Program-made: the position numbers and the translations under genes | DNA from: a virus | IMG/VR virus record: IMGVR_UViG_3300035698_007277 | Coordinates: 1-42,947 of that record | Direction: 5' to 3' (one strand) | Length of the DNA stretch: 42,947 bases | The notes under the pieces: model-generated | Seen by the model: only the letters and a program-made list of their open reading frames with translations | Database searches by the model: none | Told to the model about the DNA's origin: nothing | Shown here: piece by piece, positions 1-42,947 of the stretch | Numbering within the stretch: the first letter of the stretch is position 1 | Layout: each line of letters opens with the position of its first letter

Positions 1-3
1 ATT

Positions 4-195
4 ATGTTGAAATGTAAAAAATGTTTTGGTAGAATGTTTATTGATAGAGCATTTACTCAATACAACCACTTAGAAACATTTTGCATTCGCTGTGGCGCAA
101 GAAGATTTTATAAAGATTTTTATAATACTAATGGAGAAGCAGAGGCAATATGGCACATGGAGCAAATGAGGATGGCTCGCTCAATATCCCAGTGA
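4..195 (+). CDS. Small zinc-ribbon protein
   Basis: 63-residue protein with two CxxC pairs (CKKC at residues 4-7, CIRC at 27-30) spaced as in a treble-clef or zinc-ribbon fold, so it probably binds one zinc ion. The window begins three bases before the ATG, so a longer upstream start or ribosome site cannot be excluded. Its end overlaps the next gene by 46 bases in another frame, as is common in this operon. The function is unknown; nucleic-acid binding is a guess from the fold. Confidence 0.6.
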   Translation: MLKCKKCFGRMFIDRAFTQYNHLETFCIRCGARRFYKDFYNTNGEAEAIWHMEQMRMARSISQ

Positions 196-685
196 TACAA
201 AGGCCAAGAAGAAGAACTTGGTTTTTGGATGGAGATATAGTAAGAATGGTGCATGTCAGCCGCGCTCAAGGCATAGTGACTTTATGGAACTGTACTAAGG
301 AGTTAAAGTTTTCTATGACTATGGCCGAATTTAAAAAAAAAGAAAAAGGGCCTACACCGTTGCAGAGACAGCAAAACTCCTCAACTATCATCGAAAGAGT
401 GTCCCAAGATTAGTAAAATCTGGTCTGCTCCCTCCACCCGTAGGAGAACTCCCTGGAGGAGAAAGGGCTTTTCATTACCTCAGTTACTACAGCGAAGACC
501 ATATTTGGGAGGCAAGGGAGTTAATGTCTCAGACCCATATTGGATGCCCGCGAGCAGATGGATTAATAACAAATAATAAGATTCCAACAGAACAAGAACT
601 CCGCCATGCAATGGGTGACGGGCTTATTTATTATGTACAGAACGAAGAGGGAAAGTTTATTCCCGTCTTTACCGAAACAGTATAG
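150..685 (+). CDS. Helix-turn-helix protein, intact only through a -1 frameshift
   Basis: Frame 0 from the ATG at 150 reads 87 codons and stops at 413. A second open frame (-1) opens after a TAA at 332-334, has no plausible start codon, and runs to TAG at 683-685. Joining them at the nine A (333-341) gives a 178-residue protein: an N-terminal part (WFLDGDIVRMVHVSR), a lysine-rich linker, then a MerR/excisionase-like helix-turn-helix (YTVAETAKLLNYHRKSVPRL). Domain logic runs smoothly across the joint, so these are one gene. The cause may be programmed -1 slippage on A AAA AAA, a real mutation, or a homopolymer error. The HTH suggests DNA binding. Confidence 0.65.
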
Positions 686-745
686 AGTTCTGGACATTGC
701 TTTACTTTAATGATATTGTTTTTTCATGGACAAGGAGGCGTTTAA

Positions 746-943
746 ATGGAACCAACAAAAATTCAATGGTCAATAGGTTACACAAAAAACTTAGGCAACT
801 TTGAGTCTCTAAGGCTTGATTGTCAGGTATCCGATTTTGTTAGAGAAGAGGAGTCAGCACAGGAGGCTTCTTCTAGAGTTTATCAATTTGTAGAGCAAGA
901 ACTCGTTGAAAAATTAAAAGAAATTCAAGAGGAAGTTTCTTAA
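746..943 (+). CDS. Conserved-looking phage protein of unknown function
   Basis: 65 residues, preceded by a strong ribosome site (aaggaggcg) eight bases before ATG. The N-terminal half looks like beta strands (IQWSIGYTKNL..ESLRLDCQV); the C-terminal half is an acidic, glutamate-rich helix. It ends in a TAATG overlap with the next gene, so the two are translationally coupled at the head of the helicase-primase operon. I do not recognise the family; a replication-accessory role is inferred only from position. Confidence 0.6.
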   Translation: MEPTKIQWSIGYTKNLGNFESLRLDCQVSDFVREEESAQEASSRVYQFVEQELVEKLKEIQEEVS

Positions 944-1260
944 TGGCCGACAGGAAAAATAGGTTTGCTCTGATAAGTGGTTTCGAAAAACACTACAGGA
1001 TTAATGGAATGACTAAGCCAGAGATCAACAAGTATGGAGAGCAGTGGGCCGCAGATGCTCTCCTAGAGTCGTTTGAAGTTGATGATTTAAAGGATGCCAT
1101 AGAGTACTATTTTTACATATCCCATAGGCCAACCTGGAAGGGGTTCGCTAACAACGCGGATAAGTTGATAAATGCTGTGCGAATTAAAAAAGAAGACGAT
1201 GCGCTGCGGGCACAGATGAGGATTAAGGCAAAGGAGTGGATGAATGAATCTAGAGGCTAA
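943..1260 (+). CDS. Small protein upstream of the helicase, possible loader
   Basis: 105 residues, coupled to the preceding gene by a TAATG overlap and overlapping dnaB by 17 bases. It is helical, with FEKHYRINGMTKPEINKYGEQWAADALLES near the N-terminus and a basic C-terminal helix. Many phages encode a helicase loader or adaptor directly beside dnaB, and size and position fit, but no motif proves it. Treat the loader role as inference. Confidence 0.55.
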   Translation: MADRKNRFALISGFEKHYRINGMTKPEINKYGEQWAADALLESFEVDDLKDAIEYYFYISHRPTWKGFANNADKLINAVRIKKEDDALRAQMRIKAKEWMNESRG

Positions 1261-2464
1261 GACAATTTCTGCTGTACTAAATGACAAGCAGATTCATGTT
1301 CTTTTACAGGCGAACATTGATAGATTATTGCGTACCCATAACGATGTCTGGGACTTTATTCATAACTACTATGAGCAAAATCAATCAAGCCCATCTCCTA
1401 AACTTGTTAAGGAAAAGTTTGCTGACTTTGAGTATTCTGAAGATACAGGTGCTACCAAGCATCACCTAGAAGAATTGCGCTCTGAGTATCTTAACGACAA
1501 CGTAAAGATTATGTTGCGCGAAGCAGCATCTGATGTCAGCGAGGGGCAGTCACTGACCGCTCTGGACAACATTCTTAAAGAAACGGCACGGCTAAAAAAT
1601 ATTACATCACCTGCAAGAGACCTGGACGTATCTAATGTTGATGACGCTATCTCATATTATGAGAACGTAAAGCGCCAACAGGAGTCTGGCACTTATGGCA
1701 TATACACAGGAATCAAGGGGTTTGATAACTTTATGCCGTCTGGAATTATGCCTGGAAACTTTGGCATTCTTCTTGCCTACCCTGCAATCGGAAAGTCGTG
1801 GATGGCTCTTTATTTTGCCGTCGCCGCATGGAAAAAGGGAAAGTCTCCTCTCATCGTTTCTCTTGAAATGACTGAAACAGAGGTAAGAAATCGTATCTTT
1901 ACTATTCTAGGAGAGGGTCTTTGGTCTCACAGGCAGTTGAGTATGGGTAATGTAGAAATAGATACAATGAAAAAGTGGATGAAGAGAACCTTTGGGGGGA
2001 TGCCCCCATTGCACATCATCTCTAATGACGGTATCGGTGAAATTAGTCCTAGCGTTCTTAGAGGCAAGATAAATCAATACAACCCATCTATAGTTTTTCT
2101 TGACTACCTTAATCTAATGACTAGCAATCACAGAACAGATAGCGAAGTTGTTAAAATGAAAAACCTTTCTAGAGAACTTAAACTTCTTGCAATTAGTGAA
2201 GAGATTCCAATTATCGCCATCTCTTCTGCAACACCAGACGATGCTACAGACATGAATAGCGTGCCAACCCTAGGTCAGACCTCCTGGTCTCGCCAGATTG
2301 CCTATGATGCAGACTTTTTGCTAGCACTAGGGCGACCACCAAATAGTGATGTGGTAGAGTGTGTCTTTAGAAAGTCCAGAAACGGTCCATTGGGAGATTT
2401 TTTGGTTCAGGTAGATTTTGACAGGGGCATCTTTAGAGACAGAGAGTTTGACGATAATATGTAA
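1244..2464 (+). CDS. dnaB: DnaB-type replicative DNA helicase
   Basis: 406 residues. The RecA-like motor domain occupies roughly residues 150-400. Walker A is degenerate but clear (AYPAIGKSW), Walker B is IVFLDYLNL, and SRNGPLG near the end lies where DnaB proteins have the arginine-finger region. The N-terminal 140 residues are helical, like the DnaB collar. It would unwind the fork 5'-3' and bind the primase encoded two genes downstream. Slightly shorter than bacterial DnaB (about 450-470), as is usual in phages. Confidence 0.9.
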   Translation: MNLEAKTISAVLNDKQIHVLLQANIDRLLRTHNDVWDFIHNYYEQNQSSPSPKLVKEKFADFEYSEDTGATKHHLEELRSEYLNDNVKIMLREAASDVSEGQSLTALDNILKETARLKNITSPARDLDVSNVDDAISYYENVKRQQESGTYGIYTGIKGFDNFMPSGIMPGNFGILLAYPAIGKSWMALYFAVAAWKKGKSPLIVSLEMTETEVRNRIFTILGEGLWSHRQLSMGNVEIDTMKKWMKRTFGGMPPLHIISNDGIGEISPSVLRGKINQYNPSIVFLDYLNLMTSNHRTDSEVVKMKNLSRELKLLAISEEIPIIAISSATPDDATDMNSVPTLGQTSWSRQIAYDADFLLALGRPPNSDVVECVFRKSRNGPLGDFLVQVDFDRGIFRDREFDDNM

Positions 2465-2487
2465 AACCTTAAACATAATTAATAATG

Positions 2488-2493
2488 TATAAT
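2488..2493 (+). promoter_or_regulatory. -10 box TATAAT, predicted leaderless promoter
   Basis: TATAAT lies seven bases before the ATG at 2501, in the 36-base gap after dnaB. A start site six to eight bases downstream would fall at or beside the ATG, and there is no ribosome-binding site, so the transcript for the primase pair is probably leaderless. Confidence 0.55.
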
Positions 2494-2500
2494 TTAATCT

Positions 2501-2824
2501 ATGAGTTTCCTTCACAAAAGAATAAAAGTGTTTAGTCTAGATGGTAAGATATCAGACGATTCATGCATTGCCAGAATGAGGGAGCAGTACATCCTACTAC
2601 TTTCCGACTCCATGAGGAGTCAGGGGTACGTTATGAGAATAGATATAGATCCAGACTGGTCAATATCATATACAGGCTCAGACTATGACTTTATGCTAAG
2701 CGTTTATGGCGCATTTTTAGGAAAGAAGAATTCACTATGTATCGAAGCACTAGACAAAAACAGGCCAATATATATACCGAAGAGCAAATTAGATCGGTTA
2801 TCTCAAAATCAGGAATCGAAATAG
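2501..2824 (+). CDS. Phage protein of unknown function paired with primase
   Basis: 107 residues; overlaps the primase start by 88 bases in another frame. It has a mixed alpha/beta pattern (KIRVFSLDGKISDDSCIARMREQYI-like N-terminus, then SYTGSDYDFMLSVYG). The extensive overlap and shared promoter suggest it works with the primase. No catalytic motif is visible and I cannot assign a function. Confidence 0.65.
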   Translation: MSFLHKRIKVFSLDGKISDDSCIARMREQYILLLSDSMRSQGYVMRIDIDPDWSISYTGSDYDFMLSVYGAFLGKKNSLCIEALDKNRPIYIPKSKLDRLSQNQESK

Positions 2825-3681
2825 CATCTGAGGTAGAATCAGATTTCTTAATTTTTTGCCCATTTCATAATAATCACAGAACCCCAGCGGGAGAAGTGTC
2901 TAAAACTTCAGGAACATTTTTTTGTTTTTCTTGTCATGAATCAAGATCTTTTATAGAACTTCTAATGTTCTACACAAAGAAAAGTTTTTTTGAGGTTACT
3001 CGTCTAATTAATAGTTATGAAAAAAATATTGACATAGTGGATGACGTTTCTTCTTTTTTAGAAGAAAAGCAAGAGTTCCATCCGTTTGATAGGCTTCTTA
3101 TAAAAAAACTAAACAATCAAGCACTAGACTCCCCTAGGGCGATAAGATACTTTGAGGGAAGGCGCATCAGTAAAGAGTCTGTTTCATCGTTAAGTCTGGG
3201 GTACAGTGAAAAGCAAGACATGGTAACCGTTCCCATCTCAACTCCAGACGGAAGTGATTTTGTTGGTTTTGTTGGAAGGTCAATTGAGGGAAAGAGTTTT
3301 AGGAATACGCCAGGGCTACCAAAATCAAAAGTGCTCTTTAATTTACATCGGAACAAATATAAGGATCATGTTTATGTTGTTGAGTCGTCCTTTGATGCGA
3401 TAAGATTACATCAATGCGGAGTTTCTGCTGTTTCCACTTTGGGTTCAAGTGTATCAAAAAAACAAATAGATTTATTGAAAAAATACTTTAACTATGTCAT
3501 TCTTATTCCAGACAACGATGATGCTGGAAAAGATATGTCAAAAAAAATTACAGAAGTTTTAGGCAAACAGTCCATTTCTATTGGATTGCCTAATAGGTTC
3601 AAGGATATTGGAGACCTTGCTGACTCAGATATCGTTGAACTAACCAAGAGGGTCAATGACCCATTACTAGCGATATACTAA
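2737..3681 (+). CDS. dnaG: DnaG-type DNA primase
   Basis: 314 residues. An N-terminal CHC2-type zinc ribbon is visible (CPFHNNH near residue 42 and CFSCHE near 63). A TOPRIM core follows: VYVVESSFDAIR near residue 213 (catalytic glutamate) and ILIPDNDDAGKDM near 255 (DxD metal site). It is shorter than cellular DnaG (about 600) and lacks a clear helicase-interaction domain, as phage primases often do. It would make RNA primers for the split polymerase III encoded downstream. Confidence 0.88.
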   Translation: MYRSTRQKQANIYTEEQIRSVISKSGIEIASEVESDFLIFCPFHNNHRTPAGEVSKTSGTFFCFSCHESRSFIELLMFYTKKSFFEVTRLINSYEKNIDIVDDVSSFLEEKQEFHPFDRLLIKKLNNQALDSPRAIRYFEGRRISKESVSSLSLGYSEKQDMVTVPISTPDGSDFVGFVGRSIEGKSFRNTPGLPKSKVLFNLHRNKYKDHVYVVESSFDAIRLHQCGVSAVSTLGSSVSKKQIDLLKKYFNYVILIPDNDDAGKDMSKKITEVLGKQSISIGLPNRFKDIGDLADSDIVELTKRVNDPLLAIY

Positions 3682-3692
3682 AGGAGATATAA

Positions 3693-4352
3693 GTGTCTAT
3701 TTTAAAAGGATTAAAGGAAATGGAAAAGGCTTTGGTTCGACCCGCTGCTTCGTCTGAGGGTGGGCTTAAGGTTAGATGGCTAAAGTTGGATGATCAGCAA
3801 AGTGCAAAGATTCGCTTTATTAACGAACTTGACGAAGATTCTCCACACTATGACCCAGAAAGAGATCTGGCCATTGTTGTTTCTGAGCACTCAAACCCCA
3901 AGGATTACAAGAGAAAGGCTGTCTGTACCGTAGATAGCGAAGGACGTTGCTTTGGGTGTGAGATGGCGAGAAAGGAGCCTAAGAGCGGGTGGAGAGCACG
4001 ATTCCGGTTTTACATCAACCTTCTGGTAGATGACGGCCTTGAAGATCCATACGTTGCTGTTTGGTCTCAGGGTGTTGGGAAGCAGTCCGCGTTCAACACT
4101 TTGCGGGAGTATGCCGTAGATACTGGCTCTATTGGAAATAGAACTTGGAGAATGAAGCGTCAGGGCACAGCCACAGACACCACCTACATCCTTCTCCCAG
4201 GTGACCCCGATACAGAGAAGTACGATTGGTCTGGCGTAGAGCCTTTTAATCTCGAAAAGGTTGTTCGAGAAGTTCCATACGCTGAGCAAGAGGCATTTTA
4301 TCTAGGGTTTGATGCCCCAGCACAAAGCAATAATACAAACATTGACTGGTAG
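3693..4352 (+). CDS. Probable single-stranded DNA-binding protein
   Basis: 219 residues with GTG start and a good ribosome site (aaggagat) five bases upstream. The N-terminus (LKGLKEMEKAL) is followed by a beta-rich core holding cysteines in CTVDSEGRCFGCEMA, resembling the zinc-bearing gp32-type SSBs of phages, and aromatic-rich strands. It lies between primase and polymerase. An SSB is the best fit; OB-fold membership cannot be proven by eye. It carries no typical acidic SSB tail, ending in NNTNIDW. Confidence 0.65.
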   Translation: MSILKGLKEMEKALVRPAASSEGGLKVRWLKLDDQQSAKIRFINELDEDSPHYDPERDLAIVVSEHSNPKDYKRKAVCTVDSEGRCFGCEMARKEPKSGWRARFRFYINLLVDDGLEDPYVAVWSQGVGKQSAFNTLREYAVDTGSIGNRTWRMKRQGTATDTTYILLPGDPDTEKYDWSGVEPFNLEKVVREVPYAEQEAFYLGFDAPAQSNNTNIDW

Positions 4353-4355
4353 AGG

Positions 4356-4380
4356 TGTGGCCCCAGGAAACTGGGGCACA
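4356..4380 (+). other. Stem-loop with GAAA tetraloop between ssb and dnaE
   Basis: A 7-bp GC-rich stem (GCCCCAG / CTGGGGC) closes a GAAA loop of GNRA type. The stem extends by TGT/ACA with one bulged G. No U-run follows, so it is not a classical intrinsic terminator. It may set the SSB-to-polymerase ratio, protect the upstream message, or act as a weak attenuator. Confidence 0.6.
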
Positions 4381-4400
4381 TCTAAAGGGATTGGACTATA

Positions 4401-5687
4401 GTGGAAAATCACAATTATCAAGCGTTGCACCTGCATACTGACATGGGGTCACTTATGGATGGGGTAGCCACGCCAGAAGAGTACGCCGACCGCGCATCAG
4501 AAATTAAGATGTCTGCTATAGCATGTACTGATCATGGAAGCCTTTCTGCTCACAGAAGGTTTTATCGAGCAGCAAACAGCAGGGGAATAAAGCCTATTCT
4601 AGGGGTAGAAGCATACATTACTGGAGATAGGTTTGATAAAAGAGATAAGTCTGAAAGAACAACTCCCCTAGACCTTGTTTACAACCACATAGTTATATTG
4701 GCAAAAAATGATCAAGGGCTTGAGAACCTTAATCGTCTCAATGAAATAGCCTGGAATGAAGGTTTTTATAGAAAGCCAAGAATTGATTTTGAAGTCTTAG
4801 AGAAGTACCGTGAGGGGCTTATCGTTTCCTCTGCCTGCATGTCTGGGCTGCTTAATAAGGCGATTGAGGTTGATGACTACGCCGCAGCAAAGGCACACCT
4901 TAATTGGTTTGGAGAAAGGTTTGGGGATGACTTTTATGTAGAGATAATGCCACACAATGTTAAGGGCATGAACAAGTCATTGATAGAGTTGGCAGATGCC
5001 AACGGTCACAAGATCATTGTCACTCCAGATTGTCACCATGCGACGGTAGATCAAAAAGTTATCCAAGAGATCATGTTAATCAACAACACTCATGCAAAGG
5101 TTCAGAAGGATACCTCTTACGAAAAGTCTAGGAAAATTGAAGACCCCATGAAAAGACTTGACTATCTTTATGGGGAAGGGCGAATGATGTCATTTAATAA
5201 GTTTGACATTCACCTCCTTTCAGGTCAGGAAATGCACGAGGCAATGGGAGAAGACTCTCGAACAGATATGTTTGAAAACACTAATGAGATTGCCAATAAG
5301 GTAGAAGAGTATACGATGCATCGCAACCTTAACCTGTTGCCTGTGGAGCATAAGAATCCAGATGATCAGATCAGAAAGAACTGCTTTTCTTGGCTGAAGG
5401 ACAAGGGGCTTGAGGAAAATGAAGAGTATGTAGGCAGACTTGAAGAAGAACTTGACGCTATTAAACAGAAAAGGTTTGCGTCATACTTTATTGTTGTTCA
5501 GAACATGATTAACTGGGCAAAGAAAAATGACATCATGGTTGGCCCAGGGAGAGGTAGTTCTGCTGGATCTTTGGTTTGCTATGCTTTAGGCATCACCGAC
5601 ATTGACCCCATTAAGCATGGTTTGCTATTTTTTAGATTTATTGATGGTGGTTCTGCTCAATACGATCCAAAGTTTAATGTGATATAA
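4401..5687 (+). CDS. dnaE: DNA polymerase III alpha subunit, N-terminal half (split gene)
   Basis: 428 residues from a GTG start. The PHP domain opens with [14 protein letters not shown] and [11 protein letters not shown] and continues through residue ~260. The palm follows with the signature [19 protein letters not shown] near residue 385. The reading frame then runs through GLLFFRFID and stops shortly after, just before the catalytic aspartates, which are encoded in the separate downstream half (ADIDSD). The cut is exactly where a LAGLIDADG endonuclease gene has been inserted. The halves are in different frames, so they must work as two chains or be inactive. Confidence 0.88.
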
Positions 5688-5688
5688 T
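5680..5688 (+). promoter_or_regulatory. Extended -10 (TGATATAAT), promoter of the homing endonuclease
   Basis: TATAAT at 5683-5688 with a TG one base upstream overlaps the stop codon of the dnaE N-half and lies six bases before the endonuclease ATG. This predicts a leaderless transcript that lets the mobile gene be expressed independently of its host operon. Confidence 0.6.
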
Positions 5689-5694
5689 TTAAAC

Positions 5695-6483
5695 ATGGGT
5701 ATAGATACTGATGTTCAAAAACAAATAAAAAGTTTGTACTTAAGTGGAAACTCAGGACATAAAATTTCTCAAATAACTGGTATCTCTAGTGGAACGGTGT
5801 ACAATTATCTAAAACTATTAGGCATAACTAGGTCCAATAAAATAAACTCCAGAAAATATTCTTTAAATCATGAGTATTTTTCAGAAATAGATTTAGAGCA
5901 TAAAGCCTACTGGCTAGGATTTATTCAAGCCGACGGATATCTTCTGACTGGCACTCCCGGAATTGGAATTGCACTAGCAGAGGTGGACAGGGGGCATCTA
6001 GAGAAATTTAAAAACAGTATTGAGGCCGATTATCCAATAAAAACATATAGGGGGAATGGGTATTCTCAAAACGATTATGTCAGGATAATAGTTAAAAGTG
6101 AAAAAATGTGGAACGATTTAAACAATCTGGGAGTTACTCCCCAAAAAACAAAAACAACGCTTCCCATAAAAGTAGATAAAGGACTTGAGCGGCATTATAT
6201 TCGTGGTTTAATGGATGGGGACGGCTCAATAAAAATAAGTAAAAGTTCAAAGGCTGGGTATCGTGGAGACTTTGTTTCTGCCACTCCAGAAATGGCTACA
6301 TATATTGCAGACGCCCTTGGAAAGGGTGCAGTAAGATTTGATAAAAACAAAAATGTTTGGTACAGTGAATTTACTCTAACAATAAAGAATTTGGACTATT
6401 TATATGACGAAGCAACTGTCTATCTTTCAAGGAAACATGCAAGAGCGGTTCTCGGAAGATCTAGAATTTCAAAAGTTAGTTAA
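5695..6483 (+). CDS. LAGLIDADG homing endonuclease inserted in dnaE
   Basis: 262 residues. An N-terminal helix-turn-helix (KISQITGISSGTVYNYLKLL) precedes two LAGLIDADG motifs: AYWLGFIQADGYL near residue 67 and HYIRGLMDGDGSIKI near 163, so it should act as a monomer with pseudo-twofold symmetry. It separates the two dnaE halves, is in a third frame and overlaps the downstream half by 47 bases. That excludes an intein and leaves no room for a group I intron. Such genes usually cut the uninterrupted allele in competing phages and spread by repair. Confidence 0.9.
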   Translation: MGIDTDVQKQIKSLYLSGNSGHKISQITGISSGTVYNYLKLLGITRSNKINSRKYSLNHEYFSEIDLEHKAYWLGFIQADGYLLTGTPGIGIALAEVDRGHLEKFKNSIEADYPIKTYRGNGYSQNDYVRIIVKSEKMWNDLNNLGVTPQKTKTTLPIKVDKGLERHYIRGLMDGDGSIKISKSSKAGYRGDFVSATPEMATYIADALGKGAVRFDKNKNVWYSEFTLTIKNLDYLYDEATVYLSRKHARAVLGRSRISKVS

Positions 6484-8719
6484 GTTAGTAGAAGAGTCAA
6501 AAAAAGATTTTGATATATCTTGGGCAAGTGACGAACTTTACGCTATCGGCAGACTAGGTATGTCTAATTATTTTTTGGAACTTCTTGGGAAAAGAGTAGA
6601 CAATCCAAATCATTCGACGGTAGCCTATGCAATTGGAGTTACTGGTGACCGACCTACATCCTATCCCGTAGGTCTTGTTGTAGACCGTGGAAGAGACGAC
6701 GCTGCCGATATTGACTCAGACATAATGGATAGCCGACGCGAGGAGGTAAAGGACTACCTGGAGTCTCAATATAAGCACGTTGCATCCATTGCCACTTTCC
6801 TTCAATTTAAGGATAAGGGTGTTGTTCGAGATGTGGCAAGATGCTTTAACATTCCTCTAGCAGATGTTAATCGTGTGCTAAAAACGGTTGATACATGGGA
6901 AGAGTTTACTACTTCTAAAAATACATTTTGGTTTAGAGAAAAGTATCCAGAGGTGGAAGTTTATGGAGATCAGTTAAGGGGTAGAGTAAGAGCAACAGGT
7001 GTCCACGCAGCAGGTGTTGTCACCTCAAAAATTCCCATTAGCAAGGTTGCCCCCATGGAAACTAGAAGTGTGACTGGTAGCACCAGCAGACTTCCTGTGG
7101 TTGCAATAGACATGGACGAAGCAGCAGACATTGGCCTAATTAAGATTGATGCTCTGGGACTAAAGACTCTCACTGTGATTAGCGATACTCTCAAGGTTGT
7201 TAAAGATAGACACGGGAAGAAGATAGACCTGCATTCGATAAACATGGAAGATCCAAACGTGTACTCCATGCTTTCCGATGGCCATACAAAGGGTGTGTTT
7301 CAGTGTTCTGCTGCCCCATACACAAGCCTATTGATAAAAATGGGGGTACGCAAGTTTGATGAACTTGTAGCGTCCAACGCTCTTGTTCGTCCAGGTGCTA
7401 TGAACACCATTGGAAAAGAATACATATCCAGAAAGTATGGTAAAAGTAATGTGGTGTATTCAACCCCGATTATGAAAAACTTTACAGAAGAAACCTACGG
7501 AACAATTTTGTATCAAGAGCAGGTTATGCTTGCCTGCATAAATGTTGGTGGCATGACTATGGGCGAAGCAAATAAGGTTAGAAAGATTATTGGCAAAAAG
7601 AAAGACGCCCAAGAGTTCGATCAATTTAAAGAGTTGTTTATTCGTAATGCTACTGCAAAAATAGGCAAGAAAGATGCTGAAAAAATGTGGCATGATTTTG
7701 AGGCACACGCGGGGTACTCTTTCAACAAGAGCCACGCTGTAGCATACTCAACCCTGTCTTACTGGACTGCATGGCTTAAGTATTACTACCCTATTGAATT
7801 TGTCTTTTCTCTACTTAAAAATGAAAAGGACAAAGACATGCGTACAGAATATCTTATTGAGGCAAAAAGAATGGGCATACCAATTAAATTGCCACATATT
7901 AATGATTCAGGCGCAGACTTTAAGATTGAAGGAAGGGGTATCCGATTTGGGCTTTCTTCAATTAAATTTATATCCGATACCATTGCTAAAAGATACATTG
8001 AAAGCAGACCATTTAAGAGTCTAGAAGAGGTCAAGGGGTTCTCGTTTACCAAGGGTAGCGGAGTAAACAGTAGAGCGCTCAATGCCATGAACCTAATTGG
8101 CGCTCTAACCTTTCCAGACAATCCCATAGATGAAAAACAAGTTAAAGAAAACATGTACGAGTACCTAAATTTGCCAGAGTTTGTAACTCAGATTCCCCAG
8201 CACTACCATGCCCACATATCAACCGTTGAAGACTTTGACGAAAAGTCTGCTTTAATTTTGATGGGCATCGCTAGGGGGATAAAAAGAGGCAAGGGCTGGA
8301 GCAGAGTTGACATACTAGACTCTACTGGTGCTGTAGGAGTTTTTGATGATGAAGACACCTCCTTGGAACCAGGAAGGACGCACATCTTCTTAATTGGGTC
8401 TAATAGAATCCTAGAAGCAGTTCCTGTAGAAGATGTGGGTAAAAGTGATTCAGCGCTGGTACGGGCACTAAATTATAAGCAAGTACCATTCGGTGAAAAA
8501 GAGTATTTGGTTGTCAAAATCGCTCCACGCATAACTAAATCTGGGTCAAGAATGGCTACGCTGATATTAATGACTCACGAGCGAGAATTTATTTCATGCA
8601 TTGTGTTTCCTAGCAAATTCTCACAAATGTATGTTGGGTTACAGGAAGGATCGGCATATAAGATTGACTATAGCATTAATAAGGACGATGACCTTATTTT
8701 CCAAGATATTGTGCAATGA
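6437..8719 (+). CDS. dnaE: DNA polymerase III alpha subunit, C-terminal half (split gene)
   Basis: 760 residues from ATG 6437, chosen because aagga lies just upstream; an in-frame ATG at 6404 lacks one. After about 95 unusual N-terminal residues comes DRGRDDAADIDSDIMDSRREEV, the palm active-site aspartates, then DKGVVRDVARCF, the fingers (VFQCSAAPYTSLL, ASNALVRPGAMN, TYGTILYQEQVM) and FEAHAGYSFNKSHAVAYS typical of DnaE. A helix-hairpin-helix region and a C-terminal OB-like part follow. Together with the upstream half all catalytic parts are present, so the two chains could reassemble. Confidence 0.87.
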   Translation: MQERFSEDLEFQKLVKLVEESKKDFDISWASDELYAIGRLGMSNYFLELLGKRVDNPNHSTVAYAIGVTGDRPTSYPVGLVVDRGRDDAADIDSDIMDSRREEVKDYLESQYKHVASIATFLQFKDKGVVRDVARCFNIPLADVNRVLKTVDTWEEFTTSKNTFWFREKYPEVEVYGDQLRGRVRATGVHAAGVVTSKIPISKVAPMETRSVTGSTSRLPVVAIDMDEAADIGLIKIDALGLKTLTVISDTLKVVKDRHGKKIDLHSINMEDPNVYSMLSDGHTKGVFQCSAAPYTSLLIKMGVRKFDELVASNALVRPGAMNTIGKEYISRKYGKSNVVYSTPIMKNFTEETYGTILYQEQVMLACINVGGMTMGEANKVRKIIGKKKDAQEFDQFKELFIRNATAKIGKKDAEKMWHDFEAHAGYSFNKSHAVAYSTLSYWTAWLKYYYPIEFVFSLLKNEKDKDMRTEYLIEAKRMGIPIKLPHINDSGADFKIEGRGIRFGLSSIKFISDTIAKRYIESRPFKSLEEVKGFSFTKGSGVNSRALNAMNLIGALTFPDNPIDEKQVKENMYEYLNLPEFVTQIPQHYHAHISTVEDFDEKSALILMGIARGIKRGKGWSRVDILDSTGAVGVFDDEDTSLEPGRTHIFLIGSNRILEAVPVEDVGKSDSALVRALNYKQVPFGEKEYLVVKIAPRITKSGSRMATLILMTHEREFISCIVFPSKFSQMYVGLQEGSAYKIDYSINKDDDLIFQDIVQ

Positions 8720-8747
8720 CAAACGCTAAAATAATAAAAAACGTTTG

Positions 8748-8756
8748 TGATATAAT
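8748..8756 (+). promoter_or_regulatory. Extended -10 (TGATATAAT), promoter of the HNH gene
   Basis: TATAAT at 8751-8756 lies seven bases before ATG 8764, inside an upstream in-frame extension of the same reading frame. It is the same nine-base element as before the LAGLIDADG gene at 5680. It supports ATG 8764, not ATG 8716, as the real start. Confidence 0.55.
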
Positions 8757-8763
8757 TAAAGAC

Positions 8764-9324
8764 ATGAGAACTGCAAAAGATATAGTGGTTGGAGATATTG
8801 TTGGTACAATATTAATAACTAAAAAACAAATTGAGCCATATTATTCTAAGACTAGCATGATGTTCTATGGCATATGTAAAACATGCAATATTGAAAGAAA
8901 GTTATCTTCATCACATGTTGGAGTAATTTTAAGGGGACGAGGTGGTGGCTGCCATTGTAGTAGAAGGAGATCGGGAACAGATACAGAGTATAAGTGGAGA
9001 TATCAAAGTTATGCTCAGGCCGCAAAAAAAAGAAATCTTGAGTGGGAACTAAGTTACGAGCAGTTTCTTGACGTAACTCAGCAAAATTGTTATTATTGTG
9101 GCATACAACCAGAAATGCGTCCATCTCACCACAAGAGATGGGGCTTTAAGTTCCCCATGTCCGGAATAGATAGAGTTGACTCAGCAAAGGGATATGTGGA
9201 AGAAAATATAGTGCCATGCTGCTCTCACTGCAATCAAGCAAAATGGGACCACAGCACCGAAGAATTTTTAGACTGGGTAAAAAGAATTTATACTAATCAA
9301 TTTCAGGAGGTTGTTAATGCTTAA
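8764..9324 (+). CDS. HNH homing-type endonuclease
   Basis: 186 residues from ATG 8764; the frame is open back to 8716, where it would overlap dnaE by ATGA, but the promoter position favours the shorter form. N-terminal cysteines (CKTCNIERK, CHCSRRR) form a probable zinc site. The C-terminus has an HNH/zinc motif: CYYCGIQP, then GIDRVDSAKGYVEENIVPCC and HCNQAK. It directly follows the dnaE C-half, so two unrelated mobile nucleases bracket this polymerase fragment. Free-standing HNH genes in phages commonly home into neighbouring conserved genes. Confidence 0.82.
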   Translation: MRTAKDIVVGDIVGTILITKKQIEPYYSKTSMMFYGICKTCNIERKLSSSHVGVILRGRGGGCHCSRRRSGTDTEYKWRYQSYAQAAKKRNLEWELSYEQFLDVTQQNCYYCGIQPEMRPSHHKRWGFKFPMSGIDRVDSAKGYVEENIVPCCSHCNQAKWDHSTEEFLDWVKRIYTNQFQEVVNA

Positions 9325-9661
9325 TGATTTAGACGATGTTGGTTTTACTATACACAGCAATGCAGTAGCAAAGGGTTTTTATGAATCGCTAGAAAGAATG
9401 GAGGAGCAAGACTTTATCCTGTTCAAGTTGAAGCAACTAGCGATGATTCACTCAGAGGTTACAGAAGTTCTAGAAGCACTAAGAAAAAATAAAGGAGCCG
9501 ATGTAGTTGCTGATGAGATGGCGGATATTTTTATTCGTCTCATGGACCTTTATAGTTTTATGAGATTAAATAATGATGTTGATAAATCAATGGCGCAAGC
9601 GGTCAGGGAAAAGATGAACCTTAATTCTGATCGACCAAAGATGCATGGCGTTCTGGCATGA
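9317..9661 (+). CDS. MazG-like nucleotide pyrophosphohydrolase
   Basis: 114 residues from ATG 9317, which has aggagg six bases upstream; a TTG six bases earlier is less likely. The metal-binding MazG pattern is visible: MIHSEVTEVLEAL followed by VVADEMADIFIRLMDLY, matching EExxE-12-ExxD-type helices. Such enzymes hydrolyse NTPs or dNTPs, and in phages may clean the nucleotide pool or lower host alarmones. It overlaps recA by ATGA, placing it in the replication-recombination operon. Confidence 0.75.
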   Translation: MLNDLDDVGFTIHSNAVAKGFYESLERMEEQDFILFKLKQLAMIHSEVTEVLEALRKNKGADVVADEMADIFIRLMDLYSFMRLNNDVDKSMAQAVREKMNLNSDRPKMHGVLA

Positions 9662-10668
9662 GCGACCTGGAAGAAGTCCTTGCAAATCTAAACCCTAAAC
9701 TAAGAAAAAAAGTATCCCTGGGTTCTGAAATGGAGAAGACTAGGTTTGCAAAAACACCATCCTTTGGCTTAAATCTAGCGCTCAACGGAGGGTTGCCTTA
9801 TGGTAGACAGATTCTTGTCTACGGAAATAAGTCAAGCGGAAAGTCTTCCTTCTGTTTACAGATGATTGCCGATGCACAAAAGGAAGGCAAGGTGTGTGCA
9901 TGGATAGATGCAGAGATGACATTTTCTCCAGAGTGGGCCGAACTTTTGGGGGTAGACATAGAAAAACTTATTGTCTCTACCGCAAGAACAGTCAACGATA
10001 TGGTAGATGTAGGTACTGACTTGATGAAGGCGGGAGTAGACTTAATTGTTGTAGATTCAATATCTGCACTACTCCCCGCTATTTATTTTGAAAAAGATTC
10101 AAATGAGTTAAAGCAACTAGAGAACACTAAGCAGATGGGTGCAGAGGCTAGGGATATGAGCAACGCAGTAAAAATGCTCAACTACGCAAACAACCAAGAC
10201 GGCGCTACACTGCTAGTTTTTATCAGTCAGGTAAGGAACAACCTTGGATCTATGTATGTTAGTCAGATACCCACTGGAGGTAAGGCAGTTATGTTCTACT
10301 CTTCTACCATAATAAAACTCTTTTCTTCTGAGTCTGACAATCAGGCCATCAAGGGAAAGATTTACTCAGGAGACAAGATCATTGAAGAAAAGATTGGGAG
10401 AAAGGTTAGATGGGATGTTCAGTTTTCAAAAACATCTCCAGCATTTCAAACAGGAGAATACGACTTTTACTTTAGAGGACAGGATGTCGGAATAGATCAG
10501 ATTGCAGACCTTGTTGGCACGGCTGAGTTAAGAGGCTTTGTTGAGCGTGCAGGAGCATGGTATACCGTTAATGAAGAAAGGTTTCAGGGTAGAGAAAAAC
10601 TTATTGCAGGAGTAAGAGAAGACTTAGATCTTCAAGATTTTCTAAAGAATAGAGTTGTCGGTGAATAA
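9658..10668 (+). CDS. recA: RecA recombinase
   Basis: 336 residues. Walker A is GNKSSGKSS near residue 57, Walker B is LIVVDSISALLP near 131, and the loop-2 region FISQVRNNLGSMY with PTGGKA follows, all typical of RecA. It has the core length of bacterial RecA with an acidic C-terminal tail region. It would drive strand exchange in phage recombination and recombination-dependent replication, alongside the nearby Cas4-like exonuclease and RuvC-like resolvase. Confidence 0.9.
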   Translation: MSDLEEVLANLNPKLRKKVSLGSEMEKTRFAKTPSFGLNLALNGGLPYGRQILVYGNKSSGKSSFCLQMIADAQKEGKVCAWIDAEMTFSPEWAELLGVDIEKLIVSTARTVNDMVDVGTDLMKAGVDLIVVDSISALLPAIYFEKDSNELKQLENTKQMGAEARDMSNAVKMLNYANNQDGATLLVFISQVRNNLGSMYVSQIPTGGKAVMFYSSTIIKLFSSESDNQAIKGKIYSGDKIIEEKIGRKVRWDVQFSKTSPAFQTGEYDFYFRGQDVGIDQIADLVGTAELRGFVERAGAWYTVNEERFQGREKLIAGVREDLDLQDFLKNRVVGE

Positions 10669-10816
10669 GTTTAGCGTTTTCCCTGGGGAATTTAAGTGTC
10701 AAAAATGCGATCTAAGTGTAGACAAACTAAGGCTGTGGAAAGATACCTTGGACCTTACATGGTTTTGTGAAAAAAAGCATACTTCAAAAGTTTCTTTGAA
10801 CATTAAGGGGTATTGA
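10661..10816 (+). CDS. Small zinc-finger protein between recA and the nuclease
   Basis: 51 residues from GTG 10661 (overlaps the recA stop) to TGA 10816. It carries CQKC near residue 13 and FCEKKH near 38, a CxxC...CxxxH pattern likely to bind zinc. The reading frame fills the 144-base space between recA and the next gene almost exactly, with the downstream ribosome site lying in its last codons. The ribosome site of its own start is weak. Function unknown. Confidence 0.5.
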   Translation: MNKFSVFPGEFKCQKCDLSVDKLRLWKDTLDLTWFCEKKHTSKVSLNIKGY

Positions 10817-10818
10817 GG

Positions 10819-11142
10819 ATGAGAGATTATGCAAAAGAAGAAAGGCACGAATTAAATAAAATGGGTGCTAAGGCCCACCGTAACAGTGGGCGTGGCAAAT
10901 ACCAGAAGGCAGATGGCAACCTTCCTGACTTTATAGTAGACACAAAGTCTTACGAAAATGGATTTCGTATTACTCCAAGTGTCTGGGCAAAATTATGCAC
11001 AGACGCCATCAAGACTGATAAAAATAAGTCACCGCTGCTCCACCTCTCCCTAGGCCCAGAAGGACGCAAGGTTCGTCTTGTAGTGATAGAGCAATCTATG
11101 TTCGAGGATATAATGGAAAGGGCAATCGATGACAGCGCTTGA
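10819..11142 (+). CDS. PD-(D/E)XK-like nuclease, possible Holliday junction resolvase
   Basis: 107 residues from ATG 10819, preceded by gggg and gagg; a TTG two codons earlier is the only alternative. The N-terminal basic helix (ERHELNKMGAKAHRNSGRGKYQKADG) is followed by LPDFIVDTKSY, matching the PD...DxK metal-binding core, and a C-terminal strand RKVRLVVIEQ. The size and order resemble archaeal Hjc-type or phage resolvases. Since a RuvC-like protein lies 1.3 kb away, the two may act on different structures. The family call rests on one motif. Confidence 0.55.
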   Translation: MRDYAKEERHELNKMGAKAHRNSGRGKYQKADGNLPDFIVDTKSYENGFRITPSVWAKLCTDAIKTDKNKSPLLHLSLGPEGRKVRLVVIEQSMFEDIMERAIDDSA

Positions 11143-11422
11143 AGAAATAAATGATCTATATGAGGTTGCAGAATATATGCAAGACCAAGAATTGACTCAG
11201 GCGCTAGAGTTTATTGCTAAGATTATTTTAAAGCCAGACATACCTGTTCAAGTTGCTCAAGTTGAATTGCTGAGACTTCAGGGTATTCAAATGAAACTCA
11301 GCCTAAGGGCAACGTATATGGCTAACGTAGATAAATCAGATAGGGCAAAGAAAAACCTTTACTATACGGCAGCAGAATCGCTCAATAATTTTTGTCAGAC
11401 TCTAAAATATTCTTTACGATAA
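11129..11422 (+). CDS. Small helical protein of unknown function
   Basis: 97 residues, overlapping the previous gene by 14 bases. It is almost entirely helical, acidic at the N-terminus (MTALEEINDLYEVAEYMQDQEL) with a hydrophobic repeat near VQVAQVELLRLQGI that could form a coiled coil. No catalytic motif is visible. Its position between recombination genes suggests an accessory subunit, but that is inference. Confidence 0.6.
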   Translation: MTALEEINDLYEVAEYMQDQELTQALEFIAKIILKPDIPVQVAQVELLRLQGIQMKLSLRATYMANVDKSDRAKKNLYYTAAESLNNFCQTLKYSLR

Positions 11423-11433
11423 AAAATCAAGAT

Positions 11434-11442
11434 GATATAATT
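11434..11442 (+). promoter_or_regulatory. Extended -10 (TGATATAAT) before the Cas4-like gene
   Basis: The nine-base element lies 24 bases before ATG 11467. Transcription should begin near 11449, leaving a leader of about 18 bases with a weak GGGAAA ribosome site, unlike the leaderless cases elsewhere. A second TATACT overlaps just downstream. Confidence 0.5.
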
Positions 11443-11466
11443 ATACTCTAATTAGATGGGAAAAAA

Positions 11467-12234
11467 ATGGCAACGAACTTTTTAAAACAAATGCTAGACA
11501 AGCAGCCCGAGGGTCCGATTGATACAAAGGCCCTTATATCAAAAATTGAAGAAGGATACCTAGTTGACCAGGGCACATCTTTTAAAACAAAGAAGACCTT
11601 TAGCCCCTCCTCACTGGTATATGGCAATGGGGCATGTCCAAGATATTGGTTCCTAGCATTCTCTGGGGCAGACTTTACTTCCGACAACAGTCCCTACGCT
11701 GTGGCGAACATGAGCAGCGGGACTATGGCTCATGAGAGAATTCAGAAGGCAATAGAAGACTCAGGGATAATGGTGGAAAAGGAAAAGAGAATCGTATCTC
11801 AAGATCCTCCAATTTTTGGATTTGCTGATGCTATTGTTCAGTGGGGAGAGGAGCAGCCAGTGGTTGAAATTAAGACCATGAGGGAAGAAGCCTTTTCCTA
11901 TCGTAAACATGCAAAGCCGCCCAACTATCACTTGATGCAGTTGATTGTCTACATGAAGGTTCTAGGAAAAAAACTTGGCCTACTTCTATATGAAAACAAA
12001 AACTCTCATGAACTTCATGCAATTACGGTAGAGTTGACGGAAGAGCAGATGGCATGGGGAGAATATGCTTTTGATTGGATGAGGAAGGTTCGAACCCAGT
12101 GGGAGTCTGGGGAAATACCCAAAAAGACATATAGGTCAAACTCAAAGGTATGCAAGGGGTGCCCACTAGCAAACACATGTTTGTCAGCAGACAAGGGCAC
12201 GATAAAGATAGATCCATTGGAGTACCTTGAATGA
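11467..12234 (+). CDS. Cas4-like / RecB-family exonuclease
   Basis: 255 residues. PD-(D/E)XK nuclease core: GFADAIVQWGEEQPVVEIKTM around residue 118 gives D...ExK, with an upstream catalytic-helix histidine (MAHERIQKAI) and a downstream QxxxY helix (YHLMQLIVYM). Four cysteines, one at GACPRYW and three in VCKGCPLANTC, match the iron-sulfur clasp of Cas4/AddB nucleases. No CRISPR array or other cas gene is present, so it is a phage recombination exonuclease, probably making 3' or 5' tails for RecA. Confidence 0.82.
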   Translation: MATNFLKQMLDKQPEGPIDTKALISKIEEGYLVDQGTSFKTKKTFSPSSLVYGNGACPRYWFLAFSGADFTSDNSPYAVANMSSGTMAHERIQKAIEDSGIMVEKEKRIVSQDPPIFGFADAIVQWGEEQPVVEIKTMREEAFSYRKHAKPPNYHLMQLIVYMKVLGKKLGLLLYENKNSHELHAITVELTEEQMAWGEYAFDWMRKVRTQWESGEIPKKTYRSNSKVCKGCPLANTCLSADKGTIKIDPLEYLE

Positions 12235-12527
12235 AGTTCTGTGACTGGTGTTCATCAGAATTCCAGCCCAACGTTAGTTATCAGATTTACTGCTCCCCAG
12301 AGTGCAGAAAGTTTGCAACAAAAGAAAAGGTCAACGCAAGATACAGGGCCAAGAAAAGATTAAGTCAAGGCAAAAAACAAAAGCGCTGCTCTGGAGGATG
12401 CGGAACAATTATAAGCATTTATAGCCAATCTAAGTTTTGCAATTCATGCGTAGTGAGCAGTAAGCAAGTTGTGAACGCACTCAAAGAACTCAGGGGGATA
12501 ATAGATTATGAAAAATTTGACAAGTAG
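12231..12527 (+). CDS. Double zinc-finger protein
   Basis: 98 residues with two treble-clef-like modules: CDWC...CSPEC at the N-terminus and CSGGC...CNSC near residue 55, joined by a strongly basic segment (RYRAKKRLSQGKKQKR). This suggests a small nucleic-acid-binding protein. It overlaps both neighbours (exonuclease by 4 bases, resolvase by 20), so it belongs to the recombination operon. Confidence 0.65.
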   Translation: MKFCDWCSSEFQPNVSYQIYCSPECRKFATKEKVNARYRAKKRLSQGKKQKRCSGGCGTIISIYSQSKFCNSCVVSSKQVVNALKELRGIIDYEKFDK

Positions 12528-13080
12528 ACCTGATAGTTTGTGCTCTATTGATGCCAGCACTAACAGCCTTGCTTTTGCATATTTTGAAAATAATCAATTA
12601 ATTAAATATGGAAAAATAAAATATTTTGGTAATGACATATATGAAAAAATCATAGACGTTTCGCATAAAACAAAAAGTTTTTTTGATAATTTTAATTATT
12701 TAGACCATGTAGTAATAGAGCAGGTTGTATATTTAAACTCACCCAAGACTGCGGCAAACCTTGCAATGAGCCACGGGGCTATCTGCTCTTCCCTGGGTGC
12801 TTCTGGGGCTAAAAAAATAAAAAGCGTAAGCCCTATGCAATGGCAGAACGCCATTGGCAACAAAAGACTAACCGCAGAAGAAAAACAAAAAATTCGCTCA
12901 TCTGTTCTTGGGAAAAGTGAGTCTTGGTACAAGTCACAAGAAAGATTATATAGAAAACAAAAAACAATTAAATTTGTTAATGAGAAATACAACTTAAAAA
13001 TTAATGATGATGACGTAGCCGATGCCATTGCGATAGGCGTTTTTAGTCTAGAAAATTGGAATAAAATATTTTCACAGTAA
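12508..13080 (+). CDS. RuvC-like Holliday junction resolvase
   Basis: 190 residues with an RNase H-like fold: first strand LCSIDASTNSLAFAYF (catalytic Asp near residue 14), VVIEQV near 73 (Glu), and INDDDVADAIAIGVF near 168 (C-terminal acidic pair). This D-E-DD order is that of RuvC. It would cut four-way junctions during late replication so that DNA can be packaged. An insertion around residues 120-155 (KQKIRSSVLG...) is basic and may contact DNA. Confidence 0.8.
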   Translation: MKNLTSRPDSLCSIDASTNSLAFAYFENNQLIKYGKIKYFGNDIYEKIIDVSHKTKSFFDNFNYLDHVVIEQVVYLNSPKTAANLAMSHGAICSSLGASGAKKIKSVSPMQWQNAIGNKRLTAEEKQKIRSSVLGKSESWYKSQERLYRKQKTIKFVNEKYNLKINDDDVADAIAIGVFSLENWNKIFSQ

Positions 13081-13090
13081 GGAGAGTTAT

Positions 13091-13240
13091 ATGCCCAGAG
13101 GCGGGTCTTTGCACCACTCAGAAGCATTTTTAAGAAAAAGAATACACCTTGATAAAAAAACCCCAGAAGAGGTTGCAAAAGAATGCAACGTTAGTATACA
13201 ATTAATATACCGTCAAATGAAAAAGTTTGGTATAAAATGA
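13091..13240 (+). CDS. Small helix-turn-helix protein
   Basis: 49 residues from ATG 13091, with ggagag upstream. The C-terminal half (TPEEVAKECNVSIQLIYRQM) is a canonical helix-turn-helix, suggesting a DNA-binding regulator or adaptor. It fills the gap between the resolvase and the next gene and overlaps the latter by four bases (ATGA). Confidence 0.65.
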   Translation: MPRGGSLHHSEAFLRKRIHLDKKTPEEVAKECNVSIQLIYRQMKKFGIK

Positions 13241-13740
13241 AAAGGTATCTGGTCATTGGTCTTGAATCAACTTGTACCAGAATTGTTGCTCGTCTAATGG
13301 CCTTAAATCTTGGACTAATAAATATCATAGATGATTGGGATGGAGAAGATGTAATAAAGTCCGATAAATATTCTGTAACACATAGGAGTATTCCTCATGG
13401 ATCACGACTAGAAAAAAGAATATTCCCATCATTGAAAGATACACTAGACTTTGATGTTGTTATTGTTACTTCAAGAGATATAAATTGTTCTTTGCAATCT
13501 AAGACAAGAGCACATCAGCCATATACGGACATAGCAATACAAGAAAATGATATTGCAATTAAAAACCTAAAAGAAATATTGACCAATAAAAATGCAATTG
13601 TTTTTTCATATGAGTCTGCAAATCTTTTTCAAGATGCATATATCAATCAATTTTTAAAAAGTATTGACATTGAGACTCCAATTGCGATAGAATTTGAAAA
13701 CATAAATGAAAAATACTTTACAGGAAAAAAAGATGAATGA
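13237..13740 (+). CDS. P-loop sulfotransferase-like protein
   Basis: 167 residues. The N-terminal strand-loop-helix YLVIGLESTCTRIVARLMA resembles the phosphosulfate-binding loop of sulfotransferases (GxxxSxTR), and DVVIVTSRDINCSLQSKTR resembles the 3'-phosphate-binding Arg/Ser segment. HRSIPHGSR is another motif typical of such phage proteins. It may transfer sulfate or a phosphate to a sugar or nucleotide; the substrate is unknown. Base composition is more AT-rich than the neighbours, hinting at separate acquisition. Confidence 0.5.
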   Translation: MKRYLVIGLESTCTRIVARLMALNLGLINIIDDWDGEDVIKSDKYSVTHRSIPHGSRLEKRIFPSLKDTLDFDVVIVTSRDINCSLQSKTRAHQPYTDIAIQENDIAIKNLKEILTNKNAIVFSYESANLFQDAYINQFLKSIDIETPIAIEFENINEKYFTGKKDE

Positions 13741-13948
13741 TCAAGTAAACCATCCAATTCATTACACTTCTCATCCCAGCGGGATAGAAACTATTCAAAT
13801 AACAGAGCACATGGGATTTTGCTTAGGCAACGCCATCAAGTATATTATGAGATCGGAATTAAAAGGAAAGCAAATAGAGGATCTTAAAAAGGCAGTCTGG
13901 TATCTTAATAGAGAGATTGAAAGATTGGAGAAACAAAATGGGACGTAG
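13733..13948 (+). CDS. DUF3310 family protein
   Basis: 71 residues from ATG 13733, chosen because DUF3310 proteins begin with the NHPxHYT block (VNHPIHYTSHPSGIETIQI) and an A/G-rich ribosome site precedes it. The remaining signature is GNAIKYIMRSELKGKQIEDLKKAVWYLNR. The family is widespread in phages, often annotated as SaV-like or nucleotide-kinase-related, without a firm function. It overlaps its upstream gene by 8 bases. Confidence 0.8.
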   Translation: MNDQVNHPIHYTSHPSGIETIQITEHMGFCLGNAIKYIMRSELKGKQIEDLKKAVWYLNREIERLEKQNGT

Positions 13949-14225
13949 GGAAAAGCACAAGAGTGTGAATCCTAACGAACATCTTTTCGTTACTTCTGAT
14001 AACTATCAAATTCCAGATTCAAACAGGGTGATTGAAAGCGGAGAAGTAATTAAAATTAGTGGTGAGCATGGGACTAAGTTTAAGTTTAAGGCCCATGTGA
14101 CTAAAATTGATTCTGGGATAGAGTGGATCGACTGCTATGAGTTAGAGCGGGGTGTGCCATCAAAGCATAGATCCTTTAATCCAGATAGAATAAGAGCAAT
14201 GCCAAAAAATAAGAATAGGATATAA
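13938..14225 (+). CDS. Phage protein of unknown function before the terminase
   Basis: 95 residues from ATG 13938 (ggagaaac upstream); overlaps the DUF3310 gene by 11 bases. It begins with a basic MGRREKHKSVNPNEHLFV and continues with a beta-rich segment (GEVIKISGEHGTKFKFKAHVT, GIEWIDCYEL) like a small SH3-type barrel. Its last codons contain the -10 box of the terminase. Function unknown; an RNA or DNA contact is possible from the basic residues. Confidence 0.6.
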   Translation: MGRREKHKSVNPNEHLFVTSDNYQIPDSNRVIESGEVIKISGEHGTKFKFKAHVTKIDSGIEWIDCYELERGVPSKHRSFNPDRIRAMPKNKNRI

Positions 14226-14226
14226 T
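14221..14226 (+). promoter_or_regulatory. -10 box TATAAT for the terminase genes
   Basis: TATAAT overlaps the previous stop codon and lies nine bases before ATG 14236, with no ribosome site between. The terminase message should be leaderless or have a leader of one to three bases. Confidence 0.5.
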
Positions 14227-14235
14227 TGACTAATT

Positions 14236-14760
14236 ATGGGACAAGTTGTAGAGCATTTAGAAGAAGTCAACGCGGTAGCCTCTTACTATATAAAGGGGCT
14301 TAATGAATCAGAGATATCCAAGGAACTGGATATACCTAGGGCAAGAGTCTCCTCCCTTCTAAGGGAGTGGAAGACGATGGCCTCCAACTCTGAAGCGGTA
14401 AGGTCTAGGGCAAGAGAAGCCCTCTCCGCTGCCGACACCCACTACTCTGGGTTAGTGAAGCAGGCATATGAAGTGATTGATGAAGCGAATCAAAATGGTG
14501 CCCTTTCTGTAAAAAATCAAGCAATTAAACTCATCCTTGACATTGAGTCAAAAAGAATAGAAATGCTTCAAAAGGCGGGGCTTCTGGAAAACAAAGAACT
14601 TTCTGATCAACTTATAGAAACAGAAAAGAAGCAAGCCCTGTTGATGAAAATTCTCACAGAGGTATCCTCTACATGCAAGGCATGTAAGCCACAGGTTCTT
14701 AAAAGACTTTCAGAGGCATCGGGCGATGATGGAGAGGCTATTGTGATATATGAGTCTTGA
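14236..14760 (+). CDS. terS: Terminase small subunit
   Basis: 174 residues directly before the large subunit, overlapping it by 11 bases. An N-terminal helix-turn-helix (LNESEISKELDIPRARVSSLLREW) would recognise the packaging site, and a long central helical region (SLVKQAYEVIDEANQNG-like) fits the oligomerisation core. Two cysteines (TCKAC) lie near residue 147. Assignment rests on HTH, size and position. Confidence 0.75.
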   Translation: MGQVVEHLEEVNAVASYYIKGLNESEISKELDIPRARVSSLLREWKTMASNSEAVRSRAREALSAADTHYSGLVKQAYEVIDEANQNGALSVKNQAIKLILDIESKRIEMLQKAGLLENKELSDQLIETEKKQALLMKILTEVSSTCKACKPQVLKRLSEASGDDGEAIVIYES

Positions 14761-16537
14761 TTTTAAAGATTTTCTTTCTGCCTTAGATGATGATCCATTT
14801 GAAGAGATTCCTGTAGACCTAGACACCTTCCTTCATGATCCCCAGTATTTAGATCAGCCCCCATTATCTCAAATACAAAGAGACCTTGTTGAGGTGATGA
14901 GCCAGATATTTAGAGAAGAAGATTTAATGAGGTTTATGGGGGAAAAGGAGGGACGAAGACACTATAAGAAATACACTAAGTCTGAGGTAATCATGCAGTT
15001 GGGCAAGGGGTCGGGCAAGGATCACACTTCCACCATAGGTTGCGCTTACCTGGTTTATAAACTCATGTGCCTTAAAGATCCTGCTAGATACTTCGGAAAA
15101 CCACCTGGAGACTCTATTGATATTATCAATATTGCCATCAATGCCCAGCAAGCAAAAACAGTTTTCTTTAAAAACTTTAAGACAAAGATACAAAGAAGCC
15201 CTTGGTTTGCAGGGAAGTATGATGCCAAGGCAGACTATGTAGAGTTTGATAAAACGATAACTGTTTATTCTGGCCACTCAGAAAGAGAAAGTCACGAGGG
15301 CTTGAACCTAATACTAGCCATCCTTGATGAGATCTCTGGTTTTGCTCAAGGCTCCAACAGTGGAAATGAAAATGCTAAAACAGGTGACGGTATATATAAG
15401 GCGTTCAGGGCATCTGTAGACTCTAGGTTTCCAGATTACGGAAAGGTCGTGTTACTTTCATTTCCCAGATTTCCAGGGGATTTTATTTCTAAAAGATATG
15501 ATGAGGTGGTGTCAGAAAAAGAGGTAGAGGTAAAAAAGCATACCTTTATTATTAACCCAGACCTACCTGACAACATTGAGGAGAATAAGTTTGACATAGA
15601 GTGGGAAGAGGAACACATCTTGTCGTATAAATTCCCTGGTGTTTATGCAATTAAAAGACCAACATGGGAGGTTAACCCCACAAGAAGTGTAAACGACTTC
15701 AAGGTTTCTTTTATTACTGATTATGCAAATGCAATGCAGAGATTTGCTTGCGTCCCCTCATATGTTTCCGATGCGTTCTTTAAACAAAAGGATAAATTAG
15801 AAAGGTCTATGAGCAAAAGAAATCCGATAGACTCATTTAAAAGAATAGAGCCTTCCTTTCAACCAGAGGAGGGGGTTCGATACTTCCTTCATGCTGACCT
15901 TGCTCAAAAGCATGATAAGTGTGCTATTGCCATTGCTCATGTTGATAAATGGGTAAGCGTTCAAACATTTAACGACTACACCCAGATACATCCTTTTGTA
16001 ATAGTGGATGCCGTTGTTTGGTGGGAACCTAAAAAGGAAGGTCCAGTAGACCTTTCAGAGGTGAAGAGGTGGATAATTGATTTTAGAAGAGAGGGGTATC
16101 AGATTGGACTCGTAACCTTTGATAGATGGCAGTCGTTTGATATTCAACAGGAGTTAAAGTCAGTTGGAATAAAAGCAGAAACTCTTTCTGTTGCTAAAAA
16201 GCATTATGAAGATTTGGCAATGTTAGTTTATGAAAATAGGGTGGTCATGCCACATATTGATATTCTTCTAAGTGAGATGAGTGAACTTCGTATCATATCT
16301 GATAAGAAAGTTGACCATCCAAGAAAAGGCAGTAAGGACTTATCTGATGCTGTAACAGGTGCGGTGTACAATGCTATTGCTCATACCCCCCGTAATTTAA
16401 ATCAAGAAATAGAGGTTCACGATTGGCAGTCTTTGACAAGTAAGCAGAATAAAGAAAAAACTCTAAACGATACCTATCAGCCCCCGCCAATGAGCAGCGA
16501 AGTTGAAGACTATCTAGATTCGTTTAACACACTGTAA
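14750..16537 (+). CDS. terL: Terminase large subunit
   Basis: 595 residues. The ATPase domain shows a Walker A-like loop QLGKGSGKDHTS near residue 83 and Walker B ILAILDEISGF near 190 with its catalytic glutamate. The nuclease domain begins at FLHADLAQKHDKCAIAIAHVD near 378 and ends with KDLSDAVTGAVYNA near 543, giving the acidic metal-binding residues of an RNase H-like nuclease. This is the packaging motor. Portal and capsid genes do not follow; lysis genes do, so the morphogenesis block must lie outside the window. Confidence 0.92.
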   Translation: MSLDFKDFLSALDDDPFEEIPVDLDTFLHDPQYLDQPPLSQIQRDLVEVMSQIFREEDLMRFMGEKEGRRHYKKYTKSEVIMQLGKGSGKDHTSTIGCAYLVYKLMCLKDPARYFGKPPGDSIDIINIAINAQQAKTVFFKNFKTKIQRSPWFAGKYDAKADYVEFDKTITVYSGHSERESHEGLNLILAILDEISGFAQGSNSGNENAKTGDGIYKAFRASVDSRFPDYGKVVLLSFPRFPGDFISKRYDEVVSEKEVEVKKHTFIINPDLPDNIEENKFDIEWEEEHILSYKFPGVYAIKRPTWEVNPTRSVNDFKVSFITDYANAMQRFACVPSYVSDAFFKQKDKLERSMSKRNPIDSFKRIEPSFQPEEGVRYFLHADLAQKHDKCAIAIAHVDKWVSVQTFNDYTQIHPFVIVDAVVWWEPKKEGPVDLSEVKRWIIDFRREGYQIGLVTFDRWQSFDIQQELKSVGIKAETLSVAKKHYEDLAMLVYENRVVMPHIDILLSEMSELRIISDKKVDHPRKGSKDLSDAVTGAVYNAIAHTPRNLNQEIEVHDWQSLTSKQNKEKTLNDTYQPPPMSSEVEDYLDSFNTL

Positions 16538-16549
16538 AGGAGAACAACA

Positions 16550-16735
16550 ATGATTTTCGTTACTATATTTTTATTTATTTCACTATTGGTTTTTGTTTTG
16601 AACTTTATTTATAACCTTATCGCCCTAAGTCAGAGGACTTATAATGGCAGCAAGGTTATTGCCCTATCGTTATTTTTCTCATTAATTTTAATATCGTTTA
16701 ACATTATTTCGATAGTGATTGTCTTTACTACATGA
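16550..16735 (+). CDS. Small two-helix membrane protein
   Basis: 61 residues with ribosome site aaggagaacaac. Two hydrophobic segments (about residues 2-24 and 35-58) are joined by a short polar loop (SQRTYNGSK). Lying just before two holin-like genes, it may be a third holin or an antiholin, though no family signature is visible. Confidence 0.65.
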   Translation: MIFVTIFLFISLLVFVLNFIYNLIALSQRTYNGSKVIALSLFFSLILISFNIISIVIVFTT

Positions 16736-16753
16736 ATTATTTTAATCGTCACA

Positions 16754-16762
16754 TGATATACT
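16754..16762 (+). promoter_or_regulatory. Extended -10 (TGATATACT), predicted leaderless promoter of lysis genes
   Basis: TATACT ends seven bases before ATG 16770, in the 34-base gap after the small membrane gene, with no ribosome site. It would let the lysis cassette be transcribed separately from the terminase. Confidence 0.55.
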
Positions 16763-16769
16763 AAAAAAT

Positions 16770-17069
16770 ATGAAAGATATGCTGGATAAGCCATCATGGA
16801 AGATGAGAAGGAGAGCGGTATTTTTTACATTGCTCTTCTCCTCTGCCCTTATAGGATATGTTGCCTATAGGTGGGAATCCACATCGCTGGCTGAAAATTT
16901 AGTCATAGGGGCATTTGGACTTATGGGTGCCACGATAGCAACATATATAGGTGGGTCTGCCTATGAAGATGTGAGAACCTACAAGACTGATTCTGAGTTT
17001 AACACTTACTCAGGTTCTTACGAATATAAAAACACAGAACACTATTACTCAGAGGAGGGTATGAATTAA
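16770..17069 (+). CDS. Holin-like membrane protein
   Basis: 99 residues: a basic N-terminus (KPSWKMRRR), two transmembrane segments (about 16-36 and 43-66, the second glycine/alanine-rich, GAFGLMGATIATYIGG), then a hydrophilic acidic and tyrosine-rich tail. This topology is common in actinophage holin-like proteins upstream of the endolysin. It ends in a TAATG overlap with the second holin gene, so they may form a holin/antiholin or two-component pair. Confidence 0.65.
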   Translation: MKDMLDKPSWKMRRRAVFFTLLFSSALIGYVAYRWESTSLAENLVIGAFGLMGATIATYIGGSAYEDVRTYKTDSEFNTYSGSYEYKNTEHYYSEEGMN

Positions 17070-17299
17070 TGATTTTTACTAAGAAGTTTTGGATTGAAGC
17101 ATCAGAAAGAGCAGTCAAAACATTTGCACAATTTGTCCTAGCGTTGCAATCGGGTGAGGCATTGAATATTCTTGCTGTTGACTGGGGCCAAACGCTGGGC
17201 GTTGCCCTAGGCGGCGTTCTATTCTCTTACGCTACATCAATTGTTTCAGCGGGAATTAATAAAAAAGGAACTCCCAGTCTAGTAGATGAAGAGGGCTAA
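17069..17299 (+). CDS. r1t-type holin
   Basis: 76 residues. The N-terminal KKFWIEASERAVKTFAQFVL, a central DWGQTLGVALGGVLFSYATSIVSA hydrophobic segment and the C-terminal GTPSLV match the phage r1t holin family, frequent in actinophages. It would permeabilise the membrane so the endolysin or its substrates become accessible. Confidence 0.8.
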   Translation: MIFTKKFWIEASERAVKTFAQFVLALQSGEALNILAVDWGQTLGVALGGVLFSYATSIVSAGINKKGTPSLVDEEG

Positions 17300-17303
17300 C
17301 GCT

Positions 17304-17438
17304 ATGTCTAAAGAAGAAGAACTAGGTCTAGAAGACCTTGCAGACATTGAAGTTTCTGAGCCACCCAAGGGATGGCTTCCCTTAGAAAGCCAGGAAGATT
17401 TCGGCCCTAGAGATGAGGACGATGATGCAGATGGCTAA
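17304..17438 (+). CDS. Small acidic protein before the endolysin
   Basis: 44 residues, about one third Asp/Glu (MSKEEELGLEDLADIEV..., ending EDDDADG). It starts four bases after the holin stop and overlaps the endolysin start by eight bases. No domain is recognised; it may couple translation or act as a lysis chaperone, both guesses. Confidence 0.5.
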   Translation: MSKEEELGLEDLADIEVSEPPKGWLPLESQEDFGPRDEDDDADG

Positions 17439-18324
17439 CAATAGACCAAGTGCAAGCGAAATCCGTCAATCATTTATTGATCATGGTGTTGATGCAAGAT
17501 ACTGGGAAGACTGGGCATCTTCTGGAAGGTCTTGGGGATGGGAAGGCGGAGGACTTAATGGTGTTGTTCTTCACCACACAGCCACCGCCTCGGCGGTTGA
17601 CGGAAATGGTGCCCCAACCTTATACTGGGCAGTAAACGCATATGCCCCAATGAAAGTTGCTAATCAACTAGTAGGCAAAGACCCAGGAACCAACTGGATT
17701 CTTTCTGGCAATGGAACCTATCACTCAGGAATGGGAGGACCTTGGTCTGACATGGGCCTTGGGGTAGGAAACGTTCTACATTGGAGGGCCTGGGGTATTG
17801 AAATTGATGATCCTGGTAGGTCAAAAACTATCAATAGTTATCAAATAGAGCAGGTCGGCAGAACCGTGGCTGCCCTGTGGGATCTTTGTGGGTGGCCAGA
17901 GGATGGCTCTACCATTATTACTCACGGAGATTGGACAGATTCTGGACAGTATCTTAACGAATCAAGTTATGGTCCTCACAGAAACAGGAAGAATGACACC
18001 TTGCGTCAATTTTATAGTCAAGAGTTTTGGAGAAAAGAAGCCCAAAAGTATCGCGTTGGTCAGGAGTTGTGGGATGGAACTGTTCCTAGAATACAGGCAG
18101 TTAAAAACGCTCAAGAAAAAAACTCTGCCAACAAAGCGACATGGCGGGTGGCATGTCGATTATACGACTTAGGCATAAGAGGGAAACTCCCCGCACCGCA
18201 GGGAAGGCAGAAATATCCCAAGAACGCCGTTGCTGATTTCCAAAGATCCCTAGGGTGGGAAAATCCACATGGTGAATTTAGCCCCAACACTCAAAAGAAA
18301 ATGTTTGGGAAAGTAAAGAAGTAG
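17431..18324 (+). CDS. Endolysin: amidase with peptidoglycan-binding-like C-terminus
   Basis: 297 residues from ATG 17431 (an in-frame ATG at 17413 lacks a ribosome site). The Amidase_2/PGRP-like domain spans about residues 10-200, with LNGVVLHHTATAS (zinc histidine), GTYHSGMG, GIEIDD and THGDWTDSGQY, then GPHRNRKNDT with a further histidine. This matches N-acetylmuramoyl-L-alanine amidases. The C-terminal 55 residues (ACRLYDLGIRGKLPAPQGRQ...KNAVADFQRSLGW) look like a peptidoglycan-binding module and recur in the protein at 21966. No signal peptide, so release depends on the holins. Confidence 0.85.
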   Translation: MANNRPSASEIRQSFIDHGVDARYWEDWASSGRSWGWEGGGLNGVVLHHTATASAVDGNGAPTLYWAVNAYAPMKVANQLVGKDPGTNWILSGNGTYHSGMGGPWSDMGLGVGNVLHWRAWGIEIDDPGRSKTINSYQIEQVGRTVAALWDLCGWPEDGSTIITHGDWTDSGQYLNESSYGPHRNRKNDTLRQFYSQEFWRKEAQKYRVGQELWDGTVPRIQAVKNAQEKNSANKATWRVACRLYDLGIRGKLPAPQGRQKYPKNAVADFQRSLGWENPHGEFSPNTQKKMFGKVKK

Positions 18325-18341
18325 TAAGGGGTGATGAAAAG

Positions 18342-18704
18342 ATGAATAAAAAAATTAGTGTTGGAAGCATGGTCTCTTGGAATTCAAGTGGCGGTAAGGC
18401 AGACGGTAAAGATAAAGGCGCTGGTACTTCGGTGGGGTGGACTAGGGCCAATCAATTGGCCAACAGAGAAAGTCTTTCTTTGGATACCGTTAAAAGAATG
18501 TATTCTTACTTCTCTAGACACGAGGTTGACAAGAAAGGTAAGGGATTTTTTTCTGGACCAGACTTCCCATCTAAGGGTAGAGTTATGTGGAACGCTTGGG
18601 GTGGGGATAGCGGATTTTCCTGGTCGAAGAGGATAGTAGAAAGAGAAAGTTCCAATAAAGTCTGGCAGGGATCGGCTTTTAATTTTAACAAATCAAACAA
18701 TTAA
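18342..18704 (+). CDS. Phage protein with SRHEVD/AWGGD signature
   Basis: 120 residues. LSLDTVKRMYSYFSRHEVD followed by GRVMWNAWGGDSGFSWSKRI is a block I know from phage morphogenesis and protease-adjacent proteins, where it often appears at a C-terminus; here it is free-standing. The N-terminus starts with VGSMVSWNSSGGKA, like a hypervariable-surface repeat segment. A structural or assembly role is possible but unproven. Confidence 0.6.
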   Translation: MNKKISVGSMVSWNSSGGKADGKDKGAGTSVGWTRANQLANRESLSLDTVKRMYSYFSRHEVDKKGKGFFSGPDFPSKGRVMWNAWGGDSGFSWSKRIVERESSNKVWQGSAFNFNKSNN

Positions 18705-18713
18705 GGAGTTTTT

Positions 18714-19037
18714 GTGTGGTTTCTTTTAGCAACAGTTCCCTGGGTTATCCTTTCTGTTGTGGCCCTTAAACTTCTCCTAAGATCAAACTCGTATCTAGAA
18801 GAATACGATGACGAGGGAATAGGTTTGACTGAGGCAGTAGCAGATAGTATAATTACAGTTGCGGTATACGAAGATAAGGCTTACTGGGTTCATGAAAATA
18901 TTTTTTATGAAGCAGACCTATTGGTTGAGCCTGATTTAGATACAGCACGACCACTAGATACAATGTCGCTATCTACGGCAAAAGTTGTAGAGTTAATGGA
19001 GATTCTAGACGAACTAGAAGATCACGAAAGGGATTAG
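18714..19037 (+). CDS. Single-pass membrane protein of unknown function
   Basis: 107 residues from GTG 18714 with aaggag eight bases upstream. One N-terminal transmembrane segment (WFLLATVPWVILSVVALKLLL) leads into an acidic cytoplasmic or periplasmic domain with beta strands and a Glu/Asp-rich C-terminal helix. No family recognised. Confidence 0.6.
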   Translation: MWFLLATVPWVILSVVALKLLLRSNSYLEEYDDEGIGLTEAVADSIITVAVYEDKAYWVHENIFYEADLLVEPDLDTARPLDTMSLSTAKVVELMEILDELEDHERD

Positions 19038-19039
19038 TA

Positions 19040-19387
19040 ATGCATGTTGCTGTTCAAGGAACAACCGACTTTTCTAATTATGATGTGTTTATGAGATCAA
19101 TGGGTGTAGCCCTTTCTTATTTTGAAGGAAATGAGTTTAATGTATACAGCCTAGGTCCTAAAAAAGTAAATCAGTTTACGGCTGAGTTCTGCAACCTGTC
19201 TGAGAATGGACTCAAGGCTAGGGGAATTGGCATTAATTTTTTCAATGTCTCTCCATCATTTTTTGTAGAAAACGTAAGCCTGTTTGATTATTTTATATTT
19301 CTTTCTAATCCAGACCATAGGTGGGCGTCTAAGTTAGCGAACTTTGCTGAAAGTAGTGGCGTTCCTATGGATATATTTAGATATTAG
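19040..19387 (+). CDS. SLOG/YspA-like nucleotide-binding-fold protein (tentative)
   Basis: 115 residues. It has a Rossmann-like pattern: strand MHVAVQGTTDFSNYDVFMRSMG, then FNVYSLGPKKVNQF and a late FDYFIFLSNPDHRWASKLANFAESSG, reminiscent of the SLOG superfamily (DUF2493/YpsA), which binds nucleotides or their derivatives. Followed 9 bases later by a deaminase, which fits nucleotide metabolism. The family call is tentative. Confidence 0.4.
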   Translation: MHVAVQGTTDFSNYDVFMRSMGVALSYFEGNEFNVYSLGPKKVNQFTAEFCNLSENGLKARGIGINFFNVSPSFFVENVSLFDYFIFLSNPDHRWASKLANFAESSGVPMDIFRY

Positions 19388-19396
19388 GCTGTACTG

Positions 19397-19777
19397 ATGA
19401 TGTCAAAAAAAGATAAATCGTATCTAAGTTTTGCTAGATATTGTGCAACAAAGTCTAACTCAAGAAAAACTCATGGGGCGGTTATTGTTAAGGGTGGAAG
19501 AGTTCTAGGAACTGGATTTAATAAGGATAGAAACGACCCAAGCGTTGTTTCACCAGAGCACATTAAGGAGTACTGCTCCTTCCACGCAGAAGAGGTGGCT
19601 ATAAAGGAGGCAGGACAAGATAATTTAAGAAATGCTGTAATATATGTGGCAAGAATAAATCGTCAGGGATTAGACAGAGACAGCAAGCCTTGTTCCCGCT
19701 GTAATGCTTTGATAAAGCGAGTTGGAATAAAGCGAGTTATCTTTACCGCTGAAATTGGAGAAATAAATGTTAGTTAA
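19397..19777 (+). CDS. Cytidine/deoxycytidylate deaminase-type enzyme
   Basis: 126 residues. The zinc site is complete: CSFHAEEVAIKEA (HAE, with proton-shuttling glutamate) and KPCSRCNALIKRVG (PCxxC). THGAVIVKGGRVLGTGFNKD is the usual substrate-binding start. It could deaminate dCMP, cytidine or a related pool nucleotide to support phage DNA synthesis; substrate choice is not readable here. It overlaps its downstream neighbour by 11 bases. Confidence 0.82.
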   Translation: MMSKKDKSYLSFARYCATKSNSRKTHGAVIVKGGRVLGTGFNKDRNDPSVVSPEHIKEYCSFHAEEVAIKEAGQDNLRNAVIYVARINRQGLDRDSKPCSRCNALIKRVGIKRVIFTAEIGEINVS

Positions 19778-19982
19778 TGGTTTGTTAGAAATGGAAAAGA
19801 TAGTAGACTCCAGAGAAGATCTAGATTGGCATGGGTGGGATGTCGTAAGATATTTTAATAACGGGTCGATTATGTCAAAAGACTCTGTTTTCATTAACAA
19901 TAAATGGCTTAAGAGAAAGATCTATCCAGTAAAGGAAGACGGATGGAACGTTCCTGATTCTTTTGGGGGCAGCCTTGCGTAA
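19767..19982 (+). CDS. Small protein of unknown function
   Basis: 71 residues, overlapping the deaminase and the WhiB gene. It contains WHGWDVVRYFNNGSIMSKDSVFINNKWLKRKIYPV, a beta-rich block that looks like a compact barrel, with a basic patch. Function unknown. Confidence 0.55.
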   Translation: MLVNGLLEMEKIVDSREDLDWHGWDVVRYFNNGSIMSKDSVFINNKWLKRKIYPVKEDGWNVPDSFGGSLA

Positions 19983-20256
19983 CTGGAAGGATGAAGCAAA
20001 ATGCTTGGACATGGACACTAACTTATTTTTTGACAAGTATGAAGAAGACCCACACCTTGCTGGATCAGTAGACAACATATGCAAAAGGTGCCCCGTAAAT
20101 AAACAATGTTTTGCATGGGGAATATCTAACAAAGAGTGGGGGGTATGGGGAGGGGTCTACCTCAAAGAAGGAAAGATTGATAAGGAGTTCAACGCCCACA
20201 AGGAAAAGGGAGACTGGTTTGATATTTGGGAGTCTTTGACGATGGAGACACAGTGA
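19963..20256 (+). CDS. whiB: WhiB-family transcription regulator
   Basis: Up to 97 residues. All WhiB hallmarks are present: a first cysteine in EAKCLDMDTNLFF, the NICKRCPVNKQC triad giving CxxCx5C, and the G(V/I)WGG turn (WGVWGGVYLKEGK) followed by a basic stretch. Four cysteines bind a [4Fe-4S] cluster. The family is confined to Actinobacteria and their phages, so this fixes the host phylum. Phage WhiB proteins are known to interfere with host WhiB regulators. The start is uncertain: TTG 19963 or TTG 19975; there is no ATG. Confidence 0.9.
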   Translation: MGAALRNWKDEAKCLDMDTNLFFDKYEEDPHLAGSVDNICKRCPVNKQCFAWGISNKEWGVWGGVYLKEGKIDKEFNAHKEKGDWFDIWESLTMETQ

Positions 20257-20507
20257 AGTACACCCCAGACGTGTCCGCCGCCATTAAGTCTATCCCCATG
20301 CCAGTGGAGATCCCAGTTGATATCGTTGACTACGGAGAGTATCTGGGGATACGATTTTATGAAAGTGACTGGTCGCATCTTTCTGAAAGCGAGAGGTATA
20401 AGATGGCTATTTATTTCCAGGCCCTGAAAAAGATGCTAGAAAAAGGTGGGGTTCTGTCAACATTGGACCCAGTGTATGATAAGCCAGGAGTGCAAAGGTT
20501 GTCATGA
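20253..20507 (+). CDS. Small protein of unknown function
   Basis: 84 residues from GTG 20253, chosen because it overlaps the WhiB stop as GTGA with ggaga upstream; a TTG at 20226 would add nine residues. Contains IPMPVEIPVDIVDYGEYLGIRFYESDW and a helical second half (SESERYKMAIYFQALKKML). Function unknown. Confidence 0.6.
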   Translation: MKYTPDVSAAIKSIPMPVEIPVDIVDYGEYLGIRFYESDWSHLSESERYKMAIYFQALKKMLEKGGVLSTLDPVYDKPGVQRLS

Positions 20508-21577
20508 CCATTTTTATTTCTATCGCGTCCTATAGAGATCCCCAAATTATAAAAACGATAAGAAGCATTTTGGATAATGCAGATAATCCCGAACAGATAC
20601 ATTTTGGAATTGTCTCTCAGGAGTCTAGGGGCAATCACCCAGACCTCTCTTGGATATCTAATAAGGCCAGGGTGGTTGAGATGCACTACAAGGAGGCTAG
20701 GGGAGCGGGGTACGCAAGAAAACTTTGCATGGAGTTGTATGATGGGCAAGACTATTTTCTGCAAATAGATTCTCACATGAGGTTCTCTAAATCTTGGGAC
20801 TCAAAATTAATTAAAATGTTAAAGAAGGCTCAAGAAATAGATGGTAGCAAGAAGATTATTTTAAGCCAGTTCCCCGCACCATACATGGTGTTGACCGATA
20901 ATTCCGATCACTATTTAAAAAACGATAAAAGTTTTTGGGATAGGCCGTCTTGGACTACAGTAGAAAGTACTTGGGGTGGATTTTGGTCGGGGGCAAGACA
21001 AGAAATTGAAGACCTGTCCCTGCCACATAAAACTCATACGCTGCTGGCAGGATATATTTTTTCCACGGGTAAACTTGTAGAGGAAGTCCCCTATGATGAG
21101 AGAATATCTTTTATGGGGGAGGAACTGTGCTTTGCTATTCGTGCATATACGAGGGGGTGGGAACTTTATGCCCCTAATGAAATGGTTTGCTGGCACTTCT
21201 ACAAAAGAGAAGAAGACCCCAAGATATGGAAAGATAATATAATGTCAAGGTCTTGGAGCGAAATAGAAATGTATTCTCAGAAGGTTCAAAAAAATGTTTT
21301 GTTGGGAATTGAGAAAGGGGTCTTTGGTGTAGGTGATGTAAAAAGATATCATGAATATCAAAAGATGATCGGCATAAACTTTGCAAAATTCTATAAGGAA
21401 GAGTTGCATGACAGGGTAAACCTTGGTACAGTAAGTAGAGAAATTATTTTTGATGATAATTTTAATTTACTGGAAATAACTAAAAGCGGATACTGTAATA
21501 ATAATTTACATGTTGATTGTGCAAAAAACGATATATGCATGTGTCATTGTCATGATGAGGTGTTAAGTGAGTCCTAA
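20504..21577 (+). CDS. GlcNAc-transferase-type glycosyltransferase with Cys/His tail
   Basis: 357 residues. A GT-A fold is indicated by IFISIASYRDPQIIKTIRSI at the start, RGAGYARKLCMELYDGQDYFLQIDSHMRF near residue 66 (DxH metal site) and later FSTGKLVEEVPYDERISFMGEE. This matches the GlcNAc family of transferases acting on protein or sugar acceptors. The last ~25 residues form a Cys/His cluster (C-x4-H-x2-C-x5-C-x-C-x-C-H) absent from the usual family and shared with the small gene at 28402. It overlaps the next gene by 11 bases. Confidence 0.78.
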   Translation: MTIFISIASYRDPQIIKTIRSILDNADNPEQIHFGIVSQESRGNHPDLSWISNKARVVEMHYKEARGAGYARKLCMELYDGQDYFLQIDSHMRFSKSWDSKLIKMLKKAQEIDGSKKIILSQFPAPYMVLTDNSDHYLKNDKSFWDRPSWTTVESTWGGFWSGARQEIEDLSLPHKTHTLLAGYIFSTGKLVEEVPYDERISFMGEELCFAIRAYTRGWELYAPNEMVCWHFYKREEDPKIWKDNIMSRSWSEIEMYSQKVQKNVLLGIEKGVFGVGDVKRYHEYQKMIGINFAKFYKEELHDRVNLGTVSREIIFDDNFNLLEITKSGYCNNNLHVDCAKNDICMCHCHDEVLSES

Positions 21578-21785
21578 ATTAATATCAAAAATAGAAAGAA
21601 AAGGTTTGTTTTTTGAGGCATCCTTTGTCAAAAAAGAATGGTCGGAGGACATGTGCACCCATGAAATAGTGGGGTGCATAAAAAAAAGATTTTTCTTTAA
21701 AAGAAAAGCATATCTTTGGACACAAGAAGTAATATTAAAAGATATTATTAATAACAACTATGTGGAGGTAATTACGGATGGATGA
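21567..21785 (+). CDS. Small basic protein of unknown function
   Basis: 72 residues, GTG start overlapping the glycosyltransferase. A basic aromatic stretch (KKRFFFKRKAYLW) lies between two beta-like segments, with two cysteines (MCTHEIVGC). It overlaps the next gene by 8 bases. Function unknown. Confidence 0.5.
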   Translation: MSPKLISKIERKGLFFEASFVKKEWSEDMCTHEIVGCIKKRFFFKRKAYLWTQEVILKDIINNNYVEVITDG

Positions 21786-21963
21786 AAAAGAAGTTCTTCT
21801 TGCAACGCTAAATAGTACTGTTTCTAGAGTATCAAAAATGGCTCAGTCATATGAACTTGAATTGGCCAATCTTACGGCAGAGGTTATTCGTCTTCAGATG
21901 ACGATCAAGAGTCTTTCTGAAGGTGCAGAATCAATTACAAGCAAGAAGCCTGAGGGGAAGTAG
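21778..21963 (+). CDS. Small coiled-coil protein
   Basis: 61 residues, almost wholly a heptad-repeat helix (about residues 3-48, SRVSKMAQSYELELANLTAEV). It probably forms a coiled coil. Unknown function; it is coupled to the wall-associated gene that follows. Confidence 0.55.
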   Translation: MDEKEVLLATLNSTVSRVSKMAQSYELELANLTAEVIRLQMTIKSLSEGAESITSKKPEGK

Positions 21964-21965
21964 TC

Positions 21966-22589
21966 ATGTCATTGTCTAAATCTGGTCAAAAATTAATAGA
22001 TCAAATATCTCACAGATGGCCTAATGCAACCTTTAATGTCGACCAGTCTGAAAAGTCAAGATCATTTACTGTAAATATTGAAAGCCCACGAGAATCCTGG
22101 TGGCTTACTGAGCAAATTGCTGCTTTCTGTAAAAGAAAGAGTCCAGGCTATGTCAGACTATCTTATTTAAAGCACAACAGTTTTGTTTTTGATGCGTCTA
22201 ATCAGGGTCACTTTTGGGAAAAAATAACTTCTTCAGAAGAGGGAATTGGAAACTACATTGAGGTCGGTATGTCAACTCATGGAGAGAAGGACGACATGCC
22301 CTTTGATATTCCCATTCTTTCAGGTAAGGCGCTAGAATGTGTGCCCCCTTTATTTGATAAACTTATGGTTTCTATTAATCTAAACCTAGCATCATCAGAT
22401 GTTTATAATCTTGCTTGTCGAATGAAAGAACTTGGATTTATCGATGGCCCCGTACTCCCTGAGGGGAGGCAGAGGTATCCACACACCGCTATTAGGGGAA
22501 TGCAAGATTACATAGGATTGCCAAGGTCCGACTACGATACCGACCTACACTGGCTTATTTGGAATGAACTGCGAATCTCTTCTCTCTAA
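21966..22589 (+). CDS. Cell-wall-associated protein with endolysin-like C-terminus
   Basis: 207 residues. The C-terminal part (ACRMKELGFIDGPVLPEGRQ, then RYPHTAIRGMQDYIGL) closely parallels the endolysin C-terminus (ACRLYDLGIRGKLPAPQGRQ). So both proteins probably bind the same wall ligand. The N-terminal 140 residues contain GNYIEVGMSTHGEKDDMPFDIPILSG, a layout like the end of M15-type peptidase domains in phage lysins, but the expected zinc residues are not clear, so it could be inactive or different. A tail-associated or second lytic protein is possible. Confidence 0.55.
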   Translation: MSLSKSGQKLIDQISHRWPNATFNVDQSEKSRSFTVNIESPRESWWLTEQIAAFCKRKSPGYVRLSYLKHNSFVFDASNQGHFWEKITSSEEGIGNYIEVGMSTHGEKDDMPFDIPILSGKALECVPPLFDKLMVSINLNLASSDVYNLACRMKELGFIDGPVLPEGRQRYPHTAIRGMQDYIGLPRSDYDTDLHWLIWNELRISSL

Positions 22590-22602
22590 GATTGGTTGAC
22601 TT

Positions 22603-23172
22603 ATGAATTTAATGAAAATGTTTTCTTTTACATGCTCTATGCTTTTTGTTATTCCCTGCATTTATGGTGAAGTTTCCGATAACTATTCACAAAAACCAGA
22701 AAAGTTATATTTTTATCAAGCCTCTTCTAATGAGCCTCGTAGTGTAAAGAATGAAAGACGGCCACGAGCGCAATCTTTTTCTTGTAAGGACAAGACGGCC
22801 CAAATTCTACATAAGGCTGGATTTAGGGGCCAGTCCCACAAAATGGCGTGGGCTATTACATATAGAGAGTCTAAGCATCAAAATCTAGATGAAAGCAGCA
22901 GGCACTTTACTGGTGCTTTGGGATTTTGGCAGGTACAAACAAGCGCTCACTCAAACAATGGCTGGTGGTCTAGGGAGGCAATGCTCAATCCACTAGAGCA
23001 GTCTAAAATTGTTTATAAGTATATGTCCAATAAAGGAACAAACTGGGTTCCATGGGGACTCAACCGTGATGGCTCTTTAAATACCACAAACTACGGCGGC
23101 TGGTCTTCGTGGCAACATGAGAACTGGATAATGAAGAACTTTAGGGTCGGACTTAGCAAGTATCCTTGTTGA
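22603..23172 (+). CDS. Exported lysozyme-like transglycosylase
   Basis: 189 residues. An N-terminal hydrophobic segment (LMKMFSFTCSMLFVIPCIYG) looks like a signal peptide. The second half has an SLT/lysozyme-like pattern: KMAWAITYRESKHQ (catalytic glutamate), TGALGFWQVQTSAHSNNGWW, then LNPLEQSKIVYKYMSNKGTNWVPWG. It would cleave glycan strands outside the membrane. Third wall-active protein in 5 kb. Its 3' end overlaps the convergent gene at 23153 by 20 bases. Confidence 0.7.
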   Translation: MNLMKMFSFTCSMLFVIPCIYGEVSDNYSQKPEKLYFYQASSNEPRSVKNERRPRAQSFSCKDKTAQILHKAGFRGQSHKMAWAITYRESKHQNLDESSRHFTGALGFWQVQTSAHSNNGWWSREAMLNPLEQSKIVYKYMSNKGTNWVPWGLNRDGSLNTTNYGGWSSWQHENWIMKNFRVGLSKYPC

Positions 23173-23890
23173 TTTTTTCAAGATGAAACCCATCCCTAAC
23201 GATTGACAGATGGCCATGGGCCTTGAATAAAGTCATCTCTGGGTCAGGCTCTTCAATGTTTTTTATATAATCGTTATCTTCATCTACCCATATAGGAAAT
23301 ATCTTGTCATTAATTTCAAAATTATCTTCAATCTCGTCTCCACTTCTCAGGTGGATTTCTATGATCTTACCGCCTTTGATTTCGATGTTAAAGCAAGTTG
23401 TTTTTTCATCGTCAAGCCAATTAACAAAGTATGGAAGTTTTTCGGGAGGTATCCCATGAGACAAGGAGACCTTTTCCCAATAATTAAATTTAGTTAAATT
23501 TTCATCAGAGAACAGTACTCCACGCCACACAGAAACTAGGTGCCATTTACCGTGTACTGTTTTTCTATAATTTAAAGAAAACTGATCACCCTCTACCCAC
23601 TCACACCAAAAATTACCAGGGGGAATCAGATCATGATTTATAATTCTTTTAAACATGTAGGGGTGGTAGAAAAACTTTTTTGCCTCTATCCCCAGACCAT
23701 ATAAATTGTATGTCGGTCGTTGTATGTACCACCCTTCTTTTTCAGGAGGCACTGCGGCAGGTCCAGCGTGCAAGCCTTGTAGCAGGGCTAATTCAAGTTT
23801 ATTAAATGTCCACCTGTGCTCCGTGTTCTTATACATATTCCAGGACTGGCTATCGGAAACAGAAGATATAGGAAGAAATTCTTTTGACAT
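23153..23890 (-). CDS. Large protein of unknown function, lone - strand gene of the left arm
   Basis: 245 residues in the opposite orientation to all neighbours. It is rich in tryptophan and aromatic motifs (SQSWNMYKNTEHRWTFNK, YNLYGLGIEAKKFFYHPY, FWCEWVEGDQFSLNY) and acidic at the end. I recognise the WTFNK/EWVEGDQFS type from marine and actinophage hypothetical proteins but no function. It has its own leaderless promoter and no gene partner on its strand, so it behaves like a moron. It shares a divergent control region with the lipoprotein gene. Confidence 0.65.
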   Translation of the reverse strand: MSKEFLPISSVSDSQSWNMYKNTEHRWTFNKLELALLQGLHAGPAAVPPEKEGWYIQRPTYNLYGLGIEAKKFFYHPYMFKRIINHDLIPPGNFWCEWVEGDQFSLNYRKTVHGKWHLVSVWRGVLFSDENLTKFNYWEKVSLSHGIPPEKLPYFVNWLDDEKTTCFNIEIKGGKIIEIHLRSGDEIEDNFEINDKIFPIWVDEDNDYIKNIEEPDPEMTLFKAHGHLSIVRDGFHLEKINKDTC

Positions 23891-23896
23891 AGAAGA

Positions 23897-23905
23897 ATTC
23901 TATCA
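23897..23905 (-). promoter_or_regulatory. Extended -10 (TGATAGAAT) on the - strand
   Basis: Read on the - strand, TAGAAT lies six bases before ATG 23890 with TG one base upstream. There is no ribosome site, so this gene should also be translated from a leaderless mRNA. Confidence 0.5.
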
Positions 23906-23969
23906 TGTAGAATATAACTGAAATACGCTTTCTTATATAACAATTAATCAAAACTAACAAAGGAATAGA

Positions 23970-24365
23970 ATGAAGAAAACACTTGTTGCAGTCCTGGTGG
24001 CTGCCTCAGCATTTTTCGTAGCATCTTGCTCTACTGCTGACCCAAGTGATGGCAGGACCTCTACAAATGGTCAGCCATCATTTCCAGATCAGTCCGATTC
24101 ATCAGAAATATCTTCACAGCAAATGTATTTGAATTTTGTTCGTGAGCAGGGCGGGATATACGCTGCCACGGCAAGCGATCTATCAATTATTAATCTAGGA
24201 AATATTATTTGTGAAGGATATCGAAAAGGATTGTCACAGGATGACATTACTGGGGTGCTGGCGGTGTCTTTAATTGAGAACAATATGAATAACGAACAGG
24301 GTTACGTTCTTGCCGCAGCACTAATTGTTGGAGCAGAAAGATACCTATGTTACACATATGCTTAA
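23970..24365 (+). CDS. DUF732-type lipoprotein
   Basis: 131 residues. A lipoprotein signal is clear: KKTLVAVLVAASAFFVASC, with cysteine in a VASC lipobox, then a Ser/Thr/Pro-rich linker. The C-terminal domain (YLNFVREQGGIYAATASDL...NIICEGYRKGL...RYLCYTYA) has the two cysteines and helices of DUF732, a family typical of mycobacterial and other actinobacterial secreted proteins. A host-derived surface protein in a phage may block superinfecting phages. Ribosome site aaagga; a TATAAC box lies near 23936. Confidence 0.75.
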   Translation: MKKTLVAVLVAASAFFVASCSTADPSDGRTSTNGQPSFPDQSDSSEISSQQMYLNFVREQGGIYAATASDLSIINLGNIICEGYRKGLSQDDITGVLAVSLIENNMNNEQGYVLAAALIVGAERYLCYTYA

Positions 24366-24389
24366 GCAAGGCAATGTTTTAGTACCCTT

Positions 24390-24398
24390 TGGTACAAT
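24390..24398 (+). promoter_or_regulatory. Extended -10 (TGGTACAAT), predicted leaderless promoter
   Basis: TACAAT lies six bases before ATG 24405 with TG one base upstream and no ribosome site, starting a new unit after the lipoprotein gene that runs into the glycosyltransferases. Confidence 0.5.
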
Positions 24399-24404
24399 TG
24401 GTTT

Positions 24405-24758
24405 ATGACTTTATACGATATGCTCACGCTAGAAGAGAAGGCATTCCACCGATCTCTTGTCTCTATATCTAGACAGTACGGCCCTTTTGATCAGGGCACA
24501 TCCAGCATTTGGGTGGGTTACGAAAACCCCGAAGAAAACGAAGACAAAGTGATTGGAGTCAAGTGCTCTAATTGCAGCCTGTATATGGGTGGCGGCAAGT
24601 GCATGATCCTTTCTTATTTAGTCGAAGACGAAGGAAAGTGCAGGCTCGCCGCAATACCTGATGGACTCGTTAACGCAAAATATAAAGAAGATGAGAGTAT
24701 GGGCAAGTCATATTCATGGAACGGAAATTTTTCCCCAATAAGCAAGGGATCGGAATAG
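24405..24758 (+). CDS. Cysteine-rich phage protein
   Basis: 117 residues. A cysteine set CSNCSLYMGGGKCMI...EDEGKCRL resembles small high-potential iron-sulfur-like or zinc modules (CxxC...C...C). It follows with AAIPDGLVN. Such proteins occur beside phage structural genes. Function unknown, and whether it binds a metal is inference. Confidence 0.55.
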   Translation: MTLYDMLTLEEKAFHRSLVSISRQYGPFDQGTSSIWVGYENPEENEDKVIGVKCSNCSLYMGGGKCMILSYLVEDEGKCRLAAIPDGLVNAKYKEDESMGKSYSWNGNFSPISKGSE

Positions 24759-24761
24759 ATT

Positions 24762-25703
24762 TTGTCAAAAATTACCTTCTTGGGGAATTTTAGAGTTAAC
24801 TTTACTAGTGAGACACACCATGTCGCTAGCCTAAAATCCCTAGGACATGAAGTAGTAAAGTTGCAGGAGTCAGAGGCAACAAGCGAGAATATATTAAGCA
24901 AGGCAAAAGACTCAGATCTTTTTGTTTGGGTTCATACTCACGGGTGGAACACGCCTGGAAGGATGCCTATGAGCGAGGTTCTTGATAAACTGCACGCCCT
25001 TGACGTACCGACAATAACCTATCACCTAGACCTATGGATGGGACTTGAAAGACAAAAAGATTTACAGCAAAACCCAATTTATCAAAACATTGGACATTTT
25101 TATACAGTAGACAAGAAAATGTCTGAGTGGCTTAACAAAAACACAAGCGTTAAAGGGCACTACCTTCCCGCAGGAGTGTTCGGCGCTGAATGCTATTATA
25201 GGCCAGCAAGACTTAAGCACGATCTAGTCTTTGTAGGTAGCAAAAAGTATCACAAGGAATGGACTTACAGACCTAAGTTAATTAACTGGCTTGGTGAAAA
25301 TTATGGTAACGACTTTAAGCATTTTGGGGGAGACGGAATAAAGCCTGTCAGGGGGAAGGAATTAAATAACCTATATGCATCCAGCAAGGTTGTTGTCGGC
25401 GATAGCCTATGTCCAAACTTCTCCTACCCTCATTATTGGTCTGACAGAGTGTACGAGACAATGGGGCGTGGAGGCTTTATCATTCACCCCTACGTTAAGG
25501 GAATGGAGGATGAGTTCGTTGACGGAGAGCATCTCGTCTTTTATCAGTATAAGGACTTTAAAGATCTGAAAGAAAAAATAGACTTTTACCTTAACAATGA
25601 CAAAGAGAGAGAAAAGATCAGGGTTGCTGGACATGAATTAGTTAAGGATAACTATTCGTATAAGAATAGATGGCAGACAATAATGAAGGATTTTAACCTA
25701 TGA
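24762..25703 (+). CDS. Glycosyltransferase, CgeB/GT4-like
   Basis: 313 residues from a TTG start three bases after the preceding stop. The C-terminal lobe shows NLYASSKVVVGDSL, YWSDRVYETMGRGGFIIHPYVKGMEDEF and DGEHLVFYQYKDFKDLKEKI, the nucleotide-sugar-binding pattern of CgeB-like GT-B transferases. It overlaps the FkbM gene by 4 bases and forms the sugar-modification operon with the next two genes. Acceptor unknown; virion glycans or DNA are possibilities. Confidence 0.75.
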   Translation: MSKITFLGNFRVNFTSETHHVASLKSLGHEVVKLQESEATSENILSKAKDSDLFVWVHTHGWNTPGRMPMSEVLDKLHALDVPTITYHLDLWMGLERQKDLQQNPIYQNIGHFYTVDKKMSEWLNKNTSVKGHYLPAGVFGAECYYRPARLKHDLVFVGSKKYHKEWTYRPKLINWLGENYGNDFKHFGGDGIKPVRGKELNNLYASSKVVVGDSLCPNFSYPHYWSDRVYETMGRGGFIIHPYVKGMEDEFVDGEHLVFYQYKDFKDLKEKIDFYLNNDKEREKIRVAGHELVKDNYSYKNRWQTIMKDFNL

Positions 25704-26350
25704 TGTATCAGGTGCCGAACTCAAAAATTTATTTTGATTTAAGAAATGGTTACGCAACAGATAGAATAGTCGTAAGAGAGATATGGGAAGAAGACGTTTA
25801 CGAAGTCTCCCCTGGAAGAATAACGGATAATGGAACGGTCATTGATTTGGGGGCAAATATAGGAGCATTCTCTATATATGCCGCCTATCATGGGGGTAAC
25901 GTATATGCTGTTGAACCAGAGCCTAACAACCTTAAGGCGCTGAGAACAAACATTTCTCTAAATAACATGGACGACCAGATAACCGTAGTACCCTTTGGGA
26001 TAACTGATAAAAGGGGCGTCGCACAGATAAGCAATGACGGCGGTGATTCCACTATTAAAGACGGTGTTGGTGTGTCAGAAATAGAAACAATGTCCCTAAA
26101 TGCTCTTTTCATAGAAAACGACATTGAGGAAGTAGATGTATTGAAGATAGACACAGAAGGATCTGAACTTGAAACAATACTTGGGGCTAGCAGAGAAACT
26201 CTAAACAAATGTCGGTACATAGCCCTAGAATTTGACATTAGGTCAGGTGCTCAGATGGGCGACATGGTAAGAAAGTTATCAGAAACGCATCATGTAAGAA
26301 CAATGGGAAGTTGGGTACGTGGCGGTATGATTTGGGCATGGTTATATTAA
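25700..26350 (+). CDS. FkbM-family methyltransferase
   Basis: 216 residues. SAM-binding motif I is VIDLGANIGAFSIYAA near residue 49, followed by VYAVEPEPNNLKALRTNI and DVLKIDTEGSELETILGA near 147 and the RYIALEFDIR strand. This is the FkbM O-methyltransferase pattern, often acting on sugars. It lies between two glycosyltransferases, so a methylated glycan is the likely product. Confidence 0.85.
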   Translation: MMYQVPNSKIYFDLRNGYATDRIVVREIWEEDVYEVSPGRITDNGTVIDLGANIGAFSIYAAYHGGNVYAVEPEPNNLKALRTNISLNNMDDQITVVPFGITDKRGVAQISNDGGDSTIKDGVGVSEIETMSLNALFIENDIEEVDVLKIDTEGSELETILGASRETLNKCRYIALEFDIRSGAQMGDMVRKLSETHHVRTMGSWVRGGMIWAWLY

Positions 26351-26351
26351 A

Positions 26352-27386
26352 ATGAAACTTGGACTTATTGCTCGTTGTGATGATACTGGTTTAGGAAACC
26401 AAACAAAAGAAATTGCTAAGATGCTTAATCCAGACCACATTCTTTTAATTGACTCTACCCCCTTTCATCACAACAATGTTCAGCATACAGATTGGTATGA
26501 TCAATGGGATACGCAATTGGTTCATGGTCTGCCCGACAATAAAGTGTGCCTTGATTTTATTAAAAAGGTTGATGTTGTCTTTTCCTGTGAAACATTTTAC
26601 AACAATAGGTTTGTTAGTATTGCCAGAGCAAAGAATAAAAAAACTATCCTTCAATATAACTATGAGTTCCTTGATTATTTGCAAAATGTGTCATTAGAAT
26701 TGCCAGATCTGCTGCTGTCACCAAGCCCATGGAAACTTAATGACGTTGTGGGAATATCTCAAGGAAAATGTAGGGTTGATTTTTTGCCACCTCCCTCAGA
26801 CCATGCAATATTTAAAAGAAATGCTGAAGAAAACACTAAAGAAAGCAAAAAAATTCTTCATGTTGCTGGTAAACCTGCTGCTAATGATAGAAATGGGACA
26901 GAATCTGTCTTAAAAATGCTTGAATACTCTAAGGAAAGTTATGAAATTGTTATAAAGTCTCAATATGACCTTAATTTTCAGTCCAATGACCCACGAGTGA
27001 GTTTTATTGTTGACAACACAAAAAAAAGAGAAGATCTGTACTATGGTTTTGATGCAATGATCTTGCCTAGAAGGTATGCAGGTCTTTGTTTGCCAATGAA
27101 CGAGGCGCTTTTAAGTGGCCTACCCGTTTTTATGACAGACATTTCTCCCAATGACTACTTTCTGCCTCCCGAATGGCTTGCTTCTTCACAAAAAATCGGG
27201 GAGTTAATGACAAGAACTATGCTTGACATCTATGAAGCAGATCCCGTAGAATTAGCAAGCAAGGTAGACAGGTATATGGCCAACACAAAGGAAGATGAAA
27301 AAGAAAAGGCTTTTAATATTGGGTATGAAAACTTTTCTGCTGAAGACTTGACTGAAGACTATGAACAATTGATTAATAGTTTTTAA
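26352..27386 (+). CDS. Glycosyltransferase, GT4-like
   Basis: 344 residues, two bases after the FkbM gene. The C-terminal lobe has FDAMILPRRYAGLCLPMNEALLSGLPVFMTDIS, the GT4-type ExxxxGxP motif. The N-lobe begins LGLIARCDDTGLGNQTKEIA, a glycine-rich sugar-nucleotide fold. tRNA-Asn starts in the next base after its stop. Confidence 0.78.
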   Translation: MKLGLIARCDDTGLGNQTKEIAKMLNPDHILLIDSTPFHHNNVQHTDWYDQWDTQLVHGLPDNKVCLDFIKKVDVVFSCETFYNNRFVSIARAKNKKTILQYNYEFLDYLQNVSLELPDLLLSPSPWKLNDVVGISQGKCRVDFLPPPSDHAIFKRNAEENTKESKKILHVAGKPAANDRNGTESVLKMLEYSKESYEIVIKSQYDLNFQSNDPRVSFIVDNTKKREDLYYGFDAMILPRRYAGLCLPMNEALLSGLPVFMTDISPNDYFLPPEWLASSQKIGELMTRTMLDIYEADPVELASKVDRYMANTKEDEKEKAFNIGYENFSAEDLTEDYEQLINSF

Positions 27387-27460
27387 TGGCGTGTAGCACA
27401 ATTGGCAGTTGCAGTCGGCTGTTAACCGACAGGTTGAAGGTTCGAGTCCTTCCACGCCAG
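27387..27460 (+). tRNA. tRNA-Asn (GTT)
   Basis: 74 bases with a complete cloverleaf: acceptor TGGCGTG/CACGCCA, anticodon stem GTCGG/CCGAC with loop CTGTTAA, T stem GAAGG/CCTTC with loop TTCGAGT, discriminator G. CCA is not encoded. It begins one base after the glycosyltransferase stop, so it is probably cut from that transcript. Confidence 0.92.
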
Positions 27461-27486
27461 CAAAATATATATTAACTTACAAAAGA

Positions 27487-27819
27487 ATGGTAAAAAACAT
27501 GTATACATATAAAGCAAAAGTAACAAAAATTGTTGATGGAGATACCATTGATGTAGATATAGACTTAGGTTTTTATATAAGAGTAACAAAAAGAATTAGG
27601 TTTTCCTTTATCAATGCCCCGGAAAGATATACGGATGCTGGGAAGCAGGCAACAAGTTTTTTAAACTCAACTATTCCAGTGGGATCTTTTGTTATTATAA
27701 AAACAGAGATTGACAAAGCAGATAAATACGGCAGAGTTCTTGCAGAAATATTTACCGATGAGAACAGTATTAGTGTGAACAAGACCATGATAGAAAAAGG
27801 ATATGCAGAATATTACTGA
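27487..27819 (+). CDS. Thermonuclease-type (SNase) nuclease
   Basis: 110 residues from ATG 27487 (ATG 27499 is an alternative). The SNase fold is seen as AKVTKIVDGDTIDVDID (calcium-site DGDT), IRFSFINAPERYTDAGKQA (Arg and Glu catalytic residues) and DKYGRVLAEIFTDENSISVNKTMIEKGYA. No signal peptide, so it probably acts in the cytoplasm, for instance on host DNA or RNA. Overlaps the next gene by 17 bases. Confidence 0.85.
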   Translation: MVKNMYTYKAKVTKIVDGDTIDVDIDLGFYIRVTKRIRFSFINAPERYTDAGKQATSFLNSTIPVGSFVIIKTEIDKADKYGRVLAEIFTDENSISVNKTMIEKGYAEYY

Positions 27820-28336
27820 TAGTAGGAACATCACAGACTTCTACAAGTATTGGGAGCATGATGCTATTGTTGCTGACCTTAATACCAAAAGGAACGAATT
27901 TGTTGTTGCTGTTGAAAGAGTAAACGGAGACTTTAACTTTAGCGTATGTATTAGAAATGCTAATGCCTTCCTTGCTCGTAAGATATACCGCACAGGGAAA
28001 CGACAATATGATAAGAGGGGTGCTGTGGGGACCCATCATTATGAACATGTCGGTTATGAAGAGAGTGTGGTTAATCTAATTAACAGATATCGGAAAGAAG
28101 GATACAGAATTGTTGCTGTTGACAATGTTGGCGCGGCGCAAGACATCAGGTCCTACCGATGGGAGCCTAAGTCTTTTATGATTTTTGGGGAAGAAGGCAG
28201 AGGTCTGTCTGAAGAGGCCGTTGAGTTGTCCGATGATTTAGTTTATATTCCTCAGTTTGGTTCAGTTAGATCGCTAAACCTAGGAACAGCCAGCGGGTTA
28301 GCCATGTACGACTATGCCTGTAAGGTATTGACATAG
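27803..28336 (+). CDS. SpoU/TrmH-type RNA methyltransferase (SPOUT)
   Basis: 177 residues. The SPOUT knot is recognisable: NFSVCIRNANAFLARKIY near residue 50 (Asn/Arg motif 1), SFMIFGEEGRGLSEEAVELSDDLVYIPQFG (motif 2) and SVRSLNLGTASGLAMYDYA (motif 3). It should 2'-O-methylate ribose in tRNA or rRNA. Lying next to tRNA-Asn, it may protect or tune phage or host tRNAs. Confidence 0.85.
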   Translation: MQNITDSRNITDFYKYWEHDAIVADLNTKRNEFVVAVERVNGDFNFSVCIRNANAFLARKIYRTGKRQYDKRGAVGTHHYEHVGYEESVVNLINRYRKEGYRIVAVDNVGAAQDIRSYRWEPKSFMIFGEEGRGLSEEAVELSDDLVYIPQFGSVRSLNLGTASGLAMYDYACKVLT

Positions 28337-28357
28337 CACATCAGACCTATGTATAAT
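28328..28357 (+). promoter_or_regulatory. Consensus promoter TTGACA-18-TATAAT
   Basis: TTGACA (28328-28333), an 18-base spacer and TATAAT (28352-28357) make the best sigma70-type promoter on the + strand of this window. A leader of about 37 bases with gtacggagg and ggaag elements follows. It should drive the block of small genes starting at 28402. Confidence 0.7.
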
Positions 28358-28401
28358 TTATTGTACGGAGGCCAATCGCTCAACAACCTGGAAGGCTACG
28401 G

Positions 28402-28572
28402 ATGAAAAGAAGGAAAAAAAATGAATCCTTTGAACCACCCAGTACCCCAGATAAGGAGTTGCTGCATAAGAGTGGCTGGTGCATGACGGATCATCACAAT
28501 TCATGCCCAGGCAGTTTCTATTTTGGAACATGCAGTTGCTCATGTCATAAAAATAAACAAGGAGAGAAATGA
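28402..28572 (+). CDS. Small Cys/His-cluster protein
   Basis: 56 residues from ATG 28402 to TGA 28572, the first gene behind the strong promoter. A basic Lys/Arg start is followed by C-x4-H-x2-C-x8-C-x-C-x-C-H, nearly the same pattern as the C-terminus of the glycosyltransferase at 20504. It probably binds zinc. Its stop overlaps the next start (ATGA). Confidence 0.6.
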   Translation: MKRRKKNESFEPPSTPDKELLHKSGWCMTDHHNSCPGSFYFGTCSCSCHKNKQGEK

Positions 28573-28802
28573 AAAATAGTAAAGAATGGTACACAACTCC
28601 TGAGGAGTTTTCTGATATTGTCTCCCATTCTGTTTTCCTAAACAGTGGTTTTGTACTAGGGCAAAGTTACCATCCTGAAGATCTTGCCGTTGCCTTTTCT
28701 AATGCCGCTCGCAGCGTGGCCCTGGGCCTGTCCTATGCGGCACACAAGGAGCAAAAAAGGGCCATGATGCAAACTGGTGGCCTAAGAAAAGCCCAATCAT
28801 AA
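28569..28802 (+). CDS. Small protein with YHPEDL motif
   Basis: 77 residues, ribosome site aaggaga. SYHPEDLAVAFSNAARSVALGLSYAA is similar to SYHPEDLYVNASLTLEIVSNTLAN in the protein at 32687, suggesting diverged paralogues. Mostly helical after the motif. Function unknown. Ends in a TAATG overlap. Confidence 0.6.
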   Translation: MKNSKEWYTTPEEFSDIVSHSVFLNSGFVLGQSYHPEDLAVAFSNAARSVALGLSYAAHKEQKRAMMQTGGLRKAQS

Positions 28803-28984
28803 TGCCAACATACGAATATTTATGCAACAAGTGCGGGGTAGTTGAGGTTCAGCAAAGCATGTCTAGTAAAAACCTTATGCAATGCCCGTATTGCGAAAGT
28901 TTTTCCTTTAAAAAGAAAATTCCTTCTGTTAGCATTAGTTTTAAAGGTACTGGATTTTATACTACAGACAGTAAGGGTAAATAA
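28802..28984 (+). CDS. FmdB-type zinc-ribbon protein
   Basis: 60 residues. MPTYEYLCNKCGVVEV with CPYC 20 residues later and a C-terminal GTGFYTTDSKGK are the FmdB regulatory-protein layout. One zinc is expected in CxxC...CxxC. Role in the phage unknown; possibly transcription-linked. Confidence 0.75.
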   Translation: MPTYEYLCNKCGVVEVQQSMSSKNLMQCPYCESFSFKKKIPSVSISFKGTGFYTTDSKGK

Positions 28985-29038
28985 TGCTTATGCTCTATAA
29001 TTAAAAAGGGTAAATAATACTTATGCGCTATAATTAAA
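28973..29038 (+). repeat. 33-bp tandem duplication carrying two -10 boxes
   Basis: Two adjacent 33-base units (28973-29005 and 29006-29038) differ at only a few bases. Each has CTATAATTAAA or GTATAATTAAA-like sequence with TATAAT at 28996-29001 and 29029-29034. The second box lies six bases before ATG 29041, so the duplication has doubled the core promoter. The first unit also contains the stop codon of the FmdB-type gene. Confidence 0.8.
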
Positions 29039-29040
29039 AA

Positions 29041-29220
29041 ATGGAAAATATTGAAGACGGAATAGAAAAACACTATAGGTCTTTAATAGCAGACAATATA
29101 GACAAGTGTCTTCACAATACTATTTCCAAAGATGAGGATGAAATAAGACAGGTGTACTGGTTTAACCAAGGCATGATGTTTGCAAGCATGATAGCAAGAT
29201 GGGGCCTTGGAAATGATTGA
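29041..29220 (+). CDS. Small helical protein behind the duplicated promoter
   Basis: 59 residues from ATG 29041, no ribosome site, predicted leaderless. Acidic N-terminal helix (MENIEDGIEKHYRSLIADNI) and a hydrophobic methionine-rich end (NQGMMFASMIARWGL) that could contact membrane or partner. Overlaps the next gene by 8 bases. Function unknown. Confidence 0.6.
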   Translation: MENIEDGIEKHYRSLIADNIDKCLHNTISKDEDEIRQVYWFNQGMMFASMIARWGLGND

Positions 29221-29452
29221 AAATAATTTTGTTATATTTAGGAATTACTCTGTAAGAGGGTATTGGGAAATATCTGGTTCATTGTACACAACATACCTTC
29301 ATCACGATGCCCTTCTTTCTTCTGAGGGGCCAGAACTTATAGAGACCATGATGTATCTTCATAGAATAAAAGATATAAAAGAAATAACAGAGACTATGAC
29401 AAAGTACACACAAGACCCCCAGGAAGATATGTTTATTGTGGAAATAAATTAA
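29213..29452 (+). CDS. Small protein of unknown function
   Basis: 79 residues from ATG 29213, which overlaps the previous stop; a TTG two codons earlier is less likely. A beta-rich first half (NNFVIFRNYSVRGYWEISG) precedes an acidic helical half. Function unknown. Confidence 0.55.
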   Translation: MIENNFVIFRNYSVRGYWEISGSLYTTYLHHDALLSSEGPELIETMMYLHRIKDIKEITETMTKYTQDPQEDMFIVEIN

Positions 29453-29489
29453 GCAAGACGTAGTTAAAGTTTTCTGCGGTACAAAATAA

Positions 29490-29518
29490 TTGACAGAATT
29501 AATATTTTTTGATAAGAT
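29490..29518 (+). promoter_or_regulatory. Promoter TTGACA-17-TAAGAT
   Basis: TTGACA (29490-29495), 17 bases, then TAAGAT (29513-29518), 28 bases before ATG 29547. It lies in an in-frame TTG extension of the following gene, so the coding start should be the ATG. Confidence 0.6.
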
Positions 29519-29546
29519 TCCTGTAACTAAAAGAGAAAGGTTTATC

Positions 29547-29738
29547 ATGTTAGACGCACGAGGAATCCCCACCCCTGAATGCCCACAATGCGGTAGTTGG
29601 CTTATGAAGGTGCATGTACATTTAGACGAATCATATTCTATTGCAGGATACCTGCTTGATGCGGAATGCTCCAACTGTGGTACATTATTGACGTTAGCGA
29701 CACCTATAGATCACCCTAACTATGAAGAATCTTTATAG
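29547..29738 (+). CDS. Small zinc-ribbon protein
   Basis: 63 residues from ATG 29547, with agagaaagg upstream. Two CxxC pairs (CPQCGSW and CSNCGTLL) with beta strands between form a zinc ribbon. Function unknown; likely nucleic-acid or protein contact. Confidence 0.65.
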   Translation: MLDARGIPTPECPQCGSWLMKVHVHLDESYSIAGYLLDAECSNCGTLLTLATPIDHPNYEESL

Positions 29739-30003
29739 GTACGAGAAGGTTGCCCCCTATGCCTTTTTAGCATACTATGGGCTGTATTCAGACCCAGAAA
29801 GCCTTAACAAACTGCGGGTCCGTCTGCTAACATTAGAGAAGATACACGAAAGACAGGAAAACTCATCGCGGCAAGCGTGGGTTAATTCCTTCGCTAGGAT
29901 AATGCACGAGTCTGACAGAAACAGTAAAGGTAATGTTATTTATACTACTAACCCTAAAGAATTGGCCTACTATATCAATGATTTGATGAGGAGAACACCG
30001 TGA
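29722..30003 (+). CDS. Small protein, paralogue of the 37558 gene
   Basis: 93 residues. RQAWVNSFARIMHESDRNSKGNVIYTTNPKELAYYINDLM aligns with the right-arm protein at 37558 (PQAWVDSFARTVHETSQRHSGDAVIFTTDADELGEFVDEAM). Both share an N-terminal helical stretch. The family is unrecognised. Overlaps both neighbours. Confidence 0.6.
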   Translation: MKNLYRYEKVAPYAFLAYYGLYSDPESLNKLRVRLLTLEKIHERQENSSRQAWVNSFARIMHESDRNSKGNVIYTTNPKELAYYINDLMRRTP

Positions 30004-30068
30004 GAGACAGTGTTGACGACTACTTTGAGCAAATGTTTAATGAATTGATTAATGATGAAAATGATTAG
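30000..30068 (+). CDS. Possible 22-residue ORF
   Basis: GTG 30000 to TAG 30068 overlaps the previous stop as GTGA and encodes an acidic peptide (RDSVDDYFEQMFNELINDEN). It fills the space before the next gene, as real coupled genes do here, but a chance ORF is equally possible. Confidence 0.25.
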   Translation: MRDSVDDYFEQMFNELINDEND

Positions 30069-30336
30069 AGTTACTATCGAACTAGTACCCCCTGGAATTG
30101 AAGAAGAAGCAAGGACTATTAGTAGTATGATTATTGCTAATGATGGTACGGGAGACTCTACAACCGCAAACTATGGGTATGTATGGAAAGACGAACATGA
30201 TGGGGGTGAGGGAGGGTTATATGACTTCCCCCGCCGAAATGGTATCTGGGATCTTATTTATAAATGCCTAGGATCACAGACGACGCATAAAGATGAAAAG
30301 TTTATGGAACTTATATGGGAAAAGATTCGTAAGTAG
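30052..30336 (+). CDS. Small protein of unknown function
   Basis: 94 residues; starts at ATG 30052, 30055 or 30061 cannot be separated. A glycine-rich centre (DEHDGGEGGLYDFPRRNGIWDL) follows a beta-strand start (MIRVTIELVPPGIEEEA). Function unknown. Confidence 0.5.
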   Translation: MMKMIRVTIELVPPGIEEEARTISSMIIANDGTGDSTTANYGYVWKDEHDGGEGGLYDFPRRNGIWDLIYKCLGSQTTHKDEKFMELIWEKIRK

Positions 30337-30337
30337 C

Positions 30338-30631
30338 ATGTCATTTTGCAGGTTCATCGAAGCAGATGCATATATCTTTTACGATGTTAATGAGGGCCTT
30401 GTGTGCATGGGTTGCTCTATTATAGAAGCACCAGAGAAAGATGACGAAATTTTTCCTACGTTTGTGGCGGGGGAAGACTATAATCTCATGCTCAGCCACG
30501 TTGCCATGCATAGAAAAAATGGTGACTATCTACCTATTCATGTAGAACATAGACTTGTTTTTGATAGAGACTGTGAACATTTCTATGTTGACTCAAAATG
30601 TAAGCACTGCTGGAAGCCACAAGATGTCTGA
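30338..30631 (+). CDS. Small protein with terminal zinc site
   Basis: 97 residues from ATG 30338, one base after the previous stop; an upstream in-frame ATG at 30293 overlaps that gene and is less likely. CRFIEADAYIFYDVNEGLVCMGC starts the protein and CEHFYVDSKCKHCW ends it, so one or two zinc sites are likely. The N-terminal block is common in actinophage hypothetical proteins. Confidence 0.6.
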   Translation: MSFCRFIEADAYIFYDVNEGLVCMGCSIIEAPEKDDEIFPTFVAGEDYNLMLSHVAMHRKNGDYLPIHVEHRLVFDRDCEHFYVDSKCKHCWKPQDV

Positions 30632-30818
30632 TAAAATAATATTAAAGCAAGGTCCAAATTTCTGGGAAGTAATATTGGTAAGCGAAGAAGAAAAAACCTT
30701 TAAACCAATAGGAAAGATCAGCAAAGATTCCTCTGATACTGCTTACTGGTTTTATTCCTTAGAGGGATATCAAGTAGAATTTAATTTAATTGATAACAAT
30801 CTTGAAAAAAATTTATAA
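30624..30818 (+). CDS. Small beta-rich protein
   Basis: 64 residues from ATG 30624, overlapping the previous stop by eight bases. KIILKQGPNFWEVILVSEEE and AYWFYSLEGYQVEFNLI look like a compact beta sheet. Function unknown. Confidence 0.55.
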   Translation: MSDKIILKQGPNFWEVILVSEEEKTFKPIGKISKDSSDTAYWFYSLEGYQVEFNLIDNNLEKNL

Positions 30819-30826
30819 GGAGAGTT

Positions 30827-31300
30827 ATGGCAAAAAAGAAAGCAGATAAAAAAGAAAATCATAGTTTTTATGTGGGTCAAAAGGTTATTTTTGTAAGTCC
30901 ATATGATCAGGATGTATTTACTGGGCGTATTAAGAAAATAAATAAACATAGTGATGATCCAGATAATCCAGGAGAGTGCCTGTTTTGGTTTGACCGCCTA
31001 CCTGAAAGTGCATCTGCCTGGGTGTCGTTGGAAAGCATTAGCCCATTCAATAAACCTGAAAAATATTTTTTAGATAAAAATTATGAAGTCACTGACTATC
31101 ATGGATACCTAACTCTTAGAGAGTTCCTTGTTGCACTTGAAAAGTATTTAACGTCTTTTCCTGAAGACTACTTGGATAAAAAAAATCACCCAGAAGAAAT
31201 TTTTGAAAACATAAACGGTGCGGTAAAGTGCCTCTGCATGGGTCTTCATGCATCAATAGATCCAGAAGACGTTGACGTAGAATTTTACAGAAGCCTATGA
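30827..31300 (+). CDS. Protein of unknown function, two parts
   Basis: 157 residues, ribosome site aaggagag. A basic N-terminus and KOW/SH3-like segment (YVGQKVIFVSPYDQDVFTGRI) are followed by a helical acidic domain. No family recognised. Overlaps the next gene by 4 bases. Confidence 0.6.
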   Translation: MAKKKADKKENHSFYVGQKVIFVSPYDQDVFTGRIKKINKHSDDPDNPGECLFWFDRLPESASAWVSLESISPFNKPEKYFLDKNYEVTDYHGYLTLREFLVALEKYLTSFPEDYLDKKNHPEEIFENINGAVKCLCMGLHASIDPEDVDVEFYRSL

Positions 31301-31524
31301 AGATTTCTTTTGTAAGGTCGGGGTTTCCTGATGGTTACAGTTCTATGGGTTACGCTGTGTGGTCAGATCAGTATCACGGAATAGAAAATCCCATCGGGTT
31401 TATTAGTAGAAATATCTTAAAAGACATGGAAGAATACTTTTTAGAGAATGGATACGAGGTAGAGGTTTTTCATAAGCCTCAAGACCATTTAAAGGAACGA
31501 GAGCAACTTGAATTATTCATTTAA
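31297..31524 (+). CDS. Small protein of unknown function
   Basis: 75 residues, coupled by ATGA to its upstream neighbour. MKISFVRSGFPDGYSSMGYAVW and a charged C-terminal helix. Function unknown. Confidence 0.55.
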   Translation: MKISFVRSGFPDGYSSMGYAVWSDQYHGIENPIGFISRNILKDMEEYFLENGYEVEVFHKPQDHLKEREQLELFI

Positions 31525-31538
31525 CATAAGGAGAAGCA

Positions 31539-31709
31539 ATGGGGATTTATGACGAAGCAGAGGTCGTTCTACAGCCTCCTGAGGGTATGGTAGAGTTTGT
31601 TGCGAACTCACTAATGAAGTCCTATAAAACAGATGCAAGAACTTGGTACGATTTAGCAAAGACTGCTATCGCCTCAGTAGAGCGATACAATCATTTTCAC
31701 GAAAAATAA
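31539..31709 (+). CDS. Small protein of unknown function
   Basis: 56 residues from ATG 31539 with ribosome site aaggagaagca. MGIYDEAEVVLQPPEGMVEFV then a helix with KTDARTWYDLAKTAIASVE. It fills the 200-base gap between its neighbours. Function unknown. Confidence 0.55.
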   Translation: MGIYDEAEVVLQPPEGMVEFVANSLMKSYKTDARTWYDLAKTAIASVERYNHFHEK

Positions 31710-31729
31710 TTAATTAGGGAGACTGCTAC

Positions 31730-31966
31730 ATGACGTACGGAATTGAAGTTGGGCGGTGGACGGGAATGTTTTTCTTTCTCCACTACTCCGATATTTTTAT
31801 ATCAGATAGTGGAATTAGTAAGCCATATCACTCATTTACCGCCTTTACCAAAAAGGGGGCACTGAAAAAGGCTACACGATATGTTAAAAGAATTAGTCAT
31901 TCAGAAGAAAGCAATGAAGTGTACTCTTACGATGTTCTTAATCAAGAACTTAAGAGGATTTCCTAA
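31730..31966 (+). CDS. Small protein, paralogue of next gene
   Basis: 78 residues with agggag upstream. The motif TAFTKKGALKKATRYVKR resembles YALTWRGLTRKINSWMKQ in the next protein at the same position, suggesting tandem duplication. Basic C-terminal half. Function unknown. Ends in a TAATG overlap. Confidence 0.55.
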   Translation: MTYGIEVGRWTGMFFFLHYSDIFISDSGISKPYHSFTAFTKKGALKKATRYVKRISHSEESNEVYSYDVLNQELKRIS

Positions 31967-32175
31967 TGGAAAATAAGTTGTATTCAGTAAGAATCCACCC
32001 CTCCGTTAGTTGGCTAAAGTGCGCGGATATATACATGAATGATCAGCATGGCTTTGCTGTTGACCATCACATCCATACTGTGTATGCTCTAACTTGGCGG
32101 GGACTTACGAGAAAAATAAACTCTTGGATGAAACAGCATAAACATGATGTTCCCGTTAACTGGTATATACAATAA
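31966..32175 (+). CDS. Small protein, paralogue of previous gene
   Basis: 69 residues. Aligns loosely with the preceding protein over a strand-turn-helix of about 35 residues. Contains HPSVSWLKCADIYMNDQHG and a histidine-rich centre (DHHIHTVYAL). Function unknown. Confidence 0.55.
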   Translation: MENKLYSVRIHPSVSWLKCADIYMNDQHGFAVDHHIHTVYALTWRGLTRKINSWMKQHKHDVPVNWYIQ

Positions 32176-32196
32176 CTATTAATAGATAGGGAACTC

Positions 32197-32694
32197 ATGC
32201 AGGTTTTTCTTCCAGAGCAACGTTACAAATCATGCGCCCAAGTCCTTGATGGGAAAAGACTCGTGAAGCAACTGCTAGAAGGTCGTCAAATTCTTTCTGC
32301 ACTAGCAGAAGAAACAAAAGGCTGGAGAAATCACCCTGCCACCCTCATGTTTGCGGGGGCAGAAGTAGAACTTTTCGTTTACCTTCATCACATTCGCTTA
32401 GAAATGAGTCATCGTGAGTACAAGTGGCAGAATAACTGGGACGTTATTACAGACACCTATAAAAGAAATTTTCATGGCAAGGAAATGAGGTCTCCTGATT
32501 ATCTAAAGCCTGGACATCCAGAAAATCATAGACTTATGACTACTCATCGCGGTAGACTATATGAGAAAGCACCAGAACTATATCCACAGTATGAGTATGA
32601 ATCTCATATCTACATGGACTATGTGTGTTGTCCTGGAAAGTGTACCTATTACTGGCCAAGCGGAAAGCATGTCGAAGGGAAAATAAATGTTTAA
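32197..32694 (+). CDS. Pyrimidine-dimer DNA glycosylase-type protein
   Basis: 165 residues. MQVFLPEQRYKSCAQVLDGKRLVKQLLEGRQIL and GWRNHPATLMFAG match the pyrimidine dimer glycosylase (DenV-like) / MSMEG_6728 families, and HRGRLYEKAPELYPQY fits their middle. It may repair UV damage in phage DNA. Catalytic N-terminal residue assignment is not certain. Confidence 0.75.
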   Translation: MQVFLPEQRYKSCAQVLDGKRLVKQLLEGRQILSALAEETKGWRNHPATLMFAGAEVELFVYLHHIRLEMSHREYKWQNNWDVITDTYKRNFHGKEMRSPDYLKPGHPENHRLMTTHRGRLYEKAPELYPQYEYESHIYMDYVCCPGKCTYYWPSGKHVEGKINV

Positions 32695-32983
32695 TAATGT
32701 AAAAGTTTCCTATGGAAAAGAAAATGTAAGTACAAATAATATATATTACTCAAGCAACAACGTACAGGAACTTCCGAAAGAAGAAAACCCGTACCACCTC
32801 ACGGGCCATCAATTTTTTGATATTCTTGCCCTGTGTTATGAGCAATCTTACGGAGAAGATTATTCTTACCATCCAGAAGATCTATATGTTAATGCCTCTC
32901 TTACCCTAGAGATAGTATCCAATACACTGGCTAACCTTCTCCATATTAAAACGGGGCAGCAGATAAGAGGCGTTAAAGAATGA
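32687..32983 (+). CDS. Small protein with YHPEDL motif
   Basis: 98 residues, overlapping the glycosylase by 8 bases. The stretch FFDILALCYEQSYGEDYSYHPEDLYVNASLTLEIVSNTL parallels the protein at 28569. An N-terminal ~45-residue extension is asparagine-rich and probably disordered. Function unknown. Confidence 0.55.
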   Translation: MFNNVKVSYGKENVSTNNIYYSSNNVQELPKEENPYHLTGHQFFDILALCYEQSYGEDYSYHPEDLYVNASLTLEIVSNTLANLLHIKTGQQIRGVKE

Positions 32984-33036
32984 CACCTGAGTATTTTCGC
33001 TCGTAAAAAAATAGCGCTCATACTAATTAAATAATT

Positions 33037-33110
33037 GCGGCATTCGTATAAAAGCATTACGGCACTCTTCCAAAGTGCAAAAGTCGGGGCAGTACCGACA
33101 TGCCGCTCCA
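33037..33110 (+). tRNA. Atypical tRNA-Gly (TCC) with encoded CCA
   Basis: 74 bases. Acceptor GCGGCAT/ATGCCGC pairs 7 of 7, the anticodon stem GCACT/AGTGC pairs 5 of 5 with loop CTTCCAA, and the T stem GTCGG/CCGAC pairs 5 of 5. Discriminator T then CCA are encoded. G1-C72, C2-G71, G3-C70, C35, C36 and U73 fit glycyl identity. But the T loop is GGCAGTA instead of TTCRANY, and the D arm has only a 3-bp stem and no GG, so the usual elbow contacts are missing. It may be non-ribosomal, decoy, or degenerate. Confidence 0.65.
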
Positions 33111-33282
33111 AGAACATCAAATACTAGCCCCAATATTCGGGGGAGTTGCATAAACACCCACAACTATGACCTATATTACATACAACAACGTATCATTTAA
33201 TTGAAAGTGACCTGCTCCCTTTGGTAAAATATAAGTAATTCATAAATACTTTTATGAAAATAAAACTAAATAGGAGACAACC

Positions 33283-33465
33283 ATGGGAAGAATAATTAGT
33301 TGTGATGGCCCTACTTGCATTTCTTGGATTAAGAATAATGAGGAAGCAGATTTTATTGAATTGTTTGAGGCAGAAGCAGAACTTTTATTTTGCTCCTGGG
33401 ATTGTCTCGTAAAGTTTGGTGCAGTCAAATTACAAATGGATGAAATGCCAGGGAGGGATGTATGA
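33283..33465 (+). CDS. Small zinc-binding-type protein
   Basis: 60 residues with aggaga upstream. CDGPTC near the N-terminus and FCSWDC near residue 37 form a CxxxxC...CxxxC pattern. Acidic overall. Last substantial gene of the left arm. Function unknown. Confidence 0.6.
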   Translation: MGRIISCDGPTCISWIKNNEEADFIELFEAEAELLFCSWDCLVKFGAVKLQMDEMPGRDV

Positions 33466-33539
33466 GTAACTCAATTTTTAACATTATAGAAAATATTACT
33501 AAAGAGACTATGGAACATGTGGACACTTACAATAATTAA
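33462..33539 (+). CDS. Possible 25-residue ORF at the end of the left arm
   Basis: ATG 33462 overlaps the previous stop (ATGA), with gggagg just upstream, and reads to TAA 33539 (MSNSIFNIIENITKETMEHV...). The strong ribosome signal favours translation, but a peptide this short could be incidental. Confidence 0.35.
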   Translation: MSNSIFNIIENITKETMEHVDTYNN

Positions 33540-34215
33540 TGGCGTCAGCCATGCTCTGTCCACCATCAAGCGGGGGTACATGGAAATAGAAAACACATCT
33601 CTAGATACCATCATATACATACTAAGACATATGAGATAGGGGTTATGTGTTTATGAGAAAAGGTTTTGAGATATGTGAGACAAAGAGACGTATTTAAAAC
33701 ATAAGATATAGGTATATATAGACAGATAAATATAGACAACGTGTTACTGTGGTTTTTACATAGTGGTGTTAATAGATATTTTTATAAAAGAATGGGTTTT
33801 AGAATATATATATAAAGCCGACATATCCCCATAAAATATAATAAAATATGACAGAATATGACAAAGTAGTACAAACTATGACTAACTAGGGCAAAACGGA
33901 CATATCACCCATAATAATATAGGGGATTTGTGCATTATTCTATATCCTATGCAGAATAGTGGACATATCTTATGCAATATAGTAGATATATAGAGGAATA
34001 TAGACATAATGATCTATAGGATACAACTAATATAGTTGTTTTGATATAGCAATACAACTAATAGTGTCGGATACCCCCACAGTTAGACAACTAATATAGT
34101 AGAAGCACCTACTAATATAGTGGAATGGCATATTATTATGTCATATTATAGGGGGGAAAAGTGTAAAAACATATCAAAACATAATAGTTTTTTATTAAAA
34201 CATATCAAAACATAT
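33540..34215 (+). other. AT-rich convergent intergenic region with iteron-like repeats
   Basis: 676 bases with no convincing gene, between the + strand left arm and the - strand right arm. It holds a perfect palindrome ACAACTA-ATA-TAGTTGT (34023-34039), further AATATAGT copies near 33976, 34093 and 34115, repeated GACATATC elements (33819, 33900, 33962), and an 18-base direct repeat AAAACATATCAAAACATA at 34166-34183 and 34197-34214. No classical terminator with a GC stem is visible. Candidate replication origin, regulator site or recombination junction. Confidence 0.6.
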
Positions 34216-34734
34216 CTATAAAGAGAGTATATCTATAGGGTGTTGACATGTAGGGGAATAGTGTATAGCGGATTCAATGGCTACCTGGATTCTTTTGGCA
34301 GGATCTGTCTTTGATGCAGATGTATATAGAGAACCAAGACATATTGATGCACCAGATCCAATAGATGTTTCTTCTACCTCAAGTACCCCCCAATCCATAG
34401 TAGATAGTCCAAATAGTCTTCCTTGTGTACCTATAAGAAATTCAGCATAATGCTCTTCCCCATTTACCCCAAGGTCATCAACTAATTCTTTTATCTTAGA
34501 TACTATATCCATACGAATAATCTCATATGGGTCTGAATCTTTATCAATAGTAGGTAGTTTTATAAATTCTATTAATTGCCCCACCCCCACAGATCCAGAA
34601 TATCCAAATATCCATTCACCATTTATGTGGATTTTGGGGCGGGACATAGATATAATACTATCTCCATCACTAGCACCCCTATCTGCTCCTATATAGATAA
34701 CATTGTTCTTTGATATTCCTACTATGGCTGTCAT
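34216..34734 (-). CDS. Proteasome/HslV-like Ntn-hydrolase
   Basis: 172 residues from ATG 34734 (an in-frame TTG at 34752 is rejected; see promoter). After removal of Met the mature N-terminus is T1-A-I-V-G-I, and GADRGAS puts Asp at position 17 and SRPKI puts Lys at 33, the exact T1/D17/K33 triad of HslV and proteasome beta subunits. GYSGSVGVGQLIEFIKLP, FLIGTQGRLFGLS and GSGASICLGSLYTSA follow the beta-sandwich layout with its GSG turn. No HslU-like ATPase is visible. Substrate unknown; last gene of the right arm. Confidence 0.85.
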   Translation of the reverse strand: MTAIVGISKNNVIYIGADRGASDGDSIISMSRPKIHINGEWIFGYSGSVGVGQLIEFIKLPTIDKDSDPYEIIRMDIVSKIKELVDDLGVNGEEHYAEFLIGTQGRLFGLSTMDWGVLEVEETSIGSGASICLGSLYTSASKTDPAKRIQVAIESAIHYSPTCQHPIDILSL

Positions 34735-34740
34735 GTTAAC

Positions 34741-34746
34741 ATTATA
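34741..34746 (-). promoter_or_regulatory. -10 box TATAAT, leaderless promoter of the Ntn-hydrolase
   Basis: On the - strand TATAAT is followed by GTTAAC and then ATG 34734, six bases in between and no ribosome site. This fixes the start so that Thr follows Met, as needed for an N-terminal nucleophile. Confidence 0.6.
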
Positions 34747-34757
34747 TCCCAACTTCC

Positions 34758-35020
34758 CACGATTTTTTATGCCCCTTCGTAATCTATTTTTGAATAATTG
34801 TTCAGTGATTTTTTATGTTCCTTCGTAATGTCAAAAAGCCCCAGCGATTTTTTAGGCTCCTTCGTAAAGGAGTTTATTAAAATAAATAGATATCCGGTTA
34901 TCGAAAAAAAAGTCCAGCGATTTTTTTAGGAGCCTTCTTAAAGGAGTATTTATTAGATTAGTTTTATGACCGGCCCGCAAACCCTGATACCTGTTGCGGC
35001 ACAAGGCTTTTGGGGGTAGG
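34758..35020 (-). repeat. Cluster of four dispersed-repeat copies plus GC-rich tail
   Basis: Four units like CAGCGATTTTTTAGGCTCC-TTCGTAAAGG start near 34758, 34803, 34842 and 34915 (+ strand orientation). The third contains a perfect CTCCTT-CGTA-AAGGAG hairpin followed by TTTATT. After the fourth comes ACCGGCCCGCAAACCC and TGTTGCGGCACAAGGCTTTT, a tail also found near 41.6 kb. Relatives occur at about 38.0 and 39.4 kb. All are intergenic in the - strand arm. Function unknown. Confidence 0.7.
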
Positions 35021-35023
35021 GGG

Positions 35024-35194
35024 CTAACTAAAAAAAATCATCCCCACTACGACAATGGGAAGCAGCAGAGAGAGCAAGCCGAACATGCCCATAGCCACCT
35101 CAGTCTTGTTAGTATTACGCATGGAACTATCCATGCTCATTCTTCCTAGAGTTCTTTGGTGATCATACCCTGTAATCTTGCTGATGTTAGCCAT
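35024..35194 (-). CDS. Small single-pass membrane protein
   Basis: 56 residues from ATG 35194 with AAAGGA nine bases upstream on the - strand. Hydrophilic N-terminal half (MANISKITGYDHQRTLGRM) and a C-terminal transmembrane segment (MGMFGLLSLLLPIVVVGMIF). Overlaps its upstream neighbour by 8 bases. Function unknown. Confidence 0.6.
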   Translation of the reverse strand: MANISKITGYDHQRTLGRMSMDSSMRNTNKTEVAMGMFGLLSLLLPIVVVGMIFFS

Positions 35195-35483
35195 TGGTGT
35201 TTCCTTTCACATCGTCTTCGTCTTCAATGAACGGAGCAAAAATAATGTCTCTCAAGTTTTTGTATTCTCCCTCGGGGGCCTCCCAAGCAACTAAAAGTGA
35301 ATCATATGCCTCTGTCATTTTATTTTCTGCGTCAGCACTTAGTTGCATGACACTACCTAATGATACAAGGTATCCAGCAAGGACTCCCTCCTCGTGTTTA
35401 TCAAAAAAGGTTAGCCAAACTTCATCATCCCTGTGTCCATAAAACTCTGATAGGATGTTGGCCTTGTCAATGAGTTCCATCAT
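35187..35483 (-). CDS. Acidic protein of unknown function
   Basis: 98 residues. Mostly helical, with DEVWLTFFDKHEEGVLAGYLVSLGSVMQLSADAENKM and an acidic C-terminus (FIEDEDDVKG). Starts at ATG 35483 or the adjacent ATG 35480. Function unknown. Confidence 0.6.
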   Translation of the reverse strand: MMELIDKANILSEFYGHRDDEVWLTFFDKHEEGVLAGYLVSLGSVMQLSADAENKMTEAYDSLLVAWEAPEGEYKNLRDIIFAPFIEDEDDVKGNTNG

Positions 35484-35691
35484 ATCTCCTTAGGTCGCGG
35501 TGCTGGTGCTGATTCTTTTCCAAATGTGGGCTATTCATATAGTGTATCAAGCCATCGCTAAAATGCAAGATATTATCTACAATTGTTCTGCGAGATTCTG
35601 TGTAAACATAGAACGCAATAATCTTCCATTCCTCGGGGGTAAAGTCCATATCATTAAATACTTTGTTTATGGCTCTTGCTTTCTTTTCCAC
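35467..35691 (-). CDS. Small helical protein of unknown function
   Basis: 74 residues from a GTG start. INKVFNDMDFTPEEWKIIAFYVYTESRRTI looks helical; the C-terminus is His/Arg-rich (KNQHQHRDLRRYDGTH). Overlaps the next gene by 17 bases. Function unknown. Confidence 0.5.
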   Translation of the reverse strand: MEKKARAINKVFNDMDFTPEEWKIIAFYVYTESRRTIVDNILHFSDGLIHYMNSPHLEKNQHQHRDLRRYDGTH

Positions 35692-35723
35692 GATGCGTCC
35701 TGTCTATAGTGGGGGGACTTATA

Positions 35724-36089
35724 TCATACACGAACGAGCGGATCATTGCTAGATATAACCAATGATGGGGCCTTGACACCACCCTCACATGAACAATAGA
35801 TCATATGCATACCGCAGCCAAAACACATGACAAAGGCTATGGTGTATCCTTCTGTTGTCTTGCCTTTCAGTACTCGTTCCTCCCGCATTTTTTTCATGGG
35901 CACTATTTCAGTTACTACCCCTCCAGGCTCAACCTCAGGCAGTCCATCTTCACGCTTGCCAGATCGTCTTTCTAACTTGCCTCCACCCTGCTCAAAACCA
36001 GATAGGGCCTGCTTCATTTCTAATGAGAATCTACCACGATCCCCTACCTCAAACCCTAGGGTTCTAAGATATTCTCTTTCATTCATCAT
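35724..36089 (-). CDS. Lsr2-type DNA-binding domain fused to a Cys-rich tail
   Basis: 121 residues. NEREYLRTLGFEVGDRGRFSLEMKQAL matches the C-terminal DNA-binding domain of actinobacterial Lsr2, including the RGR that inserts into the AT-rich minor groove. The Lsr2 dimerisation domain is absent, and a C-terminal CFGCGMHMIYCSC cluster is added. It might silence or protect AT-rich DNA, or compete with host Lsr2 on the AT-rich phage genome. Confidence 0.7.
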   Translation of the reverse strand: MMNEREYLRTLGFEVGDRGRFSLEMKQALSGFEQGGGKLERRSGKREDGLPEVEPGGVVTEIVPMKKMREERVLKGKTTEGYTIAFVMCFGCGMHMIYCSCEGGVKAPSLVISSNDPLVRV

Positions 36090-36137
36090 TCATCCTTATG
36101 TTCTCTTTATGAAACATTATTGAACTTTATGCTACGT

Positions 36138-36530
36138 CTATGCAGCATTGGCACGTCCACTAACCCAGATGTCTTTGTCAATGATTACAACTTGAGTAGC
36201 ATTGTGAATCGGAGTCGCGGTATCGCGCATGACAAATGAATCATTGTTATATGGGTTGTAGGTAACTCTTTGGTACCCCTGCCGATCCATGTTTGATGGA
36301 GTATAGTCTTCAAGGCTTTCATTTACCCCCGCTATCCATGAGGGTGTGCCTCGGACGAATGCATGAACATTCTTAGCCTTATCTCTGAGCACCCTTGCTC
36401 TGCCCGCAGGTTGAACAGAGAACGATACATCATTGAGAATCATGGCTTGTGCGTGAGACACCTTCCCACCAATGGGGCGGTAGGACAAGCACCTCTTGTG
36501 CAGATTGTAGTAAGCCTCTAGCCTTTTCAT
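36138..36530 (-). CDS. Conserved-looking phage protein
   Basis: 130 residues. MKRLEAYYNLHKRCLSYRPIGGKVSHAQAMILNDVSF and AGRARVLRDKAKNVHAFVRG are blocks I associate with actinophage hypothetical proteins of small-terminal-gene clusters. Basic and beta-rich. Function unknown. Confidence 0.65.
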   Translation of the reverse strand: MKRLEAYYNLHKRCLSYRPIGGKVSHAQAMILNDVSFSVQPAGRARVLRDKAKNVHAFVRGTPSWIAGVNESLEDYTPSNMDRQGYQRVTYNPYNNDSFVMRDTATPIHNATQVVIIDKDIWVSGRANAA

Positions 36531-36532
36531 GA

Positions 36533-36646
36533 TTACTCCAATGCTAGGTGGTAGTCAGTATGACTTTCTCGCTCTATGGCAAAGTCTACACCAAGGAAGT
36601 GCAGGAAGTCAATCATGTCATCGTCTTGCTCCGATAGTTTGATCAT
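36533..36646 (-). CDS. Small protein of unknown function
   Basis: 37 residues from ATG 36646, overlapping the previous stop (ATGA) with GGAGATGGAAC upstream. Acidic helix EQDDDMIDFLHFLGVDFAIE. It fills the space between two genes. Function unknown. Confidence 0.45.
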   Translation of the reverse strand: MIKLSEQDDDMIDFLHFLGVDFAIERESHTDYHLALE

Positions 36647-36996
36647 AGTTCCATCTCCAACTGGCCTGGAATTTCCTGTACTTCAGGATCGGTCATACTT
36701 TCAATGTTATACTTCTGTGGCTCCTCACAGTGATCCCACAAGGCGTCCCAAAGACGTAGTTCCTCTATAAATTTCCAACCTGAGATAACCTTGCCATTAG
36801 GAAGTTCATATTCTCTATTAAATACAGAGGTATTACAAAACTGGTATTGCCAATCACCTTCTTCATCTATCCCCCCCAAAATATATGGCTCAGATTCTAT
36901 AATCAATTCATCAAAGATCTCCTGCGCCCGCAGTTTGATGTCCTGAGGAATGGGCGGGTAAAAATTAGCGGTAAGGTGCATAGTGATGTCAGTCAT
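36643..36996 (-). CDS. Protein of unknown function
   Basis: 117 residues. MTDITMHLTANFYPPIPQDIKLRAQEIFDELI, then YILGGIDEEGDWQYQFCNTS. Acidic, mixed alpha/beta. Overlaps both neighbours. Function unknown. Confidence 0.55.
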   Translation of the reverse strand: MTDITMHLTANFYPPIPQDIKLRAQEIFDELIIESEPYILGGIDEEGDWQYQFCNTSVFNREYELPNGKVISGWKFIEELRLWDALWDHCEEPQKYNIESMTDPEVQEIPGQLEMEL

Positions 36997-37045
36997 TATT
37001 TTCCTCCATGATAGTCTCCGCGTATTTTTGTGTGTTGTTAGACAT
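36989..37045 (-). CDS. Possible 18-residue ORF
   Basis: ATG 37045 directly follows GAGGAGGCATA, a strong ribosome site, and reads 18 codons to TGA at 36989 that overlaps the next start. It may be a translational coupling leader or a real small peptide. Confidence 0.3.
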   Translation of the reverse strand: MSNNTQKYAETIMEENND

Positions 37046-37350
37046 TATGCCTCCTCCACTTCTTCTAGGAATAAAGACTGTTCATCTATATACCAACAAA
37101 GTGCGTCGGGCACGGTTCCATTTAGGTACTCCACCGCAAATTCGGCGGTAAAGTAAAGACATTCTTCAATGTCGAAGTCATCTTCTCGGGTAACATCATT
37201 TTTATAATCTTTAATGTCAGCATCATATTGGTCTTTGTTAACTTGATAACCATGATCTATTGCAAAGTCAATAACGGCAATATCAAAGTCAATTGCCTTG
37301 GAATGACTTCCGTCGATATAGCAACCAGTTTTCATATCAATTCCAATCAT
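37045..37350 (-). CDS. Acidic protein of unknown function
   Basis: About 101 residues; the start is unsettled between GTG 37365, ATG 37350 and ATG 37335. Strongly acidic (DYDADIKDYKNDVTREDDFDIEEC, with YIDEQSLFLEEVEEA at the end). Function unknown; acidity recalls DNA-mimic proteins, but nothing proves it. Confidence 0.55.
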   Translation of the reverse strand: MIGIDMKTGCYIDGSHSKAIDFDIAVIDFAIDHGYQVNKDQYDADIKDYKNDVTREDDFDIEECLYFTAEFAVEYLNGTVPDALCWYIDEQSLFLEEVEEA

Positions 37351-37516
37351 TGGGCTTGAATCCACCGTGAATTAACCATTCATCCAATGCTAGTACACTC
37401 TCGCACACTTCGTCAATAAAATCTTCTAACTCTTCGCGGGAGCCAAAGGGAAGCCCTCCATCTTCCCATACGTTTATATTCTTACGAATAGCCTTCAACG
37501 TTTCGTTGGGGTCCAT
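37337..37516 (-). CDS. Small protein of unknown function
   Basis: 59 residues from ATG 37516 with AAGGAGGAAC upstream on the - strand. Contains WEDGGLPFGSREELEDFIDE and a helical C-terminus. Overlaps the start of the next gene. Function unknown. Confidence 0.55.
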   Translation of the reverse strand: MDPNETLKAIRKNINVWEDGGLPFGSREELEDFIDEVCESVLALDEWLIHGGFKPNDWN

Positions 37517-37557
37517 AGTTCCTCCTTATGTGTAGCCTCATCTGCCTGAGTTGTTGG

Positions 37558-37833
37558 TTACTGCATCATGGCTTCATCCACGAACTCACCTAACTCATCC
37601 GCGTCTGTAGTGAAGATCACCGCGTCACCGCTATGGCGCTGGGAGGTCTCATGAACAGTGCGGGCAAAAGAGTCCACCCATGCTTGTGGGCTTCCCGTAT
37701 CTTGCTTTTTGAAGACGGGTTCTAGGCGTCTCATGGCCGCGACTAGGAATACTTGATACATACCGTCGTCGTAAAGGTTGTAGGCCCGCAGAAATTCTTG
37801 TGGTGACACCCTGATCATGGTTCTCGTGTTCAT
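37558..37833 (-). CDS. Small protein, paralogue of the 29722 gene
   Basis: 91 residues. PQAWVDSFARTVHETSQRHSGDAVIFTTDADEL closely follows the left-arm protein at 29722. It has a longer region of higher GC codons, so the two copies have evolved in different composition. Ribosome site GAAAGGGGAAAGC upstream; a TATAAT box lies near 37882 on the - strand. Function unknown. Confidence 0.6.
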   Translation of the reverse strand: MNTRTMIRVSPQEFLRAYNLYDDGMYQVFLVAAMRRLEPVFKKQDTGSPQAWVDSFARTVHETSQRHSGDAVIFTTDADELGEFVDEAMMQ

Positions 37834-37987
37834 TGCTTTCCCCTTTCGTTCGCCCCTGTTGGCGTAACTCCATTATACGTCGGTCAGGCTCAAAGTCTAG
37901 TGAATCCGACCTCTGTTACCTAACCGTTATAAACCACCTTTAGAGGTTCAGCCACTCCGGACGCGCCAACGTCCACTCAACCGTCCG

Positions 37988-38014
37988 CTTATACGATGGG
38001 TCTGACATTAGCAA
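37988..38014 (-). promoter_or_regulatory. Weak promoter-like site with GTCAGAC box
   Basis: On the - strand a TTGCTA-like -35 and TATAAG lie around an AATGTCAGACCCAT box (GTCTGAC at 38000-38006 on +). The 15-base spacing is short, so the promoter call is weak, but the box is the same one as at 39.34, 40.92 and 42.4 kb. Confidence 0.3.
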
Positions 38015-38023
38015 GAAAGTTTT

Positions 38024-38064
38024 CACGATTTTTTTCATGACTTTCTTAAACGCCTTCTTAAAGT
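38024..38064 (-). repeat. Dispersed repeat copy
   Basis: CACGATTTTTTTCATGAC then CTTCTTAAAG, a diverged copy of the element clustered at 34.8 kb. It is followed by a T/A-rich stretch and GGGCCCGGAGCG, then a CTGTTGCCTGCGCAAAG tail that is a weak match to the GC-rich tail. Confidence 0.5.
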
Positions 38065-38258
38065 AGTTTTTTGTTTAAAAAATGGGCCCGGAGCGTGTAA
38101 GCCCGAGCCTGTTGCCTGCGCAAAGAATCCTCCAACGACAGCGGAGCAACCCAACCCGCGTCAGCCAACCGAGACCCATCCAGCGCATACCTGAGATCAT
38201 GCCCGGGCCGTGACAGGGTGACGAGATAACCGCTACTCCATAGGTGCGGGTGGGCAGT
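38058..38258 (-). pseudogene. Remnant resembling the C-terminus of RmlB-type dehydratase
   Basis: The - strand frame 38258 to 38058 (no start codon, stops on both sides) reads YLVTLSRPGHDLRYALDGSR then LADAGWVAPLSLEDSLRR. This matches the C-terminal signature of dTDP-glucose 4,6-dehydratases (GHDxRYAxDxxKL...LGW...EGL). The DNA here is far more GC-rich than the surroundings. About 45 codons of the roughly 330-codon family remain, so it is a captured or decayed fragment. No intact copy is in this window. Confidence 0.65.
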
Positions 38259-38284
38259 TTATCATCATGCCCAGGATGCGATAC

Positions 38285-39283
38285 CTATACTCCTGCAACC
38301 TCTTTCACGGCATGCAGGATGCGGTTCTTCTCAGCGTTGGTAACGGGGTCGAATCCGCTAGCAGCAGCAAGTACGTTCTCTTGACCACGTTCGCCACGGC
38401 CCTTGCGGAACCAGTCCAAGCGCTCCGTCATGGAGTTGTATGCACCCCACGCAGTGTTGGCAATGCCCACACCGTTGACAGTTTCGGACGAATAGATCTC
38501 CTCAATGAGGTCAACCTTGGTTTCCCACTTCTTGATAGCACCCTTGGCGTCCTTATCGGGACGAGGGTATAGAGCCTCAACGATTTTGTTAAAGGTAGCC
38601 TGGGTGATCTCTTTTGCGATTAGAGACTGAGCCTCTTTCTCAAACTCATCAAAGTAGTTGTTTGCCAGAGAAAGCACTTCGCGTGCTGCCATGATCTTGC
38701 CACCAGCAGTCTGGGTATGACGAATCTTGAATGACTGCTTGGCACGACCAAGGGCCATGTTCAATGTGTTCTGGCAAACTACACGAACGGGTGTGATGGA
38801 TGCCTGAATTGCGGTAGAGCCATCATGCGATGTGTGAACCAACAGGTATGACTTGACAACATCCGAAACACCATTAGGGTCAAGAACTGTCTCACGGTCA
38901 AGGGCTAGGGAGCCAAACACGACGCGACCATCCTTGAGAGAGCCAGCGGTCTCCCAACGACCACCGTCTAGCAGGGCATCACCAAAGTCAAATAGTTCCT
39001 CGTTCTGTAGAACACGGTAGCGCTCTCCGACGGTAGCCAGAACATCGGTTTCCTTGTTGAATGGGTTATTCCGTAGTACCATGTGGATAGGACTAATGAC
39101 ATTATAGTCAGAGGGGTAGGGGACAGGCTCTAGGCGAACGTCCCAATCGTTTAGGTATGCTGCTTCAAGCATCTGTAGGGTAGACTTTTCTTCGGTAAAC
39201 ACAGTGCCAAGACCATGCCACGCGGGTTCGCGGAAGGAAGCGAAAGCCTGCTCACCATTCTGACCAACTTCGACTGCGTGCAT
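38285..39283 (-). CDS. DUF932 / phage-plasmid-like protein
   Basis: 332 residues with ribosome site AAGGAGATAAAA. FREPAWHGLGTVFTEE at the N-terminus, LRNNPFNKETDVLATVGERYRVLQNEELFDFGDAL, and VRVVCQNTLNMAL are the DUF932 (phage/plasmid-like, TIGR03299) signature. Highest GC codon use in the right arm and likely strongly expressed. Function unknown in the family; suspected roles in DNA transfer or host takeover are unproven. Confidence 0.85.
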   Translation of the reverse strand: MHAVEVGQNGEQAFASFREPAWHGLGTVFTEEKSTLQMLEAAYLNDWDVRLEPVPYPSDYNVISPIHMVLRNNPFNKETDVLATVGERYRVLQNEELFDFGDALLDGGRWETAGSLKDGRVVFGSLALDRETVLDPNGVSDVVKSYLLVHTSHDGSTAIQASITPVRVVCQNTLNMALGRAKQSFKIRHTQTAGGKIMAAREVLSLANNYFDEFEKEAQSLIAKEITQATFNKIVEALYPRPDKDAKGAIKKWETKVDLIEEIYSSETVNGVGIANTAWGAYNSMTERLDWFRKGRGERGQENVLAAASGFDPVTNAEKNRILHAVKEVAGV

Positions 39284-39318
39284 TTTTATCTCCTTAGTTA
39301 GGTTTGTGTAATACCATT

Positions 39319-39347
39319 ACCTTATCCTACCAGTCTGACATTGTCAA
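39319..39347 (-). promoter_or_regulatory. Promoter TTGACA-17-TAAGGT of the DUF932 gene, with box
   Basis: TTGACA (39342-39347) and TAAGGT (39319-39324) read on the - strand, with a 17-base spacer that starts AATGTCAGAC. A leader of about 30 bases with a good ribosome site follows. The spacer box recurs at 40.92 and 42.4 kb. Confidence 0.65.
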
Positions 39348-39363
39348 ATATTTTTATGCATCT

Positions 39364-39405
39364 TGCGAGATATTTTTGGGGTTTCTTAAAGCAACTTCTT
39401 AAAGG
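39364..39405 (-). repeat. Dispersed repeat copy
   Basis: GCGAGATATTTTTGGGG then TTCTTAAAGGCA, a diverged copy of the 34.8-kb element, upstream of the DUF932 promoter. GGGGCCGG follows before the tRNA-Arg gene. Confidence 0.45.
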
Positions 39406-39441
39406 CATAAAGACTTGACTTTTATTGGTTTTCGGGGCCGG

Positions 39442-39514
39442 TGCCCTTGGCAGGATTCGAACCTGCGACTAATGGATTAGAAGTCCACTACTCTTTCCGC
39501 TGAGTTACAAGGGC
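39442..39514 (-). tRNA. tRNA-Arg (TCT)
   Basis: 73 bases on the - strand: acceptor GCCCTTG/CAAGGGC, anticodon stem GTGGA/TCCAT with loop CTTCTAA (anticodon TCT), T stem GCAGG/CCTGC with loop TTCGAAT, discriminator A, CC partly encoded. It reads AGA, the preferred arginine codon of the left arm. Confidence 0.92.
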
Positions 39515-39519
39515 GTGAG

Positions 39520-39594
39520 TGCGGTGAGTGGGATTTGAACCCACGATCTCCTGCTTATAAGACAGGGGCCTTGACCAGACTTGGCGATCACCGC
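39520..39594 (-). tRNA. tRNA-Ile (TAT)
   Basis: 75 bases on the - strand: acceptor GCGGTGA/TCACCGC, anticodon stem CCTGT/GCAGG with loop CTTATAA (anticodon TAT), T stem GTGGG/CCCAC with loop TTCAAAT, discriminator A. It reads ATA directly, which bacteria usually do with a CAT-anticodon lysidine tRNA; ATA is common in this phage. Five bases separate it from tRNA-Arg. Confidence 0.9.
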
Positions 39595-39605
39595 TAGATA
39601 TTAAA

Positions 39606-39857
39606 TTATGCAGATGACTCAGAGTGATCATTTATCTGATCACGTTCATCTATTATATTCACGGCGGTATCGAATAGTCCAGTTTCATGCTCATTAAAAT
39701 GATGTGAACAAAAATAGAGTGAGCCTGTAACAAATTGAACAATCACAAATGCTTGTGCAGGGCAGCCTTTTGCATCGCATCTATCCTTTTTGGTTAAGGT
39801 AGGAGCCTCTGGGTTATTTGTTGTCATTATGTCTGGGGTGGCTGTTGAAGCACTCAC
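39606..39857 (-). CDS. DUF7455-type zinc protein
   Basis: 83 residues from GTG 39857, which has AAGGAGA six bases upstream. After an unstructured N-terminus, KKDRCDAKGCPAQAFVIVQF then YFCSHHFNEHE and VNIIDERDQ match small actinobacterial zinc proteins of the DUF7455 type (DRCDxCGAQA...FCxHH). TATAAT is visible at 39879-39884 on the - strand. Function unknown. Confidence 0.7.
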   Translation of the reverse strand: MSASTATPDIMTTNNPEAPTLTKKDRCDAKGCPAQAFVIVQFVTGSLYFCSHHFNEHETGLFDTAVNIIDERDQINDHSESSA

Positions 39858-39936
39858 TCATTCTCCTTTGTTTGTTCTATTATACCCTCTCTACCCCCAA
39901 TAAATAGCGTGCTTCATCGGGGGCAGAGGTGAGTGA

Positions 39937-40338
39937 CTAATTACTTACATTCACAGACTCTACAATAGAACCTGTTACGTCTGTGTCTCCGTACCAGGAG
40001 TCCATAGAGTAGTGTGCATTTTCAAAAATTTGATCAAGGTCTTCATCAGCACTACAGGTAACGAATCCTTTGTATCGAACAACAATATCAAATGATACGG
40101 TTTTGGTAAGTTCAACTCCTAGCAATTCCGCCATGTCTTCAATGAGATCTTTTTGATTGGCAGGATCTTCATACACTGTTGCCAAATAGTCTTTGAGAGA
40201 CTCTATAGAGTAAACAAGTTCTTCGTTACGCTTTGATAATGCGATATTGGATTTGCTTAGGTTCTCAGCAAGGCCGTTTAATTGATCAACGTCTGAAAGG
40301 TTATTGTATTTGTAGTTTACGAAACTAGGGTCAATCAT
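39937..40338 (-). CDS. Coiled-coil-containing protein of unknown function
   Basis: 133 residues. LSKSNIALSKRNEELVYSIESLKDYLATVY is a heptad-rich helix; the C-terminal part is beta-rich and acidic (FVTCSADEDLDQIFENAHYSMDSWYGDTD). One base separates it from the upstream neighbour. Function unknown. Confidence 0.6.
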   Translation of the reverse strand: MIDPSFVNYKYNNLSDVDQLNGLAENLSKSNIALSKRNEELVYSIESLKDYLATVYEDPANQKDLIEDMAELLGVELTKTVSFDIVVRYKGFVTCSADEDLDQIFENAHYSMDSWYGDTDVTGSIVESVNVSN

Positions 40339-40339
40339 T

Positions 40340-40726
40340 TTATGCCTCCACTAATTGAGGGGCGTACTTATTAATAAAGTCTTTTCTAGTTAATTCCTCA
40401 ATGGGTTCGGTGATTGTATTGGTATATGAAGAGTAGTCATAGATAGCAATGGTGTCTGTGCCAAAGTCATAGACAGGAACTGGATATTCATTATCTGCAA
40501 AGGTGTTAATGGTAATTCCCCAGCCAAGATTTTGGCTCCAATCACTACCCACTAGTTGTGAGATAGTGATTCGTGTTGCATATGCAGCATCGTGGGGGAG
40601 TCGATCATTAGCAGAACTTAGAGCATAGGCAAAAGAAGTTAGCATGTTTACCCCCGCCCAATGCCCGTAGACGAAAATGATGTTTCCATCTTCCTGACGC
40701 ATTCCGAAATTCGCACGTTCCCCCAT
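40340..40726 (-). CDS. Conserved actinophage-type protein
   Basis: 128 residues. GERANFGMRQEDGNIIFVYGHWAG and AAYATRITISQLVGSDWSQNLGWGITIN are blocks I associate with actinophage hypothetical proteins. Compact beta/alpha fold. It lies one base from the next gene, in the operon of the 40904 promoter. Function unknown. Confidence 0.65.
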   Translation of the reverse strand: MGERANFGMRQEDGNIIFVYGHWAGVNMLTSFAYALSSANDRLPHDAAYATRITISQLVGSDWSQNLGWGITINTFADNEYPVPVYDFGTDTIAIYDYSSYTNTITEPIEELTRKDFINKYAPQLVEA

Positions 40727-40727
40727 G

Positions 40728-40874
40728 CTAGGCCACCTTTACGGTAGTCCAGCGAACCGAGCCTTCAACATCAAGGCGCACGCGCATAGAGCCATTGTCA
40801 TTCTTGACAACCTCTTGGATAGTACCTGTGACGCCGCTCTTCGCGGTAGTGAACTGTGAGCCAACAGTAATCAT
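40728..40874 (-). CDS. Small SH3/KOW-like protein
   Basis: 48 residues from ATG 40874, with GAAAGGAAGCAAGA upstream; the frame is open further to 40913 but without a site. MITVGSQFTTAKSGVTGTIQEVVKNDNGS and RWTTVKV look like a five-strand KOW/SH3-type barrel. Function unknown, possibly transcription or translation related. Confidence 0.6.
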   Translation of the reverse strand: MITVGSQFTTAKSGVTGTIQEVVKNDNGSMRVRLDVEGSVRWTTVKVA

Positions 40875-40903
40875 TCTTGCTTCCTTTCGTAGTTGATAGT
40901 AAG

Positions 40904-40933
40904 ACACTATCACATGGGTCTGACCTTTGTCAA
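40904..40933 (-). promoter_or_regulatory. Promoter TTGACA-18-TAGTGT with GTCAGAC box
   Basis: On the - strand TTGACA (40928-40933) and TAGTGT (40904-40909) with an 18-base spacer containing GGTCAGACCCATGTGA. Leader of about 22 bases with ribosome site precedes ATG 40874. Same spacer box as at 39.34 and 42.4 kb. Confidence 0.6.
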
Positions 40934-40979
40934 GGGGAATTGTGGGCAGTTTTAATGAACATGTCCAGGTTCACCAGCA

Positions 40980-41120
40980 TTACTTTACGATATATGGTGA
41001 ATTCTTCAAGGCAGTCCAAGACACATTGTCAATAATCTTGCCTAGTGAATCACGGGTAACGATACGCTCCGAAACACCATAGCGAGTGTTCCAAGTTTCG
41101 AGGGTACGGTAAGTGGTCAT
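40980..41120 (-). CDS. Small protein of unknown function
   Basis: 46 residues from ATG 41120 with AAAGGAGAAATA upstream. MTTYRTLETWNTRYGVSERI and SWTALKNSPYIVK. No domain recognised. It fills a gap between the 41131 gene and the 40904 promoter. Confidence 0.6.
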   Translation of the reverse strand: MTTYRTLETWNTRYGVSERIVTRDSLGKIIDNVSWTALKNSPYIVK

Positions 41121-41130
41121 TATTTCTCCT

Positions 41131-41340
41131 TTAGTCAACGATAACGGTTACTTTGGTATGATGTAAGCCTTTGAGTTTCTTACTATATCCTTCTTCGTCT
41201 AGTAAAGTCAAGACAATTACGATAGTTTCTCCGACACTTTCTTCGTCATAGTCTTTGTCTATTACCTCATATACTTCGTCTTCAATGAGAAGGACATCAT
41301 CTATTTCTATAGAGTATAATTCCATATGTTCAGTGGTCAT
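41131..41340 (-). CDS. Acidic small protein of unknown function
   Basis: 69 residues with GGAGAAAACC upstream. IEIDDVLLIEDEVYEVIDKDYDEE and a beta-rich KVTVIVD end. Strongly acidic, small barrel-like. Function unknown. Confidence 0.6.
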   Translation of the reverse strand: MTTEHMELYSIEIDDVLLIEDEVYEVIDKDYDEESVGETIVIVLTLLDEEGYSKKLKGLHHTKVTVIVD

Positions 41341-41370
41341 GTCAAGGTTTTCTCCAAACTATTTATATTT

Positions 41371-41487
41371 TTATAGCCATCCAAATAATACCACCCCAAG
41401 CCCCGCAATGACGGGGAGGATAATGATGGCGGTAAAAAAAATTCCCAAAAGGGTTTCAATGGAATTGGGCCTATCGTTATTGTTCAT
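41371..41487 (-). CDS. Small membrane protein, leaderless
   Basis: 38 residues from ATG 41487. A short Asn-rich N-terminus then a long transmembrane helix (LLGIFFTAIIILPVIAGLGV). Preceded by a -10 box six bases upstream and no ribosome site. Function unknown. Confidence 0.5.
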   Translation of the reverse strand: MNNNDRPNSIETLLGIFFTAIIILPVIAGLGVVLFGWL

Positions 41488-41493
41488 GTCATG

Positions 41494-41502
41494 ACACTAT
41501 CA
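41494..41502 (-). promoter_or_regulatory. Extended -10 (TGATAGTGT), leaderless promoter
   Basis: TAGTGT read on the - strand lies six bases before ATG 41487 with TGA directly upstream. A TGGCAA-like -35 is 17 bases further. Same -10 as the promoter at 40904. Confidence 0.5.
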
Positions 41503-41528
41503 TTTTTTATTGATTATTGCCAGATTTT

Positions 41529-41640
41529 CCACGATTTTCAGCGATTTTTTCTTAATGATCTTAAAAGAAAGGAGGTTCCTCTTTAAAATGCGACCGGCCC
41601 CATACTGCAAACATGTTGCAGCACAAGGCTTTTGGATATG
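41529..41640 (-). repeat. Dispersed repeat copy with GC-rich tail
   Basis: CACGATTTTCAGCGATTTTTTC and CTTAAAAGAAAGGAGG, then GACCGGCCCC and TGTTGCAGCACAAGGCTTTT, matching the 34.9-35.02 kb copy over about 100 bases. This is the second full-length copy including the tail. Confidence 0.65.
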
Positions 41641-41673
41641 CGGTCAAACTGGTTGCAGGGCAACGGTTTATGG

Positions 41674-41811
41674 CTATGCATTTTTTAATACAATGCCCCA
41701 CAACACAAGCATGACGATCAAGTAGGGTACGAAAGAAATTGCTCTAGGTCTATTGGGGTTTATGTATAAGACTAGGACGGTAATGCTAAAAAATATAAAG
41801 GCAAGCGCCAT
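41674..41811 (-). CDS. Small two-segment membrane protein
   Basis: 45 residues from ATG 41811, two bases after the upstream stop with GGGGAGGGG nearby; a longer frame back to 41898 overlaps the neighbour and is rejected. ALAFIFFSITVLVLYIN and AISFVPYLIVMLVLWGIVL are two transmembrane helices. Function unknown. Confidence 0.55.
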   Translation of the reverse strand: MALAFIFFSITVLVLYINPNRPRAISFVPYLIVMLVLWGIVLKNA

Positions 41812-41813
41812 TC

Positions 41814-42371
41814 CTATGACGCCCCTCCCCTTACGATAATCCAAATTAGTGCCTGAGCGGTACGGGGAGTGATCCCAAACTCTTGAGCCACAACGCAAAT
41901 GGCTTCCGACAGTTCTCGATACACTTTCTTGGTGGGGCTATCGGTTGACATGTTGGCAGCACGCATCATCCACACGTCAATGACTACCGCTTCGGTGTCA
42001 CCAGCAATGGCGCGAGCGAAGGCGTTAGTCTTCTGGCCCTTGAGAGCCGAAAAGCCTTGCGAAACAGAGGCTTCGGCCATTTTTAGATTATTAGACAGAC
42101 CCTTGACGGGCTTGCCGTTGGCGAACGCATATGACTTGGCAACGTTGGTGGCCCAACGCTCACGGGGAGAGAATGCCGAAACGACAGACGCGCCACACTC
42201 TAGGCTAATGCTCATTAGTTCGGCCACGTCCTCAGCCACCTCTTGCGCCTCAGAATACCACACGCTGGCGGCTTCCATCTGGGCAAGTGTTGCGGTCATT
42301 ACAAGGTCACGAAAGGACTGTGCGTAGGTGGGAACGGTGGTCAGGGCTTCTTGTGCTAGTTTCGTTGTCAT
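41814..42371 (-). CDS. Conserved actinophage-type protein, possible glycosylase-like fold
   Basis: 185 residues. ECGASVVSAFSPRERWATNVAKSYAFA, LKMAEASVSQGFSALKGQKTNAFARAIAGD and AVVIDVWMMRAANM resemble a widespread actinophage protein family; the helical arrangement and late VDVW aspartate recall HhH-GPD glycosylases, but the family function is not known to me. GC-rich codon use. Transcribed from a predicted leaderless promoter. Confidence 0.65.
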   Translation of the reverse strand: MTTKLAQEALTTVPTYAQSFRDLVMTATLAQMEAASVWYSEAQEVAEDVAELMSISLECGASVVSAFSPRERWATNVAKSYAFANGKPVKGLSNNLKMAEASVSQGFSALKGQKTNAFARAIAGDTEAVVIDVWMMRAANMSTDSPTKKVYRELSEAICVVAQEFGITPRTAQALIWIIVRGGAS

Positions 42372-42377
42372 GAGGTA

Positions 42378-42406
42378 AACCTATCAGATTAGTCAGACAT
42401 TGTCAA
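42378..42406 (-). promoter_or_regulatory. Promoter TTGACA-17-TAGGTT, leaderless, with GTCTGAC box
   Basis: TTGACA (42401-42406), spacer beginning ATGTCTGACT, TAGGTT (42378-42383) and six bases to ATG 42371, all on the - strand. The first 16 bases (TTGACAATGTCWGACT) are shared with the DUF932 promoter. Confidence 0.65.
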
Positions 42407-42421
42407 AGGGGGAAGGGGGGG

Positions 42422-42559
42422 CTATTCGGTAACAAATTGGTTACGATGCTTAGGCTTGCGAGAATACTTGGCCTTATTCTTGTGAGGCTGAGCAGCATTA
42501 GAACGACGAAGGTCAAGGGTGGCTCTCAGATGTCCATTAGACTTGCGAGTATTATTCAT
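42422..42559 (-). CDS. Small basic protein of unknown function
   Basis: 45 residues from ATG 42559, very basic (RKSNGHLRATLDLRRSNAAQ, KAKYSRKPKHRNQFV), so it may bind nucleic acid or ribosomal targets. Preceded by a near-consensus promoter. No domain recognised. Confidence 0.6.
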   Translation of the reverse strand: MNNTRKSNGHLRATLDLRRSNAAQPHKNKAKYSRKPKHRNQFVTE

Positions 42560-42565
42560 GACATG

Positions 42566-42594
42566 ATTTTAGCATATATTGTAAGTGATGTCAA
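42566..42594 (-). promoter_or_regulatory. Promoter TTGACA-17-TAAAAT, leaderless
   Basis: TTGACA (42589-42594), 17 bases, then TGC-TAAAAT (42566-42571) on the - strand, six bases before ATG 42559. The clearest example of a full promoter with the start codon at the expected start site. Confidence 0.65.
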
Positions 42595-42599
42595 GTTTA

Positions 42600-42715
42600 A
42601 AAAGTTGTTTGTTTGCAACGGGTTTGGCATTCATGGCTTGTTATCTTAACCTCGTAAACCGTTGTGCCGCAACAACTTTCGCGCCCGGTGCCTTTCCCCC
42701 TAGAAGGGGTACTCA
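42600..42715 (+). other. Intergenic segment with the repeat-tail core and a GC hairpin
   Basis: GTTGTGCCGCAACAAC at 42661-42676 is the reverse complement of the TTGCGGCACAA core in the repeat tails at 34.99 and 41.62 kb. CCCC-tagaa-GGGG near 42696-42709 could form a hairpin. No gene is visible here. From about 42.65 kb GC content rises sharply. Confidence 0.45.
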
Positions 42716-42721
42716 GCGATC

Positions 42722-42904
42722 TCATCCCATCACCTCCCGTCCCTTATCGGTCACATACCACCACGGGTTGGGACTACCAAGCAGACCCAAATCGATCAGC
42801 CCGTCCGACCAGAGACGATCCAACATCCGCCGCGTGACATCCATGCGGTATCCGCTGTCGATCAGTTTTAGCGCGCGTCGCGCGGCTGGGGTTACCGCGC
42901 TCAT
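42722..42904 (-). CDS. Small winged-helix-like protein
   Basis: 60 residues, GC-rich codons unlike the left arm. AARRALKLIDSGYRMDVTRRMLDRLWSDGLI then WWYVTDKGREVM resembles a winged helix (helix-helix-wing with VTDKGR). Its ATG overlaps the stop of the partial gene upstream (ATGA). Function unknown. Confidence 0.55.
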   Translation of the reverse strand: MSAVTPAARRALKLIDSGYRMDVTRRMLDRLWSDGLIDLGLLGSPNPWWYVTDKGREVMG

Positions 42905-42947
42905 GCCGTCACCTCCACTAGCAGCGCATCAACCCACGGGTCATCGG
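42901..42947 (-). CDS. Partial gene at the window edge
   Basis: Only the last 14 codons lie in the window, ending DDPWVDALLVEVTA before TGA at 42901-42903. It is coupled to the next gene. GC-rich. Nothing can be said about its function. Confidence 0.45.
   Translation of the reverse strand, partial: DDPWVDALLVEVTA

Follow-up and report, generated by a model that had tools for sequence, protein, structure and literature searches.

Across cellular tRNAs the two tertiary pairs of the elbow, G18-Psi55 and G19-C56, are almost invariant, so that little natural covariation is available to test the elbow. Staphylococcal non-proteogenic tRNA-Gly species, which carry a UCC anticodon and depart from the standard in the D and T loops, are used for cell-wall bridges. 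Both the ribosome and RNase P stack on the flat face offered by the G19-C56 pair (PMC4810234). Purine-purine combinations at residues 54/58 are described for eukaryotic tRNA-Ala(AGC) and initiator tRNA-Met, and the same paper reports that the tRNAs of bacteria and archaea lack them (PMC7566577). Both tRNA-Pyl and type II mitochondrial tRNAs are active without the G18 G19 and T-Psi-C set (PMC7609411).

The DNA analysed here, referred to as the window, is the whole stretch of 42,947 nt of the IMG/VR virus record IMGVR_UViG_3300035698_007277, and contains a 74 nt tRNA-Gly(UCC) gene, including an encoded CCA, at 33037..33110 on the plus strand. The gene is made up, from 5' to 3', of the acceptor strand GCGGCAT (33037..33043), which pairs with ATGCCGC (33100-33106) by pairs that are compensated in relatives; the dinucleotide TC; the D arm GTA-TAAAAGCAT-TAC (33046..33060), with A18, G19 and C20 at 33053, 33054 and 33055; a single G; the anticodon arm GCACT-CTTCCAA-AGTGC (33062..33078), with TCC at 33069-33071; the variable loop AAAA (33079..33082), with A48 at 33082; the T arm GTCGG-GGCAGTA-CCGAC (33083..33099), whose loop residues G54 G55 C56 A57 G58 T59 A60 occupy 33088-33094; and the discriminator U73, followed by CCA (33107..33110).

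Seventeen pairs, all Watson-Crick, are formed by the acceptor (7/7), anticodon (5/5) and T (5/5) stems, the D stem has 3 bp, and U8 and U33 are in place. The minimum free energy of the fold is -27.2 kcal/mol (z = -4.6), and an equally good fold was obtained in none of the shuffles. Scanning both strands of the window for a cloverleaf followed by CCA returned this single place, and nothing in 60 dinucleotide-shuffled windows; three other tRNA genes of the phage were not reported by the scan, since they either do not encode CCA or have arms of other lengths than it demands. The letters used for identity by GlyRS are present as U73, C35, C36, G1-C72, C2-G71 and G3-C70. The first-pass annotation had described a tRNA-Gly(TCC) with 17 perfect stem pairs, an encoded CCA, glycyl identity bases, the T loop GGCAGTA and a D loop devoid of GG, and the letters agree with it on each of these points.

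The gene was not called by ARAGORN, and Rfam model RF00005 did not recognise 33037-33110 even when E values up to 10 were allowed, the gathering threshold not being reached. Both programs found the other tRNA genes of the same phage, tRNA-Asn(GTT) (27387..27461, plus strand), tRNA-Arg(TCT) (39440..39514, minus strand) and tRNA-Ile(TAT) (39519..39594, minus strand), which are ordinary, have canonical elbows and served as controls. A family model (R1), whose alignment includes the window sequence, scored 87.5 bits on it (E 3e-24). No tmRNA match was found in the window by ARAGORN or Rfam, and the anticodon arm of the tRNA-Gly is intact.

Compared with canonical bacterial tRNA-Gly(UCC) (RF00005), the window gene shares the cloverleaf, a D arm of the form GTATAA..G.ATTAC, the UCC anticodon, U73, CCA, the G19-C56 pair, U8, A14 and A21. 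In place of the canonical G18 G19 and U54 U55 C56 R57 A58, it has A18 G19 and G54 G55 C56 A57 G58; the differences consist of A18-G55 for G18-U55, G/G at 54/58, A/A at 15/48, A16 and A60, along with the Rfam score below gathering and the ARAGORN miss. When D loops of equal length are compared, GTATAATGGTATTAC of ordinary tRNA-Gly corresponds to GTATAAAAGYATTAC, with G19 kept and G18 to A as the sole elbow change, so that the G19-C56 pair can still form. The swap written at equal loop length leads from the ordinary GTATAATGGTATTAC to GTATAAAAGTATTAC, with C56 kept and U55 replaced by G. The non-canonical elbow pointed out by the first-pass annotation is therefore real, but its view that the elbow contacts are lacking did not hold: they are exchanged, not lost, with A18-G55 replacing G18-U55 and G19-C56 retained. 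The literature searched, which covered little subscription content, contained no earlier description of the A18-G55 exchange.

Eukaryotic tRNA-Ala shares with the window tRNA a purine-purine 54/58 combination coupled to R15/A48, and has a purine at residue 16 as well as at residue 60; in tRNA-Ala and initiator tRNA-Met, however, residues 54/58 are A/A, and no change of 18-55 is described (PMC7566577). In tRNA-Pyl and type II mitochondrial tRNAs the loops are lost or shortened and other core contacts are used, whereas the window tRNA has loops of normal size, in which a pair has been exchanged.

A search of phage genomes by blastn matched Pelagibacter phage Mosig and an unannotated gut phage contig. 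The swapped tRNA-Gly is annotated as a hypothetical protein in Mosig (locus L002, 1494-1567), and is unannotated, directly 5' of the bS21 gene, in HTVC008M (locus L267, 4001-4074); in both of these isolated pelagimyophages its anticodon is ACC, an uncommon choice for a four-codon box in bacteria. Related phages of Streptomyces were considered as a source and rejected, the tRNA-Gly of phage Wofford being canonical. Pattern scans were also run on viral contigs, and some of the resulting counts are lower bounds. With the D loop left free, 48 contigs were obtained: 32 contain fully formed cloverleaves, each with the D loop TAAAAG (32/32), and the other 16 are chance matches with unpaired stems. 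The converse scan, in which the D loop was held constant and any T loop accepted, yielded 113 tRNAs, none of them with U55 and all with G55-C56 (113/113), carrying the T loops TGCAATA (41), AGCGTTA (35), GGCAGTA (34) or single variants (3). In 241 phage tRNA-Gly genes, including those from a scan for canonical UCC genes, residues 18-55 are A-G in 123 cases, G-T in 116, G-C in one and T-T in one. Since the cloverleaf scanner requires U33 and a G53-C61 pair, and patterns served to fetch the loci, these variant frequencies carry a bias; marine contigs that hardly differ from each other make up many of the relatives, and distinct sequences were used for the key counts.

An alignment of 35 distinct sequences, i.e. 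34 family members and the gut-phage gene, showed that 99.9% of stem cells are paired and that 14 of the 20 pairs change on both sides. Double-sided changes amount to 144 cells, compared with 35.5 for shuffled alignments and no more than 23 for slid controls. The first acceptor pairs are conserved in the tRNA-Gly relatives, as is U73, found in 42/42 distinct ones, while conservation of C35 and C36 is not independent evidence, because both lay in the search pattern. Conservation with compensatory stem changes, proposed in the first-pass annotation as a check, was thus observed, and homologues with broken stems, named there as the contrary result, were sought and not found.

The phage A18-G55 elbow family is defined here by A18/G55, G19/C56 and compensated stems, all of which are present in the window tRNA. 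Its distinct members have T-A, A-T, G-G or C-A at 54/58, with G54/G58 accompanied by A48 in 14 of 14 distinct sequences and T54/A58 by C48 in 15 of 15; residue 59 is always U and residue 60 always A. The gut-phage tRNA-Gly, with D loop TAATGGTAG and T loop GTCAGTA, keeps G18-U55 and already has G-G at 54/58, and is an intermediate between the canonical and the swapped elbow. It is the sole carrier of this T loop (MT836092), no further case being found in viral contigs.

Most of the glycine relatives are similar to the ones carried by T4-like pelagiphages, which infect the Gram-negative SAR11. Seven contigs carry two swapped glycine tRNAs each, one TCC with T loop GGCAGTA and one GCC with AGCGTTA; on some pelagiphage-like contigs the swapped UCC and GCC tRNAs together cover the four glycine codons. 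A promoter-like TTGAC(A/T) N17 TATATT ends a few bases 5' of the tRNA in loci L004, L006, L008 and other marine contigs, where a sliding clamp gene is often located just 3' of it. One further contig, 99.96% identical, represents the same virus as the window; its residue 20 is T, where the window has C.

The pelagiphage contigs had suggested a rewiring limited to glycine, which is ruled out by the occurrence of Thr, Ile, Gln, His and other anticodons. When the D and T loops of the swapped tRNA-Gly were searched for in combination with non-glycine anticodons, 52 of 56 matches were real tRNAs; Thr(GGU) prevails among them, next to Ile, Gln, His and further isotypes, and the source is frequently a very large phage. 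A test independent of the bait was performed on all cloverleaves in the collected loci, after dropping the bait D arms and keeping only nine-base D loops, chosen because the risk of misplacing residues 18 and 19 is lowest there. The 150 phage tRNAs obtained are G-T (118), A-G (29) or mixed (3) at 18-55 (Fisher p = 4e-30), and the exchange spans about ten isotypes, including Arg, Thr, Cys, Gln, Ile and Asn. Considering all D-loop lengths, GG is found at 18-19 in 0/123 tRNAs with G55-C56 versus 554/560 with U55-C56. This covariation suggests a direct contact between A18 and G55. The 19-56 pair covaries as well, in a Watson-Crick-like manner, since the few U56 phage tRNAs carry A19 and most A56 ones carry U19; A19-U56 or U19-A56 was noted in seven loci, one of them tRNA-Ile1 of phage T5.

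When an unrelated D arm was used as bait, 111 real A18-G55 tRNAs were found, mostly Arg(UCU), with T54-A58 intact in nearly all; the 18-55 change alone looks like the simplest step of the rewiring. Pairing of Y20 with G55 in a short D-T helix is not a general solution, residue 20 being A in most of the A18-G55 tRNA-Arg(TCT) genes. T5-like phages were also discarded as carriers, their tRNA-Cys match having proved canonical at 18-55. Canonical tRNAs adjoin swapped ones within the same phages. ARAGORN recovers 556/560 of the U55 tRNAs versus 37/123 of the G55 ones.

In 84,980 species genomes no tRNA-Gly with a GNCAGTA T loop and the same D arm was found, and an A18/G55 tRNA-Gly was present on one contig only, from the MAG TMED93, which may be viral or cellular; a chromosomal origin of the swapped tRNA-Gly was rejected on this basis. 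The general A18/G55 pattern (AGCTCA) occurs in 0/399 Pseudomonadota genomes versus at least 120 viral contigs, a comparison which is supportive only, the collections differing in size. A similar arrangement exists in alphaproteobacterial two-piece tmRNA (RF01849, RF04321), whose T loop is GGC[AG]GTA, or GGCAGTG in two sequences. An A-G is found at the place of G18-G19, together with GGCRGTA-type T loops, in 31/31 of these tmRNAs, whereas one-piece tmRNAs have G-G and a TTCRANN T loop in 29/29; the 18-19 register was counted from the conserved GAC and may be one nucleotide off. Alphaproteobacterial tmRNA thus apparently shares the alternative elbow, a strong parallel though not a proof. It differs from the window tRNA in being permuted, made of two pieces, endowed with a tag frame, devoid of D stem and anticodon arm, and charged with alanine. 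HTVC008M encodes a complete permuted tmRNA (locus L290, 3104-3462; 145103-145461), with the tag ANFNEYALAA and a T loop, TGCAATA, of the swapped type.

The closest relatives of the terminase and helicase of the window are those of Streptomyces phages and other actinophages, though this is no proof of the host. At 34%, GGA ranks first among the glycine codons of the window, and tRNA-Arg(TCT) and tRNA-Ile(TAT) likewise serve codons ending in A (AGA 44%, ATA 36%). No strong sigma-70 site is present directly upstream of the tRNA-Gly gene, which is preceded by a gene for a pyrimidine-dimer DNA glycosylase (PF03013; 32197-32694, plus strand). A DNA polymerase III alpha gene (4401-8719, plus strand) is apparently split by an ORF (5695-6483) that, by eye, resembles a homing endonuclease. 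A SpoU/TrmH-family 2'-O-methyltransferase gene (27803..28336, plus strand; Pfam 5e-25), nearest to tRNA Gm18 enzymes (PDB 1zjr, 7edc, 1v2x), is located a short distance downstream of tRNA-Asn; its product matches the NCBIfam TrmH model at 5.7e-16, under the cut-off of that model, and similar proteins are found in Rhodococcus phages Trina and NiceHouse. A link between this methyltransferase and residue 18 is possible but unproven, and may be a coincidence.

Altogether, the window element very probably is a functional phage elongator tRNA-Gly(UCC), decoding GGA and GGG with a compensated alternative elbow. The assignment to decoding is based on the identity letters, the standard anticodon, the retention of G19-C56, the fit to the GGA codon and the coverage of the glycine box by UCC and GCC. 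We infer that the tRNA would be transcribed, matured, charged with glycine and used in decoding, supplying GGA/GGG reading during infection. In its elbow A18-G55 would replace the G18-Psi55 tertiary pair, G19-C56 would stay, and neighboring contacts would shift in step, with G54/G58 for T54/A58, A15/A48, A16 and A60. By established enzymology, the substrates of TrmA, TruB and TrmH (Gm18) are U54, U55 and G18, respectively. Since G54 and G55 leave no substrate uridine for TrmA and TruB, and A18 leaves none for TrmH, the window tRNA would fold without the usual elbow modifications. Phages may keep the variant because it removes these modification substrates, to escape host enzymes or nucleases that read the elbow, or as a neutral alternative in fast-evolving genes. 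Tentatively, and with the odds against it, A18-G55 could be a second self-consistent elbow, at which phage tRNAs of many isotypes, and alphaproteobacterial tmRNA, would have arrived repeatedly because it would free the tRNA from TruB, TrmA, TrmH and the enzymes or nucleases that read G18-Psi55, while G19-C56 would preserve the fit to the ribosome.

A defence-related purpose is rather improbable, but stands best among the alternatives. The swapped decoding tRNA would replace a host tRNA-Gly cut or trapped by an elbow-reading enzyme, to which A18, G55 and G54 would make it invisible. Such a role would suit a swap that phages show in numerous isotypes and that hardly occurs in cells, and phage tRNAs are known to escape tRNA-cutting defences through changes in the anticodon loop (PMC10264068, PMC11555353); no elbow-specific defence nuclease was identified, however, canonical tRNAs lie beside swapped ones in the same phages, and alphaproteobacterial tmRNA has a like elbow with no defence reason.

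The dedicated non-ribosomal use suggested by the first-pass annotation, i.e. a glycine donor of the staphylococcal cell-wall type, charged but kept off EF-Tu and the ribosome, is very unlikely. The glycine isotype, the UCC anticodon and the changed elbow would fit it, but many other phage isotypes, among them Arg, Thr, Cys, Gln, Ile and Asn, have the same elbow, G19-C56, the ribosome-stacking pair, is kept, no Fem-like or other tRNA-dependent transferase was recognised among the window ORFs searched, and most glycine relatives resemble those of phages of the Gram-negative SAR11. The staphylococcal tRNAs serve cell-wall bridges; the phage exchange is compensated and extends beyond glycine. Neither cell-wall use nor a role of the window tRNA-Gly as a decoy for a tRNA-cutting defence found support.

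Even less credit is due to a mimic of tmRNA, in which an elbow like that of alphaproteobacterial tmRNA would bind SmpB and disturb ribosome rescue. Some of these tmRNAs have exactly the T loop of the window tRNA, GGCAGTA, and a phage tmRNA devoid of a coding part has been reported as an inhibitor of tmRNA in E. coli (PMC11915505), but a complete anticodon arm occupies the place of SmpB, the identity is glycine and not alanine, and the closest proteins of the window phage point to actinophages. A degenerate gene or attachment-site relic, also envisaged in the first-pass annotation and compatible with the failure of tRNA finders, is the least probable of all and is rejected, because the stems are intact and compensated across 34 distinct glycine relatives, the gene is full length with CCA, and U73 and the first acceptor pairs are conserved.

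Phage tRNAs supply the covariation that is scarce in cells, switching between G-U and A-G at 18-55, between G-C, A-U and U-A at 19-56, and between T-A, A-T, G-G and C-A at 54/58. This variation makes the elbow testable from sequence, and indicates that rewiring is possible without losing the molecule; it raises the question of whether escape from host tRNA enzymes drives the exchange. The analysis exposes a class of phage tRNAs about 70% of which are missed by the finder used here, ARAGORN. For marine phages, this affects the number of tRNAs counted as well as the prediction of hosts; most pelagimyophage genomes, as an example, have been reported to be devoid of tRNA genes (PMC7029224).
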